Of a stretch of 53,714 nucleotides of DNA, positions 1 through 53,714 are shown piece by piece (positions within the stretch are counted from its first letter, which is position 1; each line of letters starts with the position of its first letter). This DNA is from a virus. Under the pieces are notes generated by a model. That model worked only from the letters and a program-made list of their open reading frames with translations, was not told where the DNA came from and made no database searches. The position numbers and the translations under genes were made by a program. The stretch lies in the IMG/VR virus record IMGVR_UViG_3300033182_000063, positions 1 to 53,714 of that record; one strand, given 5' to 3'.

Positions 1-360
1 GACAAACTCGACGAGCTGAACAAAAAGAAAAAGTCGTCTCTGTTTACTTCATTGATACCCAAGAATGGCAAAAGCGTCGAACAAGAAGCGATGCAGTTAT
101 ACACAGCCCGAGTATCAGCAAGAGAACAGCGATCAGAGCTTATGCAGATGTTGGGAGCGCTTCAGGGGGAGCGTGGTCAACGAGAGTTTATGAAGCTAGA
201 GGCTGACATACGTAAACAGCGTAAACAAACAGCCCACGCGGAGCTTGAACGCATACAAAAATTAAAGGACATCGGTGCCGTATTACTCATAACAGTGTTG
301 GCTATTGGCACGCTCGGCCTTTTACTAGCGCTGATACTAGCGGTTAAGGAGACAAAATAA
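1..360 (+). CDS. Partial small membrane protein with coiled coil (5' end cut)
   Basis: The frame is already open at base 1, so the gene starts upstream of the window; 119 residues are visible. A Lys-rich opening is followed by a charged Glu/Arg/Gln/Lys-rich stretch (about residues 30-88) that looks like a coiled coil, then one hydrophobic segment (about 92-115) and a short KETK tail. This is a C-terminally anchored membrane protein. Its stop codon overlaps the next start (TAATG), so it is the upstream member of the small-protein and lysis operon. A TTG at 52 could be an internal start, but the open frame upstream argues against it. Function unknown; a lysis or injection accessory is inference from position only. 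Confidence 0.6.
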   Translation, partial: DKLDELNKKKKSSLFTSLIPKNGKSVEQEAMQLYTARVSAREQRSELMQMLGALQGERGQREFMKLEADIRKQRKQTAHAELERIQKLKDIGAVLLITVLAIGTLGLLLALILAVKETK

Positions 361-635
361 TGGCAAAGAAAGTTAACAAAAAGGCGATGCCTTGTAACAA
401 ACCAAAGCGCACGCCGTCGCATCCTAAAAAGTCACATGTCGTGAAGGCATGCACTGGCGGCAAAGAGAAAGTTATTCGTTTCGGTGAGCAGGGCGCTAAG
501 ACCGCCGGTAAGCCAAAAAAGGGTGAGTCTGCAAAGATGAAAGCCAAACGTGCTTCGTTCAAGGCTCGGCATGGCAAGAACATCGCTAAGGGCAAAATGT
601 CTGCGGCGTATTGGGCAGATAAGGTGAAATGGTAA
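360..635 (+). CDS. Small very basic conserved phage protein
   Basis: 91 residues, strongly Lys/Arg-rich, with two CxGG/PCNK-type cysteine spots near the N terminus and an ending FKARHGKNIAKGKMSAAYW followed by ADKVKW. I recognise this C-terminal pattern from short proteins next to lysis and tail genes of marine podoviruses (possibly the DUF6321 family; from memory, not checked). It starts on the stop codon of the upstream gene and overlaps the next start by one base, so translation is coupled. The charge suggests DNA or RNA binding, or a minor packaged protein. No experimental function is known to me. Confidence 0.7.
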   Translation: MAKKVNKKAMPCNKPKRTPSHPKKSHVVKACTGGKEKVIRFGEQGAKTAGKPKKGESAKMKAKRASFKARHGKNIAKGKMSAAYWADKVKW

Positions 636-760
636 TGGCTAAGAAACCTGTACGTGGCGCACGCGCTGCCACATCAAAAGCGAAAGCAGCATTCAAACCA
701 TGCAAAGGGTGCCCAACACCTGCGAAGTGCAAGAAGGTTAAACGCTGCTTGGGGAAGTAA
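635..760 (+). CDS. 41-residue Cys-rich basic mini-protein
   Basis: ATG overlaps the preceding stop (TAATG). The product is 41 residues with a K/A/R-rich first half and a second half carrying four cysteines in KPCKGCPTPAKCKKVKRC. The spacing C-x2-C-x6-C-x5-C could bind one zinc ion. The tight coupling to the previous gene and the orderly codon pattern up to TAA at 758-760 make it a credible gene although it is very short. Similar tiny Cys-rich proteins accompany the preceding family in other marine phages (recollection). Function unknown. Confidence 0.6.
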   Translation: MAKKPVRGARAATSKAKAAFKPCKGCPTPAKCKKVKRCLGK

Positions 761-829
761 TCCGTAAGGGCAAGGTGGACACTGCTAGTAACCACCAAGC
801 GACTCCCCCTACAGACTGAGGACAAGAAT

Positions 830-1036
830 ATGAGCGCAGACGCAATATTCCAATACAGGATTGTACCTAGAGGCATGATGCTCGTGATGACCTTTATGGC
901 ATGGCGTTGTGTCGAATGGTACATGCAGCTCCCTAACCCAAGCATCGAACAGTCAGGGTTCGTATCAGTCGTTATGGGAGCAATGACAGGCTCATTCGCT
1001 ATCTGGATGGGTAACGAGAACAAGGGGGTTAAGTAA
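830..1036 (+). CDS. Small two-segment membrane protein, possible holin or holin partner
   Basis: 68 residues with two hydrophobic stretches: about 13-32 (rich in Met, around GMMLVMTFMAW) and about 43-60 (FVSVVMGAMTGSFAIWM). Preceded by a GAGG ribosome binding site at proper spacing. Its TAA overlaps the ATG of the GTA-type holin gene. A two-helix membrane protein just before a holin and an endolysin is a typical class II holin or antiholin arrangement; this is inferred from topology and position, not from a family match. Confidence 0.6.
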   Translation: MSADAIFQYRIVPRGMMLVMTFMAWRCVEWYMQLPNPSIEQSGFVSVVMGAMTGSFAIWMGNENKGVK

Positions 1037-1431
1037 TGCTACAGGCACTAATCGGACCAGTTACCGGACTACTGGACAAGTTCATCGAGGACAAAGACCA
1101 GAAGAACGCATTGGCTCATGAGATCGCCACAATGGCGGAGAAGCAAGCCCATGAAATCGCCCTCGCACAAATCGAAGTTAATAAGATCGAAGCCCAAAGC
1201 CCCTCACTCTTCAAGAGCGGTTGGAGACCGTTCCTCGGTTGGGTATGCGCTGCGGCTTTTGCTTATCATTTTCTTATGCAGCCTCTGGTTGTCTTCGGTC
1301 TGGCTTATGGTGGGTATGATCCTATCGACCTTCCAGAATTCGACATGGGCAGCATGATGACCGTCTTGATGGGCATGCTCGGCCTTGGCGGCTTGCGCAC
1401 CTACGAGAAGCAGAAGGGTTTAACTAATTGA
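1036..1431 (+). CDS. Holin of three transmembrane segments (GTA_holin_3TM type)
   Basis: 131 residues. The N-terminal 60 residues are an amphipathic charged helix (LLDKFIEDKDQ... KIEAQ), followed by SGWRPFLGWVCAAAFAYHFLMQ, a hydrophobic second segment and MTVLMGMLGLGGLRTYEK. The WRPFLGWVCA...Y.F...P pattern and final GLGGLRTYEK are hallmarks of the three-helix holin family first described in gene transfer agents (Pfam PF11351). The protein would form inner-membrane lesions that release the muramidase encoded two genes downstream. It overlaps the gene on each side by one to four bases, so the lysis genes are translationally coupled. Confidence 0.85.
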   Translation: MLQALIGPVTGLLDKFIEDKDQKNALAHEIATMAEKQAHEIALAQIEVNKIEAQSPSLFKSGWRPFLGWVCAAAFAYHFLMQPLVVFGLAYGGYDPIDLPEFDMGSMMTVLMGMLGLGGLRTYEKQKGLTN

Positions 1432-1556
1432 ATCTAAACTTTGATTTCTTGTTTGGTGTGTTCTGCGGCATGGCACTGACAGTCTTTGGGCTTGTCGCGT
1501 TTGAACACTACGAGATGTGGCAAGAGCGTAAGCGCAGTAAGAAGGATAACTGGTAG
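1428..1556 (+). CDS. 42-residue single-span membrane protein (TTG start)
   Basis: A TTG at 1428 overlaps the holin stop (TTGA), and the frame ends at TAG 1554-1556, which in turn overlaps the GTG start of the muramidase gene (TAGTG). The product has one N-terminal hydrophobic segment (FLFGVFCGMALTVFGLVAF) and a charged tail EHYEMWQERKRSKKDNW. The perfect nesting between holin and endolysin is the main evidence that it is real. By position it could be a lysis accessory such as a minimal inner-membrane spanin or pinholin regulator, but no family is recognised. Confidence 0.55.
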   Translation: MNLNFDFLFGVFCGMALTVFGLVAFEHYEMWQERKRSKKDNW

Positions 1557-2086
1557 TGGAACGCAATTTTGACGAATGCTTGAAGATGCTGCTGAAACAC
1601 GAAGGTGGTTTTGTTAACCACCCGAAAGACCCCGGCGGCATGACAAATCTCGGCGTAACTAAACGCGCACTGGAAGAGTACCTAGCTGAGCAAGAGGGCC
1701 GAGATATGGAAGTCTCCGAGGCGATTATGCGTATGCTCACGCCAACCATGGTCGCGCCTATCTACAGGACAAAGTACTGGAACCGTGTACGCGGGGACGA
1801 TTTACCTACCGGCGTCGACTGGGCGGTCTTTGACTGGGCGGTAAACAGCGGGGTTTCACGCAGCGCGAAGGCGCTACAGCACATCATCGGCGCGACGGAA
1901 GACGGGATAATTGGGCTACGTACGCTGCGCCAACTGGGTAAATTTCCTGAGAAAGATGTTATCCAGAGAATGCACGACGTACGCCAACGGTTCTATGAAA
2001 GTTTAGGTACGTTTGATACATTTGGAAAAGGTTGGACTAAGCGTAACCAAGAGACACTTGAACAAGCGCTAGAAATGGCGGAGTAG
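1556..2086 (+). CDS. Endolysin, GH108-family muramidase
   Basis: 176 residues with GTG start in a TAGTG overlap. The N terminus carries KHEGGFVNHPKDPGGMTNLG, the signature of glycoside hydrolase family 108 (PF05838); Glu16 of HEGG is the expected catalytic acid. The C-terminal half (LQHIIGATEDGIIGLRTL...) resembles the peptidoglycan-binding domain (PF09374) usually fused to this family. It cleaves the glycan backbone of host peptidoglycan at the end of infection. There is no signal peptide, so it depends on the holin encoded upstream. Confidence 0.92.
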   Translation: MERNFDECLKMLLKHEGGFVNHPKDPGGMTNLGVTKRALEEYLAEQEGRDMEVSEAIMRMLTPTMVAPIYRTKYWNRVRGDDLPTGVDWAVFDWAVNSGVSRSAKALQHIIGATEDGIIGLRTLRQLGKFPEKDVIQRMHDVRQRFYESLGTFDTFGKGWTKRNQETLEQALEMAE

Positions 2087-2089
2087 ACT

Positions 2090-4657
2090 ATGGCGGTTCT
2101 AAAAATATCAACGTTTGGCGGCATCGCACCGAAGGTTCCGCCGCGTTACTTACAGGACAACCAAGCTCAGGTTGCCGTGAACTGCCCCTTGTGGAACGGT
2201 AGCCTACAGCCGCTTAAAGACGCGGGTTCATCTGTCCACACGTTAACTAAAACAACGGTTCCTCAGACAATTTATCGCTTCGGTCAAGACACCACTGCGG
2301 ACGACCGTTACTGGTTTCACTGGCCTTTTGATGTTGATGTGTGTCGCAGCCAGATTTCTGGTGACGCCTCAGAGTGGACGTTCTTCACCGGCGACGGCGG
2401 TCCAAAGGCTACCTACAACAGTTTAGCTCTGGCGACCGGCGACTACCCGACAGTTTCGCGTCCGTTAGGTTTACCCCAACCGGATGAAGCGGCGACAGCG
2501 TTTGGCAATTCATTCACAGCCAGTGAACACCCCGCGGAAGTCACACTAAACAGCTCACACATTGACCAGTTAGATTCCGATTACGGGATTTTGATTAGCA
2601 CGACAGAGGACGATGCGGCTGAGTACACCACAGTGGCGCTTACTGACCCTATTAGCGCGTCTTCAGTGTCCCTCGCGATCAGTGCTGCGCTAAGCTCAGA
2701 TGTCACCACAACGCCTGAAAACGGTACGTTGAAGATTGAGTCTGTTGCCACAGGTGAAGATGCGAAGCTGTTCGTTAAGTTCCAGAATGGAACAGAGTCA
2801 GATTTAGACGGCACGTTCGTTTACGACGCCAACCCTAACTTATCTGCCACAGGTACGTCTGACACTGACGCTTGGTTAGTTATCCCTGATTCAGAGATCG
2901 GCTCTATTGCCTCTGGCGATACGATAAAAATCATCACTGAGACAAGCAATCCTGTGTTCTCAGAATCTGCCACTGGGTCAATGACGGCAAGTCAGTTGGC
3001 GACGTTCATCACAAGTAACGCGTCTAGCAAGGTCAGCGCTACAGCTTACGGTAGTAGCGTAGTTGTTAAGCCGGGAACTGAAGGCGGCGGTGCTGATGGA
3101 TTTATTCAGTTCAAGCGTCTGGTTGGCACCACAGAGGTAGCTAACCTTAAAGAGTCAGGCTCTGAGTCTGCGGCTCCTGCACGTATTATCGTCACACAGG
3201 GCAACGTGGATTCTGCGGAAGAGAAGTACATCGCGCTAACGGTTAACGGCGGTGAGACGAAGTTCATCTCAGTACCTGCGACAGCGTATGTGTCGAGCTT
3301 GAGTCTGCTCCAAGCCTATGGTGTTACAGTTAAGACCTATGGTGCGATTGAGCCTTTTGCTATTGTGAAGACTAACGCAGTCGGTACGTCTGCGACAATT
3401 TCCTATCGTGTCGGTGAATACCCAACTACACCGACCTACTCGCTACAGTCTGCTGAAGGCTACCTCGATGAAGACGAAACCACCGAGACCCGTGTCTACA
3501 CGTGGACTTGGGTAAATAAAGAGTCAGGTTTTGAGTTCGAGTCTGCACCCGCTCCTGCGTCTAACGAAGTGGAAGTCCGTGCCGGTCAGACTGTATCTAT
3601 CAGTGGTCTAGCTGATGTACCGACAGGCGAGTATGTGGTGACTAACCGTCGTATCTATCGTGCTGTGAACGGCGTTTACCTATTCGTCAAAGAGATTCCT
3701 GCGGCAAACACCACATTTACTGATGACGTGAAGCCTGAAGATTTAGCGGAAGAGCTACCTTCGATTACGTGGGCTGAGCCACCGCAAGACCTAAGCGGTC
3801 TGATCAATTTACCCAACGGTTTGATGGCAGGTTTTGTTGGTCGAGACGTTTACTTCTGTGACCCATACCACCCGCATGCTTGGCCTGAGCAATATGTTCA
3901 GTCGTTAGACTATCCGGTTGTCGGTTTAGGGCGCATGGATACAACGTTGGCGGTACTGACTAGTGGTACGCCGTATCTCATCCAAGGCTCTCACCCAGAC
4001 TCTATGGTCGTTGTGAAATCAGACCTTGAGCAAGCCTGTGTATCGAAACGCAGTATTGTTAGTCACGGTGGAGCGGTGTTCTACGCAGCCCCTGATGGTC
4101 TGATGATGTTGTCACCGGGCGGTTCACGCATCGTGACTGAGCAGTTGTTTAACTACGAGCAGTGGCAAGCGTTCTTCAAGCCTGAGTCGATCCATGCGTA
4201 TCAGCACGACAACCAGTACATCGCGTTCTACGACAACGGTACGACACAGGGCGGCTTTATCTACGACATGCGTACCCAACAGATCGTTACCCACGATGTT
4301 TACGCAGAAGCCGGTTACCATGACCTACAACGAGACAAGTTGTTCTTAGCTTACTCCAACCGAGACATTCGTGTGTGGAACGCGGGAAGTACAAAGACCT
4401 ACCGTTGGCGGTCAAAGAAATACACGTTACCAAAGCCAATGAGCTTCGCATGGGGCCAGCTTGAAGCTGAGAACTACCCGATGGATGTCGACCTAATCGC
4501 CGATGGGACAGTAATCCATTCGCAGACGGTTACGTCGAGAAACCCTTTCCGATTACCTTCTAAAGTTGGTCGTGACTGGGAGATGGAAGTTAACGGTGAC
4601 TACGAAGTGTTCTCACTATCGGTAGCGCACTCCTCTGCGGAGCTGAGAGATGGCTAA
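2090..4657 (+). CDS. Large virion structural protein (tail or tail-stabilisation type)
   Basis: 855 residues, starting three bases after the endolysin stop. It opens with MAVLKISTFGGIAPKVPPRYL, followed by QAQVAVNCPLWNGSLQPL, a form seen at the start of large tail-associated proteins of marine podoviruses. The body is Ser/Thr/Val-rich and beta-predicted, without Cys clusters or membrane spans. The C-terminal third has repeated blade-like stretches (GLGRMDTTLAVLTSGTPYLIQG, AVFYAAPDGLMMLSPGG). Its final 8 bases overlap the J-like gene. A virion role is secure from context; the exact place in the tail is not known. Confidence 0.75.
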   Translation: MAVLKISTFGGIAPKVPPRYLQDNQAQVAVNCPLWNGSLQPLKDAGSSVHTLTKTTVPQTIYRFGQDTTADDRYWFHWPFDVDVCRSQISGDASEWTFFTGDGGPKATYNSLALATGDYPTVSRPLGLPQPDEAATAFGNSFTASEHPAEVTLNSSHIDQLDSDYGILISTTEDDAAEYTTVALTDPISASSVSLAISAALSSDVTTTPENGTLKIESVATGEDAKLFVKFQNGTESDLDGTFVYDANPNLSATGTSDTDAWLVIPDSEIGSIASGDTIKIITETSNPVFSESATGSMTASQLATFITSNASSKVSATAYGSSVVVKPGTEGGGADGFIQFKRLVGTTEVANLKESGSESAAPARIIVTQGNVDSAEEKYIALTVNGGETKFISVPATAYVSSLSLLQAYGVTVKTYGAIEPFAIVKTNAVGTSATISYRVGEYPTTPTYSLQSAEGYLDEDETTETRVYTWTWVNKESGFEFESAPAPASNEVEVRAGQTVSISGLADVPTGEYVVTNRRIYRAVNGVYLFVKEIPAANTTFTDDVKPEDLAEELPSITWAEPPQDLSGLINLPNGLMAGFVGRDVYFCDPYHPHAWPEQYVQSLDYPVVGLGRMDTTLAVLTSGTPYLIQGSHPDSMVVVKSDLEQACVSKRSIVSHGGAVFYAAPDGLMMLSPGGSRIVTEQLFNYEQWQAFFKPESIHAYQHDNQYIAFYDNGTTQGGFIYDMRTQQIVTHDVYAEAGYHDLQRDKLFLAYSNRDIRVWNAGSTKTYRWRSKKYTLPKPMSFAWGQLEAENYPMDVDLIADGTVIHSQTVTSRNPFRLPSKVGRDWEMEVNGDYEVFSLSVAHSSAELRDG

Positions 4658-7538
4658 ACTTCCTTCGGTTTCGAGTAACATACCTCGAGACCTACGCACA
4701 TTTGTAGATCGAGTACGTGAAGCGTTAGACAGTAAAAGCCCAGATGCGGCAGTTACTGCACGCCAACTCGTTGCCGCAGGTATAGCATCTTACACAGGTA
4801 ACATACTGGGTCCGGCGACTGCCGAAGAAACTCAGGTAACACCATCGCGCCCTAAGAACGTTACTGCCAGTGGCGCACTGGCTAACATTATGGTGACGTG
4901 GGACAAGCCAGTTTATGCGAACCATGCGTTTGCTGAGATATGGGCAGCCTCACGTACTGCCGAGCAAGAAGCCGCCAACCCATCTGAAGACCCTACTATC
5001 GGGCAAGCCGAGCTTGTCGGCATGTCGCCGGGTACGTTCTTCGCGCACAACATAGGCGCAGGTGGCAGCCGTTGGTATTGGGTTCGTTTTGTTAATTTTG
5101 CCGGAACGGTTGGTCCTTACCAGTCTACCGAAGGTGTTGCAGGTTCTACCGGTCAAGACCCGACGTACTTACTTGAGCTGCTTAACGGCGAGATTACTGA
5201 CAGCGAACTAGCATCGTCGTTGAGTGACCGTATTGACCTGATCGACGGCGCGTCTACTGTTTCGGGTTCCGTTAACGCTCGTATTGCTTCTGTTCAGGAA
5301 CAGCTCAACGAGTTCTTGAATATCCCATCGTGGGACGATGCAACTACATATGCTACCGACGACCAAGTAGTTCACGAAGGCTCTCTATATCTAGCACTTG
5401 CTGCTAGTACCAACGTAGAGCCGGGAACCGACGCTACTAAATGGGAAAATATCGGTGACTACGCGTCTATCGGTGACGCGGTAGCTGCGCACACAACCCG
5501 TCTTGATAACCTCGACGACGATGTAGGCGCAAACGCTGCAAGTATCAGCACGTTGGCAACGCAGGTTAGGGGTGACTACACAGGGAACGACTTATCTCTA
5601 ATCACGCAAGGTTTTTTGTATGACGAGCGTACTGCTCGTGCCGACGCAGACTCTGCCTTGGCGTCTGACATATCAACAGTCACCGCGTTAGCTAACTCGA
5701 AGAACCGTACGTTTTATCAGTCGACTGAACCAACAGGTACCGAAGCGCTTCCACTTGAAATTGGTGATATGTGGGTCGACACCGACCAAGAGCTTGCAGA
5801 TGACTACCTCGACGGTGATTACGTTATCCGCTCAAACCGTATCTATCGTTACGATGGTTCAGATTGGGTGGAGGCAATGGACTACGGCTTCGCTGACTTC
5901 TTCTCGGCGTTACGCACAGAAAAAACCGCTCGCGTAGACGAAGACGAGGCTCTGGCGACGTCGATTACTAATCTGACAACGGCTACTAACAATAGTCTTT
6001 CTACGATCAACCAAACTCTGACAACGCATACAACGGACATAAGTTCTAACGCCAGTTCAATAACAACTTTGCAAACAACGGTTGGAAACAACACGGCAGC
6101 GATCCAAACGGAAGCTACGACACGCGCAGACGAAACTGGCGACTTGTTCGCTCAATACACGGTTAAGGTAGATACAAACGGGTATGTATCTGGTTTTGGG
6201 TTGGCGAGCACTGCGATAAATGGTACTCCATACAGCGAGTTTATTGTTAACGCCGACTCATTTGCTATTGGTAGACCGGGTAGCACCGAAGAATATCCGT
6301 TTATCGTCCGTACAACTGAGACAACAATTAACGGCGAGACTATTCCTGTTGGCGTTTACATGAAAGACGCCTTCATTCAGAACGGTACGATAACTAACGC
6401 CAAGATTGGTGATGCAGCGATTGATAACGCAAAAATTGCAAGCCTAGATGCAGGTAAGATAACAACAGGCTATCTGGATACTGATCGCATTGAAGCAGGT
6501 TCTATTACAGCAGACCTTATCAACACCGACGGCTTAACGATAAAAGACGCTGACGGTAACGTAATCCTTACCTCTGGAAGTGCCTTAACCGTACCTACTA
6601 GCGCAGACTTCACTGGTGCAGAAGAGCTGTACAACGGGTCGCACAAGTTTGTAGGCATCAATGGACGCCCTGCGGGTTTGAAGACCATGGCGTATGACAC
6701 AAGCACCGAACAGGAAGACGGAGCCTACGCTAGTGTTACGTATATTGACGTAGAAAAAGGAACTATTCGGTTCCAGAAAAACTCTACCAACACGACCAAT
6801 TCTGCTAAGTACTTACTGTACCCTGCCTTTAAAGTTAACCCTGACACTACTTACGAATTTACGTTTAGGTATAAGACTACAGGCGCTACTACCCTTTCTC
6901 CCTACTCTATAGGTGTTTACAGTACTACCAACGACCTAGAGGAAGGTAACACCGTTATCGGTATCGTAGGCTCAAATTATGTTTCAGAAGACGGTGTACA
7001 TGATTTCACCCATTCTTCTTATTTTCAGTCAAACGTAACCACTAATACAGGTTGGGTTACTGAGACACATACTTGGACACCAAACGCGGGTACAAAATGG
7101 GCTAGCTTTGCGTTCAGGGGAGTGATGCGCAACCTTGTCTTTGAAATAGATTTTGTCAGCGCAGTAAGCAAAGCCACCGTTGGCGCAACCTTTGGCGTAG
7201 ATATTAGCGGTCAGATTACCTCCGAAAATGTCTCTACTTACATCGCTGACGTAGCGATTGGCACCGCACAAATTGCAGACGGCACAATCACAAACGCGAA
7301 AATCGGAGACACAATTCAGTCAGAAGACTTTGTGTCGGGTTCAAAAGGTTGGCGATTTACTAAAGGCGATGGCACAGCGACAGGACCGGCTACACTAGAG
7401 ATGAACGGTGACTCTGTGTTCCGTGGCGACCTTGATATTAAATCTGCTGAAGATGGTGAGCGTATGGAGATGAACAACGAGACCATCAAGGTGTACGACG
7501 ACCAAGGAGTTCTCAGGGTAAAAATAGGTAAGCTCTAA
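4650..7538 (+). CDS. J-like tail-tip / tail fibre protein
   Basis: 962 residues. In order: N-terminal helix (about 1-55); a fibronectin-III-like segment (about 61-165, starting VTPSRPKNVTASGALANIM); a segment at about 226-275 (WDDATTYATDDQVVHEGSLY ... NVEPGTDATKW) that matches the chitin/carbohydrate-binding fold often found in phage fibres; long heptad-rich regions; then GYVSGFGLAST...FIVNADSFAIG (about 505-545), the core of the DUF1983 domain of lambda-J-like tail-tip proteins. Near 570-630 and again near 870 it has NGTITNAKIGD-type repeats, which usually form trimeric fibre shafts. It likely contacts the host surface. Confidence 0.85.
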   Translation: MAKLPSVSSNIPRDLRTFVDRVREALDSKSPDAAVTARQLVAAGIASYTGNILGPATAEETQVTPSRPKNVTASGALANIMVTWDKPVYANHAFAEIWAASRTAEQEAANPSEDPTIGQAELVGMSPGTFFAHNIGAGGSRWYWVRFVNFAGTVGPYQSTEGVAGSTGQDPTYLLELLNGEITDSELASSLSDRIDLIDGASTVSGSVNARIASVQEQLNEFLNIPSWDDATTYATDDQVVHEGSLYLALAASTNVEPGTDATKWENIGDYASIGDAVAAHTTRLDNLDDDVGANAASISTLATQVRGDYTGNDLSLITQGFLYDERTARADADSALASDISTVTALANSKNRTFYQSTEPTGTEALPLEIGDMWVDTDQELADDYLDGDYVIRSNRIYRYDGSDWVEAMDYGFADFFSALRTEKTARVDEDEALATSITNLTTATNNSLSTINQTLTTHTTDISSNASSITTLQTTVGNNTAAIQTEATTRADETGDLFAQYTVKVDTNGYVSGFGLASTAINGTPYSEFIVNADSFAIGRPGSTEEYPFIVRTTETTINGETIPVGVYMKDAFIQNGTITNAKIGDAAIDNAKIASLDAGKITTGYLDTDRIEAGSITADLINTDGLTIKDADGNVILTSGSALTVPTSADFTGAEELYNGSHKFVGINGRPAGLKTMAYDTSTEQEDGAYASVTYIDVEKGTIRFQKNSTNTTNSAKYLLYPAFKVNPDTTYEFTFRYKTTGATTLSPYSIGVYSTTNDLEEGNTVIGIVGSNYVSEDGVHDFTHSSYFQSNVTTNTGWVTETHTWTPNAGTKWASFAFRGVMRNLVFEIDFVSAVSKATVGATFGVDISGQITSENVSTYIADVAIGTAQIADGTITNAKIGDTIQSEDFVSGSKGWRFTKGDGTATGPATLEMNGDSVFRGDLDIKSAEDGERMEMNNETIKVYDDQGVLRVKIGKL

Positions 7539-7822
7539 TGTCTCACGGACTAGAAGTATATGACAGCGATGGCGAATTGACGTATTCTACAAATGACGTC
7601 ACATGGAACCAAGTAGATGCGTTCTATGTCGCAGCCGGTGACACGGTGTCAAAAACGTACCCTGTTATCAACAACAGGCAGGTTTTGCTCACACAGGTGT
7701 TAATTGATCCTCCTGATGTGGAAACCGCTTATTACGCAGCAACATTAGCGAGAAGTGGCACCACCGTAACTGTATCTGGATCAAACCACGAAAAAGTTTA
7801 TGTAATGGTGCTTTACAGATGA
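7538..7822 (+). CDS. Small tail-associated protein
   Basis: 94 residues in a TAATG overlap with the J-like gene. The opening GLEVYDSDGELTYSTND is the kind of short beta-hairpin start found in proteins encoded just after phage tail-tip genes. It is followed by a beta-rich domain with no cysteines. It overlaps the next gene by 4 bases (ATGA). Probably a tail-tip or fibre-associated subunit; no enzymatic motif is visible. Confidence 0.6.
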   Translation: MSHGLEVYDSDGELTYSTNDVTWNQVDAFYVAAGDTVSKTYPVINNRQVLLTQVLIDPPDVETAYYAATLARSGTTVTVSGSNHEKVYVMVLYR

Positions 7823-8799
7823 CTACAGGCTTTGTCGCATATAACGACGATGATGAGATTCTGGTTTCAAGCGAGACTCGTAATCTCCACCTAATCGCTC
7901 GCATGACAAACGGTACGATTAGCAACTCCGGTACTGCCTACGGTGGTTTCAAAGAGATTACTTACACGATTACGCTTTCTACCGGCGTAATACCCGTACC
8001 GTTTTTTACCATCCCAGATGGGTTCGTATCTATCGCCGGTATTAAAAACACTGGGTCTTTCTCAAGCGGCGACAGGTGGGAAATTAAACTTATCCAAAGT
8101 GGCACAAGCGGGGATGTTCCGACGGTGTATGTATTTGCCGACCCCAGAGCAGTCACCTCCAGTGAGACTCACGGCATCCAAGTATTCATGGACGATGGGA
8201 CAACGGCGTTCGATAGTAGAAAAAGTCCGTTAGCTGTAACAGGCGGTATCGACGTACAACACCCGTCTAACCCAAGCACGGGAGCGATAAGCCTTAGCGA
8301 TTGGCAGTGCAGTAGCGGCTCTGGGCATGGTCAGTTCACGCCTAACAACTATACTGACTACACTGTGGATAAGCCCCTGATACCTATGTTCCACTTCTCT
8401 TCCTTGGCACAAGCCGAGCGGCAAGCGTCTTTCTCCGGTTATGACGAAGACTGTACAGGTTTTAGTATTTACGGTGTGTGTTTAGGATACGCACAAACCG
8501 ATGCTTGGACTTCGACGTACTGGGCGTTTTATCGTGCCGGTATAGGTATAACCGACCAAGGTATTCGAGCAGGTTGGATATGCGTCCTTGGTGGGTGCTA
8601 TTGGAACAGTTGGTCTGACTCAGGCTTTTTCGGCATAGATGAGCTATTCGGCAGTGATAGTTCAAACTCAGGCGGTTTTCAGCCGTACTCTAACCAAACA
8701 ATCAATACGCAACCGCAAGCGTTAATCATTGCAGACGCGCAGCGTTATGGAGAACCGCAGGTAGGTTCCCCAGAAGACCTTGGCGTAACATATCAGTGA
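7819..8799 (+). CDS. Tail-associated protein, Gly/Trp/Cys-rich C-terminal part
   Basis: 326 residues with an ATGA overlap to the previous gene. The first half is a plain beta-rich domain that opens like its neighbour (TTGFVAYNDDDEILVSSETRN), suggesting an N-terminal duplication. The second half is unusually rich in aromatic residues, Gly, Ser and Cys (YAQTDAWTSTYWAFYRAG; GWICVLGGCYWNSWSDSG), typical of an exposed receptor-binding or decorated surface. It sits at the end of the tail-tip cluster. A fibre or receptor-binding accessory is the best guess; no named family is recognised. Confidence 0.6.
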   Translation: MTTGFVAYNDDDEILVSSETRNLHLIARMTNGTISNSGTAYGGFKEITYTITLSTGVIPVPFFTIPDGFVSIAGIKNTGSFSSGDRWEIKLIQSGTSGDVPTVYVFADPRAVTSSETHGIQVFMDDGTTAFDSRKSPLAVTGGIDVQHPSNPSTGAISLSDWQCSSGSGHGQFTPNNYTDYTVDKPLIPMFHFSSLAQAERQASFSGYDEDCTGFSIYGVCLGYAQTDAWTSTYWAFYRAGIGITDQGIRAGWICVLGGCYWNSWSDSGFFGIDELFGSDSSNSGGFQPYSNQTINTQPQALIIADAQRYGEPQVGSPEDLGVTYQ

Positions 8800-8805
8800 G
8801 GACAT

Positions 8806-9015
8806 ATGCCAGAAGTTATTAAGCCGTTTACTATCGTCAGCATCGTTGAGGAACCCAACGGGAACCAAGGCGTAACTGTGAAAGCGTTTAAAACTGAATA
8901 CACCTCAGAGACTGCAACGCGAACGGGTGAGATCACGACATTTGTTTCTGTTCCTCCAGACGAAGACGTCGATATGTTCGTGTTTAACTTTTTAGATGAA
9001 GGTGGTTGGGTATGA
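8806..9015 (+). CDS. Small conserved tail-module protein
   Basis: 69 residues, acidic, with predicted beta strands (FTIVSIVEEPNGNQGVTVKA). Preceded by GAGG six bases before ATG. It ends in ATGA overlap with the next gene. No motif that would give a function; the coupling to neighbours places it in the tail operon. Confidence 0.55.
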   Translation: MPEVIKPFTIVSIVEEPNGNQGVTVKAFKTEYTSETATRTGEITTFVSVPPDEDVDMFVFNFLDEGGWV

Positions 9016-9644
9016 CACAGTACACAAACACTGAGAAATACTATTCTGGCGACAACGTAAGAACTGCTTACGAGCGTGACTCAGCAGAAGCCATCGACAT
9101 GTTTGCTACGCTCAAAGAAGAGTTCCCATGGGTTCGAGTGGAAGAAGCCTTTGCTGTTTCTTCTCCGGTGTACCACGAAGTCCTCGAAGAACCGGTTGTT
9201 TCTTTCTCGTTGAGCAACGCTGCGCTTAAGCGCCTTGTCGGAGCGGAGTACACGTTAGCGGTTCGTAAGTTCTGTATGGACTCGAAAACCTCGTGGATGA
9301 AGGTATATCCCCTGTGGGAAGACGACGATCCATACCCAGATTTTATGCCGGAAGGCTGCAATATCTTGTTCAAGGGTATTGGCATGGTGGAGTTTGGGAG
9401 ACCGGCTCCAAGCGGACTAGACGATTTTTACGACATTTTCTTTATTGGAGACCCTGCCACTGTGGAGGCTCATTTCAACCTGCCGGAGCGTCGCGGTGCG
9501 TATGATACGTATTACGGTATTACCGTACACAACGGGGAAGTAGCCCGTGTGAAGCAGTACGTATACGACGAAGCCTCGATTTTCCCGGATTGGGATTTGG
9601 TCTACATGGCGCAGAAACGCCGGAAAGCCGCAGGGACTCTTTGA
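9012..9644 (+). CDS. Uncharacterised tail-module protein
   Basis: 210 residues from the ATG at 9012, which overlaps the preceding TGA (ATGA); an in-frame TTG six bases earlier is less likely. The protein is a mixed alpha/beta domain rich in Asp, Tyr and Phe, with segments such as GCNILFKGIGMVEFGRP and DDFYDIFFIGDPATVEAHF, and a basic C terminus (MAQKRRKAAGTL). No cysteine pairs and no membrane span. It is the last gene before a 59-bp gap holding a dyad operator, so it probably ends a transcription unit. Function not recognised. Confidence 0.55.
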   Translation: MTQYTNTEKYYSGDNVRTAYERDSAEAIDMFATLKEEFPWVRVEEAFAVSSPVYHEVLEEPVVSFSLSNAALKRLVGAEYTLAVRKFCMDSKTSWMKVYPLWEDDDPYPDFMPEGCNILFKGIGMVEFGRPAPSGLDDFYDIFFIGDPATVEAHFNLPERRGAYDTYYGITVHNGEVARVKQYVYDEASIFPDWDLVYMAQKRRKAAGTL

Positions 9645-9678
9645 ATAAAATTAAGGGCTATGCTATCAAGAACCTATA

Positions 9679-9694
9679 TGTTAACGTGTAAACA
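9679..9694. promoter_or_regulatory. 16-bp dyad (late-type), upstream of GNAT gene
   Basis: TGTTAACGTGTAAACA, a near-perfect match to the window-wide consensus TGTTnACnyGTnAACA. It lies 9 bases before the ATG at 9704 and partly overlaps the leader that carries the AGGAG ribosome site. It marks the start of a new transcription unit between tail and internal-virion genes. Binding by a dimeric regulator is inference. Confidence 0.7.
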
Positions 9695-9703
9695 GGAGTA
9701 TCT

Positions 9704-10138
9704 ATGTCGACTGCTCGTCTAGTATTTGACGACAAAGAACGCGTAGGTGCTTTTGTCGCTGCCGAGGTGGGGCAACTCTCTTCGTGGGGTGACTTTTATG
9801 CGATGGGCGCTGAACGCGATGGTGAGGTGATAGCAGGAATTGTCTTCAACAATGTTGGAGAATGTAATGCCACCGTACATATCGCCGTTAGCAAACCCAC
9901 AAAGCTACTACCTGAGTTGGTAGACCATGCGTTTGTGTATGCGTTTAAACAGCAGGGGTTGAAGCGACTGACGGCATTTATCGAAGAGAGCAACAAAAAG
10001 AGCCTCAAGATAAATAGTCATATTGGTTTTGTTGACGAATGCGTGATGCGGCAAGCGGGCGCAGGAGGTCAGGACGTACACTTACGTGTCCTTTGGCCTC
10101 ACAACTATCGCAGAGGAAAGACAAATGGGAAAAAGTAA
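9704..10138 (+). CDS. GNAT-like acetyltransferase-fold phage protein
   Basis: 144 residues, AGGAG ribosome site. The layout fits the GNAT fold: DGEVIAGIVFNN (beta 2-4 region), VHIAV.KPTKLLPEL (strand then helix), FVYAFKQQGLKRLTAFIEESNKKSLKINSHIGF (the late helix-strand-helix around the acetyl-CoA pocket). Proteins like this sit beside internal virion genes of many podoviruses and N4-like phages, where their substrate is unknown. The gene is the first of a unit preceded by a 16-bp dyad. It overlaps the next gene by 14 bases. Confidence 0.7.
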   Translation: MSTARLVFDDKERVGAFVAAEVGQLSSWGDFYAMGAERDGEVIAGIVFNNVGECNATVHIAVSKPTKLLPELVDHAFVYAFKQQGLKRLTAFIEESNKKSLKINSHIGFVDECVMRQAGAGGQDVHLRVLWPHNYRRGKTNGKK

Positions 10139-10934
10139 CCCGGCACCTCCAGATTATACTCCCCTCGCCAACGCGAGTAAGGAGGCAGCGCAGGTCATGG
10201 CAGGTCTCGGTCGTGAGCAGCTATCGTTCGCACGAGATCAATATAACCAGAATGCGCCTATCCTCCGTGACATCGCTCAGCAGCAGATGGCAGCCCAGAA
10301 CGAGCAGATGGCGCAAGCACGGGATTACTACAACTACCAACGGGATACGTACCGACCGTTAGAACGGCAACTGGTAGCTGACGCCTCAAGATTTAACACC
10401 GAAGCCTACCGTAACCAGTTAGCCAGTCAGGCGGCTGCGGACTCAGGTCGCGCCTTCGGTATTGCCCAACAGCAGAACGCCAGAGCGATGGCGGCTATGG
10501 GTGCTAATCCAAACTCAGGTCGTTTTGCAGGTATGCAGAACGCCTCTTCGCTACAGCAAGCAGCGTCTCGTGCAGCAGCACAGACCGGCGCACGTATGCA
10601 AGCAGAGCAGATGGGCTACGCTCGTCGCTTAGACGCCACTGGTTTAGGTCGTGGTCTCGCAGGTGCATCGGCAGCAGCTTACGGTGGTGCTAACGCTGCG
10701 GGTAACTCAGCAGGTGCCAACTACCAGTCTGCCGGCATTAACTATCTCAACGGCATGAACATGGGGGCGAACACTATCGGCTCTGGTCAGAACATGATGC
10801 TCTCTGGTCTAGGTAACGTGCTCAACGCACAGACCCAGATGGCTGTTAATGACTCTGGTTCTAGTTGGATGGGTGACCTCGGTGGCTTGATGGGTGGTGC
10901 TGCTGCTATGTCTAAAGCGGGTATGTTCAGCTAA
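10125..10934 (+). CDS. Ala/Gln-rich internal virion protein
   Basis: 269 residues from ATG 10125 (ribosome site GAGGAAAG); an earlier in-frame start at 10086 has no such site. Composition is extreme in Ala, Gln, Asn, Gly and Met. After the opening GKSNPAPPDYTPLANAS it forms a long helix with many Gln/Arg (about 15-165) and then a Gly/Ala-rich C-terminal half ending SWMGDLGGLMGGAAAMSKAG. This layout resembles internal virion or ejection proteins of T7/P22-like phages, which are released into the cell envelope with the DNA. Gene order before two other large internal proteins supports that role. Confidence 0.65.
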   Translation: MGKSNPAPPDYTPLANASKEAAQVMAGLGREQLSFARDQYNQNAPILRDIAQQQMAAQNEQMAQARDYYNYQRDTYRPLERQLVADASRFNTEAYRNQLASQAAADSGRAFGIAQQQNARAMAAMGANPNSGRFAGMQNASSLQQAASRAAAQTGARMQAEQMGYARRLDATGLGRGLAGASAAAYGGANAAGNSAGANYQSAGINYLNGMNMGANTIGSGQNMMLSGLGNVLNAQTQMAVNDSGSSWMGDLGGLMGGAAAMSKAGMFS

Positions 10935-11119
10935 TGGAAAAAGACGAGCTCATGTTTAGCGAGGGAGACCTGCGCCACGTTATGCGTATGGTGCTACTAG
11001 ATAACAAACAGTGCCTACTAACCGAGGCGTTAATGATGGGCATTGAAGAGTCTATCGTTATGTATTTGAAGTCTGTTACTCAGAAAGAAGACGCAGACGT
11101 ACCAGTTTTGGAGAATTAA
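10934..11119 (+). CDS. Small uncharacterised protein in internal-virion cluster
   Basis: 61 residues in a TAATG overlap. Acidic and Met/Leu-rich, predicted mostly helical, one cysteine. No motif recognised. It lies between two internal-virion genes and is translated with them. Confidence 0.5.
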   Translation: MEKDELMFSEGDLRHVMRMVLLDNKQCLLTEALMMGIEESIVMYLKSVTQKEDADVPVLEN

Positions 11120-11120
11120 G

Positions 11121-12734
11121 ATGGCGCGTAAATCTGGATGGCAGCAGTTTGCCGATAACTTCAACTCCGTTTACAAAACTTTCCAAGATGTAGCTAAAGA
11201 CTGGGAATACGACGACATCAATAAGATGGAAGCGACAGTCATCGAGACCGATGACATGGGCGACCCAGTGAAATGGGATTACGGCGGTCAGTCTTTCGAC
11301 GCTAAGCCAACTCTGGATGAGCAGCGTCAAATCAAATACGGCTTGATGGGCGACGCAATGGCTAAGTACGGCGACGTGTCCGGCGCTATGCAGATGCAGT
11401 TAAACCGCGAGAAGTTGATCGCTGACCGCGAAGCCAACTTGGTGAACCGCCAAATCCGTGACGAGTTAATCCGCCAACGCGGTGGTTTGAAATCGCGGGA
11501 GATGGAAGCCGGTATTGAGAATACTGAGTCTAGCACTGGCTTGAACAACGCCAATATTTCAAGGGTCAACCAAGCTGTTAGACGCGATAAAGCTATGCTC
11601 CCGGGCGACCTTCTACGCCAGTCGGCTGACCTAGAAAACGTTGAAGCCAACACAGATAACACCTTATCTATTACCGCACGCAGAGACTTACTGACTCCGG
11701 GCGAGCTAGACCAACAAGCTGCCACTCTGGAAGGTACTAAAGCTACCACTGCTGATACTAAGTCAACGACTGCTGCTCGTGACGCCAAGTTGGGTGCTCA
11801 GGTTGAAGGTCTTGAGTTAGATAACGTTGGCAAAGGCCTTAAAAACGCAGGGCAAGAGACTCAGAACAAGCGTGACGAAGTTAAGTTAGACACCGAGAGC
11901 GACGCTTACCAGATCAAAAAGCCAATGAACGAAGCTCTGATTGACTTCGGACAGCGTGCGGCGCATGGCGAGTTTGACGACGACCCTAACGCAGGTTCTG
12001 CGGCTCTCATGGAGATTTACCAGACCTACGACCCTATCGGCGCTAAGTCAGTTATGGAGAACTTCAACGCTCAAGAGATTATGGGCATCGCCAAAGACGG
12101 TACTCGTATCGCTGCGGAAGTTAAAGCTGCATTGGCAGACGGTGCCAACTGGCGTCAGAACGTTATTGAGTTCATCGACAAAGAGAACGGCATCGAGCTA
12201 GATGCCGACATCGTGGAAGATGAAGATGGTTTCCACCTAGCCTCTATGAGAGACGGTAAGTCAGTAGACTACATCGTATCTGCACCTTCTATGGACGCGT
12301 TGCGTACCAAGATTGCCACTGAGTACACCGACCCTGCGGGTTCATTTGGTCTGGCTAAGCAGCTAGCCGAAGTTGAGAAACTACGCGCGGAAGCAAACAA
12401 GCTGAACTCGGAAGCTATACGTGGTCCTCGTGACTACATGGCTGAACTCCAAGCGGGCAAATTAGGTGATTTGGCTAGTACTCCAGAGTTCCTAGCTGAA
12501 GTTAAGAAAGCTCAAAAGTCCAACGACTGGACTAACGTTGATGCTATGGTCAAGCAAGCCCGGTCTATGATGGCTAACGGCGGCGGGCTACGAGCAAACA
12601 AACAGGCTTCTAAGCCTGCGTCGGCAGAACCTAAGTACAGCGTTGGACAGGTAATCGAAGGTAAAGGCGGCAAGAAGTACAAATTCTTGGGTGGCGACTG
12701 GCAAGATCAGGCGAATTACGAAGAGGTTAAGTAA
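11121..12734 (+). CDS. Coiled-coil internal virion protein
   Basis: 537 residues. Almost entirely helical and charged, with long heptad-like runs (about 85-290 and 400-500) and no cysteines. The N terminus (ARKSGWQQFADNFNSVYKTF) resembles the openings of internal virion proteins encoded between the gp14-like and gp16-like genes of podoviruses. The last segment (YSVGQVIEGKGGKKYKFLGG) looks like a small SH3-like beta unit. The stop codon at 12732-12734 directly abuts the next ATG. Probably ejected into the host or part of the inner core. Confidence 0.65.
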   Translation: MARKSGWQQFADNFNSVYKTFQDVAKDWEYDDINKMEATVIETDDMGDPVKWDYGGQSFDAKPTLDEQRQIKYGLMGDAMAKYGDVSGAMQMQLNREKLIADREANLVNRQIRDELIRQRGGLKSREMEAGIENTESSTGLNNANISRVNQAVRRDKAMLPGDLLRQSADLENVEANTDNTLSITARRDLLTPGELDQQAATLEGTKATTADTKSTTAARDAKLGAQVEGLELDNVGKGLKNAGQETQNKRDEVKLDTESDAYQIKKPMNEALIDFGQRAAHGEFDDDPNAGSAALMEIYQTYDPIGAKSVMENFNAQEIMGIAKDGTRIAAEVKAALADGANWRQNVIEFIDKENGIELDADIVEDEDGFHLASMRDGKSVDYIVSAPSMDALRTKIATEYTDPAGSFGLAKQLAEVEKLRAEANKLNSEAIRGPRDYMAELQAGKLGDLASTPEFLAEVKKAQKSNDWTNVDAMVKQARSMMANGGGLRANKQASKPASAEPKYSVGQVIEGKGGKKYKFLGGDWQDQANYEEVK

Positions 12735-15700
12735 ATGAAAAACCCTTGGGAAGTCGAAGACCAAGTTAAGACATCTAACCCTTGGGAAGCTCAAACCTCC
12801 GAACGAGACCCTTGGGATTACGGCGGTGCAGATGACGACTGGCGTAGTGAATTAGCTAGCCGCAGACCTCAGTCTACTGAACCTCAGTACGAGTCTGAAG
12901 ACACCAGTTTTGTTCGTGACGTGGCTGACGTTGGTGTTGGCTTTGTCGGCGCTGTACCAAAAGCAGCCGGCTCACTTGTTTCACTTGGCTCTTTAGTTCC
13001 CGGCGTACATTATGTGGCTGACCCATTATCCAGTGGTCTGAACAGTGTAGGCGAGTGGGTAGACAATACATTCCTGTCTGACCGCCAGTTGGAGATAAAC
13101 AAAGAACTTCAGACTAGACTCCAAGCTGCCGCAGAAGAACTCGGCCCTGACGCATCAATCGGCGACTACATCGACAACATGGTTGCCCAAGGTGGCGAAG
13201 CCGGTGCGTTTATCGCAGATCACCCGGGTCAGGTTACTAACCTAATTGCTCAATCTCTTCCTTACGTATTCGGCGGCGGTGTTGCTGCTAAAGGTTTGAA
13301 AGCCGGTGCGAAGGTAGTAGGTGCAGAGAAAGTCGCCAACATGGGGGCTAAAACTTCTGGTGCCGTTGGTGAAGGTCTGATTACTGCCGGTGCAGTTGAA
13401 GGTGAAATCGTCCGTACTAACGAGCAGAAAGGCGAAGATGGCTACTCACTAGACCGTCTGGCTGCTGTACCTGCCGGTGTGACTACTGGCTTGATCTCCC
13501 GTGGCGGCGCTCAGTTCTCTCCAGTAGATATTGATACCGTTGCTGCGAAAGTTGCGGCTGGTGAGACTGCTGACCTAATGCAGGAAGCTGCCAAACAAGG
13601 GTTCGTTAAACGAACTGTTAAAGGCGCGGCGCTTGAAGGCGTGGAAGAAACGCTCCAGTCTGGTCAGGAAAAAGTATTTACCAACATCGGTACTGATGAG
13701 CACCCACTGAAAGACGTTGGTGGCGACGCTGTTATCGGTGGTATTACTGGTGCAGGTCAGGGTGCAGGTGTTAACGCGTTAGCAGGTCTGAAGCAGAACA
13801 GTGAAACTAACGAAGACTTAGTAGTTCGTCCTGACACAGAGACACTTCTGGAAGAAGCGCAGCTTACTATCCCTCGTAACGAAGATGGCTCTATGCCTAA
13901 CATCGAGTTGCCAGAGGTTACTCCAGAGGGTGCGTCTACCGGTCTATTCGTCATTATGAATGGTGAGCAGGTCGATCTGGCAGCACTCCAAGCTAACCGT
14001 GACGCACTTCTGGTGGCTCACTCTACTGCTACTCCAGAGCAGCAAGCTCAGATTGAAGAGATTGTTAACCAAGTAGCTGCGATCGAGCAGCAGATGGGAG
14101 CCGCCCAACAGGTACGCGACCAAGAGTTAGCAGCCGCTGCACAGCAGGAAGAAGCTAAGAAAGACTTACGTCTTAAGCACGCCGACACATTCCCAGATGA
14201 AGCTGAGTTTGTTAACGAGCTGAAGAAAGAGGCTCAGGCTACCCGTGACGCAGAGCTAGACGACCCAACTACCGAGATCGGTGCAGCGTTCCAACAGTGG
14301 CGTAAGGACAATAACAACTACGACACTAAAAACAATTCGGCTGCGGCTAAGAAGCAGTTCCTTAAAGATGCCGGCATCCAAGAAGGTGAGGTTGATTTCA
14401 AGGGTGACTACTTAGCGGCGCTAGACGCTCACGCTGAGATGAAAGAGGTACAGGCTAACCGCAACCCTCAGTCTCAAGCACGTATTGACCGTGAAAAAGC
14501 AGAGCTAGTGGCAGAGCTGAATGAGGCTGTTAAGTCTGGTGATCCTGCTGCTATTGCGGCGGTTGAGCAGAAAGCCATCAACGCAGGTCTTATGCCGGCA
14601 GAATGGGCAGAGGCGAAGCGCACACTAACTAAAGGTCTTAACGCTAACAAGAAAACGCCGAAGACAAATACCAACGCTACTCCTGCTACACCGGCAGCTC
14701 CGGCTACTAATCTGGAGAATACCGAGACTCCTGCACCTAAAACTCCAAAGGTTTCTAAGGTTAAGGCTGATGCCATCAAACGTGCTACTGAGGCACTGGG
14801 CGACAACTGGCAGGAAGAACACCCAGAGCTAAGCCAACTTCTGGATAACGGCGGTTTATACAAGAAAGACAAGAACGGTGTTCGCCGCTTCGATAAGTTC
14901 CTCAACCAAGCGGTGGAGGAGAAGAAGGCTAAAGACGCTGAAGCTCAGGCGGAGAAAGACAAGATTAACTCGATGTCTGATGCTGACATTGAGATGCGTA
15001 ACGCCGCAGAGGAATACGCCACTGAGAAGCTAGGTGACAACTGGGTAGAAACTTATCCAGACCTCAACAAAGTGTTGGATGAGGGGAACTACGGCTTGTT
15101 CAACCGTGAGGTAGACGCCGCTGCGGATAACGCAGCCAACGCTACTGACAGCGAGATTGTCTCACAAAAGGCTAATACCTTAGCCAATAAAGAGAACATC
15201 AAGTTAGCTAAGACGGAGCAGAAGATTTACGACTTCCTTCTGGAGCGTGCCAAGCAGGGCAACTTGTCTGACTACGTGAACGCAGATGGCTCGTTCAACG
15301 CTACTGCAATCGCTAAAGACGCAGGTCTGAAGTCTAAAGGCGTGGCGACTACCGGTCGTACTCGCATCAAGAAGAAGATTGCAGAAGCCCTTGGCATGAC
15401 TGAGGAGCAGCTTACTGAAGGTTTGAGCCAGACTAAACGTGGCAACACGCAAGAGTTTGAGGATAATCGCGGCGACGCGCCATCTGTTGGCACCACTGTA
15501 TCTGAGAACGAGATTTTCGGTGACGACCAGACTCAGTCAACCATGTCTGAGATTTCTTCTGTTGGCGGTTCTCAGTCAAACATCGGCGACCTGACTAAGG
15601 AAGAGAAAGAGTACGTCGACGAGCAAGCGATTTCTAAACCAGACCCAGTTCAGCAGCAGCGCCAGAAGGACGCTCAAGAGCGCCTAGAGAAACAGATCGA

Positions 15701-18700
15701 CGCAGTGTTGGCATCTCCACTGGCTCAGGAAGCCCTGAATATGTGGAACAACATGAAGTCTGACGGTGCTGTTTCTGCTGACCAGCTGAGCAAACAAGAC
15801 GCTTACGACTGGATTATGACCGTAGCTGAGGTCGACGCCGGTTACATTGACATGAAGCAGTTGGATAAAGACCAACGCGATATGGAGCGCCGCTACGACG
15901 CCAACGAGGTACTTACCGATGAAACAAACCAAGATGCGGGACAAATTGAAAGCCAAAAAGTTCTTGAGGGACCAAGCCAAGATGCTCAAGGAACTGATGG
16001 AACTAGGGGCACAATTGACACCGAAGCAGCAGGAGATAGTGCGGAAGTACAGCTAACCGCAGCTGAGCAGAAAGAGCGTGCGTCTAAGGTAAAAGTATCT
16101 ACCAAGAAGAAGCGCAAGTTTTCTGTCAAAAACCTATTCGGTGGAAAGGGCAAGAAGTCAGTAACTCGTACTGCGTTTATGCGAGAGCTTGCTGACATCA
16201 CCGGCAAGAAAGCCCCTTGGCGAGTAACTGTGTTCGACACTACCGCGGAAGCTATTGCGGCTCGTATTACCGACGAAGACATTGGCACCATTCGCCCACA
16301 AGGTTGGGTAGTTCCAGATTCCAACGGTTTAGATCGTGCTTACTTCATTCTCGAGAACATTAAAGAGGGCAACGAGCGTGCTGTAATCATGCACGAGATC
16401 GGCTCTCACATGGGTCTTGATAACCTACTAACTGAAGAGCAAGTAGACATTGCGGTAGGCAAAATCATGGAGTGGTCAGAGCTAGATGATGGTTCGGACG
16501 CTTCTCTGTACGCTAAGGCGGCTCGTGTTCGTGCGGCTGAAGCTGCTCCACACATGGAGAACCCAGAGACAGACTACCCATCTGAGTTGATTGCTTACTT
16601 TATCGAAGAAGCCGTTAACGACGGCGTTGACGTAACTAAGTCAGACGGCACAGCTCTCGGAGACTTCATCCGTAAGATGTGGGCTGCGTTCAAATCTGCA
16701 TACCGCAAGTTCCGTGGCGATAACGTTGACACACTAACTCCACAAGACTTTGTTAACTTGGCTTATGGTGCTGCTCGCTTAGAAAACAGCACGACGTTCC
16801 ACGGTACCGCGACTTGGTTCCGTAAGTTCAACCATGACTTCATGGGAACAGGCGAAGGTGCTCAGGCGTTTGGTTGGGGTACTTACTTGGCGGAACGCTT
16901 TGGTATTGGTAACGAATATCGTCAAGCGGACGTATCTCGCAAGAATAATAAGACTGGTAGTCTTTTCCATTTTCCTAAAATTTTTGAAGCTCTAAGAGGG
17001 TATTCACATAGTAAAAATATAGGCGCCAAGGCGGATCACCGTACCCATGACGTCAAGTCCCAACTTATTAAAGACTCGATAGCCGCCGAGAACAAAGGTG
17101 TCTTAAAGGATGTCTACATTCAGCGAAACGATGAAGACGGCAACCCGAAACTTATAAAAGTTAAAATTGCTCCGGGCGCAAAAGTTTTCAACCGAGGTGG
17201 GTACGTACTGGTACAAGCACTGGTAGCAGGGGAAGATAACTCTTTCCAGTCGAAAAGCTCATTCTTAGTACAAGAACTGGTTGACAAAGACGGTAATTCT
17301 TTACTGAGCGAAGACGAGGCTTTTGAATCTTATCTTGCAGGTATGTTAGAACTTACTGACGGTACCTTTGGAACCACTGGTCAGTTATACCGTGTTGATT
17401 ACGCGTTTGCTGATGAAGAAATGCTCGACTGGGACGAACGCGTTGAAGATCAGCCTCTTGTTCTAAAAGCTATTAACAACATGCCGGACGAGATCGTTGA
17501 TGCTTTGATGGAAGACCTTGCGACTGATGAAGAATTCACTGGTGTAACCGGCGAGCTACTGTACTTCAGCCTATCTAACTTGCAGTTCCATGACTACATG
17601 CTAGAGGAGTACGTACCACAAAAAGACTATGACCAAGCGCAAAAAGCAGGTAGCCGCGTAGGTCCCGGAACTAAGGGTCAAGCTGTAACTGCAAAAGCTA
17701 TCGCGTCAGCCTTCCTGTACCAGTACGGCATTAAAGGGATCAAGTTCCTAGATAACACCAGTCGTAAAAAGGCTAGAAGAGTCGTAGACGATAACCAAGA
17801 TACTTTAGTAAACGACGTTCCACAGCTTTTGGATATTGTGAACGACTCCACTCCGTACCTAAAAGAAAAAGGTGCGAGAGTTCTGTACTACAAGAAAGCC
17901 GATGGAACAGTTGAGAGCCTGTTAGTTTCAACTAAGTCAGCGGTAAGCTACCGAACTACTTCTGACGGCGAAGCTAGACCAGTTCGTATAGCAAGCAGTG
18001 TAGACGGCGTTAGCATCCCTCTAAAAGAGTTGTACACAGACCAGAACGCCACAATACCGTTGGAGTTCGATGAAGCACAGATTCGAGCTGACATCGACGA
18101 AGCGAAAAAGTACAAGGCCGACGGCTTCACGCGCAACAAAGTTATCTTTAACGATAAAGATGTTATTCGTGTGGCTAACAACCCCGGCTCTAAAATGGGT
18201 CCCGGAAACATCCGGTTCTCAGTTGGTAAAAAGTCAAAGCAAGTAGCTAAGACCTTAATGGGTAGCTTCGGTGAAATGACCGTAGATAACTTCGCTGCCC
18301 TAGCCAAGACTGCCGTTAAGGAACTCAAGTTCCTACATTCGTTCATTCGTGACGTGCGTGACCGCATGCCGTCTGCTGACAAGTGGTACAACTTTATTCT
18401 GGAGTCTGAGAAAACCCGTAACGAAATCCTCCAGAAGGTGGAGAACATCGCGGTTCAGGCTCGTGAAATGGGCGACCAACAGATGAAAGAGGTGAACAAG
18501 TTCATCGCTGACTCTACGCTGTACCAGAAGTGGGGCTACCAACCATCTTGGATCACTGACCCTAACTTTAAGGCTGACCCAATCATGGAGCGCCGTTGGA
18601 AGAAACTGAACGCAGACCAGAGAAAGGTTGTTGAGCAGGTATTCCAACACGGCGAAGACATGCGCCAGTTGAAAGCTGACCTAGCTAAGAAGATGGGCTT

Positions 18701-20930
18701 GACCAAATTGTTCGGCAAGAGCGAAATGCAAGGTCCGTATGCACCGTTGAAGCGCTTCGGCGACTACGTCGTCGTACTTAAGTCAGACCAGCTGAAGGCT
18801 GCGGAAGACGCGCTCAAGAAAGACAATTCTAAAGCTAACCGCGACGCAGTGGAGAAACTGAAAGCTCAGCAGATTCATTACGTGGTTAAGTTCTTTGACA
18901 CAATGGGTTCTGCGAACCAGTTCCGTGACGCCAACCTAGCTAACTATCCTGCTTCTCCAGAGGCACGTACTCGTGACCAGAATGAGGACATGCGGGGCTT
19001 GCAGGGTGCAGAGGTTCTGTCTAAAGCCATCGGTCAGTTGACCGCAGTGGATGGACTAGACCCGAAAGCCAAGGACGCGTTCAAAAAGCTGTTGGAAGAA
19101 ATGTACTTCCAGACCATGCAGGAACGTGACGCACGTCAGTCTGGTCGCAAGCGTATGAGCTACGCAGGTTTTGAGGAGAACATGATCCGTTCGTTCCTCT
19201 CTCACGCGCACTCAGAAGCCAACATGATCGCTCACATGACCCACGGGGCTGAGATCAACTCAGCTCTGGCGGAAGCCAAGAAAGAGGCACGCGAGTCCGG
19301 TAGTGAAGAACTGAACCTGATCCACCAGAAGATGGTTACTCACTACGTTAAGAACATGACTCCACGCACTGGCTTGTGGAAGAGTATCGAAGACCGTGCG
19401 ACTGCGGTTACTACCGTGTGGATGCTGACTTCTAGTGTGGGCTACCACATCCAGAACGCTACTCAGACCATGATCGCCCTTGGCAAACTGGTTGAGATCG
19501 CATCTGCTCCGGCTACTTACAAGGCTCTCGGCAGAGGTTACGCACAGGCTCGCAATGTTGTGAGCTACGACTTCAAGAACCTCCAGACTGTCGTCGACGT
19601 GGCGAAGGCTGACCCTAAGTACCGCAAACTGTTGGAAGAGTTGAATCTTCGCCAGTTGCTAGACGTGGGTATCGAGCAAGACCTTAATGAGTTCGACTCT
19701 AAGGACTGGGGTAACAAAACGGTCAACAAGATCGGCGACGGCATGAGCAAAACCGCTCACCGCCTGTATCAGATCGCTCGTATGGTGGAAGGTTACAACC
19801 GTGTATCGAGTGCCGTAGCTGCTTATGATCTGGCGCAACGCAACGCCGGTAAGGTGAACCGTCTGTATGGCATGACTCCACAGGAGTACGCAGTAATGGT
19901 AGTTGAGGATACTCAGGGTAACTTCTCTGGTATCGACGCTCCACTGGCGTTCAAGCGTACTTCTAAGATCATCACTCAGTTCCGTAAGTATCAGGTAATG
20001 ATGGCTTGGTTCTACGTGGATGCAGCCAAGAAAGTTCTGAAGGGTGCTACTCCAGAGGAGCGTATCGCAGCAGCTCGTGTACTCGGGTTCTCTACCACCT
20101 ATGCAGCACTGGTCAGTGGCGCAGTCGGTATGCCGGCGATGGGTCTTTTCGCGCCTATCTTCTTCGCGCTTATCGGTGCAGGTGACGATGACGAGGAACC
20201 AAAAGACTTGGAGCGTTGGATCAGAGACAACGTCGAGGACGAAACTCTGGCTACCATTATCTCTCGTGGTCTACCTGCGGCAATCGGTCTGGATATGTCG
20301 ACCAAGCTGTCACAAGCCAAGATTTTCGATCCTCTACCGTACACTGACTACGAGTTGTCAGAAGAAGGTGCAGGTGACATCGTCGTCGACTTGATAACCG
20401 GTCCGTTCGGCTCCGTCGTCAAGAGTGGTCTGCGTGGTAAGAAGTACGCGGAAGAGGGCGACTACTACCGTGCCATCGAGAACATATCTCCAAAAGGGCT
20501 TCGCAGTATGATGGAGAGCTACCGCTACTCAACCGAAGGTTACAAACTATCCAACGGTGACATCGTGGCTGATCCATCTATGTTCGATTTCAAAGACCTG
20601 CTGATTAACGGTCTGGGGCTACAACCTACCGACCTGAATGTTCTCAAGTGGAAGTACGGGCAGCAGTACGAGTTGACGCAGTGGTTCACCGAAGAGCAGT
20701 CCAAAATCACCAAGGCGTACGTACGAGCTGAGAAAGCCGAGGACTACGACGAGATGGATAAATTGGAAGAGAAGTGGGAAGCGCTCCAAGAATCTAAAGA
20801 CCGAGTACGTCCATTCTTCAACGATTCCTACGGGGCTCTCAAGTACAGTCGCCTACGCAATCTGACTCGCGCTCCATACCGAGCAGAGAAACGTGCATCA
20901 AAAACCAGAGAGAAACTTGGTACTGACTAG
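12735..20930 (+). CDS. Giant polyvalent internal virion protein (zincin-like + ART-like domains)
   Basis: 2731 residues, the largest gene here. The N terminus has a repeated NPWE/DPW motif. Long Ala/Glu/Lys helical regions (about 350-1130) follow. His1220-Glu1221-x3-His1225 in MHEIGSHMGLDNLL is the HExxxHxG zinc motif of zincin-like peptidases in phage polyvalent proteins. At about 1355, FHGTATWFRKFNHDFMGTG then EGAQAFGWGTYLAE begins an ADP-ribosyltransferase-like domain (ART-PolyVal type), which closes near 1795-1807 (NKVIFNDKDVIRV). A helical region then leads to a hydrophobic patch (about 2449-2484) and a charged tail. Such proteins are thought to be injected with DNA and to act on host targets. 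Domain calls are from motifs; activity is untested. Bases about 16950-18200 look more AT-rich than the rest. Confidence 0.85.
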   Translation: MKNPWEVEDQVKTSNPWEAQTSERDPWDYGGADDDWRSELASRRPQSTEPQYESEDTSFVRDVADVGVGFVGAVPKAAGSLVSLGSLVPGVHYVADPLSSGLNSVGEWVDNTFLSDRQLEINKELQTRLQAAAEELGPDASIGDYIDNMVAQGGEAGAFIADHPGQVTNLIAQSLPYVFGGGVAAKGLKAGAKVVGAEKVANMGAKTSGAVGEGLITAGAVEGEIVRTNEQKGEDGYSLDRLAAVPAGVTTGLISRGGAQFSPVDIDTVAAKVAAGETADLMQEAAKQGFVKRTVKGAALEGVEETLQSGQEKVFTNIGTDEHPLKDVGGDAVIGGITGAGQGAGVNALAGLKQNSETNEDLVVRPDTETLLEEAQLTIPRNEDGSMPNIELPEVTPEGASTGLFVIMNGEQVDLAALQANRDALLVAHSTATPEQQAQIEEIVNQVAAIEQQMGAAQQVRDQELAAAAQQEEAKKDLRLKHADTFPDEAEFVNELKKEAQATRDAELDDPTTEIGAAFQQWRKDNNNYDTKNNSAAAKKQFLKDAGIQEGEVDFKGDYLAALDAHAEMKEVQANRNPQSQARIDREKAELVAELNEAVKSGDPAAIAAVEQKAINAGLMPAEWAEAKRTLTKGLNANKKTPKTNTNATPATPAAPATNLENTETPAPKTPKVSKVKADAIKRATEALGDNWQEEHPELSQLLDNGGLYKKDKNGVRRFDKFLNQAVEEKKAKDAEAQAEKDKINSMSDADIEMRNAAEEYATEKLGDNWVETYPDLNKVLDEGNYGLFNREVDAAADNAANATDSEIVSQKANTLANKENIKLAKTEQKIYDFLLERAKQGNLSDYVNADGSFNATAIAKDAGLKSKGVATTGRTRIKKKIAEALGMTEEQLTEGLSQTKRGNTQEFEDNRGDAPSVGTTVSENEIFGDDQTQSTMSEISSVGGSQSNIGDLTKEEKEYVDEQAISKPDPVQQQRQKDAQERLEKQIDAVLASPLAQEALNMWNNMKSDGAVSADQLSKQDAYDWIMTVAEVDAGYIDMKQLDKDQRDMERRYDANEVLTDETNQDAGQIESQKVLEGPSQDAQGTDGTRGTIDTEAAGDSAEVQLTAAEQKERASKVKVSTKKKRKFSVKNLFGGKGKKSVTRTAFMRELADITGKKAPWRVTVFDTTAEAIAARITDEDIGTIRPQGWVVPDSNGLDRAYFILENIKEGNERAVIMHEIGSHMGLDNLLTEEQVDIAVGKIMEWSELDDGSDASLYAKAARVRAAEAAPHMENPETDYPSELIAYFIEEAVNDGVDVTKSDGTALGDFIRKMWAAFKSAYRKFRGDNVDTLTPQDFVNLAYGAARLENSTTFHGTATWFRKFNHDFMGTGEGAQAFGWGTYLAERFGIGNEYRQADVSRKNNKTGSLFHFPKIFEALRGYSHSKNIGAKADHRTHDVKSQLIKDSIAAENKGVLKDVYIQRNDEDGNPKLIKVKIAPGAKVFNRGGYVLVQALVAGEDNSFQSKSSFLVQELVDKDGNSLLSEDEAFESYLAGMLELTDGTFGTTGQLYRVDYAFADEEMLDWDERVEDQPLVLKAINNMPDEIVDALMEDLATDEEFTGVTGELLYFSLSNLQFHDYMLEEYVPQKDYDQAQKAGSRVGPGTKGQAVTAKAIASAFLYQYGIKGIKFLDNTSRKKARRVVDDNQDTLVNDVPQLLDIVNDSTPYLKEKGARVLYYKKADGTVESLLVSTKSAVSYRTTSDGEARPVRIASSVDGVSIPLKELYTDQNATIPLEFDEAQIRADIDEAKKYKADGFTRNKVIFNDKDVIRVANNPGSKMGPGNIRFSVGKKSKQVAKTLMGSFGEMTVDNFAALAKTAVKELKFLHSFIRDVRDRMPSADKWYNFILESEKTRNEILQKVENIAVQAREMGDQQMKEVNKFIADSTLYQKWGYQPSWITDPNFKADPIMERRWKKLNADQRKVVEQVFQHGEDMRQLKADLAKKMGLTKLFGKSEMQGPYAPLKRFGDYVVVLKSDQLKAAEDALKKDNSKANRDAVEKLKAQQIHYVVKFFDTMGSANQFRDANLANYPASPEARTRDQNEDMRGLQGAEVLSKAIGQLTAVDGLDPKAKDAFKKLLEEMYFQTMQERDARQSGRKRMSYAGFEENMIRSFLSHAHSEANMIAHMTHGAEINSALAEAKKEARESGSEELNLIHQKMVTHYVKNMTPRTGLWKSIEDRATAVTTVWMLTSSVGYHIQNATQTMIALGKLVEIASAPATYKALGRGYAQARNVVSYDFKNLQTVVDVAKADPKYRKLLEELNLRQLLDVGIEQDLNEFDSKDWGNKTVNKIGDGMSKTAHRLYQIARMVEGYNRVSSAVAAYDLAQRNAGKVNRLYGMTPQEYAVMVVEDTQGNFSGIDAPLAFKRTSKIITQFRKYQVMMAWFYVDAAKKVLKGATPEERIAAARVLGFSTTYAALVSGAVGMPAMGLFAPIFFALIGAGDDDEEPKDLERWIRDNVEDETLATIISRGLPAAIGLDMSTKLSQAKIFDPLPYTDYELSEEGAGDIVVDLITGPFGSVVKSGLRGKKYAEEGDYYRAIENISPKGLRSMMESYRYSTEGYKLSNGDIVADPSMFDFKDLLINGLGLQPTDLNVLKWKYGQQYELTQWFTEEQSKITKAYVRAEKAEDYDEMDKLEEKWEALQESKDRVRPFFNDSYGALKYSRLRNLTRAPYRAEKRASKTREKLGTD
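13769..13784. promoter_or_regulatory. Internal copy of the 16-bp dyad inside the polyvalent gene
   Basis: TGTTAACGCGTTAGCA differs from a perfect palindrome of the consensus at one base. It lies about 1 kb into the 2731-codon gene, coding for VNALA. It may be a chance match or an internal regulatory site; unlike the intergenic copies it has no promoter context. Confidence 0.3.
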
Positions 20931-20951
20931 GAATTAAGTTACTATCATCTT

Positions 20952-20968
20952 AACCACCTCTAGTGGTT
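20952..20968 (+). terminator. Weak hairpin after the late operon
   Basis: AACCAC-CTCTA-GTGGTT, a 6-bp stem followed by only three T residues. It precedes the strong terminator 25 bases downstream and may help to stop transcription. Confidence 0.4.
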
Positions 20969-20992
20969 TCCCACTCCTATGGGCAGTTGATT

Positions 20993-21022
20993 CACCCCGG
21001 TCTTCCTTCCGGGGTGTTTTTT
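20993..21022 (+). terminator. Strong intrinsic terminator of the late operon
   Basis: CACCCCGG-TCTTCCTT-CCGGGGTG, an 8-bp perfect GC-rich stem with an 8-base loop, followed by TTTTTT. It lies 63 bases after the end of the polyvalent gene and isolates the late operon from attP and the integrase. Confidence 0.9.
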
Positions 21023-21084
21023 GTCTGATGGTTACAGTTTTAGTGACAGGTGGCGGGTAACCACTTGATAAACTTCTGGAAGTT

Positions 21085-21133
21085 TCGCCCTTTCACGGCG
21101 ACGACAGGGGTTCGACTCCCCTAGGGGACGCCA
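21085..21133 (+). other. attP: 3' half of a tRNA-Glu(UUC) gene
   Basis: TCGCC-CTTTCAC-GGCGA forms an anticodon arm with the anticodon TTC. ACGAC and AGGGG-TTCGACT-CCCCT follow as variable region and T arm, then AGGGGAC-G-CCA as the 3' acceptor strand, discriminator and CCA end. This is the 3' half of a gammaproteobacterial tRNA-Glu, whose 5' end would read GTCCCCT; no such 5' half is found upstream. A tRNA 3' fragment directly before a tyrosine integrase is the classic phage attachment site: integration restores the host tRNA. The fragment itself is not a functional tRNA. Confidence 0.88.
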
Positions 21134-21141
21134 TATAAAAC

Positions 21142-21170
21142 AAAGGGTTACGTAACAGTAGCCCTTTTTT
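21142..21170 (+). terminator. Terminator following the tRNA-Glu fragment
   Basis: AAAGGGTTAC-GTAACA-GTAGCCCTTT, a 10-bp stem with one G-T pair, then more T residues. It lies 8 bases after the CCA end. After integration it would end transcription of the restored host tRNA-Glu gene, and in the free phage it shields the integrase. Confidence 0.75.
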
Positions 21171-21194
21171 ATTTCTATCTGAACACGTTTGAAC

Positions 21195-21212
21195 ACAGGT
21201 GAACTTACCTGT
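21195..21212. repeat. Inverted repeat between attP and integrase
   Basis: ACAGGT-GAACTT-ACCTGT, 6-bp arms with a 6-base spacer, in the integrase leader. The right half (TTACCTGTACAG) partly resembles the window-wide dyad. It could be an arm-type site for the integrase or excision factor, or an operator; only the symmetry is certain. Confidence 0.4.
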
Positions 21213-21248
21213 ACAGTTACATTTAGTTACAGGTTATCCCAACTAAAT

Positions 21249-22259
21249 ATGGCTACGTTATACAAGCGTGGGCAGACCTTCTGGATTAAGTGGTACAAGG
21301 ACGGCAAAGCCCATTACGAATCCCTCAAGACCAGAGAAAAATCCAAAGCCAAGCTGCTGCTAAACGCCAAAGAGATTGAGCTTCGCACTGGCAACAACCC
21401 GATCCCCAAGGACGACATGAGCTTTGAGGACTTCGCGGCAACCTATCTCCACTGGCACGCAGACGAGCATCCGGCGCACAACGAGCGTGTGCATCAGATC
21501 GTACATTCGTACCTAATTCCTGAGTTCGGGCAGTTCAAAATGCACCAGTTGGAACCCGTCGTCGTGGAACATTACAAACAGAAGCGGCGACGCACTAAGA
21601 ACCACAAGGGCACTGTTCCCGCCGCAGCCACCATAAATAAAGAACTCAAAACCCTGCGAGCAGTTGTTAACAAGGCGGTGGAGTGGAACGTTCTCGCCAA
21701 GAACCATCTGGCGACGGTGAAGGACATCAAGGCGGTAGCCTCTAAACCAATAAACTATTACACAGTTGAGCAGCTAAACGAAATATACGAAACAGACCCA
21801 GATCACGCCGACGTCTGGCGCCTGCTAGCCAACACCGGTATGCGACGAGCTGAGGCATATAACCTGACATGGGATTACGTGCTTGAGCAGCACATTCGCG
21901 TAGTGTCCACTGAAGACGCCAGAACGAAGGACGCCGAGTGGCGGGACATACCGATCTCGCCCGGGTGCTGCGACGCGTTGAACGCACTGGCTAAAAACTA
22001 TACAGCGTCGACGTATGTGCTACCTCGTGTGCATAAGGACTCAATCAGTAGAGCCTTTAAGAAGGTAGTCGGTAGAGTTGGTGGGATAGGGAGTTTGCAC
22101 GATCTTCGCCACACGTTCATCAGCCATCTGGTGATGCAGGGCGTTCCATTGCGGACGGTGCAGGTCTTGGCGGGGCACTCGACGATACGAGTTACAGAAC
22201 AATATTCGCACCTGTCACCAAACTACATGGTGGATGCGGTGGCGAACCTAAAATTATAA
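21249..22259 (+). CDS. int: Tyrosine recombinase / phage integrase
   Basis: 336 residues from ATG 21249; a TTG 60 bases upstream would add 20 residues unlike the family. The N terminus (ATLYKRGQTFWIKWYKDGKA) is the usual arm-binding domain, residues about 55-150 the SAM-like core-binding domain, and the rest the catalytic domain. Catalytic residues are present: Arg199 (TGMRRAE), Lys227 (RTKDAEWRDIPI, likely), His284 and Arg287 (LHDLRHTFISH), His310 (LAGHSTIRV) and Tyr319 (TEQYSHL). It recombines attP in the adjacent tRNA-Glu fragment with the host tRNA gene. Ribosome site weak. It is the only + strand gene of the central region. Confidence 0.95.
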   Translation: MATLYKRGQTFWIKWYKDGKAHYESLKTREKSKAKLLLNAKEIELRTGNNPIPKDDMSFEDFAATYLHWHADEHPAHNERVHQIVHSYLIPEFGQFKMHQLEPVVVEHYKQKRRRTKNHKGTVPAAATINKELKTLRAVVNKAVEWNVLAKNHLATVKDIKAVASKPINYYTVEQLNEIYETDPDHADVWRLLANTGMRRAEAYNLTWDYVLEQHIRVVSTEDARTKDAEWRDIPISPGCCDALNALAKNYTASTYVLPRVHKDSISRAFKKVVGRVGGIGSLHDLRHTFISHLVMQGVPLRTVQVLAGHSTIRVTEQYSHLSPNYMVDAVANLKL

Positions 22260-22277
22260 AAGCCCCTTACGGGGGCT
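22249..22277 (-). terminator. Terminator of the early (- strand) block
   Basis: Read on the - strand: AGCCCC-CGTAA-GGGGCT, a 6-bp GC-rich stem, then TTTATAATTTT. It ends the leftward early transcript 138 bases after the prim-pol stop and overlaps the 3' end of the integrase gene, where the two units converge. The same stem read rightward has no T tract. The remaining sequence from 22278 to 22414 shows no clear gene. Confidence 0.7.
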
Positions 22278-22414
22278 AGGCGGTTGGATCATCAGGCAAT
22301 GAAGATGAGGAGGACTTGTATGGGGAATCCTGTCTCAGAGGTCGGCTCCGACTCCAACTGCGAGTGTTAGTTTAGCCACGCACCGCTCGCTGACGTGGAA
22401 TAGCACTCCGCGCA

Positions 22415-25369
22415 CTAATCTGCTTTTTCAACCTGTGTCTCGACGTGTGTTTCGTCCTTCTTAACTAAAGTTAGAGGGGCACGTCCGCCGAACAATTTGT
22501 TGAATTTGATCTCGTAACAACGGGCTTGACCAGATGGAACCGTACTACCAGAACCTAACACTACACGGTTGCTAGGCTGTCCGTCGGCTGTGTAGATTAA
22601 GTAACCTGCACGATCCATCTCTTCTTTCATGGCACTTGGAGCGATACCGTGGTCCTTACACCAGTCGGAAACTGCCTTAACCGTGACAAATATTTTCTTG
22701 TCGTCGGTGGCAACACGCCCGACGGCGGGTCCACGCAGAGCTTCCATCGGATGTTCCTTGGCTTTGGTGCGTGAGTCTGCGAAGTGTTTGGTGATGATGA
22801 GTCGTCCGGGCAGGGTAGCGATGAAGCTAGCCAACTGCTCACTGATGTCCGTGTTGGATTCCTTACGGCTCTCACGCATTTTGATGACGTGATCTAAAGC
22901 CCATGACTTCATGTTGGCGAGGTCGAAACTAACCAGACCTAGCTTTTCAGCGATCTTACCTGCCACGTATGCAGTACAGATGGTGTCACGGTAGAAGCGT
23001 TCTTTGTTGTCGTCCTCAGACTTCGGATTGAACTTGGCACGAGCCGCTTGCATCTGGCGCTTAACCCAGTCGTAGTTCTTAATCACGAAACGGATGAACG
23101 GACGGCACGCTTCGCCGTACACATTGTCCATGTGGTTCTCGATGAACTCCTGCGTGATGTCAGGGAACACCTTGGTACGGTAGTCAGCCGGTAGCTGTAC
23201 CTCGAAGAAGCGGAGCTGAGTTGCCTCAACTCTATAACCTGCCGGCAGCTTACTGATTGACTCGTGGATCGAGTCGTTCGATGTGATGAAACTGTTCTTG
23301 AACCACTGACCGCCGACGGTGCTGAACTTACCGTTAGTACCCAGACGCTCCTTATCCCTGCCGTTACCAAGAGAGTAGGCGGTACGGGTCAATTCCTCTG
23401 GCGACCTGCCGGAGAACTCGTCGAGTAGCATAGGCAGTGAACCCATGATGGCGATGCGTTTGATCGCAGCGTTAAGGGTAGAACCCTGCTCACCAGTCTG
23501 GCGTTCCATACGCTCTGGGTTTCCGTAGAAGCCACAAGCGATCTTGGCGGCAGTAGATTTACCAGTACCACCATGACCTGTGAAGGCTAGCGGTAGACCG
23601 TGCCAGTTAGATGAACCCATCAACTCAACGAGGATTGACCCCATCGAGTGGCACAGTGCGAACTGGAATGGCTCGGCACCTTCTCGGTTATAGAGCTTGT
23701 CGATGTTATCAACCCACTCGTCGAGAGTACCCTTGGTGCCGAAATCAACGGCTACGTCTGTTGGCATATCTGGATCACACAGGACAGTCTCTTCGTCCTT
23801 AGCTGTAATCATCGTCGTGCCGATAACGAAACCGGTCTTGTCCTCGTTCCAACCAAACTGTCGGTAGGTCTTAGTCTCGATGCGCCATGCTTGTAGCGTT
23901 TCGATTAAGCCCTCTGCAAATTCAGCCATGTCGTTCCTCGCATTTTTGGTACGCATCAAGAAAACTTCATGCGACGCCAGTGTCTTTGCCATCATGTCCG
24001 TTGAGGCTAGCTCTGAGGTAGGCATGAAGAACTCACGCCACTTACCGTTTTTCTCTTTGGCTCGCCAGTGGACTACCCATGTACCTTCCGAGTCTTGGAT
24101 ACGGTTAAGTGGGTAGATGAACGAACGTGCGAATGGACGCCACTGCACAACGCCGTCAGCATCAACAACTGCTCTGGAGAGAGCCGTGCCGTTCCAACGG
24201 TAGCCACTGTTAGGCCAGTAAGGGATCGTCTGCCCCTCAATAACTGTATGAGGCGTTGCCTGTGTGCTGTCGTCTTCGTCGTCAGTTTTCTTTACAGTCT
24301 CTTCGGCTACGGACTCAGCTTGCTCAGATGCCCCCAACTGAATTGGATACTTACATTTGCTAGCCATAGGACAGTCAGCCATACAGCCGACATGCTTATC
24401 CATCTCAATACAAGAAGTGGGACCGACGTTCCATTCGTCAATCTTGTCCTGCGTCTCAATCTGCGAGTACGCTTCATGACCCTTGCTCCACTCGTGGATG
24501 ATGGCTTCACCGTCTTTACAAAACTTGACCACGCCAATCGCACGGTGCCAGTGGGGTTCTGCAATGTTGCCTCCAGATTCTTTAAAGTCGCGGATAGCCT
24601 TACAATGTTGTGCAACAATATCTGCGTCTGATTCAGGGTAGTCGCCCAGTGCCGCTGCGAAAGGGTTGTCCGAACTCTTCTTCACTTTGGTTGGGGCAGG
24701 GGCGACATTGAACTCTTTGATGTACGACTGGAGTGCGTCGCGTACTTTATCAACTGAGTAAGCCTTTCCTAGTTTGACTAACTCAACTGGTCGCTCCATG
24801 TCGTTCTTACGGTTGTGCGTACCAACTGGACGTAGGATGCGTGCGCTATCCATGTCGACAGCTCGGTCAGCTTTCAACCCAAGGTGTGTGGTTACGTCGC
24901 GCTTCATAGCGGACAGCTCTTCCCAGACTTCTTTGGAAACGTCCTGATCTAGGGAGATGTAGCAGTGGTATCCACCGCCGGAAGATGTGATGGTAGGCGT
25001 CAGCTTGACTGCCTGTGCGAAACGAACAACGTCGGCGAGTGCTTCTTTTCTCGTCGCGTACTTCTTGTCGTCGTCGTCGTCGACGTCGAAGTCGTCGTAT
25101 AAACTACGGCATGCAACTACGTTCTCTTGTGTCCGTATACGTTGTTTGCCTTTGGATTCGTCGGTGTACCAGTCACCGAAAGAGTTGACTGCGAAATAAA
25201 CTGTTTCGCCTTTGCTATCGAATATGTTGGCTAACTTAGCCGCTTCTCTAGCTGTATCGTATGATTTGTATTTGAACCAAACACCACCGTGTTCTGCGGG
25301 GGTTGCCAGTGCGAGTATCTTCTTTCCCTCGCTCGGCATTATTAGTTCTAAAAATTCTTGTGTCCCCAT
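22415..25369 (-). CDS. Primase-polymerase / helicase fusion (AEP prim-pol + DUF927-like ATPase)
   Basis: 984 residues. The N-terminal part has archaeo-eukaryotic primase motifs: acidic DFDVD in residues 93-97, GGGYHCYI (131-138) as the sxH motif, and DSARILRPVGTHNRK (174-188). A Cys cluster follows near 320-340 (C-x8-C-x3-C-x5-C). The C-terminal half is a ring-type ATPase with Walker A GHGGTGKST (598-606) and Walker B MLLDEF (647-652), resembling the DUF927/D5-like helicase class. One protein would thus open the helix and prime replication, replacing separate DnaG and DnaB functions. A dyad operator lies 12-27 bases upstream. It is the last gene of the early block. Confidence 0.85.
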   Translation of the reverse strand: MGTQEFLELIMPSEGKKILALATPAEHGGVWFKYKSYDTAREAAKLANIFDSKGETVYFAVNSFGDWYTDESKGKQRIRTQENVVACRSLYDDFDVDDDDDKKYATRKEALADVVRFAQAVKLTPTITSSGGGYHCYISLDQDVSKEVWEELSAMKRDVTTHLGLKADRAVDMDSARILRPVGTHNRKNDMERPVELVKLGKAYSVDKVRDALQSYIKEFNVAPAPTKVKKSSDNPFAAALGDYPESDADIVAQHCKAIRDFKESGGNIAEPHWHRAIGVVKFCKDGEAIIHEWSKGHEAYSQIETQDKIDEWNVGPTSCIEMDKHVGCMADCPMASKCKYPIQLGASEQAESVAEETVKKTDDEDDSTQATPHTVIEGQTIPYWPNSGYRWNGTALSRAVVDADGVVQWRPFARSFIYPLNRIQDSEGTWVVHWRAKEKNGKWREFFMPTSELASTDMMAKTLASHEVFLMRTKNARNDMAEFAEGLIETLQAWRIETKTYRQFGWNEDKTGFVIGTTMITAKDEETVLCDPDMPTDVAVDFGTKGTLDEWVDNIDKLYNREGAEPFQFALCHSMGSILVELMGSSNWHGLPLAFTGHGGTGKSTAAKIACGFYGNPERMERQTGEQGSTLNAAIKRIAIMGSLPMLLDEFSGRSPEELTRTAYSLGNGRDKERLGTNGKFSTVGGQWFKNSFITSNDSIHESISKLPAGYRVEATQLRFFEVQLPADYRTKVFPDITQEFIENHMDNVYGEACRPFIRFVIKNYDWVKRQMQAARAKFNPKSEDDNKERFYRDTICTAYVAGKIAEKLGLVSFDLANMKSWALDHVIKMRESRKESNTDISEQLASFIATLPGRLIITKHFADSRTKAKEHPMEALRGPAVGRVATDDKKIFVTVKAVSDWCKDHGIAPSAMKEEMDRAGYLIYTADGQPSNRVVLGSGSTVPSGQARCYEIKFNKLFGGRAPLTLVKKDETHVETQVEKAD

Positions 25370-25380
25370 AACACCCGACC

Positions 25381-25396
25381 TGTTAACGCGTTGACA
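25381..25396. promoter_or_regulatory. 16-bp dyad upstream of the prim-pol gene
   Basis: TGTTAACGCGTTGACA, 15 of 16 positions palindromically consistent with the consensus. It sits 12 bases before the prim-pol start on the - strand and just downstream of a hairpin that separates the SSB-like gene, so prim-pol probably has its own controlled start. Confidence 0.65.
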
Positions 25397-25400
25397 GATA

Positions 25401-25425
25401 GAAACGGGGGACTAGCCCCCGTTTC
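25401..25425 (-). terminator. Hairpin between SSB-like and prim-pol genes
   Basis: GAAACGGGGG-ACTAG-CCCCCGTTTC, a perfect 10-bp stem. On the - strand it is followed by a weak T-containing tail (TATCTG), so it may be a terminator, an attenuator or an RNA-stabilising stem. It lies directly next to a dyad operator. Confidence 0.65.
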
Positions 25426-25442
25426 ACCAAGCGATTGTTTTA

Positions 25443-26378
25443 TTAATCGTCGAAATCTAAGTTGTCCAACGCGTCGTCGATGTCGTCATACTCTTCGACA
25501 GCCTTTGTTGGCTTCTTAGTTTTCTTTGGGGCAGGTTCCTCGTCTTCGACCTTGACCTTCGCCTTTGGAGCAGCCTCAGCTACTTCTTCAGCTTCCTCAA
25601 GTTTCTTAGACTTGGTGATGTGTGCAGGTACGTCAGATGCAATCGCTTCGACGTGACCAGATGATTCCAACACGCCAGTGATCTGACCGATGGTTTCTGC
25701 TTCTTCAACTAGAGTAGTTTCTACTTCGTCGAGTTCTTCTGCGTCTACGAAACGCACCGCCTTGAAGGTCAGGGCAGGGTGAGCAACGCTGTGATCGAAA
25801 CCGATACGAGTAATTACATGCTGTGGCTCTACACCACGTTTCGCTAGCTGTGCTCCATACTGACCCAAGGTCTTCAGTGTAGCAGCAGGAACCCTCAATA
25901 ACATAGGGTCATTTACCATGCCGGCAGGTGCTATACACAGTCGCATAGAGTCACCGCATGCCTTACCTTTACCACCGTTGTCAGTGATGCGCGAACCCCA
26001 CTGGTTGTGAGGGCAGACAGCACACTTGTTTGACTGTGGAGACTCAGCGTCAGCCGCAGGTGCAGTGCCGTCGTTGGAGTAACATGTAGGTTTAGCTACT
26101 GAACCCTGCTCATAGCCTGACTCGTAGTAGACCTTAGACTTGTTTGGGTTAGCTGAAAGGATAACTACTTCCAGTGCCGCTGCCGGCTCGTCGTCTGCAT
26201 CTGGCTTGGTTACCAGAGTACGCTCGTCGCCACGTTGGATGTGGAAGACTTTGCCCTTGATGGATACTACTGGGAATCCACCTGCGCTTACTGCTGCCGC
26301 AAATACGTTAGCGGCTTTCTTCTTACCTTGTAAGTGTGCAGGGAGCTTTGAAGATTTGATTGCGACCATATCGCTCAT
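25443..26378 (-). CDS. Putative single-stranded DNA-binding protein
   Basis: 311 residues, start preceded by GAGG. The middle carries cysteines at about 99, 119, 122, 141 and 148 (KPTCYSNDG; KCAVCPHNQWGSR; GKACGDSMRLC), likely a zinc-binding knuckle. The C terminus is a Lys/Glu/Pro linker ending in the acidic tip DDALDNLDFDD. An acidic tail after a flexible linker is the hallmark of phage and bacterial SSBs, which recruit replication partners through it. The position directly upstream of prim-pol supports a replication role. The family is inferred; a recombination mediator is the alternative. Confidence 0.6.
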   Translation of the reverse strand: MSDMVAIKSSKLPAHLQGKKKAANVFAAAVSAGGFPVVSIKGKVFHIQRGDERTLVTKPDADDEPAAALEVVILSANPNKSKVYYESGYEQGSVAKPTCYSNDGTAPAADAESPQSNKCAVCPHNQWGSRITDNGGKGKACGDSMRLCIAPAGMVNDPMLLRVPAATLKTLGQYGAQLAKRGVEPQHVITRIGFDHSVAHPALTFKAVRFVDAEELDEVETTLVEEAETIGQITGVLESSGHVEAIASDVPAHITKSKKLEEAEEVAEAAPKAKVKVEDEEPAPKKTKKPTKAVEEYDDIDDALDNLDFDD

Positions 26379-26392
26379 AAGATTTACCTCTT

Positions 26393-26794
26393 TTACTTTC
26401 TACGGAAGTTGATGACTTGTGTTTCGTTCCAGTTCACACCGGGCGGCAAGTCTTCGTTCACAGCCTTGAATTGTTCTACGGCTGTTTTGTTTACACGGCG
26501 TTCTAGCATTTCCCATGCTTCGTTCTCTTGGATGAACGGGAACAGGGTATCCCAGTCAGCCACAGTAGCCGACGACCGCGTTGATCGGTATGCAGTACCG
26601 ACACCTCTAGCAGACACGTTGTCGATTCCACGCTCGTTAAAACGACGTAGGAACTCAACCTCGATCTTGTCTTGCTTCTCTCTATCACCGGCGTCGTCAG
26701 CATCATAGTCCGCCTTACGACGGGCACGACGATCACGAAGCGCGATAAACATTTCTAACAGTCTGGAGTCTTCAAGCTCCGTCACTTTCGCCAT
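26393..26794 (-). CDS. Uncharacterised early protein
   Basis: 133 residues, AGGAG ribosome site. Rich in Arg, Asp and Glu, predicted helical in the first half (EMFIALRDRRARRKADYDAD) with a Trp-containing C-terminal segment (DWDTLFPFIQENEAWEMLE). It overlaps the end of the AlpA-like gene by 23 bases and precedes the SSB-like gene, so it is cotranscribed with replication genes. No family recognised. Confidence 0.6.
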   Translation of the reverse strand: MAKVTELEDSRLLEMFIALRDRRARRKADYDADDAGDREKQDKIEVEFLRRFNERGIDNVSARGVGTAYRSTRSSATVADWDTLFPFIQENEAWEMLERRVNKTAVEQFKAVNEDLPPGVNWNETQVINFRRK

Positions 26795-26972
26795 AGTCTT
26801 TCTCCTTTTTAGAATTGAGCCAGTTGTTGATGTCTTCCTCGTCCCAACGGAGAACCTTCTGCGAGACTCTTATAGGTTGGGGGAAGCTCTCTTCACGTCG
26901 ACGTAACGCAGGTAACGCCGCCTTAGTGATTCCTAGTTTTTCTGAAACCTCTTCAGGTTTTAGTAAGTTCAT
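26772..26972 (-). CDS. AlpA/excisionase-like helix-turn-helix protein
   Basis: 66 residues from the ATG at 26972; the longer frame to 27029 would run through the upstream dyad. PEEVSEKLGITKAALPALRR is a winged-helix HTH of the MerR/AlpA/Xis superfamily, followed by FPQPIRVSQKVLRWDEEDINNW, the usual beta-wing and last helix. Family members act as excisionases (recombination directionality factors) or transcription regulators. The only perfect copy of the window's 16-bp palindrome lies 24 bases upstream, suggesting autoregulation. It is therefore the leading candidate for the regulator of the dyad family, or for the Xis partner of the integrase. Confidence 0.75.
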   Translation of the reverse strand: MNLLKPEEVSEKLGITKAALPALRRREESFPQPIRVSQKVLRWDEEDINNWLNSKKEKDYGESDGA

Positions 26973-26995
26973 AACAGTCCGTATGCCTCTATATG

Positions 26996-27011
26996 TGTTT
27001 ACATGTAAACA
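26996..27011. promoter_or_regulatory. Perfect 16-bp palindrome upstream of AlpA-like gene
   Basis: TGTTTACATGTAAACA reads the same on both strands. On the - strand it continues CACATATAGAG, which recurs at two other early-gene copies. It is 24 bases upstream of the AlpA-like start, in the 63-bp gap after the helicase gene. Likely the highest-affinity site of the family. Confidence 0.75.
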
Positions 27012-27035
27012 GATTAATGCGTATGACACTATCTG

Positions 27036-28607
27036 TCAAGCAATGACCTCACCCCTGTGGGCTTTTACTTCGTCGAGTAACGCACCTTGCATCTTCTGCT
27101 TGTTACGCAGTCTGTTGTAGATACGCTTCTCCACTGGAGTACCCTCCAACATAATGATGAAGTTATTCATCTTCTGTCCGGGGCGGTTGATACGACCGTT
27201 GGCTTGCTCGAACACTTCGTTGGATGTGACCGATGAATACCAGACGATCGTACTTGCGGCTGTGAGTGTCAGTCCGTGTGACATTGCCGCAGGTTGGGCT
27301 ACCAAGACTTTAGGGTCTTTGGATTTCTGGAACGCGCCGAAGATACGGTCACGCTCGTCCTTCTTAACTCCACCGTGGATGACTTCAACTGAGAAGTGCT
27401 TACCCAGTTCTTCTGCCACCATGTTGACCGAGGACACGAACGGTACGAACACTATGATCTTGCCTTCAGCCTCGCTGATTATGTCCTTAACCTCTTGTAT
27501 GCGTGGGTTAGACGGGATCGTTACTTCCGATCCGTCGTCAGCGTAGACGACGCCGCATGCGATCTGCACTAGCTTCGCCATCTTCACAGCCTCGTTGACC
27601 GCAGTGATCTCACCGGACTCAGCCTCGGTACGCAGTCTGGCAACCATCTCTTTGTACGCCTTGTCCTGCTCCTTAGTCAGTGCGACCGCACGGGTCTCGT
27701 ACATCAGTGGTGGTAAGTCGACGCACTCGTCTCTGGTGAATCTGACCGACGGCTGCATGACTTCCTTAACTATGTCAGTAGCCTCGGGCTTGGGTATCCA
27801 AGTGAACTGAGACAACTGCTTCATGACTTGTGCCTTAAACCTATTAAAGTAGGGCGGTACTTTCTCTGGTACTACCAGTCGGCACTGTGCCCATGCGTCA
27901 GTCGGAGCGTTAGGCGTTGGCGTGCCAGACATGCCCCAACAGGTACGTGGCTTCTTGTGCTTGTTAACCACGGTGTTAATAGACTTCCACTTATCGGTGC
28001 CGGCGTTGCGAGCACACTGGGCGATCTCGTCGATGATGACGACGTCGATGTCTTCACGGTCTTTGATGTGAGGCTCGATGATCTGCACACCGTCGTGGTT
28101 GATGATGTACACGTCGACATCCTGCTCCAGTAGCTTCAGACGTTTCTGTCTGGTTCCGTGCAGTACGGCGAAGTCGAGGTGAGGGAAGTGGTGGAACAGC
28201 TCGTCAGCCCATGTTCTCTCCAGAGTAGACAGTGGAGAAATGATTAGCGCCTTATTAACTTTCCCGATTGACTTGAGGTAGTCGAACGCCCAGAGGGACG
28301 CCAGTGATTTGCCAGTACCTAGCTCGCTCAGGTTGAACGCTCTGTCGTACATGGATAGGAACGCTGCTGCTTCGCGCTGCGCCTCGAAAGGTTTATATCT
28401 TCCGGGCCAATCGTAATGATGGCGTATCGGGGCAGGGGCGTCGTAGCCTAGGTTTCGTAGTACGCGGGTCTCTTCTAGTTTGTGGGGTACGGCGACGTAG
28501 TGCTTGCCCTTAACCTTAAACTCTTTTGCCGAAGGGATGACATTCATCACCTTCTCTGGTTCTCTGGGCTTGAGTATCAGCGCCTTCTTCTTTCCCCACA
28601 CTAGCAT
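27036..28607 (-). CDS. Snf2/DEAD-type DNA helicase
   Basis: 523 residues. Walker A is SELGTGKS (94-101), followed by motif Ia LIISPLSTLERTW, Walker B VIIDEIAQ (190-197), motif III GMSGTPTPN, and in the second RecA-like lobe a VLVAQPAAMSHGLTLT segment and the motif VI-like ANGRINRPGQ. The GTGK/DEIA/GTP set is typical of phage Snf2-family translocases or recombination helicases such as those encoded beside PolA in T7-like and HMO-2011-like phages. It would remodel DNA or branch-migrate recombination intermediates. ATG 28607 has GAGGAAG; an alternative ATG at 28547 also has a ribosome site. Overlaps the next upstream gene by up to 92 bases. Confidence 0.88.
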   Translation of the reverse strand: MLVWGKKKALILKPREPEKVMNVIPSAKEFKVKGKHYVAVPHKLEETRVLRNLGYDAPAPIRHHYDWPGRYKPFEAQREAAAFLSMYDRAFNLSELGTGKSLASLWAFDYLKSIGKVNKALIISPLSTLERTWADELFHHFPHLDFAVLHGTRQKRLKLLEQDVDVYIINHDGVQIIEPHIKDREDIDVVIIDEIAQCARNAGTDKWKSINTVVNKHKKPRTCWGMSGTPTPNAPTDAWAQCRLVVPEKVPPYFNRFKAQVMKQLSQFTWIPKPEATDIVKEVMQPSVRFTRDECVDLPPLMYETRAVALTKEQDKAYKEMVARLRTEAESGEITAVNEAVKMAKLVQIACGVVYADDGSEVTIPSNPRIQEVKDIISEAEGKIIVFVPFVSSVNMVAEELGKHFSVEVIHGGVKKDERDRIFGAFQKSKDPKVLVAQPAAMSHGLTLTAASTIVWYSSVTSNEVFEQANGRINRPGQKMNNFIIMLEGTPVEKRIYNRLRNKQKMQGALLDEVKAHRGEVIA

Positions 28608-28806
28608 TTAGTTCTTCCTCGATTAGTTTTTCCAAGTAGTGCTGAGCTTTCTTCAAGTCCTCAACACCGTTCTTTTTCTTGTGGCGGCTTACATACTTAA
28701 CGATGTTGCCCTCACACCAACCGAGATTGTTAGAGATTATGAAATCCCAAGGCTGAATCTTGGTCTGGTAATGACTACCGCCGGTCTGCCTATCGTTCGC
28801 TGACAT
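28516..28806 (-). CDS. DUF3310-family small protein
   Basis: 96 residues from ATG 28806. The core GGSHYQTKIQPWDFIISNNLG, then GNIVKYVSRHKKKNGVEDLKKA and HYLEKLIEEE, is the DUF3310 pattern (SHY...QPWDFI...W..GN..KYV.R...K...DL.KA..YL), common in phages next to nucleotide metabolism or replication genes; it is distantly like MazG-type nucleotide hydrolases in helix layout. The C-terminal 30 residues overlap the helicase gene and look unconserved. Role unknown. Confidence 0.85.
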   Translation of the reverse strand: MSANDRQTGGSHYQTKIQPWDFIISNNLGWCEGNIVKYVSRHKKKNGVEDLKKAQHYLEKLIEEELNASVGKEEGADTQAQRTREGDECHPFGKRV

Positions 28807-28808
28807 TG

Positions 28809-29081
28809 TTACCCCTTTCGTTTTGTGTACATCTCTGGGTTTTTCTTTCTCCAACCGCGATTTGTTTTTCTGCTAACAACTTTCGTATTAGAGTCAGATG
28901 TACTGCCGCCCTTATCGAGGGGCTTCTTGTGGTGGACATCTTTACCGTCTCCCTTTTTCGCCTTACCGGCAGCGATCGCATGGCGACGCGCCTTGTTCTG
29001 AGCGACGCGCTTCTTCTGCACGTCGGGGCGTTTGTTGTACTCAGCCTTTGTTTTTAATTCCTGCTTGCTCGACTTTGGCAT
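28809..29081 (-). CDS. Small HNH-type nuclease-like protein
   Basis: 90 residues from ATG 29081 (ribosome site GGAGG). Extremely basic. The segment KDVHHKKPLDKGGSTSDSNTK, followed by VVSRKTNRGWRKKNPE, fits the DHHxxPxxxGG.....N core of HNH endonucleases, with His-His and the downstream Asn as metal ligands. It lacks the zinc-binding cysteines of larger members. In podoviruses such a small HNH protein usually sits between helicase and nuclease genes; T7 gp5.3-like and packaging-related roles have been proposed. It overlaps the VRR-NUC gene by 41 bases. Confidence 0.7.
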   Translation of the reverse strand: MPKSSKQELKTKAEYNKRPDVQKKRVAQNKARRHAIAAGKAKKGDGKDVHHKKPLDKGGSTSDSNTKVVSRKTNRGWRKKNPEMYTKRKG

Positions 29082-29361
29082 TGATTGCCTCCTTAACTTG
29101 TTCAACGTCGTCGACTACAAGTGCTAACCCGTTAACACGTTGTATCCAGTCAATTTCACGATCCTGATTAGGCGTCGTGTTCTTTATCTTACCCGGTGCC
29201 TTAACCTCGAACGCCATAAAAAGACCTTGGTAGCACACCAGAATGTCGGGGCAACCGACTCGCCCCATACCATTAGATACAGGCATGTAATACCACGCAT
29301 CTATAGTCTTGAGGTAGTCCTTAATCTTTGTTTTGACTCGACCTTCTGGTGTACTTGCCAT
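29041..29361 (-). CDS. VRR-NUC domain nuclease
   Basis: 106 residues. EGRVKTKIKDYLKTIDAWYYM and NGMGRVGCPDILVCYQG, then MAFEVKAPG, form the PD-(D/E)xK core of VRR-NUC nucleases: Asp39, Glu52, Lys54. This family (also the nuclease of FAN1) is common in phages as a stand-alone Holliday-junction or flap resolvase. It probably processes replication or recombination intermediates with the nearby helicase and PolA. The next upstream gene ends one base before its start. Confidence 0.88.
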   Translation of the reverse strand: MASTPEGRVKTKIKDYLKTIDAWYYMPVSNGMGRVGCPDILVCYQGLFMAFEVKAPGKIKNTTPNQDREIDWIQRVNGLALVVDDVEQVKEAINAKVEQAGIKNKG

Positions 29362-29529
29362 TTAATCCTCCAACAATGGCTTAGCCCAAGCAGGAAGCTC
29401 TGGCTCTTCGATGCGATCTAACGTCGCTTCTAATCGTAGGGTCAGCTCTAGCTCCAATGGAGATAAAGCGTCACGCGTTACAGCGTGTCTAACAAGTTCT
29501 TCATCTGTTAGATTTCTAATGTCTAACAT
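29362..29529 (-). CDS. 55-residue acidic early protein
   Basis: Read on the - strand, ATG at 29529 follows AGGAG at good spacing and runs 55 codons to TAA, directly abutting the VRR-NUC start. The product MLDIRNLTDEELVRHAVTRD... is acidic and Leu-rich (ELELTLRLEATLDRIEE), predicted as two or three helices. It fills an otherwise empty gap between two nuclease genes. Similar LTDEEL-type short proteins occur in phage early regions. Function unknown. Confidence 0.65.
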   Translation of the reverse strand: MLDIRNLTDEELVRHAVTRDALSPLELELTLRLEATLDRIEEPELPAWAKPLLED

Positions 29530-29540
29530 GTGTGCTCCTT

Positions 29541-30206
29541 CTAAACTCCGCAGAACTCACACAAGTTTTTACCCACTGGGCACCAATTCCTGCATAGTCC
29601 TGACGGCTTGGCTATCCACTTGTCCTTCTCGTAGGCGGCTCCAAGTTTGTTCAAACGCGGCAGAAACTCGTTCCATATTTCTGGTAGTTGTTCACGCGTG
29701 AACACATCCTTGTCAAACTTAGAAACCTTTAGCCAGATAAAACCCGTCACCACTTTATCTACCCACGGGTAGTGAGCAAACGCCATCGCCGCGAACAGCT
29801 TGAGCTGATCTAGGTCTGGTTTCTGCTTACCCGTCTTCCAGTCGAGAAGATATGCGGTATCCGAGCCAACTACACCGATGTCGATAATCCCTCGACACCA
29901 GACGTCTTTAGCCATCCACTTGGTAGGTCGGAAGTTTTTGTTGATAGCCATTCTTTCCTCGATGATGCGTTTGCCTTCGTACGAGAAAATCTTATCCACA
30001 TACCTTTTATATTGCTCTAGGTCTTTAGGTAGTGGCTTGGCACCTTTGGCGTAATCCTCCAGTGCCTTATGTACTTTGTTACCCCAGATGGTAGCCTCGG
30101 TTTGCTTCTCAACAACTTCCTTAGTCACTCTGGTTATCTGATACCTGCGAGGGCAGGTCTCAAATGCGGTAAGTGCTGAATAGCTCCAAGGTTTATTTAA
30201 TTCCAT
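29541..30206 (-). CDS. RecB/Cas4-like PD-(D/E)XK exonuclease with iron-sulfur cysteines
   Basis: 221 residues. SYSALTAFETCPRRYQ (Cys18) starts the domain, His46 is in GNKVHKALE, Asp109 in GIIDIG, Asp122-x-Lys124 in LLDWKTG and Gln134 in the QLKLFA motif. C-terminal cysteines at 205, 209, 216 and 219 (CRNWCPVGKNLCEFC) with Cys18 would hold a 4Fe-4S cluster, as in Cas4, AddB and Dna2. The protein is most like the single-domain phage exonucleases of this class, which resect DNA ends for recombination or degrade host DNA. Overlaps the next upstream gene by 10 bases. Confidence 0.87.
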   Translation of the reverse strand: MELNKPWSYSALTAFETCPRRYQITRVTKEVVEKQTEATIWGNKVHKALEDYAKGAKPLPKDLEQYKRYVDKIFSYEGKRIIEERMAINKNFRPTKWMAKDVWCRGIIDIGVVGSDTAYLLDWKTGKQKPDLDQLKLFAAMAFAHYPWVDKVVTGFIWLKVSKFDKDVFTREQLPEIWNEFLPRLNKLGAAYEKDKWIAKPSGLCRNWCPVGKNLCEFCGV

Positions 30207-30736
30207 CGGGGAAGTCTCTCTCCATTAAAAATTTCAGTTTCGATCTCGTCCCAGAATATCGCTAGTAGCTCCGCTCGCTCTTCCATATCGAGTCGTTCGC
30301 CTCTACTGGCGTTATCCATATACTCCAATCGTCGTTGCGCCCACTGGTGTTCTAGGTCTGCAATCCACTTTTGGCGTGTGTGGTAGTCGATCTCACCATA
30401 CAGTTCAGTAGCTTTGGCAACCGCTCGCGCACTGCGCTCACGACGTTGCTGCTGAGTCCATCGTCCGTTGATACGTCTGAATACCGTCTGAATCTCAGCA
30501 TAAGCAGCCGACTGTCTGGGAAGTGAATCTCTGATGCCACTGACGTAGCTCAAAAATCCTTCCAAGTTAGTCGCGTAAGACTCGATTATTGGTTTCAGGA
30601 ACGCATGTGCCCTTGGCAGCATGAACGTACTCTGGTCATCGTTGTACGACTGAATGTATTTATCTGCGAGACCCAACCACTTAGCGATCTTATCGGGGTT
30701 ATCCAACAAGACCGAGGTCGTGTCTTTTAGGCTCAT
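30197..30736 (-). CDS. Uncharacterised early protein (helical)
   Basis: 179 residues, nearly all helical, Arg/Glu/Gln-rich, no cysteines. It starts the transcription unit that holds the Cas4-like, VRR-NUC and helicase genes; its ATG lies 24 bases from a 16-bp dyad. The only AGGAG is 14-15 bases from the ATG, a long spacing, and it forms the right edge of the dyad-linked element. Function unknown. Confidence 0.6.
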   Translation of the reverse strand: MSLKDTTSVLLDNPDKIAKWLGLADKYIQSYNDDQSTFMLPRAHAFLKPIIESYATNLEGFLSYVSGIRDSLPRQSAAYAEIQTVFRRINGRWTQQQRRERSARAVAKATELYGEIDYHTRQKWIADLEHQWAQRRLEYMDNASRGERLDMEERAELLAIFWDEIETEIFNGERLPRWN

Positions 30737-30759
30737 AGTGTGCGGCTAGTCTCCTTATG

Positions 30760-30775
30760 TGTTTACATGTAAGTA
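30760..30775. promoter_or_regulatory. 16-bp dyad (early-type) in the 30737-30902 gap
   Basis: TGTTTACATGTAAGTA: identical to the perfect palindrome except in the last three positions. On the - strand it continues CACATAAGGAG, close to the CACATATAGAG seen at 27000. It lies between the PolA gene and the operon it would control. The rest of the 166-bp gap is AT-rich with no gene. Confidence 0.7.
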
Positions 30776-30902
30776 GACTAGCACGCACTTATATGAATGT
30801 CACTATGCACATGTGACTTTATTTGCGACCTGAAAAATGACACACAAACGACATTTGTAACACCTGTTGAAACTAAGGTTTAAAACCTGAATTTTCATAA
30901 GG

Positions 30903-32822
30903 TTACTTAGCGTCGCCATACGTATCAGCGATGTCACCTTCCGACCACGTTACTAGCTCAGGCCACCAGTCGGGCGGTGTACGCATGGCTGCTTGTACTA
31001 TATCTAGCATGGACTCAGCGTCGTCTTCTGGAACGATGTACACCAACTCGTCGTGAACCATCAGCGCAGGGTTCAAGCCAGTAAGTTTTTGTACAGTTAA
31101 TGCGTTGTCGGCGATGACACACCGGGCGAGATGCTGAACGATGTTCTCGTCGATCTTCCCTGCGTAGATGCGAGCCATGTTACGACCGTGACCGTAGATG
31201 AACTCCGACCGACCTGTCTCCTCGTTACGCTCAGTACGTAGCGACGGGTACCGAATGATTCCCTTCGGGGTACGTAATCCTTCACTGCAAGTGGTGACCA
31301 TGCCCCACGGGTCTATCTCATAACCCTCTACTCCACGGATTATTTTTGGCAGGGCTGCATGGCATGTGCGCCATCCGGTGGCGATCTCGTTGTAGGCGTA
31401 GCGCCACTTGTTAACGATGTCCTCAGACTCTTCTTCTGAGATGTCCACACCGCCCATTAGTTTGGCTACTGTCTGGAAAGTCTTGTATCCGGCACCGAAA
31501 CCCAGTCCCAAGTGAGCGACCTTACCAACTTGGCGTTGCTCCTTAGTCACCTCAGTTATCGGGATATCGTACAGCTTAGAGGCGAAGTCCTTATACAAGT
31601 CTGCCTTCTCAGGGTCAGCACTGAACAGGGCGGTACTCTCTGGCTCTTTCCACAAGAAGTGGTTAACTCGTAGCTCAATACCTGACAAGTCGGCGACGAC
31701 GACCTTGTACCCGGGCGGGGCGATCAACGACTTCCGCAGTGCGTCCGACGGGCGGGGTTTGTACGGGTTGATACGGGGTAGGTTCTGAGGGTTGTAACCC
31801 CAACCAGACCAACGACCAGTGGTGTCGGCTCCGTAGTATTTCAGCGGGATAGGTACACGCTTCTGGGGGTGAGCGTTCGCAGCATCGAGGAACGCATTGA
31901 TACGGGTTTGCAGCAGTGTGCTCTTGGCATCGAGGCGTGCATTAGCAGCGATAGCTACCACAGGGTTATCGTGTTCCTGCAAAGCAATAAATGCTTCATC
32001 CGTTTTTGCGAGTGCGGGAATCTCTTTGCCAGTAGTAGGCGACACCTTAGTAGGCACGTCCACATCTACGCTCCGCAGGAACTTAGCAAACTTAGGCGCA
32101 CTGGATAAAAGTTTCAACACCGCTTCGACGTTTTCTTCGTCCGTCAGCAGTGCGTCATACGTCTCCATCGTGTGCGACGCCGCCAGTAGTGCGGCTTTCT
32201 TACGCTCACCGTCTTCCACTAAGGTCTTATACAGTAGAGATGAATCGCACTCGAACTGTGGCTCAACCAACATTCGGATAGTCATGTCGATCAAGCGCAT
32301 CTCTTCCTTGGGTGTCTGCTTGTACAGTATCTTGAACAGCGCGTAGCACTGCTCTACATCAGCCTCGTTGTACTCGCTCATGGCAGCGATCTCTTCACGA
32401 CTAAAGTCTTTGAGGTGTCTGCCTTTGGTGTTCATCAACGCCGACTGGTCTTTCTCACCTATATTATAGTGAGCGACTAACTTAGCCAGTGAACCACCGG
32501 CATCCTTAGCGTGGATAGGGCGAGACATAGCTAGGGTGCAGCCCCACATCAGGGGTTTGATACCCATACGCCACGACAAGATCATGGCATCGAAGCCCGA
32601 CAAGTTATGCCCGACAACCAGAACGTCCGACCAATCTACGCTTGCGGCGTACGCCTTAACTACGTCTTCGCCGAACATAACGTCGGTTGGTTCGTTATCG
32701 AACTTGAAACCACACGATATGATTTCTGTTTCAGGGTGCATGCAGTATGCAATGGGCGACATCTTAGACAGGCTATGAGTCGTCGACCAAAAGGTCTCTA
32801 GGTCAATGGTACATATTCTCAT
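30903..32822 (-). CDS. polA: DNA polymerase, family A (PolA-like) with 3'-5' exonuclease
   Basis: 639 residues. Exonuclease motifs: Exo I IDLET (Asp7, Glu9), Exo II NLSGFDAMIL (Asp78), Exo III YNEADVE (Tyr151, Asp155). Polymerase motif A VVADLSGIELR (Asp378), motif B R430-x3-K434-x3-L438 in RQVGKVAHLGLGFGAGY, motif C MVHDELVY (His590, Asp591). The length matches short phage PolA enzymes without a 5' nuclease domain. It copies the phage genome with the prim-pol, SSB-like protein and helicase. At the position equal to E. coli Phe762 the residue is Leu, a variant associated with marine and often temperate phages. Its start lies 9 bases after the next gene's stop. Confidence 0.96.
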   Translation of the reverse strand: MRICTIDLETFWSTTHSLSKMSPIAYCMHPETEIISCGFKFDNEPTDVMFGEDVVKAYAASVDWSDVLVVGHNLSGFDAMILSWRMGIKPLMWGCTLAMSRPIHAKDAGGSLAKLVAHYNIGEKDQSALMNTKGRHLKDFSREEIAAMSEYNEADVEQCYALFKILYKQTPKEEMRLIDMTIRMLVEPQFECDSSLLYKTLVEDGERKKAALLAASHTMETYDALLTDEENVEAVLKLLSSAPKFAKFLRSVDVDVPTKVSPTTGKEIPALAKTDEAFIALQEHDNPVVAIAANARLDAKSTLLQTRINAFLDAANAHPQKRVPIPLKYYGADTTGRWSGWGYNPQNLPRINPYKPRPSDALRKSLIAPPGYKVVVADLSGIELRVNHFLWKEPESTALFSADPEKADLYKDFASKLYDIPITEVTKEQRQVGKVAHLGLGFGAGYKTFQTVAKLMGGVDISEEESEDIVNKWRYAYNEIATGWRTCHAALPKIIRGVEGYEIDPWGMVTTCSEGLRTPKGIIRYPSLRTERNEETGRSEFIYGHGRNMARIYAGKIDENIVQHLARCVIADNALTVQKLTGLNPALMVHDELVYIVPEDDAESMLDIVQAAMRTPPDWWPELVTWSEGDIADTYGDAK

Positions 32823-32831
32823 AACGAGTTC

Positions 32832-33614
32832 CTAGTTAGGTTGGATGTTGATTGTTAGCCCATCTACCATAATGTCTTTCACGCCTCGGACGTGCTTTTT
32901 CACGGTAGTTGTTTTGCCAGTTGGTGTTTGACGTAGGTGCTTAGCAACCCAGTGGACGATGGCTTTTTTCTTACCGTTCGCCAGCGGAGCATCGCGGTTA
33001 GAAAAAACTTCCTTGTAGTCATCTAGGGGAACGGGAAACTTAATCTCTTTACCGTCTTTAACTGTCGCAAGCATGGCGTTAGAACGGTGCGCGTCTTCGA
33101 TAATTCCGCAAGCTCTACACAATATATTGTGAGTATGTTCTAATCCTTTTGAATCAGAAAGCGTACTCCCATGGAGTACTGCCATAGTGGTAGGTATAAT
33201 CTTCCCTAGCTTATCTAACACCATAATACTTCTGACTTCTTTTCGTTTACCTGCTGTATACACGTGACGATAATTAAACTCGTAAAAATGCGAAGCTTTT
33301 CCAAAATACGTTAACCCTTTTGGTTTTTTAGGTAACTGTCGAAAACCCATCCATGCTGCGTATCTAGTATTGTCTATCCATAATACTTCTGATTCAGCGC
33401 CTAATGTTTCTGAAGGATGATATAAAAGGTCGCTTAAGGAATCTGCATCGACTCTATTTTCATCGCATATATCAGAAGCGTACATACTGTTAGGTTGAAT
33501 GCCTTCTGTTAGGCTTTGTGTATGCGGTGGACACAATAAGCTTTCAACGTTATCCGTTTCTAACGCCATTAAGATTAGTGTTTCGATGTCGTCAATTTTG
33601 TCTTCGTTACTCAT
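32832..33614 (-). CDS. Uncharacterised AT-rich accessory protein
   Basis: 260 residues with a strong AAGGAGGA ribosome site. Acidic N terminus (EDKIDDIETLILMALETDN), one CRACGIIEDAHRSNAM segment with two cysteines and a histidine, and a basic C terminus (GKKKAIVHWVAKHLRQTPTG) ending in DGLTINIQPN. The stretch around HTHNILCRACGIIEDAHRSNA could be a metal site, but no nuclease family is certain. The coding sequence is visibly more AT-rich than PolA and the sigma-like gene beside it, with many ATA, TTA and AAT codons. It looks like a late arrival in the early operon. Function unknown. Confidence 0.6.
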   Translation of the reverse strand: MSNEDKIDDIETLILMALETDNVESLLCPPHTQSLTEGIQPNSMYASDICDENRVDADSLSDLLYHPSETLGAESEVLWIDNTRYAAWMGFRQLPKKPKGLTYFGKASHFYEFNYRHVYTAGKRKEVRSIMVLDKLGKIIPTTMAVLHGSTLSDSKGLEHTHNILCRACGIIEDAHRSNAMLATVKDGKEIKFPVPLDDYKEVFSNRDAPLANGKKKAIVHWVAKHLRQTPTGKTTTVKKHVRGVKDIMVDGLTINIQPN

Positions 33615-33817
33615 GTTTCCTCCTTACAGTTACCGTCGGGCACGTCTGCATACGCATACCCTTCGATGACTGAGTGGATTACTGTGGCGCTGACACCGAA
33701 CCGTTCGGCGATGTTCCTAATGGAGTAGAACTCAGCTTCTTTCAGGGCACGGTGGCGTGCCTCATTCAAACAACGTATCTGCTGAACTTGTTCGTCAGTT
33801 AATTTACGCTTAGACAT
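33611..33817 (-). CDS. Small HTH DNA-binding protein
   Basis: 68 residues. YSIRNIAERFGVSATVIHSVIEG is a clear helix-turn-helix (residues about 30-53) after a helix LTDEQVQQIRCLNEAR. This resembles the short HTH proteins encoded in phage early regions, and the recognition part of resolvase or HNH-associated HTH modules. It overlaps both neighbours by a few bases and sits next to the sigma-4 protein, so it is part of a compact regulatory cluster. It is a second candidate regulator for the dyad family. Confidence 0.65.
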   Translation of the reverse strand: MSKRKLTDEQVQQIRCLNEARHRALKEAEFYSIRNIAERFGVSATVIHSVIEGYAYADVPDGNCKEET

Positions 33818-34038
33818 TAGTCCTCCAGATAGTCGCGCATGTGTTGAACGTCAGGGTGATCGCGCATTTTCCTCAGAGCCTTCGCCTCGATCTGGCGGAT
33901 ACGCTCACGCGTCACACCGAACGCTTGTCCGATCTGCTCAAGAGTTAGTCCTTCTGGCGCACCATCCAGACCGAAACGCAGTTTGATAACTTGCTTCTCT
34001 TTGGCAGTAAGCAGTTGGTTGATTGGAGTCCTGTGCAT
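33817..34038 (-). CDS. Stand-alone sigma-70 region 4 protein
   Basis: 73 residues that correspond to the C-terminal domain of Rpo[63 protein letters not shown]. The recognition helix [16 protein letters not shown] is nearly the same as in housekeeping sigma factors, and even the final (L/M)RxxLxD end is kept. Regions 1-3 are missing, so it cannot melt promoters alone. It could bind the RNA polymerase beta flap in place of host sigma region 4, help a split sigma, or bind -35 DNA. Start ATG after GGAGATG, overlapping the next gene. Confidence 0.85.
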
Positions 34039-34562
34039 TACTCATCTCCACAGGCGAAGTCATCTTCGTTAGTAGCCCACAGCGAGTAGCTAGCTTTAGT
34101 CTGCTCTTGGTGAACATACACGTCAGCTCGCATGATGAACCCTTCACGGTGAAGACGATCTAACTGGGCACGGCAGTTGTTTCTGCTAGGCGGGTAGTCG
34201 AACTCTCGAACAATATCTCCAGTGCTAGATACGCCATGAGCTTGGATGTACTCAACAACCTGTTCATCAGTTGGTGGTTCCCATACTGGAGCGGGTTGTT
34301 GGACTGGGTCTTCGTTGGCAGCGGTTGCCTCGACTGAGTAAGCACGCCACTTGATGCCGCTCTCACGTTTGCTCTGGAAGTTAGGTACGACTTTCACGAA
34401 CAGCTTGGTGCCGATATTGACACGCATATCACGGCTAATATCCGGGTTGATGTAAACCTGCTCGCCACTATCAGTGATAGCGAACACGTCGTTGTTACGG
34501 GACACACCAGTGACGATCACGTCGAATTGGTCTGCGTAGTTATCATGATTTAATACGTTCAT
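34038..34562 (-). CDS. OB-fold plus winged-helix regulatory-type protein
   Basis: 174 residues from ATG 34562 (ribosome site CAGGA); a longer frame to 34688 lacks one. Residues about 10-75 ([41 protein letters not shown]) look like a five-strand OB or cold-shock-like nucleic-acid-binding domain. Residues about 95-165 ([38 protein letters not shown]) look like a winged helix. The combination and its place directly upstream of the sigma-4 and HTH genes suggest a transcription or replication regulator. Fold assignments are by pattern only. The 151 bp upstream (34563-34713) hold no clear gene. Confidence 0.6.
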
Positions 34563-34713
34563 TTGTATTCCTGTGGTTAAGTTGAGGGATCCCGACGTCT
34601 GTGCCATTGCTCGCTCATGCGGTGATGTACTGGTAGTGCTTAATCTCGATGACACATCCACACTGGACGCGTCGGGTCGCCCACTCAAAGGAGCGCACTA
34701 CCCACCTCATAAA

Positions 34714-35394
34714 TTAGTTACCGGCGGTTGCGATACGATGGGCGATAGCCGCAGCTGCGAACACGTCACGGTCGATACCGATCTCGTCGACGCTTGAGGT
34801 TTCTGACTCAGCTTTCTTACGACGCTCAGTTTTCTCGTGGAGTTTGACCAAGTAAGAATCCGGTACATACATCTCTAGCTCTGGCATCTCTTTGACAGCA
34901 GCGTTGAGTGACGCCTGACCTTGCATGAACTGCTTGATCTGGCACTCGATGACGTTGTACTGCTTCTGGATTTCTTCGCGCTTGGTCTTGCGCTCTTCTT
35001 CGCCAATGAGCCACGCTTTGAGGGTTTCGTCGCAGTGCTCGTCTTTGACCGTAGACTCGAAGCGGTAGTACCCACGGTTGACGCCAGAAGGTATGCGAAT
35101 CTTTTTATGATCGCCGCACTCGATATAGGTGCTGTACTTAGTGCTGTCGTTCTCGTCGACAAACTTTACGTGGACGCTATCAACCGTATCTGTCCACTTG
35201 TCTGGCATCTTATCTTTAAGCTCCGGCGCATCGCTCCAAGCAGAGTTAGATACAGCAGCACGGATAGAATCGAACACTGGGCTAGATTCATCGAGGTTAC
35301 TGGAGTCGTAGGGTTTGATAGCTTGACTGGACATAGCGCGAACTTTCGCTGTCATCTCATCAACTAGGGTTTGGGTTTTGCGTACATAAGCCAT
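34714..35394 (-). CDS. Conserved early protein, possibly Nmad5-like
   Basis: 226 residues. An N-terminal helix (VRKTQTLVDEMTAKVRAMSS), a central beta-rich part with HVKFVDENDSTKYSTYIECG, a charged coiled coil (about 135-165) and QASLNAAVKEMPELEMYVPDS near 175. The layout, with a long helix followed by a Leu/Pro-rich ...L..A..E.P....P segment, recalls the nucleotide-modification-associated domain Nmad5 of phages; this is a weak recollection. C terminus VFAAAAIAHRIATAGN. A divergent copy of the dyad lies just upstream. Confidence 0.55.
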   Translation of the reverse strand: MAYVRKTQTLVDEMTAKVRAMSSQAIKPYDSSNLDESSPVFDSIRAAVSNSAWSDAPELKDKMPDKWTDTVDSVHVKFVDENDSTKYSTYIECGDHKKIRIPSGVNRGYYRFESTVKDEHCDETLKAWLIGEEERKTKREEIQKQYNVIECQIKQFMQGQASLNAAVKEMPELEMYVPDSYLVKLHEKTERRKKAESETSSVDEIGIDRDVFAAAAIAHRIATAGN

Positions 35395-35407
35395 TGTTTG
35401 GTTCCTC

Positions 35408-35956
35408 TTAGTCTCTATATGCGTCTACATGAATGATTAATTTTTCACCGTTCTCGATCTTGCGAGCCAGTGATTCGCGTGAGTCTTTCTCAGACTCGTC
35501 GTCCTTGATGTACTTCTTGATAAACTCAGTCTGTTCTTTGGGTGAGATGTCTGGTGCAGGGATGTGCTGAGGGGTTATGCCGTTGCCTACTGCTTCTAAG
35601 AAAGAGCTATACCAGTACGGGACATACTGATCCTTGTTGGCGATGCCTAACTTCATCCAAGCGCAGGTGTAAGCCAGTAACTCTTCAACCTTATCCTCGC
35701 GCACCTTGTCGAGAGGTATATTTCTGCCGTACTTAGACATGGTGTGGACGTTGGCACCATACGCTCTGGTCAACTTGTCGATGAAGATAGAGGTGTCGTA
35801 CCCGCAGCTAGTGACGCCGTCACGAAGGGCACGCAGCACGATGTTGCGGCGACGGGTAGTCCACTTGGTTGGGTCTAGGTGCAGGGTTGCACCGGCAAAT
35901 GATGGGTCTCGGCTAAGCTCGCCGATGACTCCGACTGAGTAGTCCATAGCTGTCAT
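35408..35956 (-). CDS. Uncharacterised early protein
   Basis: 182 residues from ATG 35956, which has AAAGGAG; the frame extends upstream to 36109 but without a ribosome site and inside the next gene. Mixed helices, one notable segment KWTTRRRNIVLRALRDGVTS and a long acidic-basic C-terminal helix (SPKEQTEFIKKYIKDDESEK). No recognised family. It overlaps the next upstream gene by 4 bases, in the same - strand operon. Confidence 0.6.
   Translation of the reverse strand: MTAMDYSVGVIGELSRDPSFAGATLHLDPTKWTTRRRNIVLRALRDGVTSCGYDTSIFIDKLTRAYGANVHTMSKYGRNIPLDKVREDKVEELLAYTCAWMKLGIANKDQYVPYWYSSFLEAVGNGITPQHIPAPDISPKEQTEFIKKYIKDDESEKDSRESLARKIENGEKLIIHVDAYRD
35422..35437. promoter_or_regulatory. Degenerate early-type dyad with conserved flank
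   Basis: CGTCTACATGAATGAT matches the palindrome only in its centre (TCTACATG), but the left flank CTCTATATG is the same as at 26988. It overlaps the last codons (HVDAYRD) of the upstream gene, 28 bases before the 226-residue gene. Probably a weakened site. Confidence 0.4.
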
Positions 35957-36672
35957 GAGTAATCTCCTTTGACGTACAGGAAGTCGTACTTCTGTGAAGC
36001 ACGGGGGTAGGTGAAGCCACGGTGGTATATGTTGTGCATATACTGGTTGGCTAGGTTGGGGTGAGCGGCTATTTCGCCGATGATTTGCTCGACTGTCATA
36101 CCATCCCACGCATACATTGCTTGCATAGGTTCGGCACTCCAGAAGTGACGACGTTGTGCGTCAGACTGCATACGGTAAATGGCAGAGACAGCAGCACGTA
36201 CTTCTTCTAGCTTTTTCTCTAAGCTGTTACGCACTACACGGTCGGGCATCGACACGTCGATCTGCGCCAGTGGAACAGGGTCTACGTTTGGCTTAGCCCA
36301 GTACGCGTGCAAGTGCTTGAGGTTCTCCGGCATGTGGTGAGCGACATCTGGTACGCGCCAAGTGTCGTTAAGGCGCACTGCTTTCTTACGTTCCCAGTCG
36401 ATAGCCAACTTCTGTTGACCGCCTTGCGATACCCAAGCACGTTTGACCGGCTCGTCAGCATCGGGGCGCAGGTACAGCTCAGGACAGTCAGAGTCAGTAG
36501 TCGTCACGATCTGTATACCGTACTGGTTGTACATGCGACGCACGTCTGGGTCGGTGCTTTTGTCTAACCCAAGCGAGCCGTCCTCGAACTGCACGAACGT
36601 ACCGTCGTCGGCGTAGAAACGTTGGTACTTATCCCATCGCTTCTGGTGGTGTTTGAACTCGAACTTTTTCAT
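35953..36672 (-). CDS. Uncharacterised early protein
   Basis: 239 residues, Trp/Tyr/His-rich (HHQKRWDKYQRFYADDGTFV at the N terminus, NLANQYMHNIYHRGFTYPR near the C terminus), two cysteines at most. Mixed alpha/beta. Cotranscribed with short neighbours by 4-base overlaps on both sides. No motif that would show an activity. Confidence 0.6.
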   Translation of the reverse strand: MKKFEFKHHQKRWDKYQRFYADDGTFVQFEDGSLGLDKSTDPDVRRMYNQYGIQIVTTTDSDCPELYLRPDADEPVKRAWVSQGGQQKLAIDWERKKAVRLNDTWRVPDVAHHMPENLKHLHAYWAKPNVDPVPLAQIDVSMPDRVVRNSLEKKLEEVRAAVSAIYRMQSDAQRRHFWSAEPMQAMYAWDGMTVEQIIGEIAAHPNLANQYMHNIYHRGFTYPRASQKYDFLYVKGDYS

Positions 36673-36866
36673 AGCATGCTCCCTTGTTCCCGAAGGTCTT
36701 GAAGTGATTGAGCTACTAACTCTCTAACCAGTTGTAGCTTTACTTGGGCGCGATCAAGCTCGGGGGACTTGAACTCACCGGTGGTAGCCAACATGTCGTC
36801 AGCCAGTTTGATGGTGTCGTACAACATCTCTAAGCGATCGTTGATAGACGCGTTGTGGAATCTCAT
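36669..36866 (-). CDS. Small helical early protein
   Basis: 65 residues, two predicted amphipathic helices (INDRLEMLYDTIKLADDML; LDRAQVKLQLVRELVAQSL), no cysteines. ATG after AGGAAG; 4-base overlaps with both neighbours. Unknown role; a small adaptor or inhibitor is possible. Confidence 0.55.
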   Translation of the reverse strand: MRFHNASINDRLEMLYDTIKLADDMLATTGEFKSPELDRAQVKLQLVRELVAQSLQDLREQGSML

Positions 36867-37243
36867 GACTCTGCTTCCTTAGCTTCTACGTGCTCGGCGT
36901 AGGTCAGCTCGTTATCGGATATGGTTTTGACTGCTATGTCTTTGAGGTTGGGTTTCCAGTCGTCTCCGAAGGCGAACATCTTCATTCGTTGAGGGCACTC
37001 GTCTGCGAACTGCCACGACACTTCCTCCCCAACGATACCGGAGTACCTGAGATCGGAGGTGGTGTAGATGCCGTCATCGTCCGGCAATACTCCGTCATCG
37101 TCATACCAAGTCTCCAAGCCATGAGCGACACGCATCTCTGCCTCGAACTTATCTTCAGCTTGAATGACGTAGTGCTCGGTAAACCAGATGTCGTCAACGT
37201 CATAGTTAATGGTAAATATGAAATAGGTTTCTTGTTTACTCAT
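36863..37243 (-). CDS. Acidic early protein
   Basis: 126 residues, very rich in Asp and Glu (LETWYDDDGVLPDDDGIYTT) with an N-terminal beta start YFIFTINYDVDDIWF. The charge and lack of catalytic motifs recall DNA-mimic or anti-restriction proteins, but nothing in the sequence proves that. Its start overlaps the stop of the VWA gene by one base, so it belongs to the MoxR-VWA operon. Confidence 0.55.
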   Translation of the reverse strand: MSKQETYFIFTINYDVDDIWFTEHYVIQAEDKFEAEMRVAHGLETWYDDDGVLPDDDGIYTTSDLRYSGIVGEEVSWQFADECPQRMKMFAFGDDWKPNLKDIAVKTISDNELTYAEHVEAKEAES

Positions 37244-38421
37244 TACGCCTCCGAGTCGAACTTGATGACTGTGCCCCAGTTGAAGTTCTCGTTGTGGGTA
37301 GTGAGCCAGACAACATCAGAGCTAGGCTGCTCGATATAGTCTTGGTCGCCGTAGCCGTCAGTCAGGTAGATGACGCACTCGATCTCCTCACCGCACTGGT
37401 CAACCCAATCGAACACTGGTTTGAATGACGTACCGCCACCGCCATGTGGACGAAGCGTTACAGGGAAGTCGTCAGGTGTGTACTCAACGACGTTGTTGAT
37501 GGCGGCGTCACAGTAGACGACGTGAACTTTCTCAGGGATACATGAGTGGAGTATCCGGTTGATGTGACCGTTGAACTCGTTAAGCTCACGCTGACCGATA
37601 GAGCCAGACGTATCGACGGCGATAACTACCTGACCCATCTTTGGTATGTAGTCGTAGCCGGGAAGGTACAAGCTGTTAGCCATGAAGCGGCGGTTAGGTC
37701 GTGTCCATGAGTGACCATCTTTCTCTTTGGCTTGCATGTACCGCTCAAGTATCTCGTGCCACGGGGTAGGCACGTTGACCATCTCGTCGATCATGCGCTC
37801 GATAGAGGCAGGTAACTTACCGCAAGCCTTAGCTGCTTTGGCTGACTGGATAGCGTCGATCTTGGCTTGTGCCTCCAGTGCATGCACCTGCGACTCGTCG
37901 AGTGGTTGCCCTCCGTCGTCGACTGGGTCGCCGATGTCGTTGCCGATACCGCCGGGACCTTGACCTTCGCCGTCGTCGTTCTCGTCGTACAGCTCCTCAG
38001 CCGCATGGTCACGGGCACCGTCGAGTGTTACACCGCCGTCGATGAACTCACCTACCTTGGCGTCGATCAGCGTGTCGTTAATGACTTTGTCACATGCCAC
38101 GTTCCAAGCGTTGTGGTCACGGTGTTGTTTCCGCAGGGCATGAGCCAACATGTAGTGCATCGCCTCGTGAGCTAGCAAGAACATAAGCTGCTTGACGTTG
38201 AGCGGTTCGACGAACGCAGGGTTCATGTAGATTTGCCCAGTCGCAGACATTGCCGCAGTTGGGATAGCGTCGGTGTACTTGATCGGACGCTTGGCGACCG
38301 TAGTACCAAAGAAAGGATGGTCGAGGATAAGTAACGCTTTCGCCTTACCTACCTTGCGCTCGACCTCGGCTTGGTTGACCTGAATGCCATCGTTCAAGTC
38401 CTGAATAGCTAACGTAGCCAT
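37243..38421 (-). CDS. VWA-domain protein with DUF2201-type metallopeptidase-like domain
   Basis: 392 residues. N-terminal half: FLLAHEAMHYMLAHALR gives an HExxH zinc motif (His85, Glu86, His89), followed by NVACDKVINDTLI, the DUF2201_N pattern. An acidic Gly-rich linker (140-175) follows. The C-terminal half is a von Willebrand A domain with a MIDAS: DTSGS (270-274), Thr331 in GGGGTSF and Asp355 in LTDG. Proteins of this type pair with MoxR ATPases, here encoded two genes upstream, as chaperone or remodelling systems that act on partner proteins with metal. Their target in phages is unknown. Confidence 0.88.
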   Translation of the reverse strand: MATLAIQDLNDGIQVNQAEVERKVGKAKALLILDHPFFGTTVAKRPIKYTDAIPTAAMSATGQIYMNPAFVEPLNVKQLMFLLAHEAMHYMLAHALRKQHRDHNAWNVACDKVINDTLIDAKVGEFIDGGVTLDGARDHAAEELYDENDDGEGQGPGGIGNDIGDPVDDGGQPLDESQVHALEAQAKIDAIQSAKAAKACGKLPASIERMIDEMVNVPTPWHEILERYMQAKEKDGHSWTRPNRRFMANSLYLPGYDYIPKMGQVVIAVDTSGSIGQRELNEFNGHINRILHSCIPEKVHVVYCDAAINNVVEYTPDDFPVTLRPHGGGGTSFKPVFDWVDQCGEEIECVIYLTDGYGDQDYIEQPSSDVVWLTTHNENFNWGTVIKFDSEA

Positions 38422-38435
38422 GAATTGCTCCTTTG

Positions 38436-39470
38436 TTAAACAAGCCCTGCCATTTGGCTGACAAGGTCATTGATTTGAGTCGCAGCCTTCTCGCGCACCG
38501 ACTGGTTGGCACGGAGTACGTCTTTGTTGTTGGCGTATGTCCCGACTAGACTGCGTAAGTCGTTAATACGTTGTTGGATAGTTGGGTCGTCAGACACGTT
38601 GACACGGTTCATGCGCTCAGCCACGTCGACCATGTTGTCGATCAGTGAGTCACGGAACACCGAGCCGTCGTCGCCGATGTTGACCTTGAGTTTGTCCACT
38701 GCACGCTGCATCGGCTCGATCATCTGCTCGATGACGTGTGTTGCCGCATTACGCTCTGCATCATCCAGTTGGCGTTGAAGGGACGCTTTGTCCTCGTCTG
38801 AGATACCGACACGGAAGTCGCCAGTGGTTGGCACTGGCATGTAACGCACCTCGATACCGAAGCGAGCACGCACCTCGTCAGCGGTTGGATAGTCAGCAGG
38901 GTTAGCCAAGTTGGGTTTGCCTTTAGCCTGAGCGATCTGAGCCAGACGTGTGAGGTCAGCCTGAACCTCTGCATCCCAGTTCTGATACAGGTCGTCGACA
39001 GCAGCGTTAGCCTCGTCGATCAGTTGGCGTAAGCCAGACGTGAAGTCCATGTAGTGGTTGATGTTCAGCAGCTCGACGCCAGTCGTCCACGGCACAGTGT
39101 TGTCCTTCACGAACGAGTAGACCGCAGTGAACTTACTGATCGTATCTTTGACGCGGTTGTTACGTCCCTCGAACAGGTGTTTGTTCACGTTACCTGCGCC
39201 GTACGCATCTGACTCAGCCCTATCGAGTTTGTAAGGCGAGTACATGCGACGCTTGACCTGCACCAGTACAGCTTTCTCGTCGAGGTTCTTGACCTTGATA
39301 ACTGGTGAAGGTGTTGATGCGTTAACAGGTTCAGCTAGCTCAATGTCGTCGAACTTCTCAGCTGGTTGGTCAGCGACGACGGGTGATGAGTCGTCAGCGA
39401 CAGGTGCAGGGTTAGCCTGTGACGCTTCGACAGCCGCAAACGCAGCAGCAAGAGTTGGATTAATAGGCAT
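38436..39470 (-). CDS. Coiled-coil protein of the MoxR-VWA cluster
   Basis: 344 residues. N-terminal 55 residues Ala/Pro/Asp-rich and probably disordered, then a beta segment (VLVQVKRRMYSPYKLDRAES), a long helical region with DEDKASLQRQLDDAERNAAT and a final helix. No cysteine, no membrane segment. It lies between the MoxR ATPase and the VWA gene, spaced by 2 and 14 bases, and starts with GGAGG. Its fixed place suggests it is the substrate, adaptor or regulator of the pair. Family not recognised. Confidence 0.65.
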   Translation of the reverse strand: MPINPTLAAAFAAVEASQANPAPVADDSSPVVADQPAEKFDDIELAEPVNASTPSPVIKVKNLDEKAVLVQVKRRMYSPYKLDRAESDAYGAGNVNKHLFEGRNNRVKDTISKFTAVYSFVKDNTVPWTTGVELLNINHYMDFTSGLRQLIDEANAAVDDLYQNWDAEVQADLTRLAQIAQAKGKPNLANPADYPTADEVRARFGIEVRYMPVPTTGDFRVGISDEDKASLQRQLDDAERNAATHVIEQMIEPMQRAVDKLKVNIGDDGSVFRDSLIDNMVDVAERMNRVNVSDDPTIQQRINDLRSLVGTYANNKDVLRANQSVREKAATQINDLVSQMAGLV

Positions 39471-39472
39471 GA

Positions 39473-40486
39473 TTAGTTACCTCCCATAAAGATGTCTTTG
39501 TTAGCAATAGCCCAGTCGATGAACTGCTTGGTCTGCTGCAACGGTGGGTTGAGACGCAGGGCGTCAGTGACGTACACCATCTGGAACTCCTTAGGCAGTC
39601 GAGCCATGTACGCCATGTCACGCTCAAATGAGTCAGGCGCAGAGGTCATCGACAGCGCAGTTGATACAGCGTGACGTACAGCAGGTTCGCTAGGCACCTC
39701 AGCCTTGTCAGGGTGTAGGCGGATTGAGTCGACGCTAGGCATCTTGTTCATAAGGTCACGTGCAGCTACCCATTCAGCAGCGGCACCCTCACCAACTTTG
39801 CCCTCACAAGCGTACATATATAAGTCAGTAGGTAAGGTGTTAGGCACCTCTTTGAACAACTGAGTCCATGCACGTTGGGTCGGGTTGATCGAGCGGTTAG
39901 CATCGAAGTCGTTCAGCAGTGCAGGGCGTAGACGCAAGAACGCTATGCCAAGCGGGTCGACGTCGTTCTCCATAGCCCAACCACACCAGTCGTCGAGTGA
40001 TGTCTCCATCTCGAACTCATACATGCGGTTGTTCAGGTGAGTCAGCAGCTGCTTGGCACCCGCCTTATCCTCCACACGGTTACCGGTGACGATGAAGCGC
40101 ACCTCAGGGTCAAGCTCGAACGTCGGTGTTTTGCGCTCAAGAATGAAACCCGCCGCCCATGTCTGGTGGTGAGTAGATGACTGCGGCAGCTCTTCGAGGA
40201 CGATCAGTCCTGCACCAGTACCTTTGCGGAATTGGTAGAACATCTGAGTCGGGTTAAACACTGTCTGACCCTCATGCACCGATGGCACACCAGTGAAGTC
40301 GACAACGTCGTGGTTGTTAACGTGAACGACAAGCTGTCGCTCGGCAGGGATACCCAACGCGTCACCGATCTGGAGTGCTGCGTCTGACTTACCCATGCCC
40401 GGCTTACCCTTGAGAAAAGGTACAGCGGTTGGTGACTTGGCGAGAATCGCAGTGGTCATCTCGATAACTTGGTTGATACTAGGCAT
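39473..40486 (-). CDS. MoxR-family AAA+ ATPase
   Basis: 337 residues. Walker A GKPGMGKSDAA (27-37), a QLVVHVNNHDVVDFTGVPSV segment typical of MoxR (D-l-x-G-x-P), Walker B LIVLEEL (94-100) with Glu in place of the usual Asp-Glu order, sensor 1 FIVTGNR (131-137), and an arginine-rich region about 190-200. MoxR ATPases use ATP to open and remodel partners, normally with a VWA protein, which is present in this operon. It is the first gene of the unit behind two dyads (40525 and 40555). In phages such a pair is found in early regions; its target is not known. Confidence 0.88.
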   Translation of the reverse strand: MPSINQVIEMTTAILAKSPTAVPFLKGKPGMGKSDAALQIGDALGIPAERQLVVHVNNHDVVDFTGVPSVHEGQTVFNPTQMFYQFRKGTGAGLIVLEELPQSSTHHQTWAAGFILERKTPTFELDPEVRFIVTGNRVEDKAGAKQLLTHLNNRMYEFEMETSLDDWCGWAMENDVDPLGIAFLRLRPALLNDFDANRSINPTQRAWTQLFKEVPNTLPTDLYMYACEGKVGEGAAAEWVAARDLMNKMPSVDSIRLHPDKAEVPSEPAVRHAVSTALSMTSAPDSFERDMAYMARLPKEFQMVYVTDALRLNPPLQQTKQFIDWAIANKDIFMGGN

Positions 40487-40524
40487 GATTTGCTCCTTTG
40501 AATCACTTTGAAGATGTTTGAATG

Positions 40525-40540
40525 TGTTTACATGTATGCA
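40525..40540. promoter_or_regulatory. 16-bp dyad (early-type), first of a tandem pair
   Basis: TGTTTACATGTATGCA, continuing CACATTC on the - strand. It lies 39 bases upstream of the MoxR gene. A second dyad starts 30 bases further on, i.e. about three helical turns centre to centre, so two dimers could sit on the same DNA face. Confidence 0.65.
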
Positions 40541-40554
40541 GATACATACACATG

Positions 40555-40570
40555 AGTTTACCTGTTAACA
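40555..40570. promoter_or_regulatory. 16-bp dyad, second of a tandem pair
   Basis: AGTTTACCTGTTAACA, in the 92-bp gap between the MoxR gene and the next gene upstream. Its right half matches the late-type (GTTAACA) and its left half the early-type (TTTAC). Confidence 0.6.
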
Positions 40571-40578
40571 GGTTAATG

Positions 40579-41052
40579 TCAAGCAGCCAACCAGTATGGT
40601 GGTCTGCGGCGGGTGTAGGTCAGGAAGTCAGACTTCTCACCCACGTAATAGCGACGGTAGCTCTCGACAGCATCGTCGCCTTTGTACTGCTCAGGCATAG
40701 CCAGAGCAAATGGGGTTCGCTCACCATCAGGCATATCAGGTGGTGAGTACTGCACAACTGGGCTAAGTCTTAACCACGTACTGTGCGTTTTGTAGTACCT
40801 GTGACGATACTCGTTAGCCAGTGCGATGAAGTGGTCGTACAGCCAACGGTAGTTGGCGCGGTTTGTACTAGCCCAAACAGTACAGGGGTGTTTGGCATGA
40901 GTCGGACGATACAAGGTGTCGTGCTCGTTACCATACTGTCGATGTATGGTCGACAGCATCTGCCCTGTTTCCAAGACCATCTTGACCACGTGCTTGTCAC
41001 ACTGGTACTCAGCAGCGACGAACGGACACTTATCAAGTACGAATATATTCAT
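40579..41052 (-). CDS. Conserved phage protein with CDKHVVKM motif
   Basis: 157 residues. NIFVLDKCPFVAAEYQCDKH, VVKMVLETGQMLSTIHRQYG, a later THAKHPCTVWASTNRANYRW, LYDHF and, near the C terminus, PEQYKGDDAVESYRRYYVGEK make a strongly conserved phage protein. I recall it annotated as a pyrimidine-dimer glycosylase or endonuclease V-like protein, but its motif does not obviously equal that of T4 DenV, so the activity is uncertain. Cys, His and Lys residues in CDKHVVKM and THAKHPC are candidate active-site residues. Ribosome site GGAGAA. Starts 4 bases inside the next gene. Confidence 0.6.
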   Translation of the reverse strand: MNIFVLDKCPFVAAEYQCDKHVVKMVLETGQMLSTIHRQYGNEHDTLYRPTHAKHPCTVWASTNRANYRWLYDHFIALANEYRHRYYKTHSTWLRLSPVVQYSPPDMPDGERTPFALAMPEQYKGDDAVESYRRYYVGEKSDFLTYTRRRPPYWLAA

Positions 41053-41273
41053 GACTTGTTCTCCTGTCTGGTTTTAACAGTGGCTTCGATGACAGCCATC
41101 GCGTCGTTGATGTGGTCAACGTAGTAGTTAACCGCTCTCACCTCGTCCCGAAGGGTGTCGATCTTCTTCAACCCTTTGGTCAGGTTGTCAGTCATGCGGG
41201 GCAGCGCATCAGTGAGTTGACGCATCTCATCGACGATGAACGCGTACATAGCCAACGTGGTTAGGTCACGCAT
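41049..41273 (-). CDS. Small helical early protein
   Basis: 74 residues from ATG 41273 (GGAGAAAC upstream); a longer frame to 41468 is a shadow of the next gene. Two long helices: FIVDEMRQLTDALPRMTDNL and a heptad-like IDTLRDEVRAVNYYVDHIND. No recognised family; typical of a small dimeric coiled-coil regulator. Confidence 0.55.
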   Translation of the reverse strand: MRDLTTLAMYAFIVDEMRQLTDALPRMTDNLTKGLKKIDTLRDEVRAVNYYVDHINDAMAVIEATVKTRQENKS

Positions 41274-41463
41274 AAAGTTTCTCCATGTCAGCGTTGAGCA
41301 CCATACGACGGATGTCGAAATGGTTGGGGACTGACGTGCCAGACGGGCGACGGCAGCGTTGGTAGATGATGTGGTCAGCAGTAACTTTGCAGTCACATAC
41401 AGCGATGACCGTTTCATCCCCTGCGCCGTGGTTGAGCACGACGAGATAGACAGTCTTTGACAT
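41266..41463 (-). CDS. Small early protein
   Basis: 65 residues, AGGAG ribosome site. Beta start (TVYLVVLNHGAGDETVIAVC) followed by DCKVTADHIIYQRCRRPSG; three cysteines that could bind metal or pair with partners. Overlaps the next gene by 8 bases. Function unknown. Confidence 0.5.
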   Translation of the reverse strand: MSKTVYLVVLNHGAGDETVIAVCDCKVTADHIIYQRCRRPSGTSVPNHFDIRRMVLNADMEKLYA

Positions 41464-41572
41464 AACAACTCCTTAATATGTTATTCAGTTGGTGGGTGGG
41501 TTGGGGTGTGAGGTGAGCAGTTTAATGTGATGCTCAGCACCCGCATTGCGTTGTGGGGTTCGGGGTTGGCGA

Positions 41573-41914
41573 TCAGAAGGGAATGTGATCCCAGTCGACG
41601 CAGCGATCAGCGCACATACCAACGTAGCCGCCGGTACGGATGAGGGCTTGCAGCTCTGCTGTATCGAGGTAGGTGATGTGATCGGTCGACGGCGTAGCCT
41701 GTGACTGGTGGCGCGATGTAGTCGGGGAATATTTATCGCTGTTGCCAAACCACTCACAAGCTACGTCATCGTAGACGTACATGGGGAAGTGTTCCCCATA
41801 AGAGTAGACAACGTACAAATCGCCAACGGTGGTGGCGTATACGGTCTTGTTATTGTTTTGGAAGGGCAGACGATCAGTTACGACGCTACCCATGTCGCGG
41901 TTATTGATTGCCAT
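41573..41914 (-). CDS. Conserved early phage protein (HFPMYVYD motif)
   Basis: 113 residues, AGGAG ribosome site. Core TVGDLYVVYSYGEHFPMYVY, DDVACEWFGNSDKYSPTTSR, HQSQATP. The string YSYG.HFPM.VYD..... W..N..KYS.TTSRH.SQ recurs in many phage early proteins, where its role is unknown. The last third includes CADRCVDWDHIPF with two cysteines. Overlaps the next upstream gene by 14 bases. The 109-bp gap on its 3' side (41464-41572) shows no gene. Confidence 0.65.
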   Translation of the reverse strand: MAINNRDMGSVVTDRLPFQNNNKTVYATTVGDLYVVYSYGEHFPMYVYDDVACEWFGNSDKYSPTTSRHQSQATPSTDHITYLDTAELQALIRTGGYVGMCADRCVDWDHIPF

Positions 41915-42113
41915 GCGGTTGCTCCTGCATAGGGTTCATGATCTGCATGAAAGAGATGCACTCGCCCTGATGAGTCGTGCCGTCGGCGTAGTGGAAGGAT
42001 TCGCCGCAGCCAGACATCCAGTTGATGATAAGCCACGCGATGAATACTCCAGAGATGAGCGACGCGACAGTTACCGTCAGCGCACGCGCAAGGTATTTAA
42101 GATAGTTAGACAT
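41901..42113 (-). CDS. Small single-span membrane protein, first gene of the long early run
   Basis: 70 residues from ATG 42113 (ribosome site GGAGAT). N-terminal hydrophobic segment about 8-32 (ARALTVTVASLISGVFIAWL) after a short basic head, then a soluble tail with two cysteines (SGCGESFHYADGTTHQGECI). Probably inner-membrane with the Cys pair outside. Such proteins at the front of early operons often act in superinfection exclusion or lysis timing; here that is only a possibility. It directly follows the iteron cluster. Confidence 0.55.
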   Translation of the reverse strand: MSNYLKYLARALTVTVASLISGVFIAWLIINWMSGCGESFHYADGTTHQGECISFMQIMNPMQEQPHGNQ

Positions 42114-42148
42114 TATTATCTCCATAAGGTGTTATTGGGTTAAAAGGG

Positions 42149-42457
42149 TATTTAGACAGGGTGTGCTAAATAGACGGGGTATTTAGACAGTTGGATTTTG
42201 TCTATTTATTGAAAAATCAAAGGGTTAGGCGGTATATAGACAAATAGACAGTTGTAAAAAGAAGTTCCAAGGGTGGAATGGTGGAGCGCGCGTTTTGCAT
42301 GCCGCACACACATTTCTTTCAAACTTTTATTTTATTTTTTTATTATGTCTATTTGTCTAAATGTCTATATACAGCTCTGGAACCCTTGGTATTACTGGGT
42401 TTTGGTATTTAGACAACTATTTAGACAAAACACGCGTTGGCATATTTTGTCTAAATA
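42149..42457. repeat. Twelve 10-bp iterons, consensus TATTTAGACA, on both strands
   Basis: Copies with + orientation start at 42149, 42167, 42180, 42233, 42241, 42406 and 42418; copies in - orientation at 42199, 42346, 42354, 42362 and 42448. All keep TAGAC or its complement; the first positions vary (TATTTAGACA, TAAATAGACA, TATATAGACA, CAAATAGACA). Those at 42346-42371 are stacked with 8-base phase. This is denser than chance and unlike a CRISPR array, which would have constant spacing. Iterons bind replication initiators or repressors. Confidence 0.8.
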
Positions 42458-42475
42458 GGGGCACTGGCGTGCCCC
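42458..42475 (-). terminator. Possible terminator of the 169-residue gene
   Basis: GGGGCA-CTGGCG-TGCCCC, a 6-bp stem; on the - strand it is followed by TATTT from an iteron. It lies 8 bases after the stop of the gene at 42484. Moderate strength because the T tract is short. Confidence 0.5.
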
Positions 42476-42483
42476 GTTGAGGA

Positions 42484-42993
42484 TTAAGCTGCTAAGTCGT
42501 TAGCAGGTTGTACGACATCCATGTAGCGACGCATTAGGTCGTCACGTTGGCTTGGTGCCGCAGTGTGAAGGCGACCTTCCGCTTTAGCCTTCTCAAGTGA
42601 CTTGATTAAAGACTCCAGACGCTTGAACTCGTCCAACTCCTTAACAGCTTGCTCAGTTGTCATGGCAGATTCATACCATGGAGCGGTGTCAGTGAGGTAA
42701 GCCACAACAGCTTCACCATTGGTAAAGTCGGCAGATTTACGCGCTGACTTGTTGATAGACACTTTGCCGTCCTCAGAGATGCGGACAAAGCAGTAATCAG
42801 TTGCCCACTTGACGATGGCTTTTTTGTCCATGCCGGTGGTTGCATCAAGCAGACGCGAGATTGCAGTGAAGTCACCGTGATCGAACACGTGCCCCGCAAT
42901 GTTGCACAACACGACATGAATGTCCTTGTTGATAGTCGCACGACGACGTGAGATTGACGCGATTTTGGTGGTGATTTGGGATTTAGATAGCAT
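42484..42993 (-). CDS. Conserved early protein next to the origin
   Basis: 169 residues from ATG 42993 with AAAGGAG; the frame upstream (to 43029) has no separate ribosome site. N-terminal helix KSQITTKIASISRRRATINK, then NIAGHVFDHGDFTAISRLLD, a segment KAIVKWATDYCFVRISEDGK, VSINKSARKS and a C-terminal coiled coil (LDEFKRLESLIKSLEKAKAE). The domain order recalls small phage DNA-binding or recombination-associated proteins of unknown role. It is separated from the main early run by the iteron region, so it may be the first transcript and could bind the iterons; this is inference. Confidence 0.6.
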   Translation of the reverse strand: MLSKSQITTKIASISRRRATINKDIHVVLCNIAGHVFDHGDFTAISRLLDATTGMDKKAIVKWATDYCFVRISEDGKVSINKSARKSADFTNGEAVVAYLTDTAPWYESAMTTEQAVKELDEFKRLESLIKSLEKAKAEGRLHTAAPSQRDDLMRRYMDVVQPANDLAA

Positions 42994-43448
42994 GATGTTC
43001 TCCTTTGTAAATGACATCGTTAAGCGCACAAGAGGTTATACGCTTAAAGATGTGCCCCGTTGCCGAGGCACAAAAGTACCCAAAGCCGGTGTCTACTAAA
43101 TTTGTCCCCGCGTACTGGTTAACGCTTCGACCGTTCGACACACAAACACGCATAGACTTGTCAGGACATCATCGTGTTTGCACCGCCCATCTATTCCCTC
43201 ACCATCGTGACCTATTCAATGGGTTGCCGTCGTTCCATACACTTCGAGAGTGCCGCGGCTTCAGTCTGCTATACAAGTGAGACCGTCACTTACCGTCGCA
43301 ATCCTGATCCTCACCTGACTCGGCGCAAGAGTGCGCGAGGGGCTTGGGGGCTACTTGGGATTTGCGCGACCGCATAGGCGACCGGCTACCTGTTGTCACT
43401 TCGGGGGTAGACCCTTATCTTTAGAGAGCGGTGACTGGCTCTTACTAG

Positions 43449-43464
43449 TGGTGACGCGTAAACA
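43449..43464. promoter_or_regulatory. 16-bp dyad in the divergent control region
   Basis: TGGTGACGCGTAAACA, one position off the consensus. It is 207 bases from the terminase start and about 450 bases from the divergent early gene, so it does not clearly belong to either. Confidence 0.55.
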
Positions 43465-43547
43465 GGTGGGTGGGTACTGACCGACGGGGCACCCCCATAC
43501 GACCCAGCCTTAGGTAGTACATGCATCACAACCCCTATTTTTACCTA

Positions 43548-43565
43548 TATTAGAATTCTCTAATA
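43548..43565. promoter_or_regulatory. TATTAGA-ATTC-TCTAATA palindrome
   Basis: 7-bp arms around 4 bases, unlike the TGTTnAC dyad. AT-rich and about 105 bases before the terminase gene. A candidate binding site for another regulator. Confidence 0.45.
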
Positions 43566-43651
43566 CACATCCACGACCCCCACCCCCTTCGTATATAAAA
43601 AACGCCCCAAAAAATCCCGGCCTAAAATTTGACCCCTATATTGACTTTATG

Positions 43652-43667
43652 AGTTCACGCGTTAACA
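43652..43667. promoter_or_regulatory. 16-bp dyad directly before the terminase unit
   Basis: AGTTCACGCGTTAACA ends 3 bases before ATG 43671. No Shine-Dalgarno sequence is visible between, so a bound protein would cover the start region and the message may be leaderless or start very near the ATG. Confidence 0.65.
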
Positions 43668-43670
43668 CTT

Positions 43671-44030
43671 ATGTCCATGAGTACTCAAGTAGATAAAGTT
43701 CGCCAAGAAGCTGAGCTGGAAGGGGCGCCAATCCTTTCTCGTGGTCAGCTACAGATGATCGAAGATGACCCATCCAAGATGGAGACGTTGGCTCGTCTAA
43801 TGGGTGCTGTGAATCTGGATAACCTGTTCCGTCACATGCAGAACCCCAATGTGAATCCGGCAACACGTATCGAGTTTCAAAAAATGTTGAACAAAATGGG
43901 CAAGCTGGAACCCGATCCAAAAGCATCTCTGGATGGAACAGGTCCACAAGTGGTTATCAACATAACTCGTGCAAAAGACGCAGATGGCGGTATGACGATC
44001 GAAGGCAACTCAACGCCGGTAAATGATTAA
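43671..44030 (+). CDS. terS: Probable small terminase subunit
   Basis: 119 residues. Two in-frame ATGs (43671, 43677) without a Shine-Dalgarno motif. The protein has an acidic helical N-terminal half (KVRQEAELEGAPILSRGQLQ, MIEDDPSKMETLARLMG), a middle helix EFQKMLNKMGKLEPDPKA and a beta-like end VVINITRAKDADGGM. No clear HTH is seen. The identity rests on position: it precedes and overlaps (TAATG) the large terminase gene. The small subunit would recognise the pac or cos site. Confidence 0.6.
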   Translation: MSMSTQVDKVRQEAELEGAPILSRGQLQMIEDDPSKMETLARLMGAVNLDNLFRHMQNPNVNPATRIEFQKMLNKMGKLEPDPKASLDGTGPQVVINITRAKDADGGMTIEGNSTPVND

Positions 44031-45445
44031 TGTCTCATCAGATTGATTTCGAGGTTATTGAAAGCCTCGACGAGTTTTACTACTCAGAAAAGTTCATCGC
44101 ACTGGCGGTTGGACCGGTAGGTTCGACGAAGACGACAGCCGGTATCATGAAAATCCTGTATCACGCGGCTAACATGGCTCCGTGTAAAGATGGAAAACGC
44201 AGGTCTCGCGCCATTTGGGTACGTAACACCCGAGAGCAGTTGCGAGACACATCCATACCGGACTTCATGAAGTGGATACCTGACGGGGTTATGGGCTCGT
44301 TCCTGAAGACCGAGTACAAATTCGTCATATCCGTTGGAGACATCGAGTGCGAAGTCCTGTTCCGTGGTCTGGATGACGCCAACGACGTAAGGCGACTGTT
44401 GTCGCTACAGGCGAGTTTCTTCATATTTGACGAGTTTCGTGAGATTCACCCTGACATATTTAACGCGGCGCAGGGTCGTCTGGGTCGTTATCCCGACAAA
44501 ATGATGAACGGGGTGGGTTGTGTCACTGATGACGGGAAGTCGAACGCGCACCTGTGGGGTATGACAAACCCGCCGGACCAAGATACGTTCTGGGAAGAGC
44601 TGTTAAGCGATCCTCCAGATAACGTGCATGTGACGATACAGCCCAGTGGCTTGTCACCGGAGGCGGACTGGACGAGGTTCCTGCCGGATGACTACTACGA
44701 CAACCTAGCTCAGGGTAAAACTGAGGACTGGATAAGTGTGTACATACACGCCGAGTTTGGTAAAAGTCTGTCAGGCCAGCCGGTGTTTAAGTCGTTCGAT
44801 AGGACGGCGCACACCTCGAAGGAAGAGATAACGCCGATGTTCAGCGATGACCCGCTGTTGATCGGGATAGACGCCGGTCTGACGCCGGCAGCTGTGATAG
44901 GACAGGTAGCGTATGATGGACGTCTTGTTATTTACGATGCTCTCATTTCTGATGGGATGGGTGCTCTACGATTTGTTCGGGAGAGACTGAAACCTCTACT
45001 GGCTAACAAGTTCCCGGGTAGGCGCTCGCAGGTGATAATCGACCCGGCAGCGTTCCAGCGGGTGCAGACCGATGAGCGGACAGTTGCAGACATATATAAA
45101 GCTGAGGGGTTCTCGATAAAACCCGCTAGGTCTAACGCGATCGCGGCGCGTCTCGCTGCGGTTGAGAAATTTATGACGCGAGTTGTAGATGGGAAATACG
45201 GACTGGTTGTGGATGGGGTTAGTGCGAACAGCCTAGTCCAAGCACTGGCTGGTAAGTACCGATACAAAATAAATACAAAAGGGGTTAAGGACGAGAAACC
45301 TGAGAAATCTCACCCTTGGTCCGACATAGCTGACGCGTTCCAGTACCTGTGTCTCCATGCAGATGGAGGAGAGGTATTTGGCAGTCACATGATGGCAGGC
45401 GAGCGCAGGGAAGTGAAAAAAGTTGCAGCTGGTGGCTGGACTTAA
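44030..45445 (+). CDS. terL: Terminase large subunit (packaging ATPase-nuclease)
   Basis: 471 residues. ATPase motifs: Walker A-like GPVGSTKTT (28-36), Walker B FFIFDEF (130-136), coupling motif near WGMTNPP (176-182). RNase H-like nuclease acidic residues: Asp281 (IGIDAGL), Asp338 (IIDPA), Asp434 (SDIADAF). Standard length for TerL. It packages DNA into proheads through the portal encoded next. Its start overlaps the small-subunit stop; its 3' end is followed by a dyad-controlled promoter. Confidence 0.95.
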   Translation: MSHQIDFEVIESLDEFYYSEKFIALAVGPVGSTKTTAGIMKILYHAANMAPCKDGKRRSRAIWVRNTREQLRDTSIPDFMKWIPDGVMGSFLKTEYKFVISVGDIECEVLFRGLDDANDVRRLLSLQASFFIFDEFREIHPDIFNAAQGRLGRYPDKMMNGVGCVTDDGKSNAHLWGMTNPPDQDTFWEELLSDPPDNVHVTIQPSGLSPEADWTRFLPDDYYDNLAQGKTEDWISVYIHAEFGKSLSGQPVFKSFDRTAHTSKEEITPMFSDDPLLIGIDAGLTPAAVIGQVAYDGRLVIYDALISDGMGALRFVRERLKPLLANKFPGRRSQVIIDPAAFQRVQTDERTVADIYKAEGFSIKPARSNAIAARLAAVEKFMTRVVDGKYGLVVDGVSANSLVQALAGKYRYKINTKGVKDEKPEKSHPWSDIADAFQYLCLHADGGEVFGSHMMAGERREVKKVAAGGWT

Positions 45446-45463
45446 CGTGTTGACACGTTAACA
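45440..45463. promoter_or_regulatory. Two overlapping dyads upstream of the portal gene
   Basis: ACTTAACGTGTTGACA (45440-45455) and TGTTGACACGTTAACA (45448-45463) share 8 bases. Together they form TTAACGTGT-TG-ACACGTTAA, a perfect 9-bp inverted repeat. The pair covers the -35 box of the promoter described separately and begins inside the terL stop. Confidence 0.7.
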
Positions 45464-45478
45464 TGTAGTTGCTAATTT
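45450..45478 (+). promoter_or_regulatory. Sigma-70-type promoter for the portal operon
   Basis: -35 TTGACA (45450-45455), 17-base spacer, -10 TAATTT (45473-45478). The -35 hexamer is a perfect consensus and lies inside the overlapping dyads, so a bound regulator would compete with or replace RNA polymerase contacts. The start point should be about 45485, giving a leader of about 25 bases. Confidence 0.6.
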
Positions 45479-45508
45479 TCGATTAACATACCATCAGAGT
45501 ACTTAAAT

Positions 45509-47536
45509 ATGGCTTACGGCCCAGCTCTTATACCGGTAGCACGAGCCTCCGACCTTGAGGCTGCGGCTAAGCGTGCGTCTGACGAGAAGCAGAAAACCCA
45601 GCTGATCCAAGGACTGGCGTCCCACGTTCGTAAACGTTGGGAAGTTATGCGCGATCACAAACGTGACCATATTGAGGACCGCCTGTCTGAATGCTTACGT
45701 GCTCGTAACATGGAGTACGACCCGCAGAAACTTGCGGAGATAAAAGAGCAGGGTGGCTCAGAGATTTACATGGGTATCGTTAGTTCTAAATGTAGAACGG
45801 CTACAGCGTGGTTACGCGATACTCTACTGGGTACCGGGGAAGATAAGCCTTGGTCAATTTCACCGACTCCTATTCCAGACATCCCACCGGATGTAGCGAT
45901 GAAAATGCAGCGGATATTGCAGCAGAACTTGCAGCAGTGGTACGCGCAGGGCGGTGAGCAGCTAGACCAACAAACTCTTAAGGAGTTAATGGCTGGCATG
46001 AAAGATACCGCCATGCGGGAGTTGAAACACGAGGCTGAGAAGCGTGTTGACCGCATGGAGAAAAAGATGGAAGACCAGCTCATTGAGGGCGGCTTCATCA
46101 AAGCTCTGTTTGAATTTACAAACGATGTGGCTACTTTCCCGTACGCAGTGATGAAAGGCCCGATCCCACGTAAACGCAAGACGTTACAGTGGGCTGATGG
46201 TGGTCTCGTACCAACTGAGACGCTGCGCGACGAGTGGGAAAGGGTCGACCCGTATAAGTTCTATTGGGCACCGTGGGGCGATGACATACAGAGTATGCCG
46301 GTCGTAGAAATTCATCACTTAACTCGTGAAGACGTTGAGGCGATGATCGGTGTCGAAGGATACGATGAGGACGCGCTGCGTTCTATCCTTGCAGATTTTG
46401 GCTGTGGTGGCTCTAGTTGGTTGGACCTAGATGACGATGACCACGAGGACATTACTGATGTCGACTGGGATGAGTCTAAAGATGACATCGTCTCTGCGAT
46501 TCAGTTGTGGGATTCGGTCCCGGGTAAACTGTTAATAGATTGGGGGCTGGACGAAGCAGAGATCGACGATCCTCAGATGTCTTACCCTTGCGAAGTTTGG
46601 ATGATAAACAACATGGTGGTTAAAGCCGTGTTGAACTACGACCCGCTTGGTCGTAAGCCATATTTCCTAACATCGTTCGAGAAAGTACCGGGTCGTATCG
46701 ACGGTAACGGCGTTGCAGACCTGTGTATTGACGCGCAGAACATGTGTAACGCGGCGGCTCGTGCGCTAGCTAACAACATGGGTATCTCAAGTGGTCCTCA
46801 GGTAGGAGTAAACGTAAGTCGTTTGCCGGCTGGTGAAGACATTACTCAGATGTACCCTTGGAAGATTTGGCAGTTCCAGCAGTCTGAGTACGGCGATGCG
46901 TCTCCTCCGATTTCGTTCTTTCAACCTAATTCAAATGCACAAGAGCTTATGGGTGTGTTCGATAAGTTCATGGCGCTAGCTGATGAAGTGTCGGGTATCC
47001 CACGTTATATGACTGGTCAGCACGTACCGGGCGCAGGTCGTACCTCGTCAGGTCTGTCTATGTTGATCTCGAACGCCGGTAAGTCGATCAAACAGGTAAT
47101 TGGTAACATCGACCATGATGTTATGACGCCGATGCTTGAGCGTCAGTACCAGAGAAACCTACGTTATTCACAAGACCCGGATTTAATTGGCGATGTACAA
47201 ATTGTTGCACGCGGCGCGATGTCACTTGTGGTCAAAGAAGCCGAAGCTGTACGTAAGACTGAGTTCCTACGTCTGGTATTGGAAAGCCCTGTGGCGCAGC
47301 AGATTGTTGGCTTACCGGGTACGGCTGAACTCATGCGCGATTTGGCAAGTAACCTCAACACTAACATCGACCGTTTGGTGCCTAGTAGAGAAGATGTTGA
47401 AAAGCAGCAAGCTATGGCCCAACAGCAGATGATGATGCAGCAGCAGATGCAAGCTGAAGCTCAGCTGCAAGAAGACGGGACTGAGATGGGTGGTCGCCAA
47501 GACAATTACATGAGTCCGAAACCAAACGGGCGTTAA
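45509..47536 (+). CDS. Portal protein
   Basis: 675 residues. Opening helices rich in charges, YMGIVSSKCRTATAWLRDTL (clip/stem start typical for podovirus portals), central KFYWAPWGDDIQSMPVVEI, then GNGVADLCIDAQNMCNAAAR and TSSGLSMLISNAGKSIKQVI, and a Gln/Met-rich C terminus (QQQMMMQQQMQAEAQ). Size and motif order match the portal proteins of marine podoviruses related to P22 and HMO-2011. It forms the dodecameric ring for DNA entry. Only a weak ribosome site precedes it. Confidence 0.9.
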   Translation: MAYGPALIPVARASDLEAAAKRASDEKQKTQLIQGLASHVRKRWEVMRDHKRDHIEDRLSECLRARNMEYDPQKLAEIKEQGGSEIYMGIVSSKCRTATAWLRDTLLGTGEDKPWSISPTPIPDIPPDVAMKMQRILQQNLQQWYAQGGEQLDQQTLKELMAGMKDTAMRELKHEAEKRVDRMEKKMEDQLIEGGFIKALFEFTNDVATFPYAVMKGPIPRKRKTLQWADGGLVPTETLRDEWERVDPYKFYWAPWGDDIQSMPVVEIHHLTREDVEAMIGVEGYDEDALRSILADFGCGGSSWLDLDDDDHEDITDVDWDESKDDIVSAIQLWDSVPGKLLIDWGLDEAEIDDPQMSYPCEVWMINNMVVKAVLNYDPLGRKPYFLTSFEKVPGRIDGNGVADLCIDAQNMCNAAARALANNMGISSGPQVGVNVSRLPAGEDITQMYPWKIWQFQQSEYGDASPPISFFQPNSNAQELMGVFDKFMALADEVSGIPRYMTGQHVPGAGRTSSGLSMLISNAGKSIKQVIGNIDHDVMTPMLERQYQRNLRYSQDPDLIGDVQIVARGAMSLVVKEAEAVRKTEFLRLVLESPVAQQIVGLPGTAELMRDLASNLNTNIDRLVPSREDVEKQQAMAQQQMMMQQQMQAEAQLQEDGTEMGGRQDNYMSPKPNGR

Positions 47537-47562
47537 CGTGTGTACACGTTGACACGTTAACA
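47531..47562. promoter_or_regulatory. Compound dyad at the portal stop, before the 74-residue gene
   Basis: CGTTAACGTGTGTACA (47531-47546) and CGTTGACACGTTAACA (47547-47562) lie end to end; GTTAACGTGT and ACACGTTAAC are 10-bp inverted arms 10 bases apart. A TTGACA box (47549-47554) is inside, with TATACA/TACATA 15-17 bases downstream as a possible -10. The 74-residue gene follows at 47579 without a good ribosome site. Confidence 0.65.
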
Positions 47563-47578
47563 GGTATGATATACATAT

Positions 47579-47803
47579 ATGATTAACCTCAATACTGTTG
47601 ATAACCAAGCAATCAGAGCCTTAATCAGGTTAAGAGAGCCGGGCAATGAAGCATTATTGAAGTTGATAGAGTCTCAGGTAGCTGAGACAAAGCAGAAACT
47701 CGTAAAGGCAGACGACATGGTAGTAATCCACCGTTTGCAGGGACGAGCGGAAGCATTTGAAGACCTAATCAAGGCCGTCGAAGACGCCCGAAAGTTAGGA
47801 TAA
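47579..47803 (+). CDS. Small conserved protein between portal and scaffold
   Basis: 74 residues, helical: RALIRLREPGNEALLKLIES, QVAETKQKLVKADDMVVIHR, LQGRAEAFEDLIKAVEDARK. This short protein is regularly found between portal and scaffold genes in marine podoviruses (recollection), perhaps as a head-assembly helper. It follows a compound dyad and has no clear Shine-Dalgarno motif. Confidence 0.65.
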   Translation: MINLNTVDNQAIRALIRLREPGNEALLKLIESQVAETKQKLVKADDMVVIHRLQGRAEAFEDLIKAVEDARKLG

Positions 47804-47878
47804 ACCGAAGCACACCATAACGGGAACGGCATACCGATCGGACGCTGTGAACAGAGTTGGTGCTTTAAGGAGAAAAGA

Positions 47879-48859
47879 ATGGCATTGCCAAAACAGGTGC
47901 AAGCTCAGATTGCAGAAACCGAAGCGTTAGAGAAACATTTAGCGGCCCAAATCGAAGGTAAGGCTGAAAAGCCTGAGAAAGTAGAGGCGGATACACAAGA
48001 TGAAGTACAAGACGAAGAGGTAGAAGCGAAAGCCGAACCTGAGGAAGCGAAGCCGGCTGACGAAGCTCCGAAGCCCGTCGAAGACGATTTCAAGCAGAAG
48101 TACAGCACTCTACGGGGTAAGTACGACGCAGAAGTCCCTCGCTTGCATAGCCAAGTGAAGGAGCTGACTGAAAAGCTGAACGCTATCCAGAAGGAAGCAG
48201 AAGCTCGTAAGAAAGCAGAGTCTGAGAAGCCTAAAGAGAAAGTCAGTTTAGTAACCGATGCCGATCGAGAAGAGTTCGGCGAGGAACTGATCGACGTCCA
48301 ACGTCGCATTGCGAAAGAAGTAGCCTCTGAGTATGAGGATCGCTTCGAGAAGCAGGAAGCCATTATCAAGGCGTTGCAAGACAAACTTGATAACACTGGC
48401 AACCAAGTTGGCGAAATGAGCTTTAGTCAGAAATTGCATCAGCTAGTTCCTGACTTTGAGCAGATCGACAGCGACGAACGTTGGGTTGAGTGGTTAAACG
48501 GATACGATCCAATGATCCGTGGTCCACGACGCGATCAAGCCCAGATTGCCTTTAACAACGGCGATGCTGAGGCAGTAGCGCATTATGTGAAACTGTTTAA
48601 AGACAGCATCAAACCGGCGGAAGAGCCAGTTAGGGATACTCGTCAAGCTGAGCTTGAAAAGCAGGTTGCGCCGAATCGTACTGCTAACACTACGAAGACG
48701 CAGAGTGCGGGTAAGGACGCCAAAGTATATTCAGCTCGAGAAGTTGAAGCCGTTTGGAACAAAATTCGCACCCTGAATACCCGTGGTAAGTACGCTGACG
48801 CCGAGAAACTTGAAGCTGACATAACAGCTGCATACATTGAAGGTCGAGTTCGCGCTTAA
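47879..48859 (+). CDS. Scaffolding protein
   Basis: 326 residues, AAGGAG ribosome site. Very acidic, Glu/Lys/Ala-rich coiled coil (about 1-190), with conserved SFSQKLHQLVPDFEQIDSDE and NGYDPMIRGPRRDQ in the second half, and a helical C-terminal tail (AREVEAVWNKIRTLNTRGKY) that should bind the coat. This composition and location directly upstream of the major coat gene are typical of scaffold proteins. It shapes the prohead and leaves before DNA packaging. Confidence 0.88.
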   Translation: MALPKQVQAQIAETEALEKHLAAQIEGKAEKPEKVEADTQDEVQDEEVEAKAEPEEAKPADEAPKPVEDDFKQKYSTLRGKYDAEVPRLHSQVKELTEKLNAIQKEAEARKKAESEKPKEKVSLVTDADREEFGEELIDVQRRIAKEVASEYEDRFEKQEAIIKALQDKLDNTGNQVGEMSFSQKLHQLVPDFEQIDSDERWVEWLNGYDPMIRGPRRDQAQIAFNNGDAEAVAHYVKLFKDSIKPAEEPVRDTRQAELEKQVAPNRTANTTKTQSAGKDAKVYSAREVEAVWNKIRTLNTRGKYADAEKLEADITAAYIEGRVRA

Positions 48860-48861
48860 CC

Positions 48862-48877
48862 TGTTAACGTGTAAGCA
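48862..48877. promoter_or_regulatory. 16-bp dyad upstream of the major capsid gene
   Basis: TGTTAACGTGTAAGCA begins 2 bases after the scaffold stop. A good -10 box, TATACT, follows at 48883-48888, but no -35 lies at the normal distance: the dyad occupies that place. This suggests that the bound protein activates, or that it blocks, the capsid promoter. Confidence 0.65.
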
Positions 48878-48923
48878 GTCGTTATACTAACTTTGTTAAC
48901 TATAGCTATTTAGGAGAACGAAA

Positions 48924-49931
48924 ATGGCTGCTGTATTCCCTGTCGTGGGTTCTGGTGCATTTGACACCACCCCATCTTACTCTGGCGGTTTTATCCCGCA
49001 GTTGTGGTCGAACAAGCTCAACGCTAAGTTCTACGCAAACACCATGCTTTCTGAAATCTCTAACACAGATTGGGAAGGCGAAATCAAAAACCAAGGCGAT
49101 ACCATTCGTATCCGTACCGCACCTTCAATCACTATCAATGATTATGCTGGTGCTGGCACTACTTTGTCATCACAAGTACCTGCTCCTGTGTTCTTGGACA
49201 TGCAGATCAACAAGGGTAAGTACTTCAGTGTTCAAGTAAACGATGTATTGGCTCACCAGTCAGACATGGACTTGATGAACATGTTTACTGACGACGCTGC
49301 TAAGCAGTTGAAGATCAACATCGAAAACGAGTGTTTCTTTAACTGGTTCGTTACCGAAGGTGCAGACGCAGACAACAAAGGTGCATCAGCAGGTGCATTG
49401 TCAGCTGAGTACAACTTGGGTACTGACGCAGCTCCAATCGTTCAAACTACTCCTCGCAACGTACTTGACGCAATCTTGCGTATGTCTGCTGCGTTGGACG
49501 AGCAGAACGTTCCTGAAGAAGGCCGTTGGTTGATCTTGTCACCATACGAGCGTCAGTTGCTCATGCAAACTGAAATCGCTCAGGCGTACTTCACTGGCGA
49601 TAACTCAAGCACCATCCGTACCGGTAAGATCGGCATGTTGGATCGCTTTGAAGTTTACGTATCTAACCTCCTGCCTAAGGGTGCAGCGGGCAAAGCTCTG
49701 GTTTCAGGTCTTGACGCTACATCTGGCGGCGCATCTGCTACCGGCGCGAAAGCTCGTCGTATGATGGTTGCAGGTACTAAGCACGCATGTGCTTTTGCTT
49801 CGCAAATCAGCAAGACTGAGCCTTTGCGTAACCAGACTGACTTCGGCGACATCGTTCGCGGCTTGGCAGTTTACGGTCGTAAGGTTGTTAAGTCTGAAGC
49901 ATTGGTTACCGCTCTCGTAGGCGAGGCGTAA
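48924..49931 (+). CDS. Major capsid protein
   Basis: 335 residues with a good ribosome site (AGGAGA). N-terminal FIPQLWSNKLNAKFYANTML, EGEIKNQGDTIRIRTAPSI and NKGKYFSVQVNDVLAHQSDM are typical of the HK97-fold coat proteins of marine podoviruses; ENECFFNWFV and YERQLLMQTEIAQAYFTG belong to the later P and A domains. It forms the icosahedral shell with the scaffold and portal. Own promoter with a dyad upstream and own terminator downstream, as expected for the most abundant product. Confidence 0.93.
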   Translation: MAAVFPVVGSGAFDTTPSYSGGFIPQLWSNKLNAKFYANTMLSEISNTDWEGEIKNQGDTIRIRTAPSITINDYAGAGTTLSSQVPAPVFLDMQINKGKYFSVQVNDVLAHQSDMDLMNMFTDDAAKQLKINIENECFFNWFVTEGADADNKGASAGALSAEYNLGTDAAPIVQTTPRNVLDAILRMSAALDEQNVPEEGRWLILSPYERQLLMQTEIAQAYFTGDNSSTIRTGKIGMLDRFEVYVSNLLPKGAAGKALVSGLDATSGGASATGAKARRMMVAGTKHACAFASQISKTEPLRNQTDFGDIVRGLAVYGRKVVKSEALVTALVGEA

Positions 49932-49944
49932 TCTAAGCTAGGTC

Positions 49945-49970
49945 GGAGGGGGGCAACCCCCTCCTTCTTT
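49945..49970 (+). terminator. Terminator after the capsid gene
   Basis: GGAGGGGG-GCAA-CCCCCTCC, an 8-bp stem with a GCAA tetraloop, then TTCTTT. Strong. It can also pair partly with the next ribosome site (see the overlapping hairpin). Confidence 0.88.
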
Positions 49971-49977
49971 AAGGAGG
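49960..49977 (+). promoter_or_regulatory. Alternative hairpin hiding the next ribosome site
   Basis: CCTCCTT-CTTT-AAGGAGG: the right arm is the perfect Shine-Dalgarno of the next gene; the left arm is the 3' side of the capsid terminator stem. The two hairpins exclude each other. Confidence 0.6.
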
Positions 49978-49984
49978 TAAGGCT

Positions 49985-50182
49985 ATGGATGCTTATGAAT
50001 TAGCAACCAAGTTAGGTGGTGAAGTCACTAACGGCGAAGCTCGCGTACGAATCGACGGCTCTTGGGTAACCTTGGCTGTAGATGGTGAGTTAACTGAAGA
50101 AGGACAAGCTCAAGCTGCGAAGCTAGCTAAACCAGCACCTAAAAAGAAAGCCGCTACCAAGAAATCTACTGATTCCGAGTAA
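49985..50182 (+). CDS. Small head-module protein
   Basis: 65 residues with an excellent AAGGAGG site. ATKLGGEVTNGEARVRIDGS, WVTLAVDGELTEEG then a Lys/Ala/Pro tail (KPAPKKKAATKK). Basic tail after a small beta unit. Position between coat and adaptor genes suggests a decoration or head-completion function; family unknown. Confidence 0.6.
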   Translation: MDAYELATKLGGEVTNGEARVRIDGSWVTLAVDGELTEEGQAQAAKLAKPAPKKKAATKKSTDSE

Positions 50183-50193
50183 GGGGGCAAGCA

Positions 50194-50883
50194 ATGTCTA
50201 CCGTTAAGGTCATCGACGTTATCCGACGGGTCGAAGACGTGCTGCAAGACAGCAATATCCGTTGGCCCCGTATTGAGCTTCAGAACTGGCTGAACGAGTC
50301 GTATCTTGCGATCACTCTCGCTCGACCAGACGCCAACGCTAAGTCAGGTACTTTTACGTGCGCCGCAGGTACACGTCAGGTTTTGACAACAGAGTTTGGC
50401 TCAGCACTACGTCTACTAGACGTAACGCGTAATATGGCAGCTACATCAGCAAAGAAGGTTGTTCGCCTTGTTGCTCGTAGTGTTCTCGATGACCAACGTC
50501 CGGGGTGGCACGCTGAAACCGGTACTGTGGACATTCAGCACTTTATGTATGACCCTCGCCAACCTAAAGAATTTTTTGTGTACCCACCTGCAACGACTTC
50601 TGCGCAGCTTGAAGTGGTGTACACAGACTCTCCGGGTGCGCACAGCTTAGCTGAAGGCGACCTAGACCCAGATGGCTCAAACACTGAAGTCATCAAACTA
50701 GACGATATTTATCTGTCGCCAATGATCGACTGGGTGCTCTACCGTGCTTACTCTAAGGACGCTGAGTACGGTGCTAACGAGGCACGCGCTCAGGCGGCAT
50801 ACGCTGCGTTTAACGCTGCGATTGGCACTAAGAACGCAGTCGACGCTGCGACGTCTCCTACTAACATGAGTTCGGTGACCTGA
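50194..50883 (+). CDS. Head-tail adaptor protein (DUF6682-like)
   Basis: 229 residues. VIDVIRRVEDVLQDSNIRWP, RIELQNWLNESYLAITLARP, a middle beta part and a final helix RAYSKDAEYGANEARAQAAY. The pattern VIxRVxxxLxDxxxxRWxxxELxxWxNEA is typical of the adaptor proteins encoded after the coat gene in marine podoviruses (I associate it with DUF6682, from memory). It should attach the tail ring to the portal. GGGGG-type ribosome site, 3 bases from the next gene. Confidence 0.75.
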   Translation: MSTVKVIDVIRRVEDVLQDSNIRWPRIELQNWLNESYLAITLARPDANAKSGTFTCAAGTRQVLTTEFGSALRLLDVTRNMAATSAKKVVRLVARSVLDDQRPGWHAETGTVDIQHFMYDPRQPKEFFVYPPATTSAQLEVVYTDSPGAHSLAEGDLDPDGSNTEVIKLDDIYLSPMIDWVLYRAYSKDAEYGANEARAQAAYAAFNAAIGTKNAVDAATSPTNMSSVT

Positions 50884-50884
50884 T

Positions 50885-51523
50885 ATGGCAGTAACGTGGG
50901 CTAGCTTTTATCCTTATGTGCAGCCCCACGTACCGGGCTGCCCTGAGATCGTTGTAGAAACGCATTTACAGGAAGCTGCGGCTGAGTTCTGCGCAGTGAG
51001 CCAAATATGGCGCTACGACATCGACAAGGACTACACTAGTAAGAACACGTCTGACTACGAAGTCGAGGTGCTTACAAACACGGTTCTTGAAGACATTTTA
51101 GTGATGTATTTGGACGGGCAACCGCTGAAGCGTGTGTCTGACGGTCACTACGATTTACCGAGCACTGTCGGCACGTCTCGTCCGATGTCTTTTAGTATTT
51201 ACCAAGACGAGCAGATTAGGTTCTTCCCAACGCCTGACGGCAAATACGAGTTCGAGGGCGTAGCCGTTCTCAAGCCAAGTCTGTCAGCAACGGGTGTGGA
51301 AGACTTTATCTTCGAGACACACGGTCGCTCAATCGCCTGTGGCGCGATTTCTAAACTTGCTGCCATTCCCGGCAAAGAGTGGACTAACCCTGAGCTTGCT
51401 GCCTACTACAAGGCGGAGTTCTACAAGCACGCTAACGATGCGAAAGGTCGGGATACACGCCGCGTTAACCTAAAGGTTAAAATGGTGGGGTTCGACCGTA
51501 CGACATCACGTAGGGGGCTGTAA
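50885..51523 (+). CDS. Tail/head-completion structural protein
   Basis: 212 residues. WASFYPYVQPHVPGCPEIVV, then ETHLQEAAAEFCAVSQIWRY and a beta-rich middle; C-terminal helix KAEFYKHANDAKGRDTRRVN. The opening motif HVPGCPEIVVETHLQEAAAEFC occurs in structural proteins next to the adaptor in other phages (recollection). One-base overlap to the next gene (TAATG). Likely a head-tail connector or nozzle subunit. Confidence 0.65.
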   Translation: MAVTWASFYPYVQPHVPGCPEIVVETHLQEAAAEFCAVSQIWRYDIDKDYTSKNTSDYEVEVLTNTVLEDILVMYLDGQPLKRVSDGHYDLPSTVGTSRPMSFSIYQDEQIRFFPTPDGKYEFEGVAVLKPSLSATGVEDFIFETHGRSIACGAISKLAAIPGKEWTNPELAAYYKAEFYKHANDAKGRDTRRVNLKVKMVGFDRTTSRRGL

Positions 51524-51858
51524 TGGCGAATATCTTTAAATACGTACAGGGTGATACCGGCCCTCAAATTCGTGTGACATTGACCAACGAGGATGACTCT
51601 GCGCCAGTAGACTTGGCGGGTGCGACAGTAACCCTTCACTTCCGTGAAGCCGGTGCTGAATCTGTACTGTTCTCTCGTCAGTTCTTTATCAACCCTGACA
51701 CGGCGGCTGAAGGCGTAGCTGTGCTCGAGTGGCAGACCGGTGACCTTGAAGTGGACGCCGGAACCTACGAAGGCGAGATCGAGGTTGTTCGATCTAGCGG
51801 TATCCGTGAAACGTTATACGACAAGTTGAAGTTCAAAATCCGAGAGGACTTTGCATGA
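51523..51858 (+). CDS. Baseplate/fibre upper protein-like (BppU_N-type) small protein
   Basis: 111 residues. The N-terminal FKYVQGDTGPQIRVTLTNED, SAPVDLAGATVTLHFRE and the final EVVRSSGIRETLYDKLKFKI make an immunoglobulin-like beta sandwich as in the N-terminal domain of upper baseplate proteins of lactococcal phages (PF10651), a fold used widely in tail structures. Overlaps the next gene by 4 bases. Confidence 0.65.
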   Translation: MANIFKYVQGDTGPQIRVTLTNEDDSAPVDLAGATVTLHFREAGAESVLFSRQFFINPDTAAEGVAVLEWQTGDLEVDAGTYEGEIEVVRSSGIRETLYDKLKFKIREDFA

Positions 51859-52922
51859 AACTTAAATCCGCCGAACTGGTTAATGCGTTACGAGCTGCCT
51901 TTAAGCAGCTAAACGTGATGACCCAGTCGTCGGTGAACATCGGTCAAACCGTGTTCAAAGCAGAGCAGGGTAACTTCCTCCTGTTCGCTAACTACTTCGA
52001 GGACGTCGTCGTTGACGACCAAGCGGGTGCTGAAGACGCGCTGCACTACCACTTATCGCGTGCGTTCAATATTGATAACCCAGAAGTCGCAGACCTTTAT
52101 GTGGCGGCATTCCAGAAACCATTTACTTCTGCGGGTGCGGTTACTGATAAAGACGTTATTCGCTTCATCAAGGGCGCTGTTGAAGAAGTTCTGTTCTCTG
52201 AAGACCTCTTTAGAGAGTTCTCTAAAACCTTAGCTGATACTGCTAGTGCGCAAGACCATGCTGCTGTATCGAGCGAAAAGGTAACAAGCGACACGGTTAA
52301 TCTGGCGGCGGACATCGACACTCTTGATGTAGGTAAAGCACTCTCTGAGGTTCCTGCGCTAACAGATGACTCTGTTTGGGCGTACGGTAAAATTGCGGAT
52401 GACACATCGACCCTCACTGATGGGATTGATACAGTCGATGTCGGAAAAGTATTTACAGACACTGTGGATGCTACAGATGACGTAGATGGCACAGCGTCAA
52501 TCTTGGATGACCAAGAGATGCAGTTCCGTAAGGTGACCACCCACACGGCGTCTCTGACAGACACGTTCTATCGACAGATTAGTTTTGTCCGTGAGTTTTC
52601 GGACGCTTCCGCGGTTTCTGACGTAATAGATACCGTAGGTTTCGGCAAGAACCTTGACGATTCTTGGTCTGTCACTGATAACACAAACTTGTTAACAAGT
52701 AAGCACATAAGTGATATACCTATTGCTACAGATACGTTGGCGAGATCGTTTGGGCGACCGCTTACGGACAGTTCTGCGTTGACTGACAACGACGTGTGGT
52801 CGTTTGGGAAGAGCGTAACAGATACAGCCTCGTCTACCGACGCGGGGTCTTTGAGGAGTCAGGGTTATTCTGATTTCACTTACTTTGGGGAAGATTTTGT
52901 CGGGGCTTCCAAAACGTTCTAG
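51855..52922 (+). CDS. Repeat-containing tail protein
   Basis: 355 residues. N-terminal 115 residues form a non-repetitive domain; the rest is Asp/Thr/Ser-rich and repeats a unit around TDxxxxxDxIDTVDVGKxxxD (for example DTSTLTDGIDTVDVGKVFTD and SDVIDTVGFGKNLDDSWSV) about six to eight times, as expected of a beta-helix shaft or extended fibre. Overlaps the gene before by 4 bases. A partial dyad copy (52690) lies inside. Probably a tail appendage; the adhesive end is not clear. Confidence 0.65.
   Translation: MKLKSAELVNALRAAFKQLNVMTQSSVNIGQTVFKAEQGNFLLFANYFEDVVVDDQAGAEDALHYHLSRAFNIDNPEVADLYVAAFQKPFTSAGAVTDKDVIRFIKGAVEEVLFSEDLFREFSKTLADTASAQDHAAVSSEKVTSDTVNLAADIDTLDVGKALSEVPALTDDSVWAYGKIADDTSTLTDGIDTVDVGKVFTDTVDATDDVDGTASILDDQEMQFRKVTTHTASLTDTFYRQISFVREFSDASAVSDVIDTVGFGKNLDDSWSVTDNTNLLTSKHISDIPIATDTLARSFGRPLTDSSALTDNDVWSFGKSVTDTASSTDAGSLRSQGYSDFTYFGEDFVGASKTF
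52690..52705. promoter_or_regulatory. Degenerate internal dyad in the repeat tail gene
   Basis: TGTTAACAAGTAAGCA matches the consensus except the centre and one end position. It lies in a coding region, 230 bases before the next gene. Probably a chance match, kept for completeness. Confidence 0.25.
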
Positions 52923-52931
52923 GAGATCGTT

Positions 52932-53390
52932 ATGATTAACGAAAACTTGAAGCTCTCCGGTCAGCTCAACATTGTCCTCAAGGATAAGGCCGGTAACATT
53001 AAAGACCAACGCGAAGTTAAGAACCTCGTTGTTTATTCAGGTCTAGCGTTCATCGCTTCTCGTATGACAGGTACTACTAAAGCCGTAATGTCACACATGG
53101 CATTGGGTTCAGGTACGACTGCACCTGCTGCGACTCAGACTGATCTTGTCTCGATGTTAGGTTCACGTGAAGCTCTCGACTCAACCACTATCTCAGGCAC
53201 TAACAACGAGAAAGTTGTTTACGTTTCATCGTTTGAAGCAGGTGATGCTACAGGCGCTGTAACTGAGGCAGGTATCTTCAATGCTGCAACTGGTGGCGAC
53301 ATGCTGTGTCGTACAAAATTTGATGTTGTTAACAAGGCTGCGGACGACACCATGTCCGTGACTTGGACCATCACGTTGAGTGCATCTTAA
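52932..53390 (+). CDS. Conserved tail protein
   Basis: 152 residues, AGGAG site. GQLNIVLKDKAGNIKDQREV, KNLVVYSGLAFIASRMTG, then MSHMALGSGTTAPAATQTDL and SFEAGDATGAVTEAGIFNAA. This set (KNxVVxxGxxxIAxRM...MxxMAxGxGTTAPAxxxTxL...AVTEAGIFNA) is widespread in marine phage tail modules. Its C terminus MSVTWTITLSAS is a typical strand-rich end. Likely a minor tail or fibre-base protein. Confidence 0.75.
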   Translation: MINENLKLSGQLNIVLKDKAGNIKDQREVKNLVVYSGLAFIASRMTGTTKAVMSHMALGSGTTAPAATQTDLVSMLGSREALDSTTISGTNNEKVVYVSSFEAGDATGAVTEAGIFNAATGGDMLCRTKFDVVNKAADDTMSVTWTITLSAS

Positions 53391-53417
53391 TCGGTAAATT
53401 AGTAGGGGCGTAATCTC

Positions 53418-53714
53418 ATGGCAACAATCACTACCCGTGTACAGGGCGACGACGCTAAAGGTTCGCCCCTTACTAATGTCGAAGTAGATAGCAACTTCAT
53501 TAATCTCAATACCAATAAGGTAGAAAAGTCCGGCGACTCAATGACCGGCAACCTGTCCTTCGGCGATAACGACAAAGCCATCTTTGGTGCAGGAAGTGAC
53601 CTACAGATTTATCACGATAGTTCTGACAGCATTATCAATGATAATGGTACAGGCTCATTAAAGTTACAAACAGGCGCAAGCACTAAATTAGAAGTCACCT
53701 CAACAGGCATTGAC
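53418..53714 (+). CDS. Partial tail fibre protein (3' end cut)
   Basis: ATG at 53418; the frame stays open for 99 codons to the window end. TTRVQGDDAKGSPLTNVEVD, SNFINLNTNKVEKSGDSMTG and LQIYHDSSDSIINDNGTGSL are the common start of long marine phage tail fibres, where repeats of this beta-motif continue for several hundred residues. The remainder lies outside the window. Confidence 0.8.
   Translation, partial: MATITTRVQGDDAKGSPLTNVEVDSNFINLNTNKVEKSGDSMTGNLSFGDNDKAIFGAGSDLQIYHDSSDSIINDNGTGSLKLQTGASTKLEVTSTGID

Follow-up and report, generated by a model that had tools for sequence, protein, structure and literature searches.

The window, the whole stretch of 53,714 bases that was analysed, carries podovirus-type genes for a terminase, an SU10-like portal and adaptor, and a major head protein. 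Upstream of the terminase large subunit gene (terL) lies a non-coding stretch of about 0.35 kb filled with short repeats, which on its sequence is very probably where copying of the phage DNA starts. The features referred to below are these:

42107..42453, both strands: whole array of 12 TAGACA cores, the origin candidate
42149..42208: left outer iterons at 42149-42158 (+), 42167-42176 (+; degenerate, TAAATAGACG), 42180-42189 (+) and 42199-42208 (-)
42215..42227, minus strand: IHF-consensus site AATCAAAGGGTTA (consensus WATCAANNNNTTR)
42233..42250, plus strand: left doublet TATATAGACAAATAGACA with an 8-bp step
42251..42345: 95-bp spacer, its right end (42316-42345) a 90% AT tract
42346..42371, minus strand: right triplet TGTCTATTTGTCTAAATGTCTATATA, three copies in 8-bp steps, opposed to the doublet
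42406..42457: right outer iterons at 42406-42415 (+), 42418-42427 (+) and 42448-42457 (-)
22415..25369, minus strand: P0002, a primase-helicase of 984 aa and candidate initiator
42484..42993, minus strand: the 169-aa neighbour, phrog_1448
44030..45445, plus strand: terL, ~1.6 kb from the array

Genes for a metallopeptidase/VWA-like (DUF2201) protein and an AAA (MoxR-like) ATPase lie close together at 37246-38421 and 39476-40486, and this pair is conserved beside many arrays. The early region also encodes a pyrimidine dimer DNA glycosylase-like protein (PF03013; 40582-41052). A stretch of ~600 bp without an obvious gene (43030-43670) lies between the leftward early and the rightward late genes.

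TAGACA occurs 34 times on the two strands of the 53.7 kb, with 12 copies at 42107-42453, seven forward and five reverse. These 12 cores fall within 352 bp where 0.15 are expected (Poisson p 1.6e-19), and no 360-bp window in 100 Markov genomes held more than four. This confirms the cluster of 12 iterons on both strands with 8-base steps (42237/42245 on the plus strand, 42346/42354/42362 on the minus strand) described in the original prediction. The 14-bp inverted repeat claimed there is also present and perfect (TAGACAAATAGACA / TGTCTATTTGTCTA, with a 95-bp loop between the arms), as is the T-rich tract at 42316-42345, which by its composition is likely the DNA-unwinding element. An extra degenerate copy, TAGACG, is found at 42171, while the copy at 42107, which overlaps the next gene at what by eye is its probable ATG, is perhaps not an iteron. 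Since the 10-mer TATTTAGACA has only five exact copies, the repeat unit proper is taken to be (T/C)AWWWAGACA-like, with the core AGACA. A motif-free scan, which sought any 5-mer occurring twice at an 8-bp step and facing an inverted copy 40-140 bp further on, matched the array alone within the window and had no match in 334 kb of other DNA from relatives. Comparison of the array region with phages by blastn gave no match. Promoter-like matches in the region are at chance level (three vs. 2.2 expected), as is the result of a terminator scan. Directly right of the triplet, at 42377-42395, stands CTGGAACCCTTGGTATTAC; many relatives have similar stretches (CTTGGAACCC / ACTTGCAACCC) at the same position, which from their sequence may represent a second, degenerate IHF-like site or a site of another kind.

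The same architecture is found in other viral contigs. With the primase-helicase gene (22415-25369) as query, 22 related contigs were gathered, four of which carry WAGACA arrays with 8-bp steps in the arrangement of the window, and phrog_1448 adjoins the array in two of these four. Absence of the repeat from close relatives, named in the original prediction as evidence against an origin, did not occur. A scan of viral contigs for the triplet found at least 119. Scans for both arms found 60 loci with a spacer of 72-100 bp, 81 with 101-130 bp, and five with 42-71 bp, the first two sets overlapping because the triplet offers two spacings. The two-arm layout is represented by 93 loci, which form 51 clusters at 85% identity, and spacer lengths among them are mostly 93-97 or 104-107 bp. 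Shared across ~90 viral contigs are a forward doublet, a spacer, a reverse triplet, and flanking single copies, with an iteron consensus of (C/T)AWTAAGACA. The last twelfth of the spacer, on the triplet side, is 89% AT vs. 52% for the loci as a whole. Helical phasing of the spacers was considered, with peaks at ~95 and ~106 bp giving a resultant of 0.6 at a period of ~10.5-11, and is not claimed because adjacent periods score nearly equally and the lengths are not independent. Single-strand triplet matches in three loci (L080, L094, L095) resemble chance matches or repeats of another kind and were set aside. Among 84,980 bacterial and archaeal species the array pattern matched 18 stretches, with no prophage found. 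Those that were read are mostly Bacteroidales AGACATAAA-type repeats, unlike the array layout. In Prevotella and other Bacteroidales (L258, L261, L262, L271, L275), AGACATAAAGACATAAA-type repeats are clustered in either orientation and, as far as seen, are unrelated to the phage array.

Aligned origins reveal a second conserved element ~24 bp before the left doublet, which fits the consensus WATCAANNNNTTR of IHF. In the window the match at 42215-42227 is exact, lies 23 bp ahead of the left doublet's first AGACA, and is one of only three exact sites genome-wide. An exact consensus lies within 200 bp in 21 of 51 representatives, whereas shuffles gave 2.3 on average and never more than 7. When the slot at -26 to -21 from the left doublet is considered with 0-1 mismatch, 32 of 42 non-redundant representatives are positive vs. 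0.8% of random places. Both orientations of the site occur at this one fixed slot, which fits a bending protein, and host IHF is the predicted occupant.

P0002 consists of an N-terminal primase region, a DUF927 AAA+ helicase (residues 428-681), and a C-terminal winged helix predicted by modelling. Pfam places DUF927 in the middle of the protein (PF06048, E 4e-28), and a profile search of the PDB returned SCCmec Cch (5dgk, E 1e-15) and SaPI Rep (8tch, 7e-10), with unrelated ATPases scoring behind both. The Walker A residues G598, G601, G603, and K604 and the LLDE motif (648-651) are invariant. The full-length model was too poor to use (pLDDT 54), so that only the C-terminal part is modelled well. 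The model of the last 220 residues, 765-984, with a pLDDT of 82, has winged-helix topology, and its best PDB match is SaPIbov1 Rep 8tch (Foldseek 3e-5, prob 1; Z 10.5), followed by Cch and then by small winged-helix-type domains, one of them bound to oriT DNA. The original prediction saw no obvious initiator of the Rep family, which was mistaken, as the prim-pol is itself Rep-like. It offered the prim-pol and the 169-residue neighbour as partners of the repeats; the former is upheld by its likeness to SaPI Rep and Cch and its modelled winged helix, and the latter is not supported. From sequence and model, P0002 rather than the neighbour is most likely the best initiator candidate and would bind the AGACA iterons.

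Relatives of P0002 with ~30-77% identity occur in all seven searched triplet-bearing contigs of 47.9-63 kb; none was found in some array-bearing contigs of 37-47 kb, and in some large P0002-bearing genomes (G049, G052, G056) an array could not be recognised upstream of terL. No array turned up at loci within 10 kb of the primase gene, as expected from the 17 kb that separate the P0002 gene and the array in the window.

More distant relatives retain the geometry and the IHF site with a changed iteron. At 70% identity, G048 has the iteron TGAGACA. Among genomes with initiators of ~28% identity, G053 uses TTATCCAA with three 8-bp copies (AATTATCCAATTATCCAATTATCCAA) plus an IHF site, and G050 and G051 combine AGACA with TATCCA units in a single 8-bp register. 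Mixed arrays of this kind are seen in L297 (2200-2600) and L298 (1080-1472), where they possibly represent a halfway state of iteron change. Two cultured phages are related by primase and terminase, Pseudomonas phage Rollin and Rhizobium phage RHph_TM3_14A, and their candidate arrays were found by inspection without using the motif of the window. In Rollin, whose origin candidate lies at 0.25-0.68 kb of record OR577172, forward ATGCAA copies at 261, 283, and 305 are followed by an IHF site at 324 and, at 528-551, by a reverse triplet (TTGCAT) with 9-bp steps. The ACATA doublets of RHph_TM3_14A lie at 19834 and 19949, and its IHF site at 19760. The distance from the array to the detrended GC-skew minimum is 4.2 kb in the window, 6.5 kb in Rollin, and 2.8 kb in RHph_TM3_14A. 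GC skew was a check proposed with the original prediction; the minimum is near the array and not at it, and is confounded by gene direction, giving weak support for an origin. Several palindromic AAAAGGTAGTAAGTTACTACCTTTT-like copies surround the Rollin origin candidate (L299, 1-500) and are perhaps sites of a regulator. The primase-helicase relative in RHph_TM3_14A (L301, 42239-45322) is annotated as a 'putative integrase', which is probably a misannotation.

Similar arrays adjoin primase or helicase genes in six unrelated phage lineages, at loci that yielded no relative of the terminase of the window. The array lies beside a helicase-DNA polymerase fusion in L183/L184 and L196, and beside Prim-Pol proteins with DUF5906, D5, or DUF3987 helicase domains in L193, L060, and L189. 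In Aeromonas phage 13AC503A its neighbours are an AlpA-type HTH protein and a Prim-Pol. The array is 3' of the primase gene in L060, L189, and L193, as in SaPIs; L060 also has a terminase gene near, with the primase gene nearer. L190 is an exception in which a terminase gene is nearest, and L055, L112, L186, and L197 gave no clear assignment. Comparison of the P0002 winged helix with the C-termini of the initiators of these lineages gave homology not above noise, which does not exclude it.

Taken together, the repeats with the geometry that relatives share, the conserved IHF-consensus site, the joint occurrence with P0002, and the likeness of the latter to SaPIbov1 Rep and Cch make it likely, with good confidence, that the array is the replication origin of the phage, built in SaPI/PICI style and read by P0002. 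The original proposal of a probable replication origin is strongly supported by this comparison. It is hypothesised that P0002 binds the AGACA iterons through its C-terminal winged helix, and that the left doublet and the opposed right triplet would each nucleate one helicase ring. Host IHF at 42215-42227 would bend the DNA, bringing outer and inner iterons together, and the resulting strain would melt the AT-rich tract beside the triplet. The two rings could then load in opposite directions, making initiation at the array bidirectional, with the primase domain of P0002 laying primers for extension by the phage PolA-family polymerase.

A packaging signal of the cosB or pac type, in which the small terminase binds the repeats and IHF bends the DNA as at lambda cos, has in its favour that cosB of lambda also joins repeats with an IHF site. 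Moreover, terL is ~1.6 kb away and by clustering adjoins 96 of 120 loci, being a landmark in most array-bearing contigs. However, terL is linked to the array within a single clade. Most arrays of other lineages lie beside primase or helicase genes, that of L190 being nearest to a terminase gene, and this position speaks most strongly against packaging. An AT-rich tract between opposed arms also fits an unwinding element, leaving the packaging reading improbable. Control of the leftward early operon by a phage regulator bound to an operator cluster is marginally less probable still. The array does occupy a 370-bp gap inside this operon, and 8-bp steps with dyad symmetry would also suit some repressors. 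Against this, promoter-like matches are no more frequent than chance, the geometry is constant while flanking genes change, and a simple operator needs neither a fixed IHF slot nor an AT tract.

It is about as improbable as packaging that the array is an origin whose iterons are bound by another phage protein, such as the 169-aa neighbour, which recruits the primase-helicase. Genes beside origins, particularly early ones, often encode initiators, and 44 array loci carry phrog_1448 by BLAST clustering. The neighbour is nevertheless an unlikely partner, being replaced in many array-bearing contigs (by HMM it is absent from G008) and common in other phage groups, with 216 phage records that include Acinetobacter and P. 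putida podoviruses. Used as bait in viral contigs, the neighbour protein recovered none. The winged helix of P0002 itself also sits where SaPI Rep reads iterons.

The proposed reading of the array by P0002 has close parallels in SaPIs and in PICIs, which include those of E. coli. The C-terminal domain of SaPI Rep reads iterons (PMC7581432), in PICI origins an AT-rich region is always flanked by two sets of iterons (PMC6092414), and opposed SaPI repeats recruit two head-to-head hexamers (PMC9894130). The window likewise has two opposed iteron sets around an AT-rich tract, and P0002 resembles SaPIbov1 Rep (8tch) in its DUF927-type helicase and modelled C-terminal winged helix, a likeness of fold only. 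However, the SaPI origin is immediately 3' of rep, whereas the array at 42.1-42.5 kb is 17 kb from the initiator gene at 22.4-25.4 kb. The carrier is a tailed phage of full size that encodes capsid, terminase, portal, adaptor, and PolA itself, not a satellite, and unlike SaPIs and PICIs it has a primase fused to the helicase, a conserved IHF-consensus site, and an AGACA iteron in 8-bp steps. The array is outside the SaPI/PICI class by position and carrier, though SaPI/PICI-like in its proposed working. SCCmec Cch (5dgk) shares the DUF927 AAA+ helicase domain by sequence but belongs to a staphylococcal cassette element, in a separate operon and with no fused primase.

Other known systems share some of these features. 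The alpha protein of phage P4, with ori1/crr, fuses primase, helicase, and origin binding and acts on short repeats in both orientations. It differs from P0002 in helicase type and iteron, P4 is a satellite, and it is not known to have a fixed IHF slot. Iteron plasmids and the lambda ori (RepA/TrfA/O) place iterons beside an AT-rich unwinding region with help from IHF or HU; their initiators are not known to be helicases, and their iterons are longer and direct.

A broader proposal is tentative and, on balance, not favoured. It holds that opposed AGACA iterons in 8-bp steps, placed around an unwinding tract, define a modular origin class spanning unrelated phages, whose initiators have non-homologous helicase cores (DUF927, D5/DUF5906, DUF3987, or helicase-polymerase fusions). 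Within the DUF927 clade the iteron would have been swapped (AGACA, TATCCA, ATGCAA) without change to the geometry or the IHF slot, the DNA-reading domain and the iterons co-evolving as an exchangeable unit.

The layout of two opposed sets has so far been reported for SaPIs and PICIs, islands that parasitise phages, and here it appears, as judged by comparison of contigs, across many environmental phages. Its presence with a relative of SaPIbov1 Rep and Cch in full-size phages suggests a source of island replicons or features shared with phages. The array layout provides a signature by which origins can be located in phages that are uncultured, and the natural series of iteron changes lends itself to the study of initiator-origin co-evolution. 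The cultured phages Rollin and RHph_TM3_14A make the origin reading directly testable.
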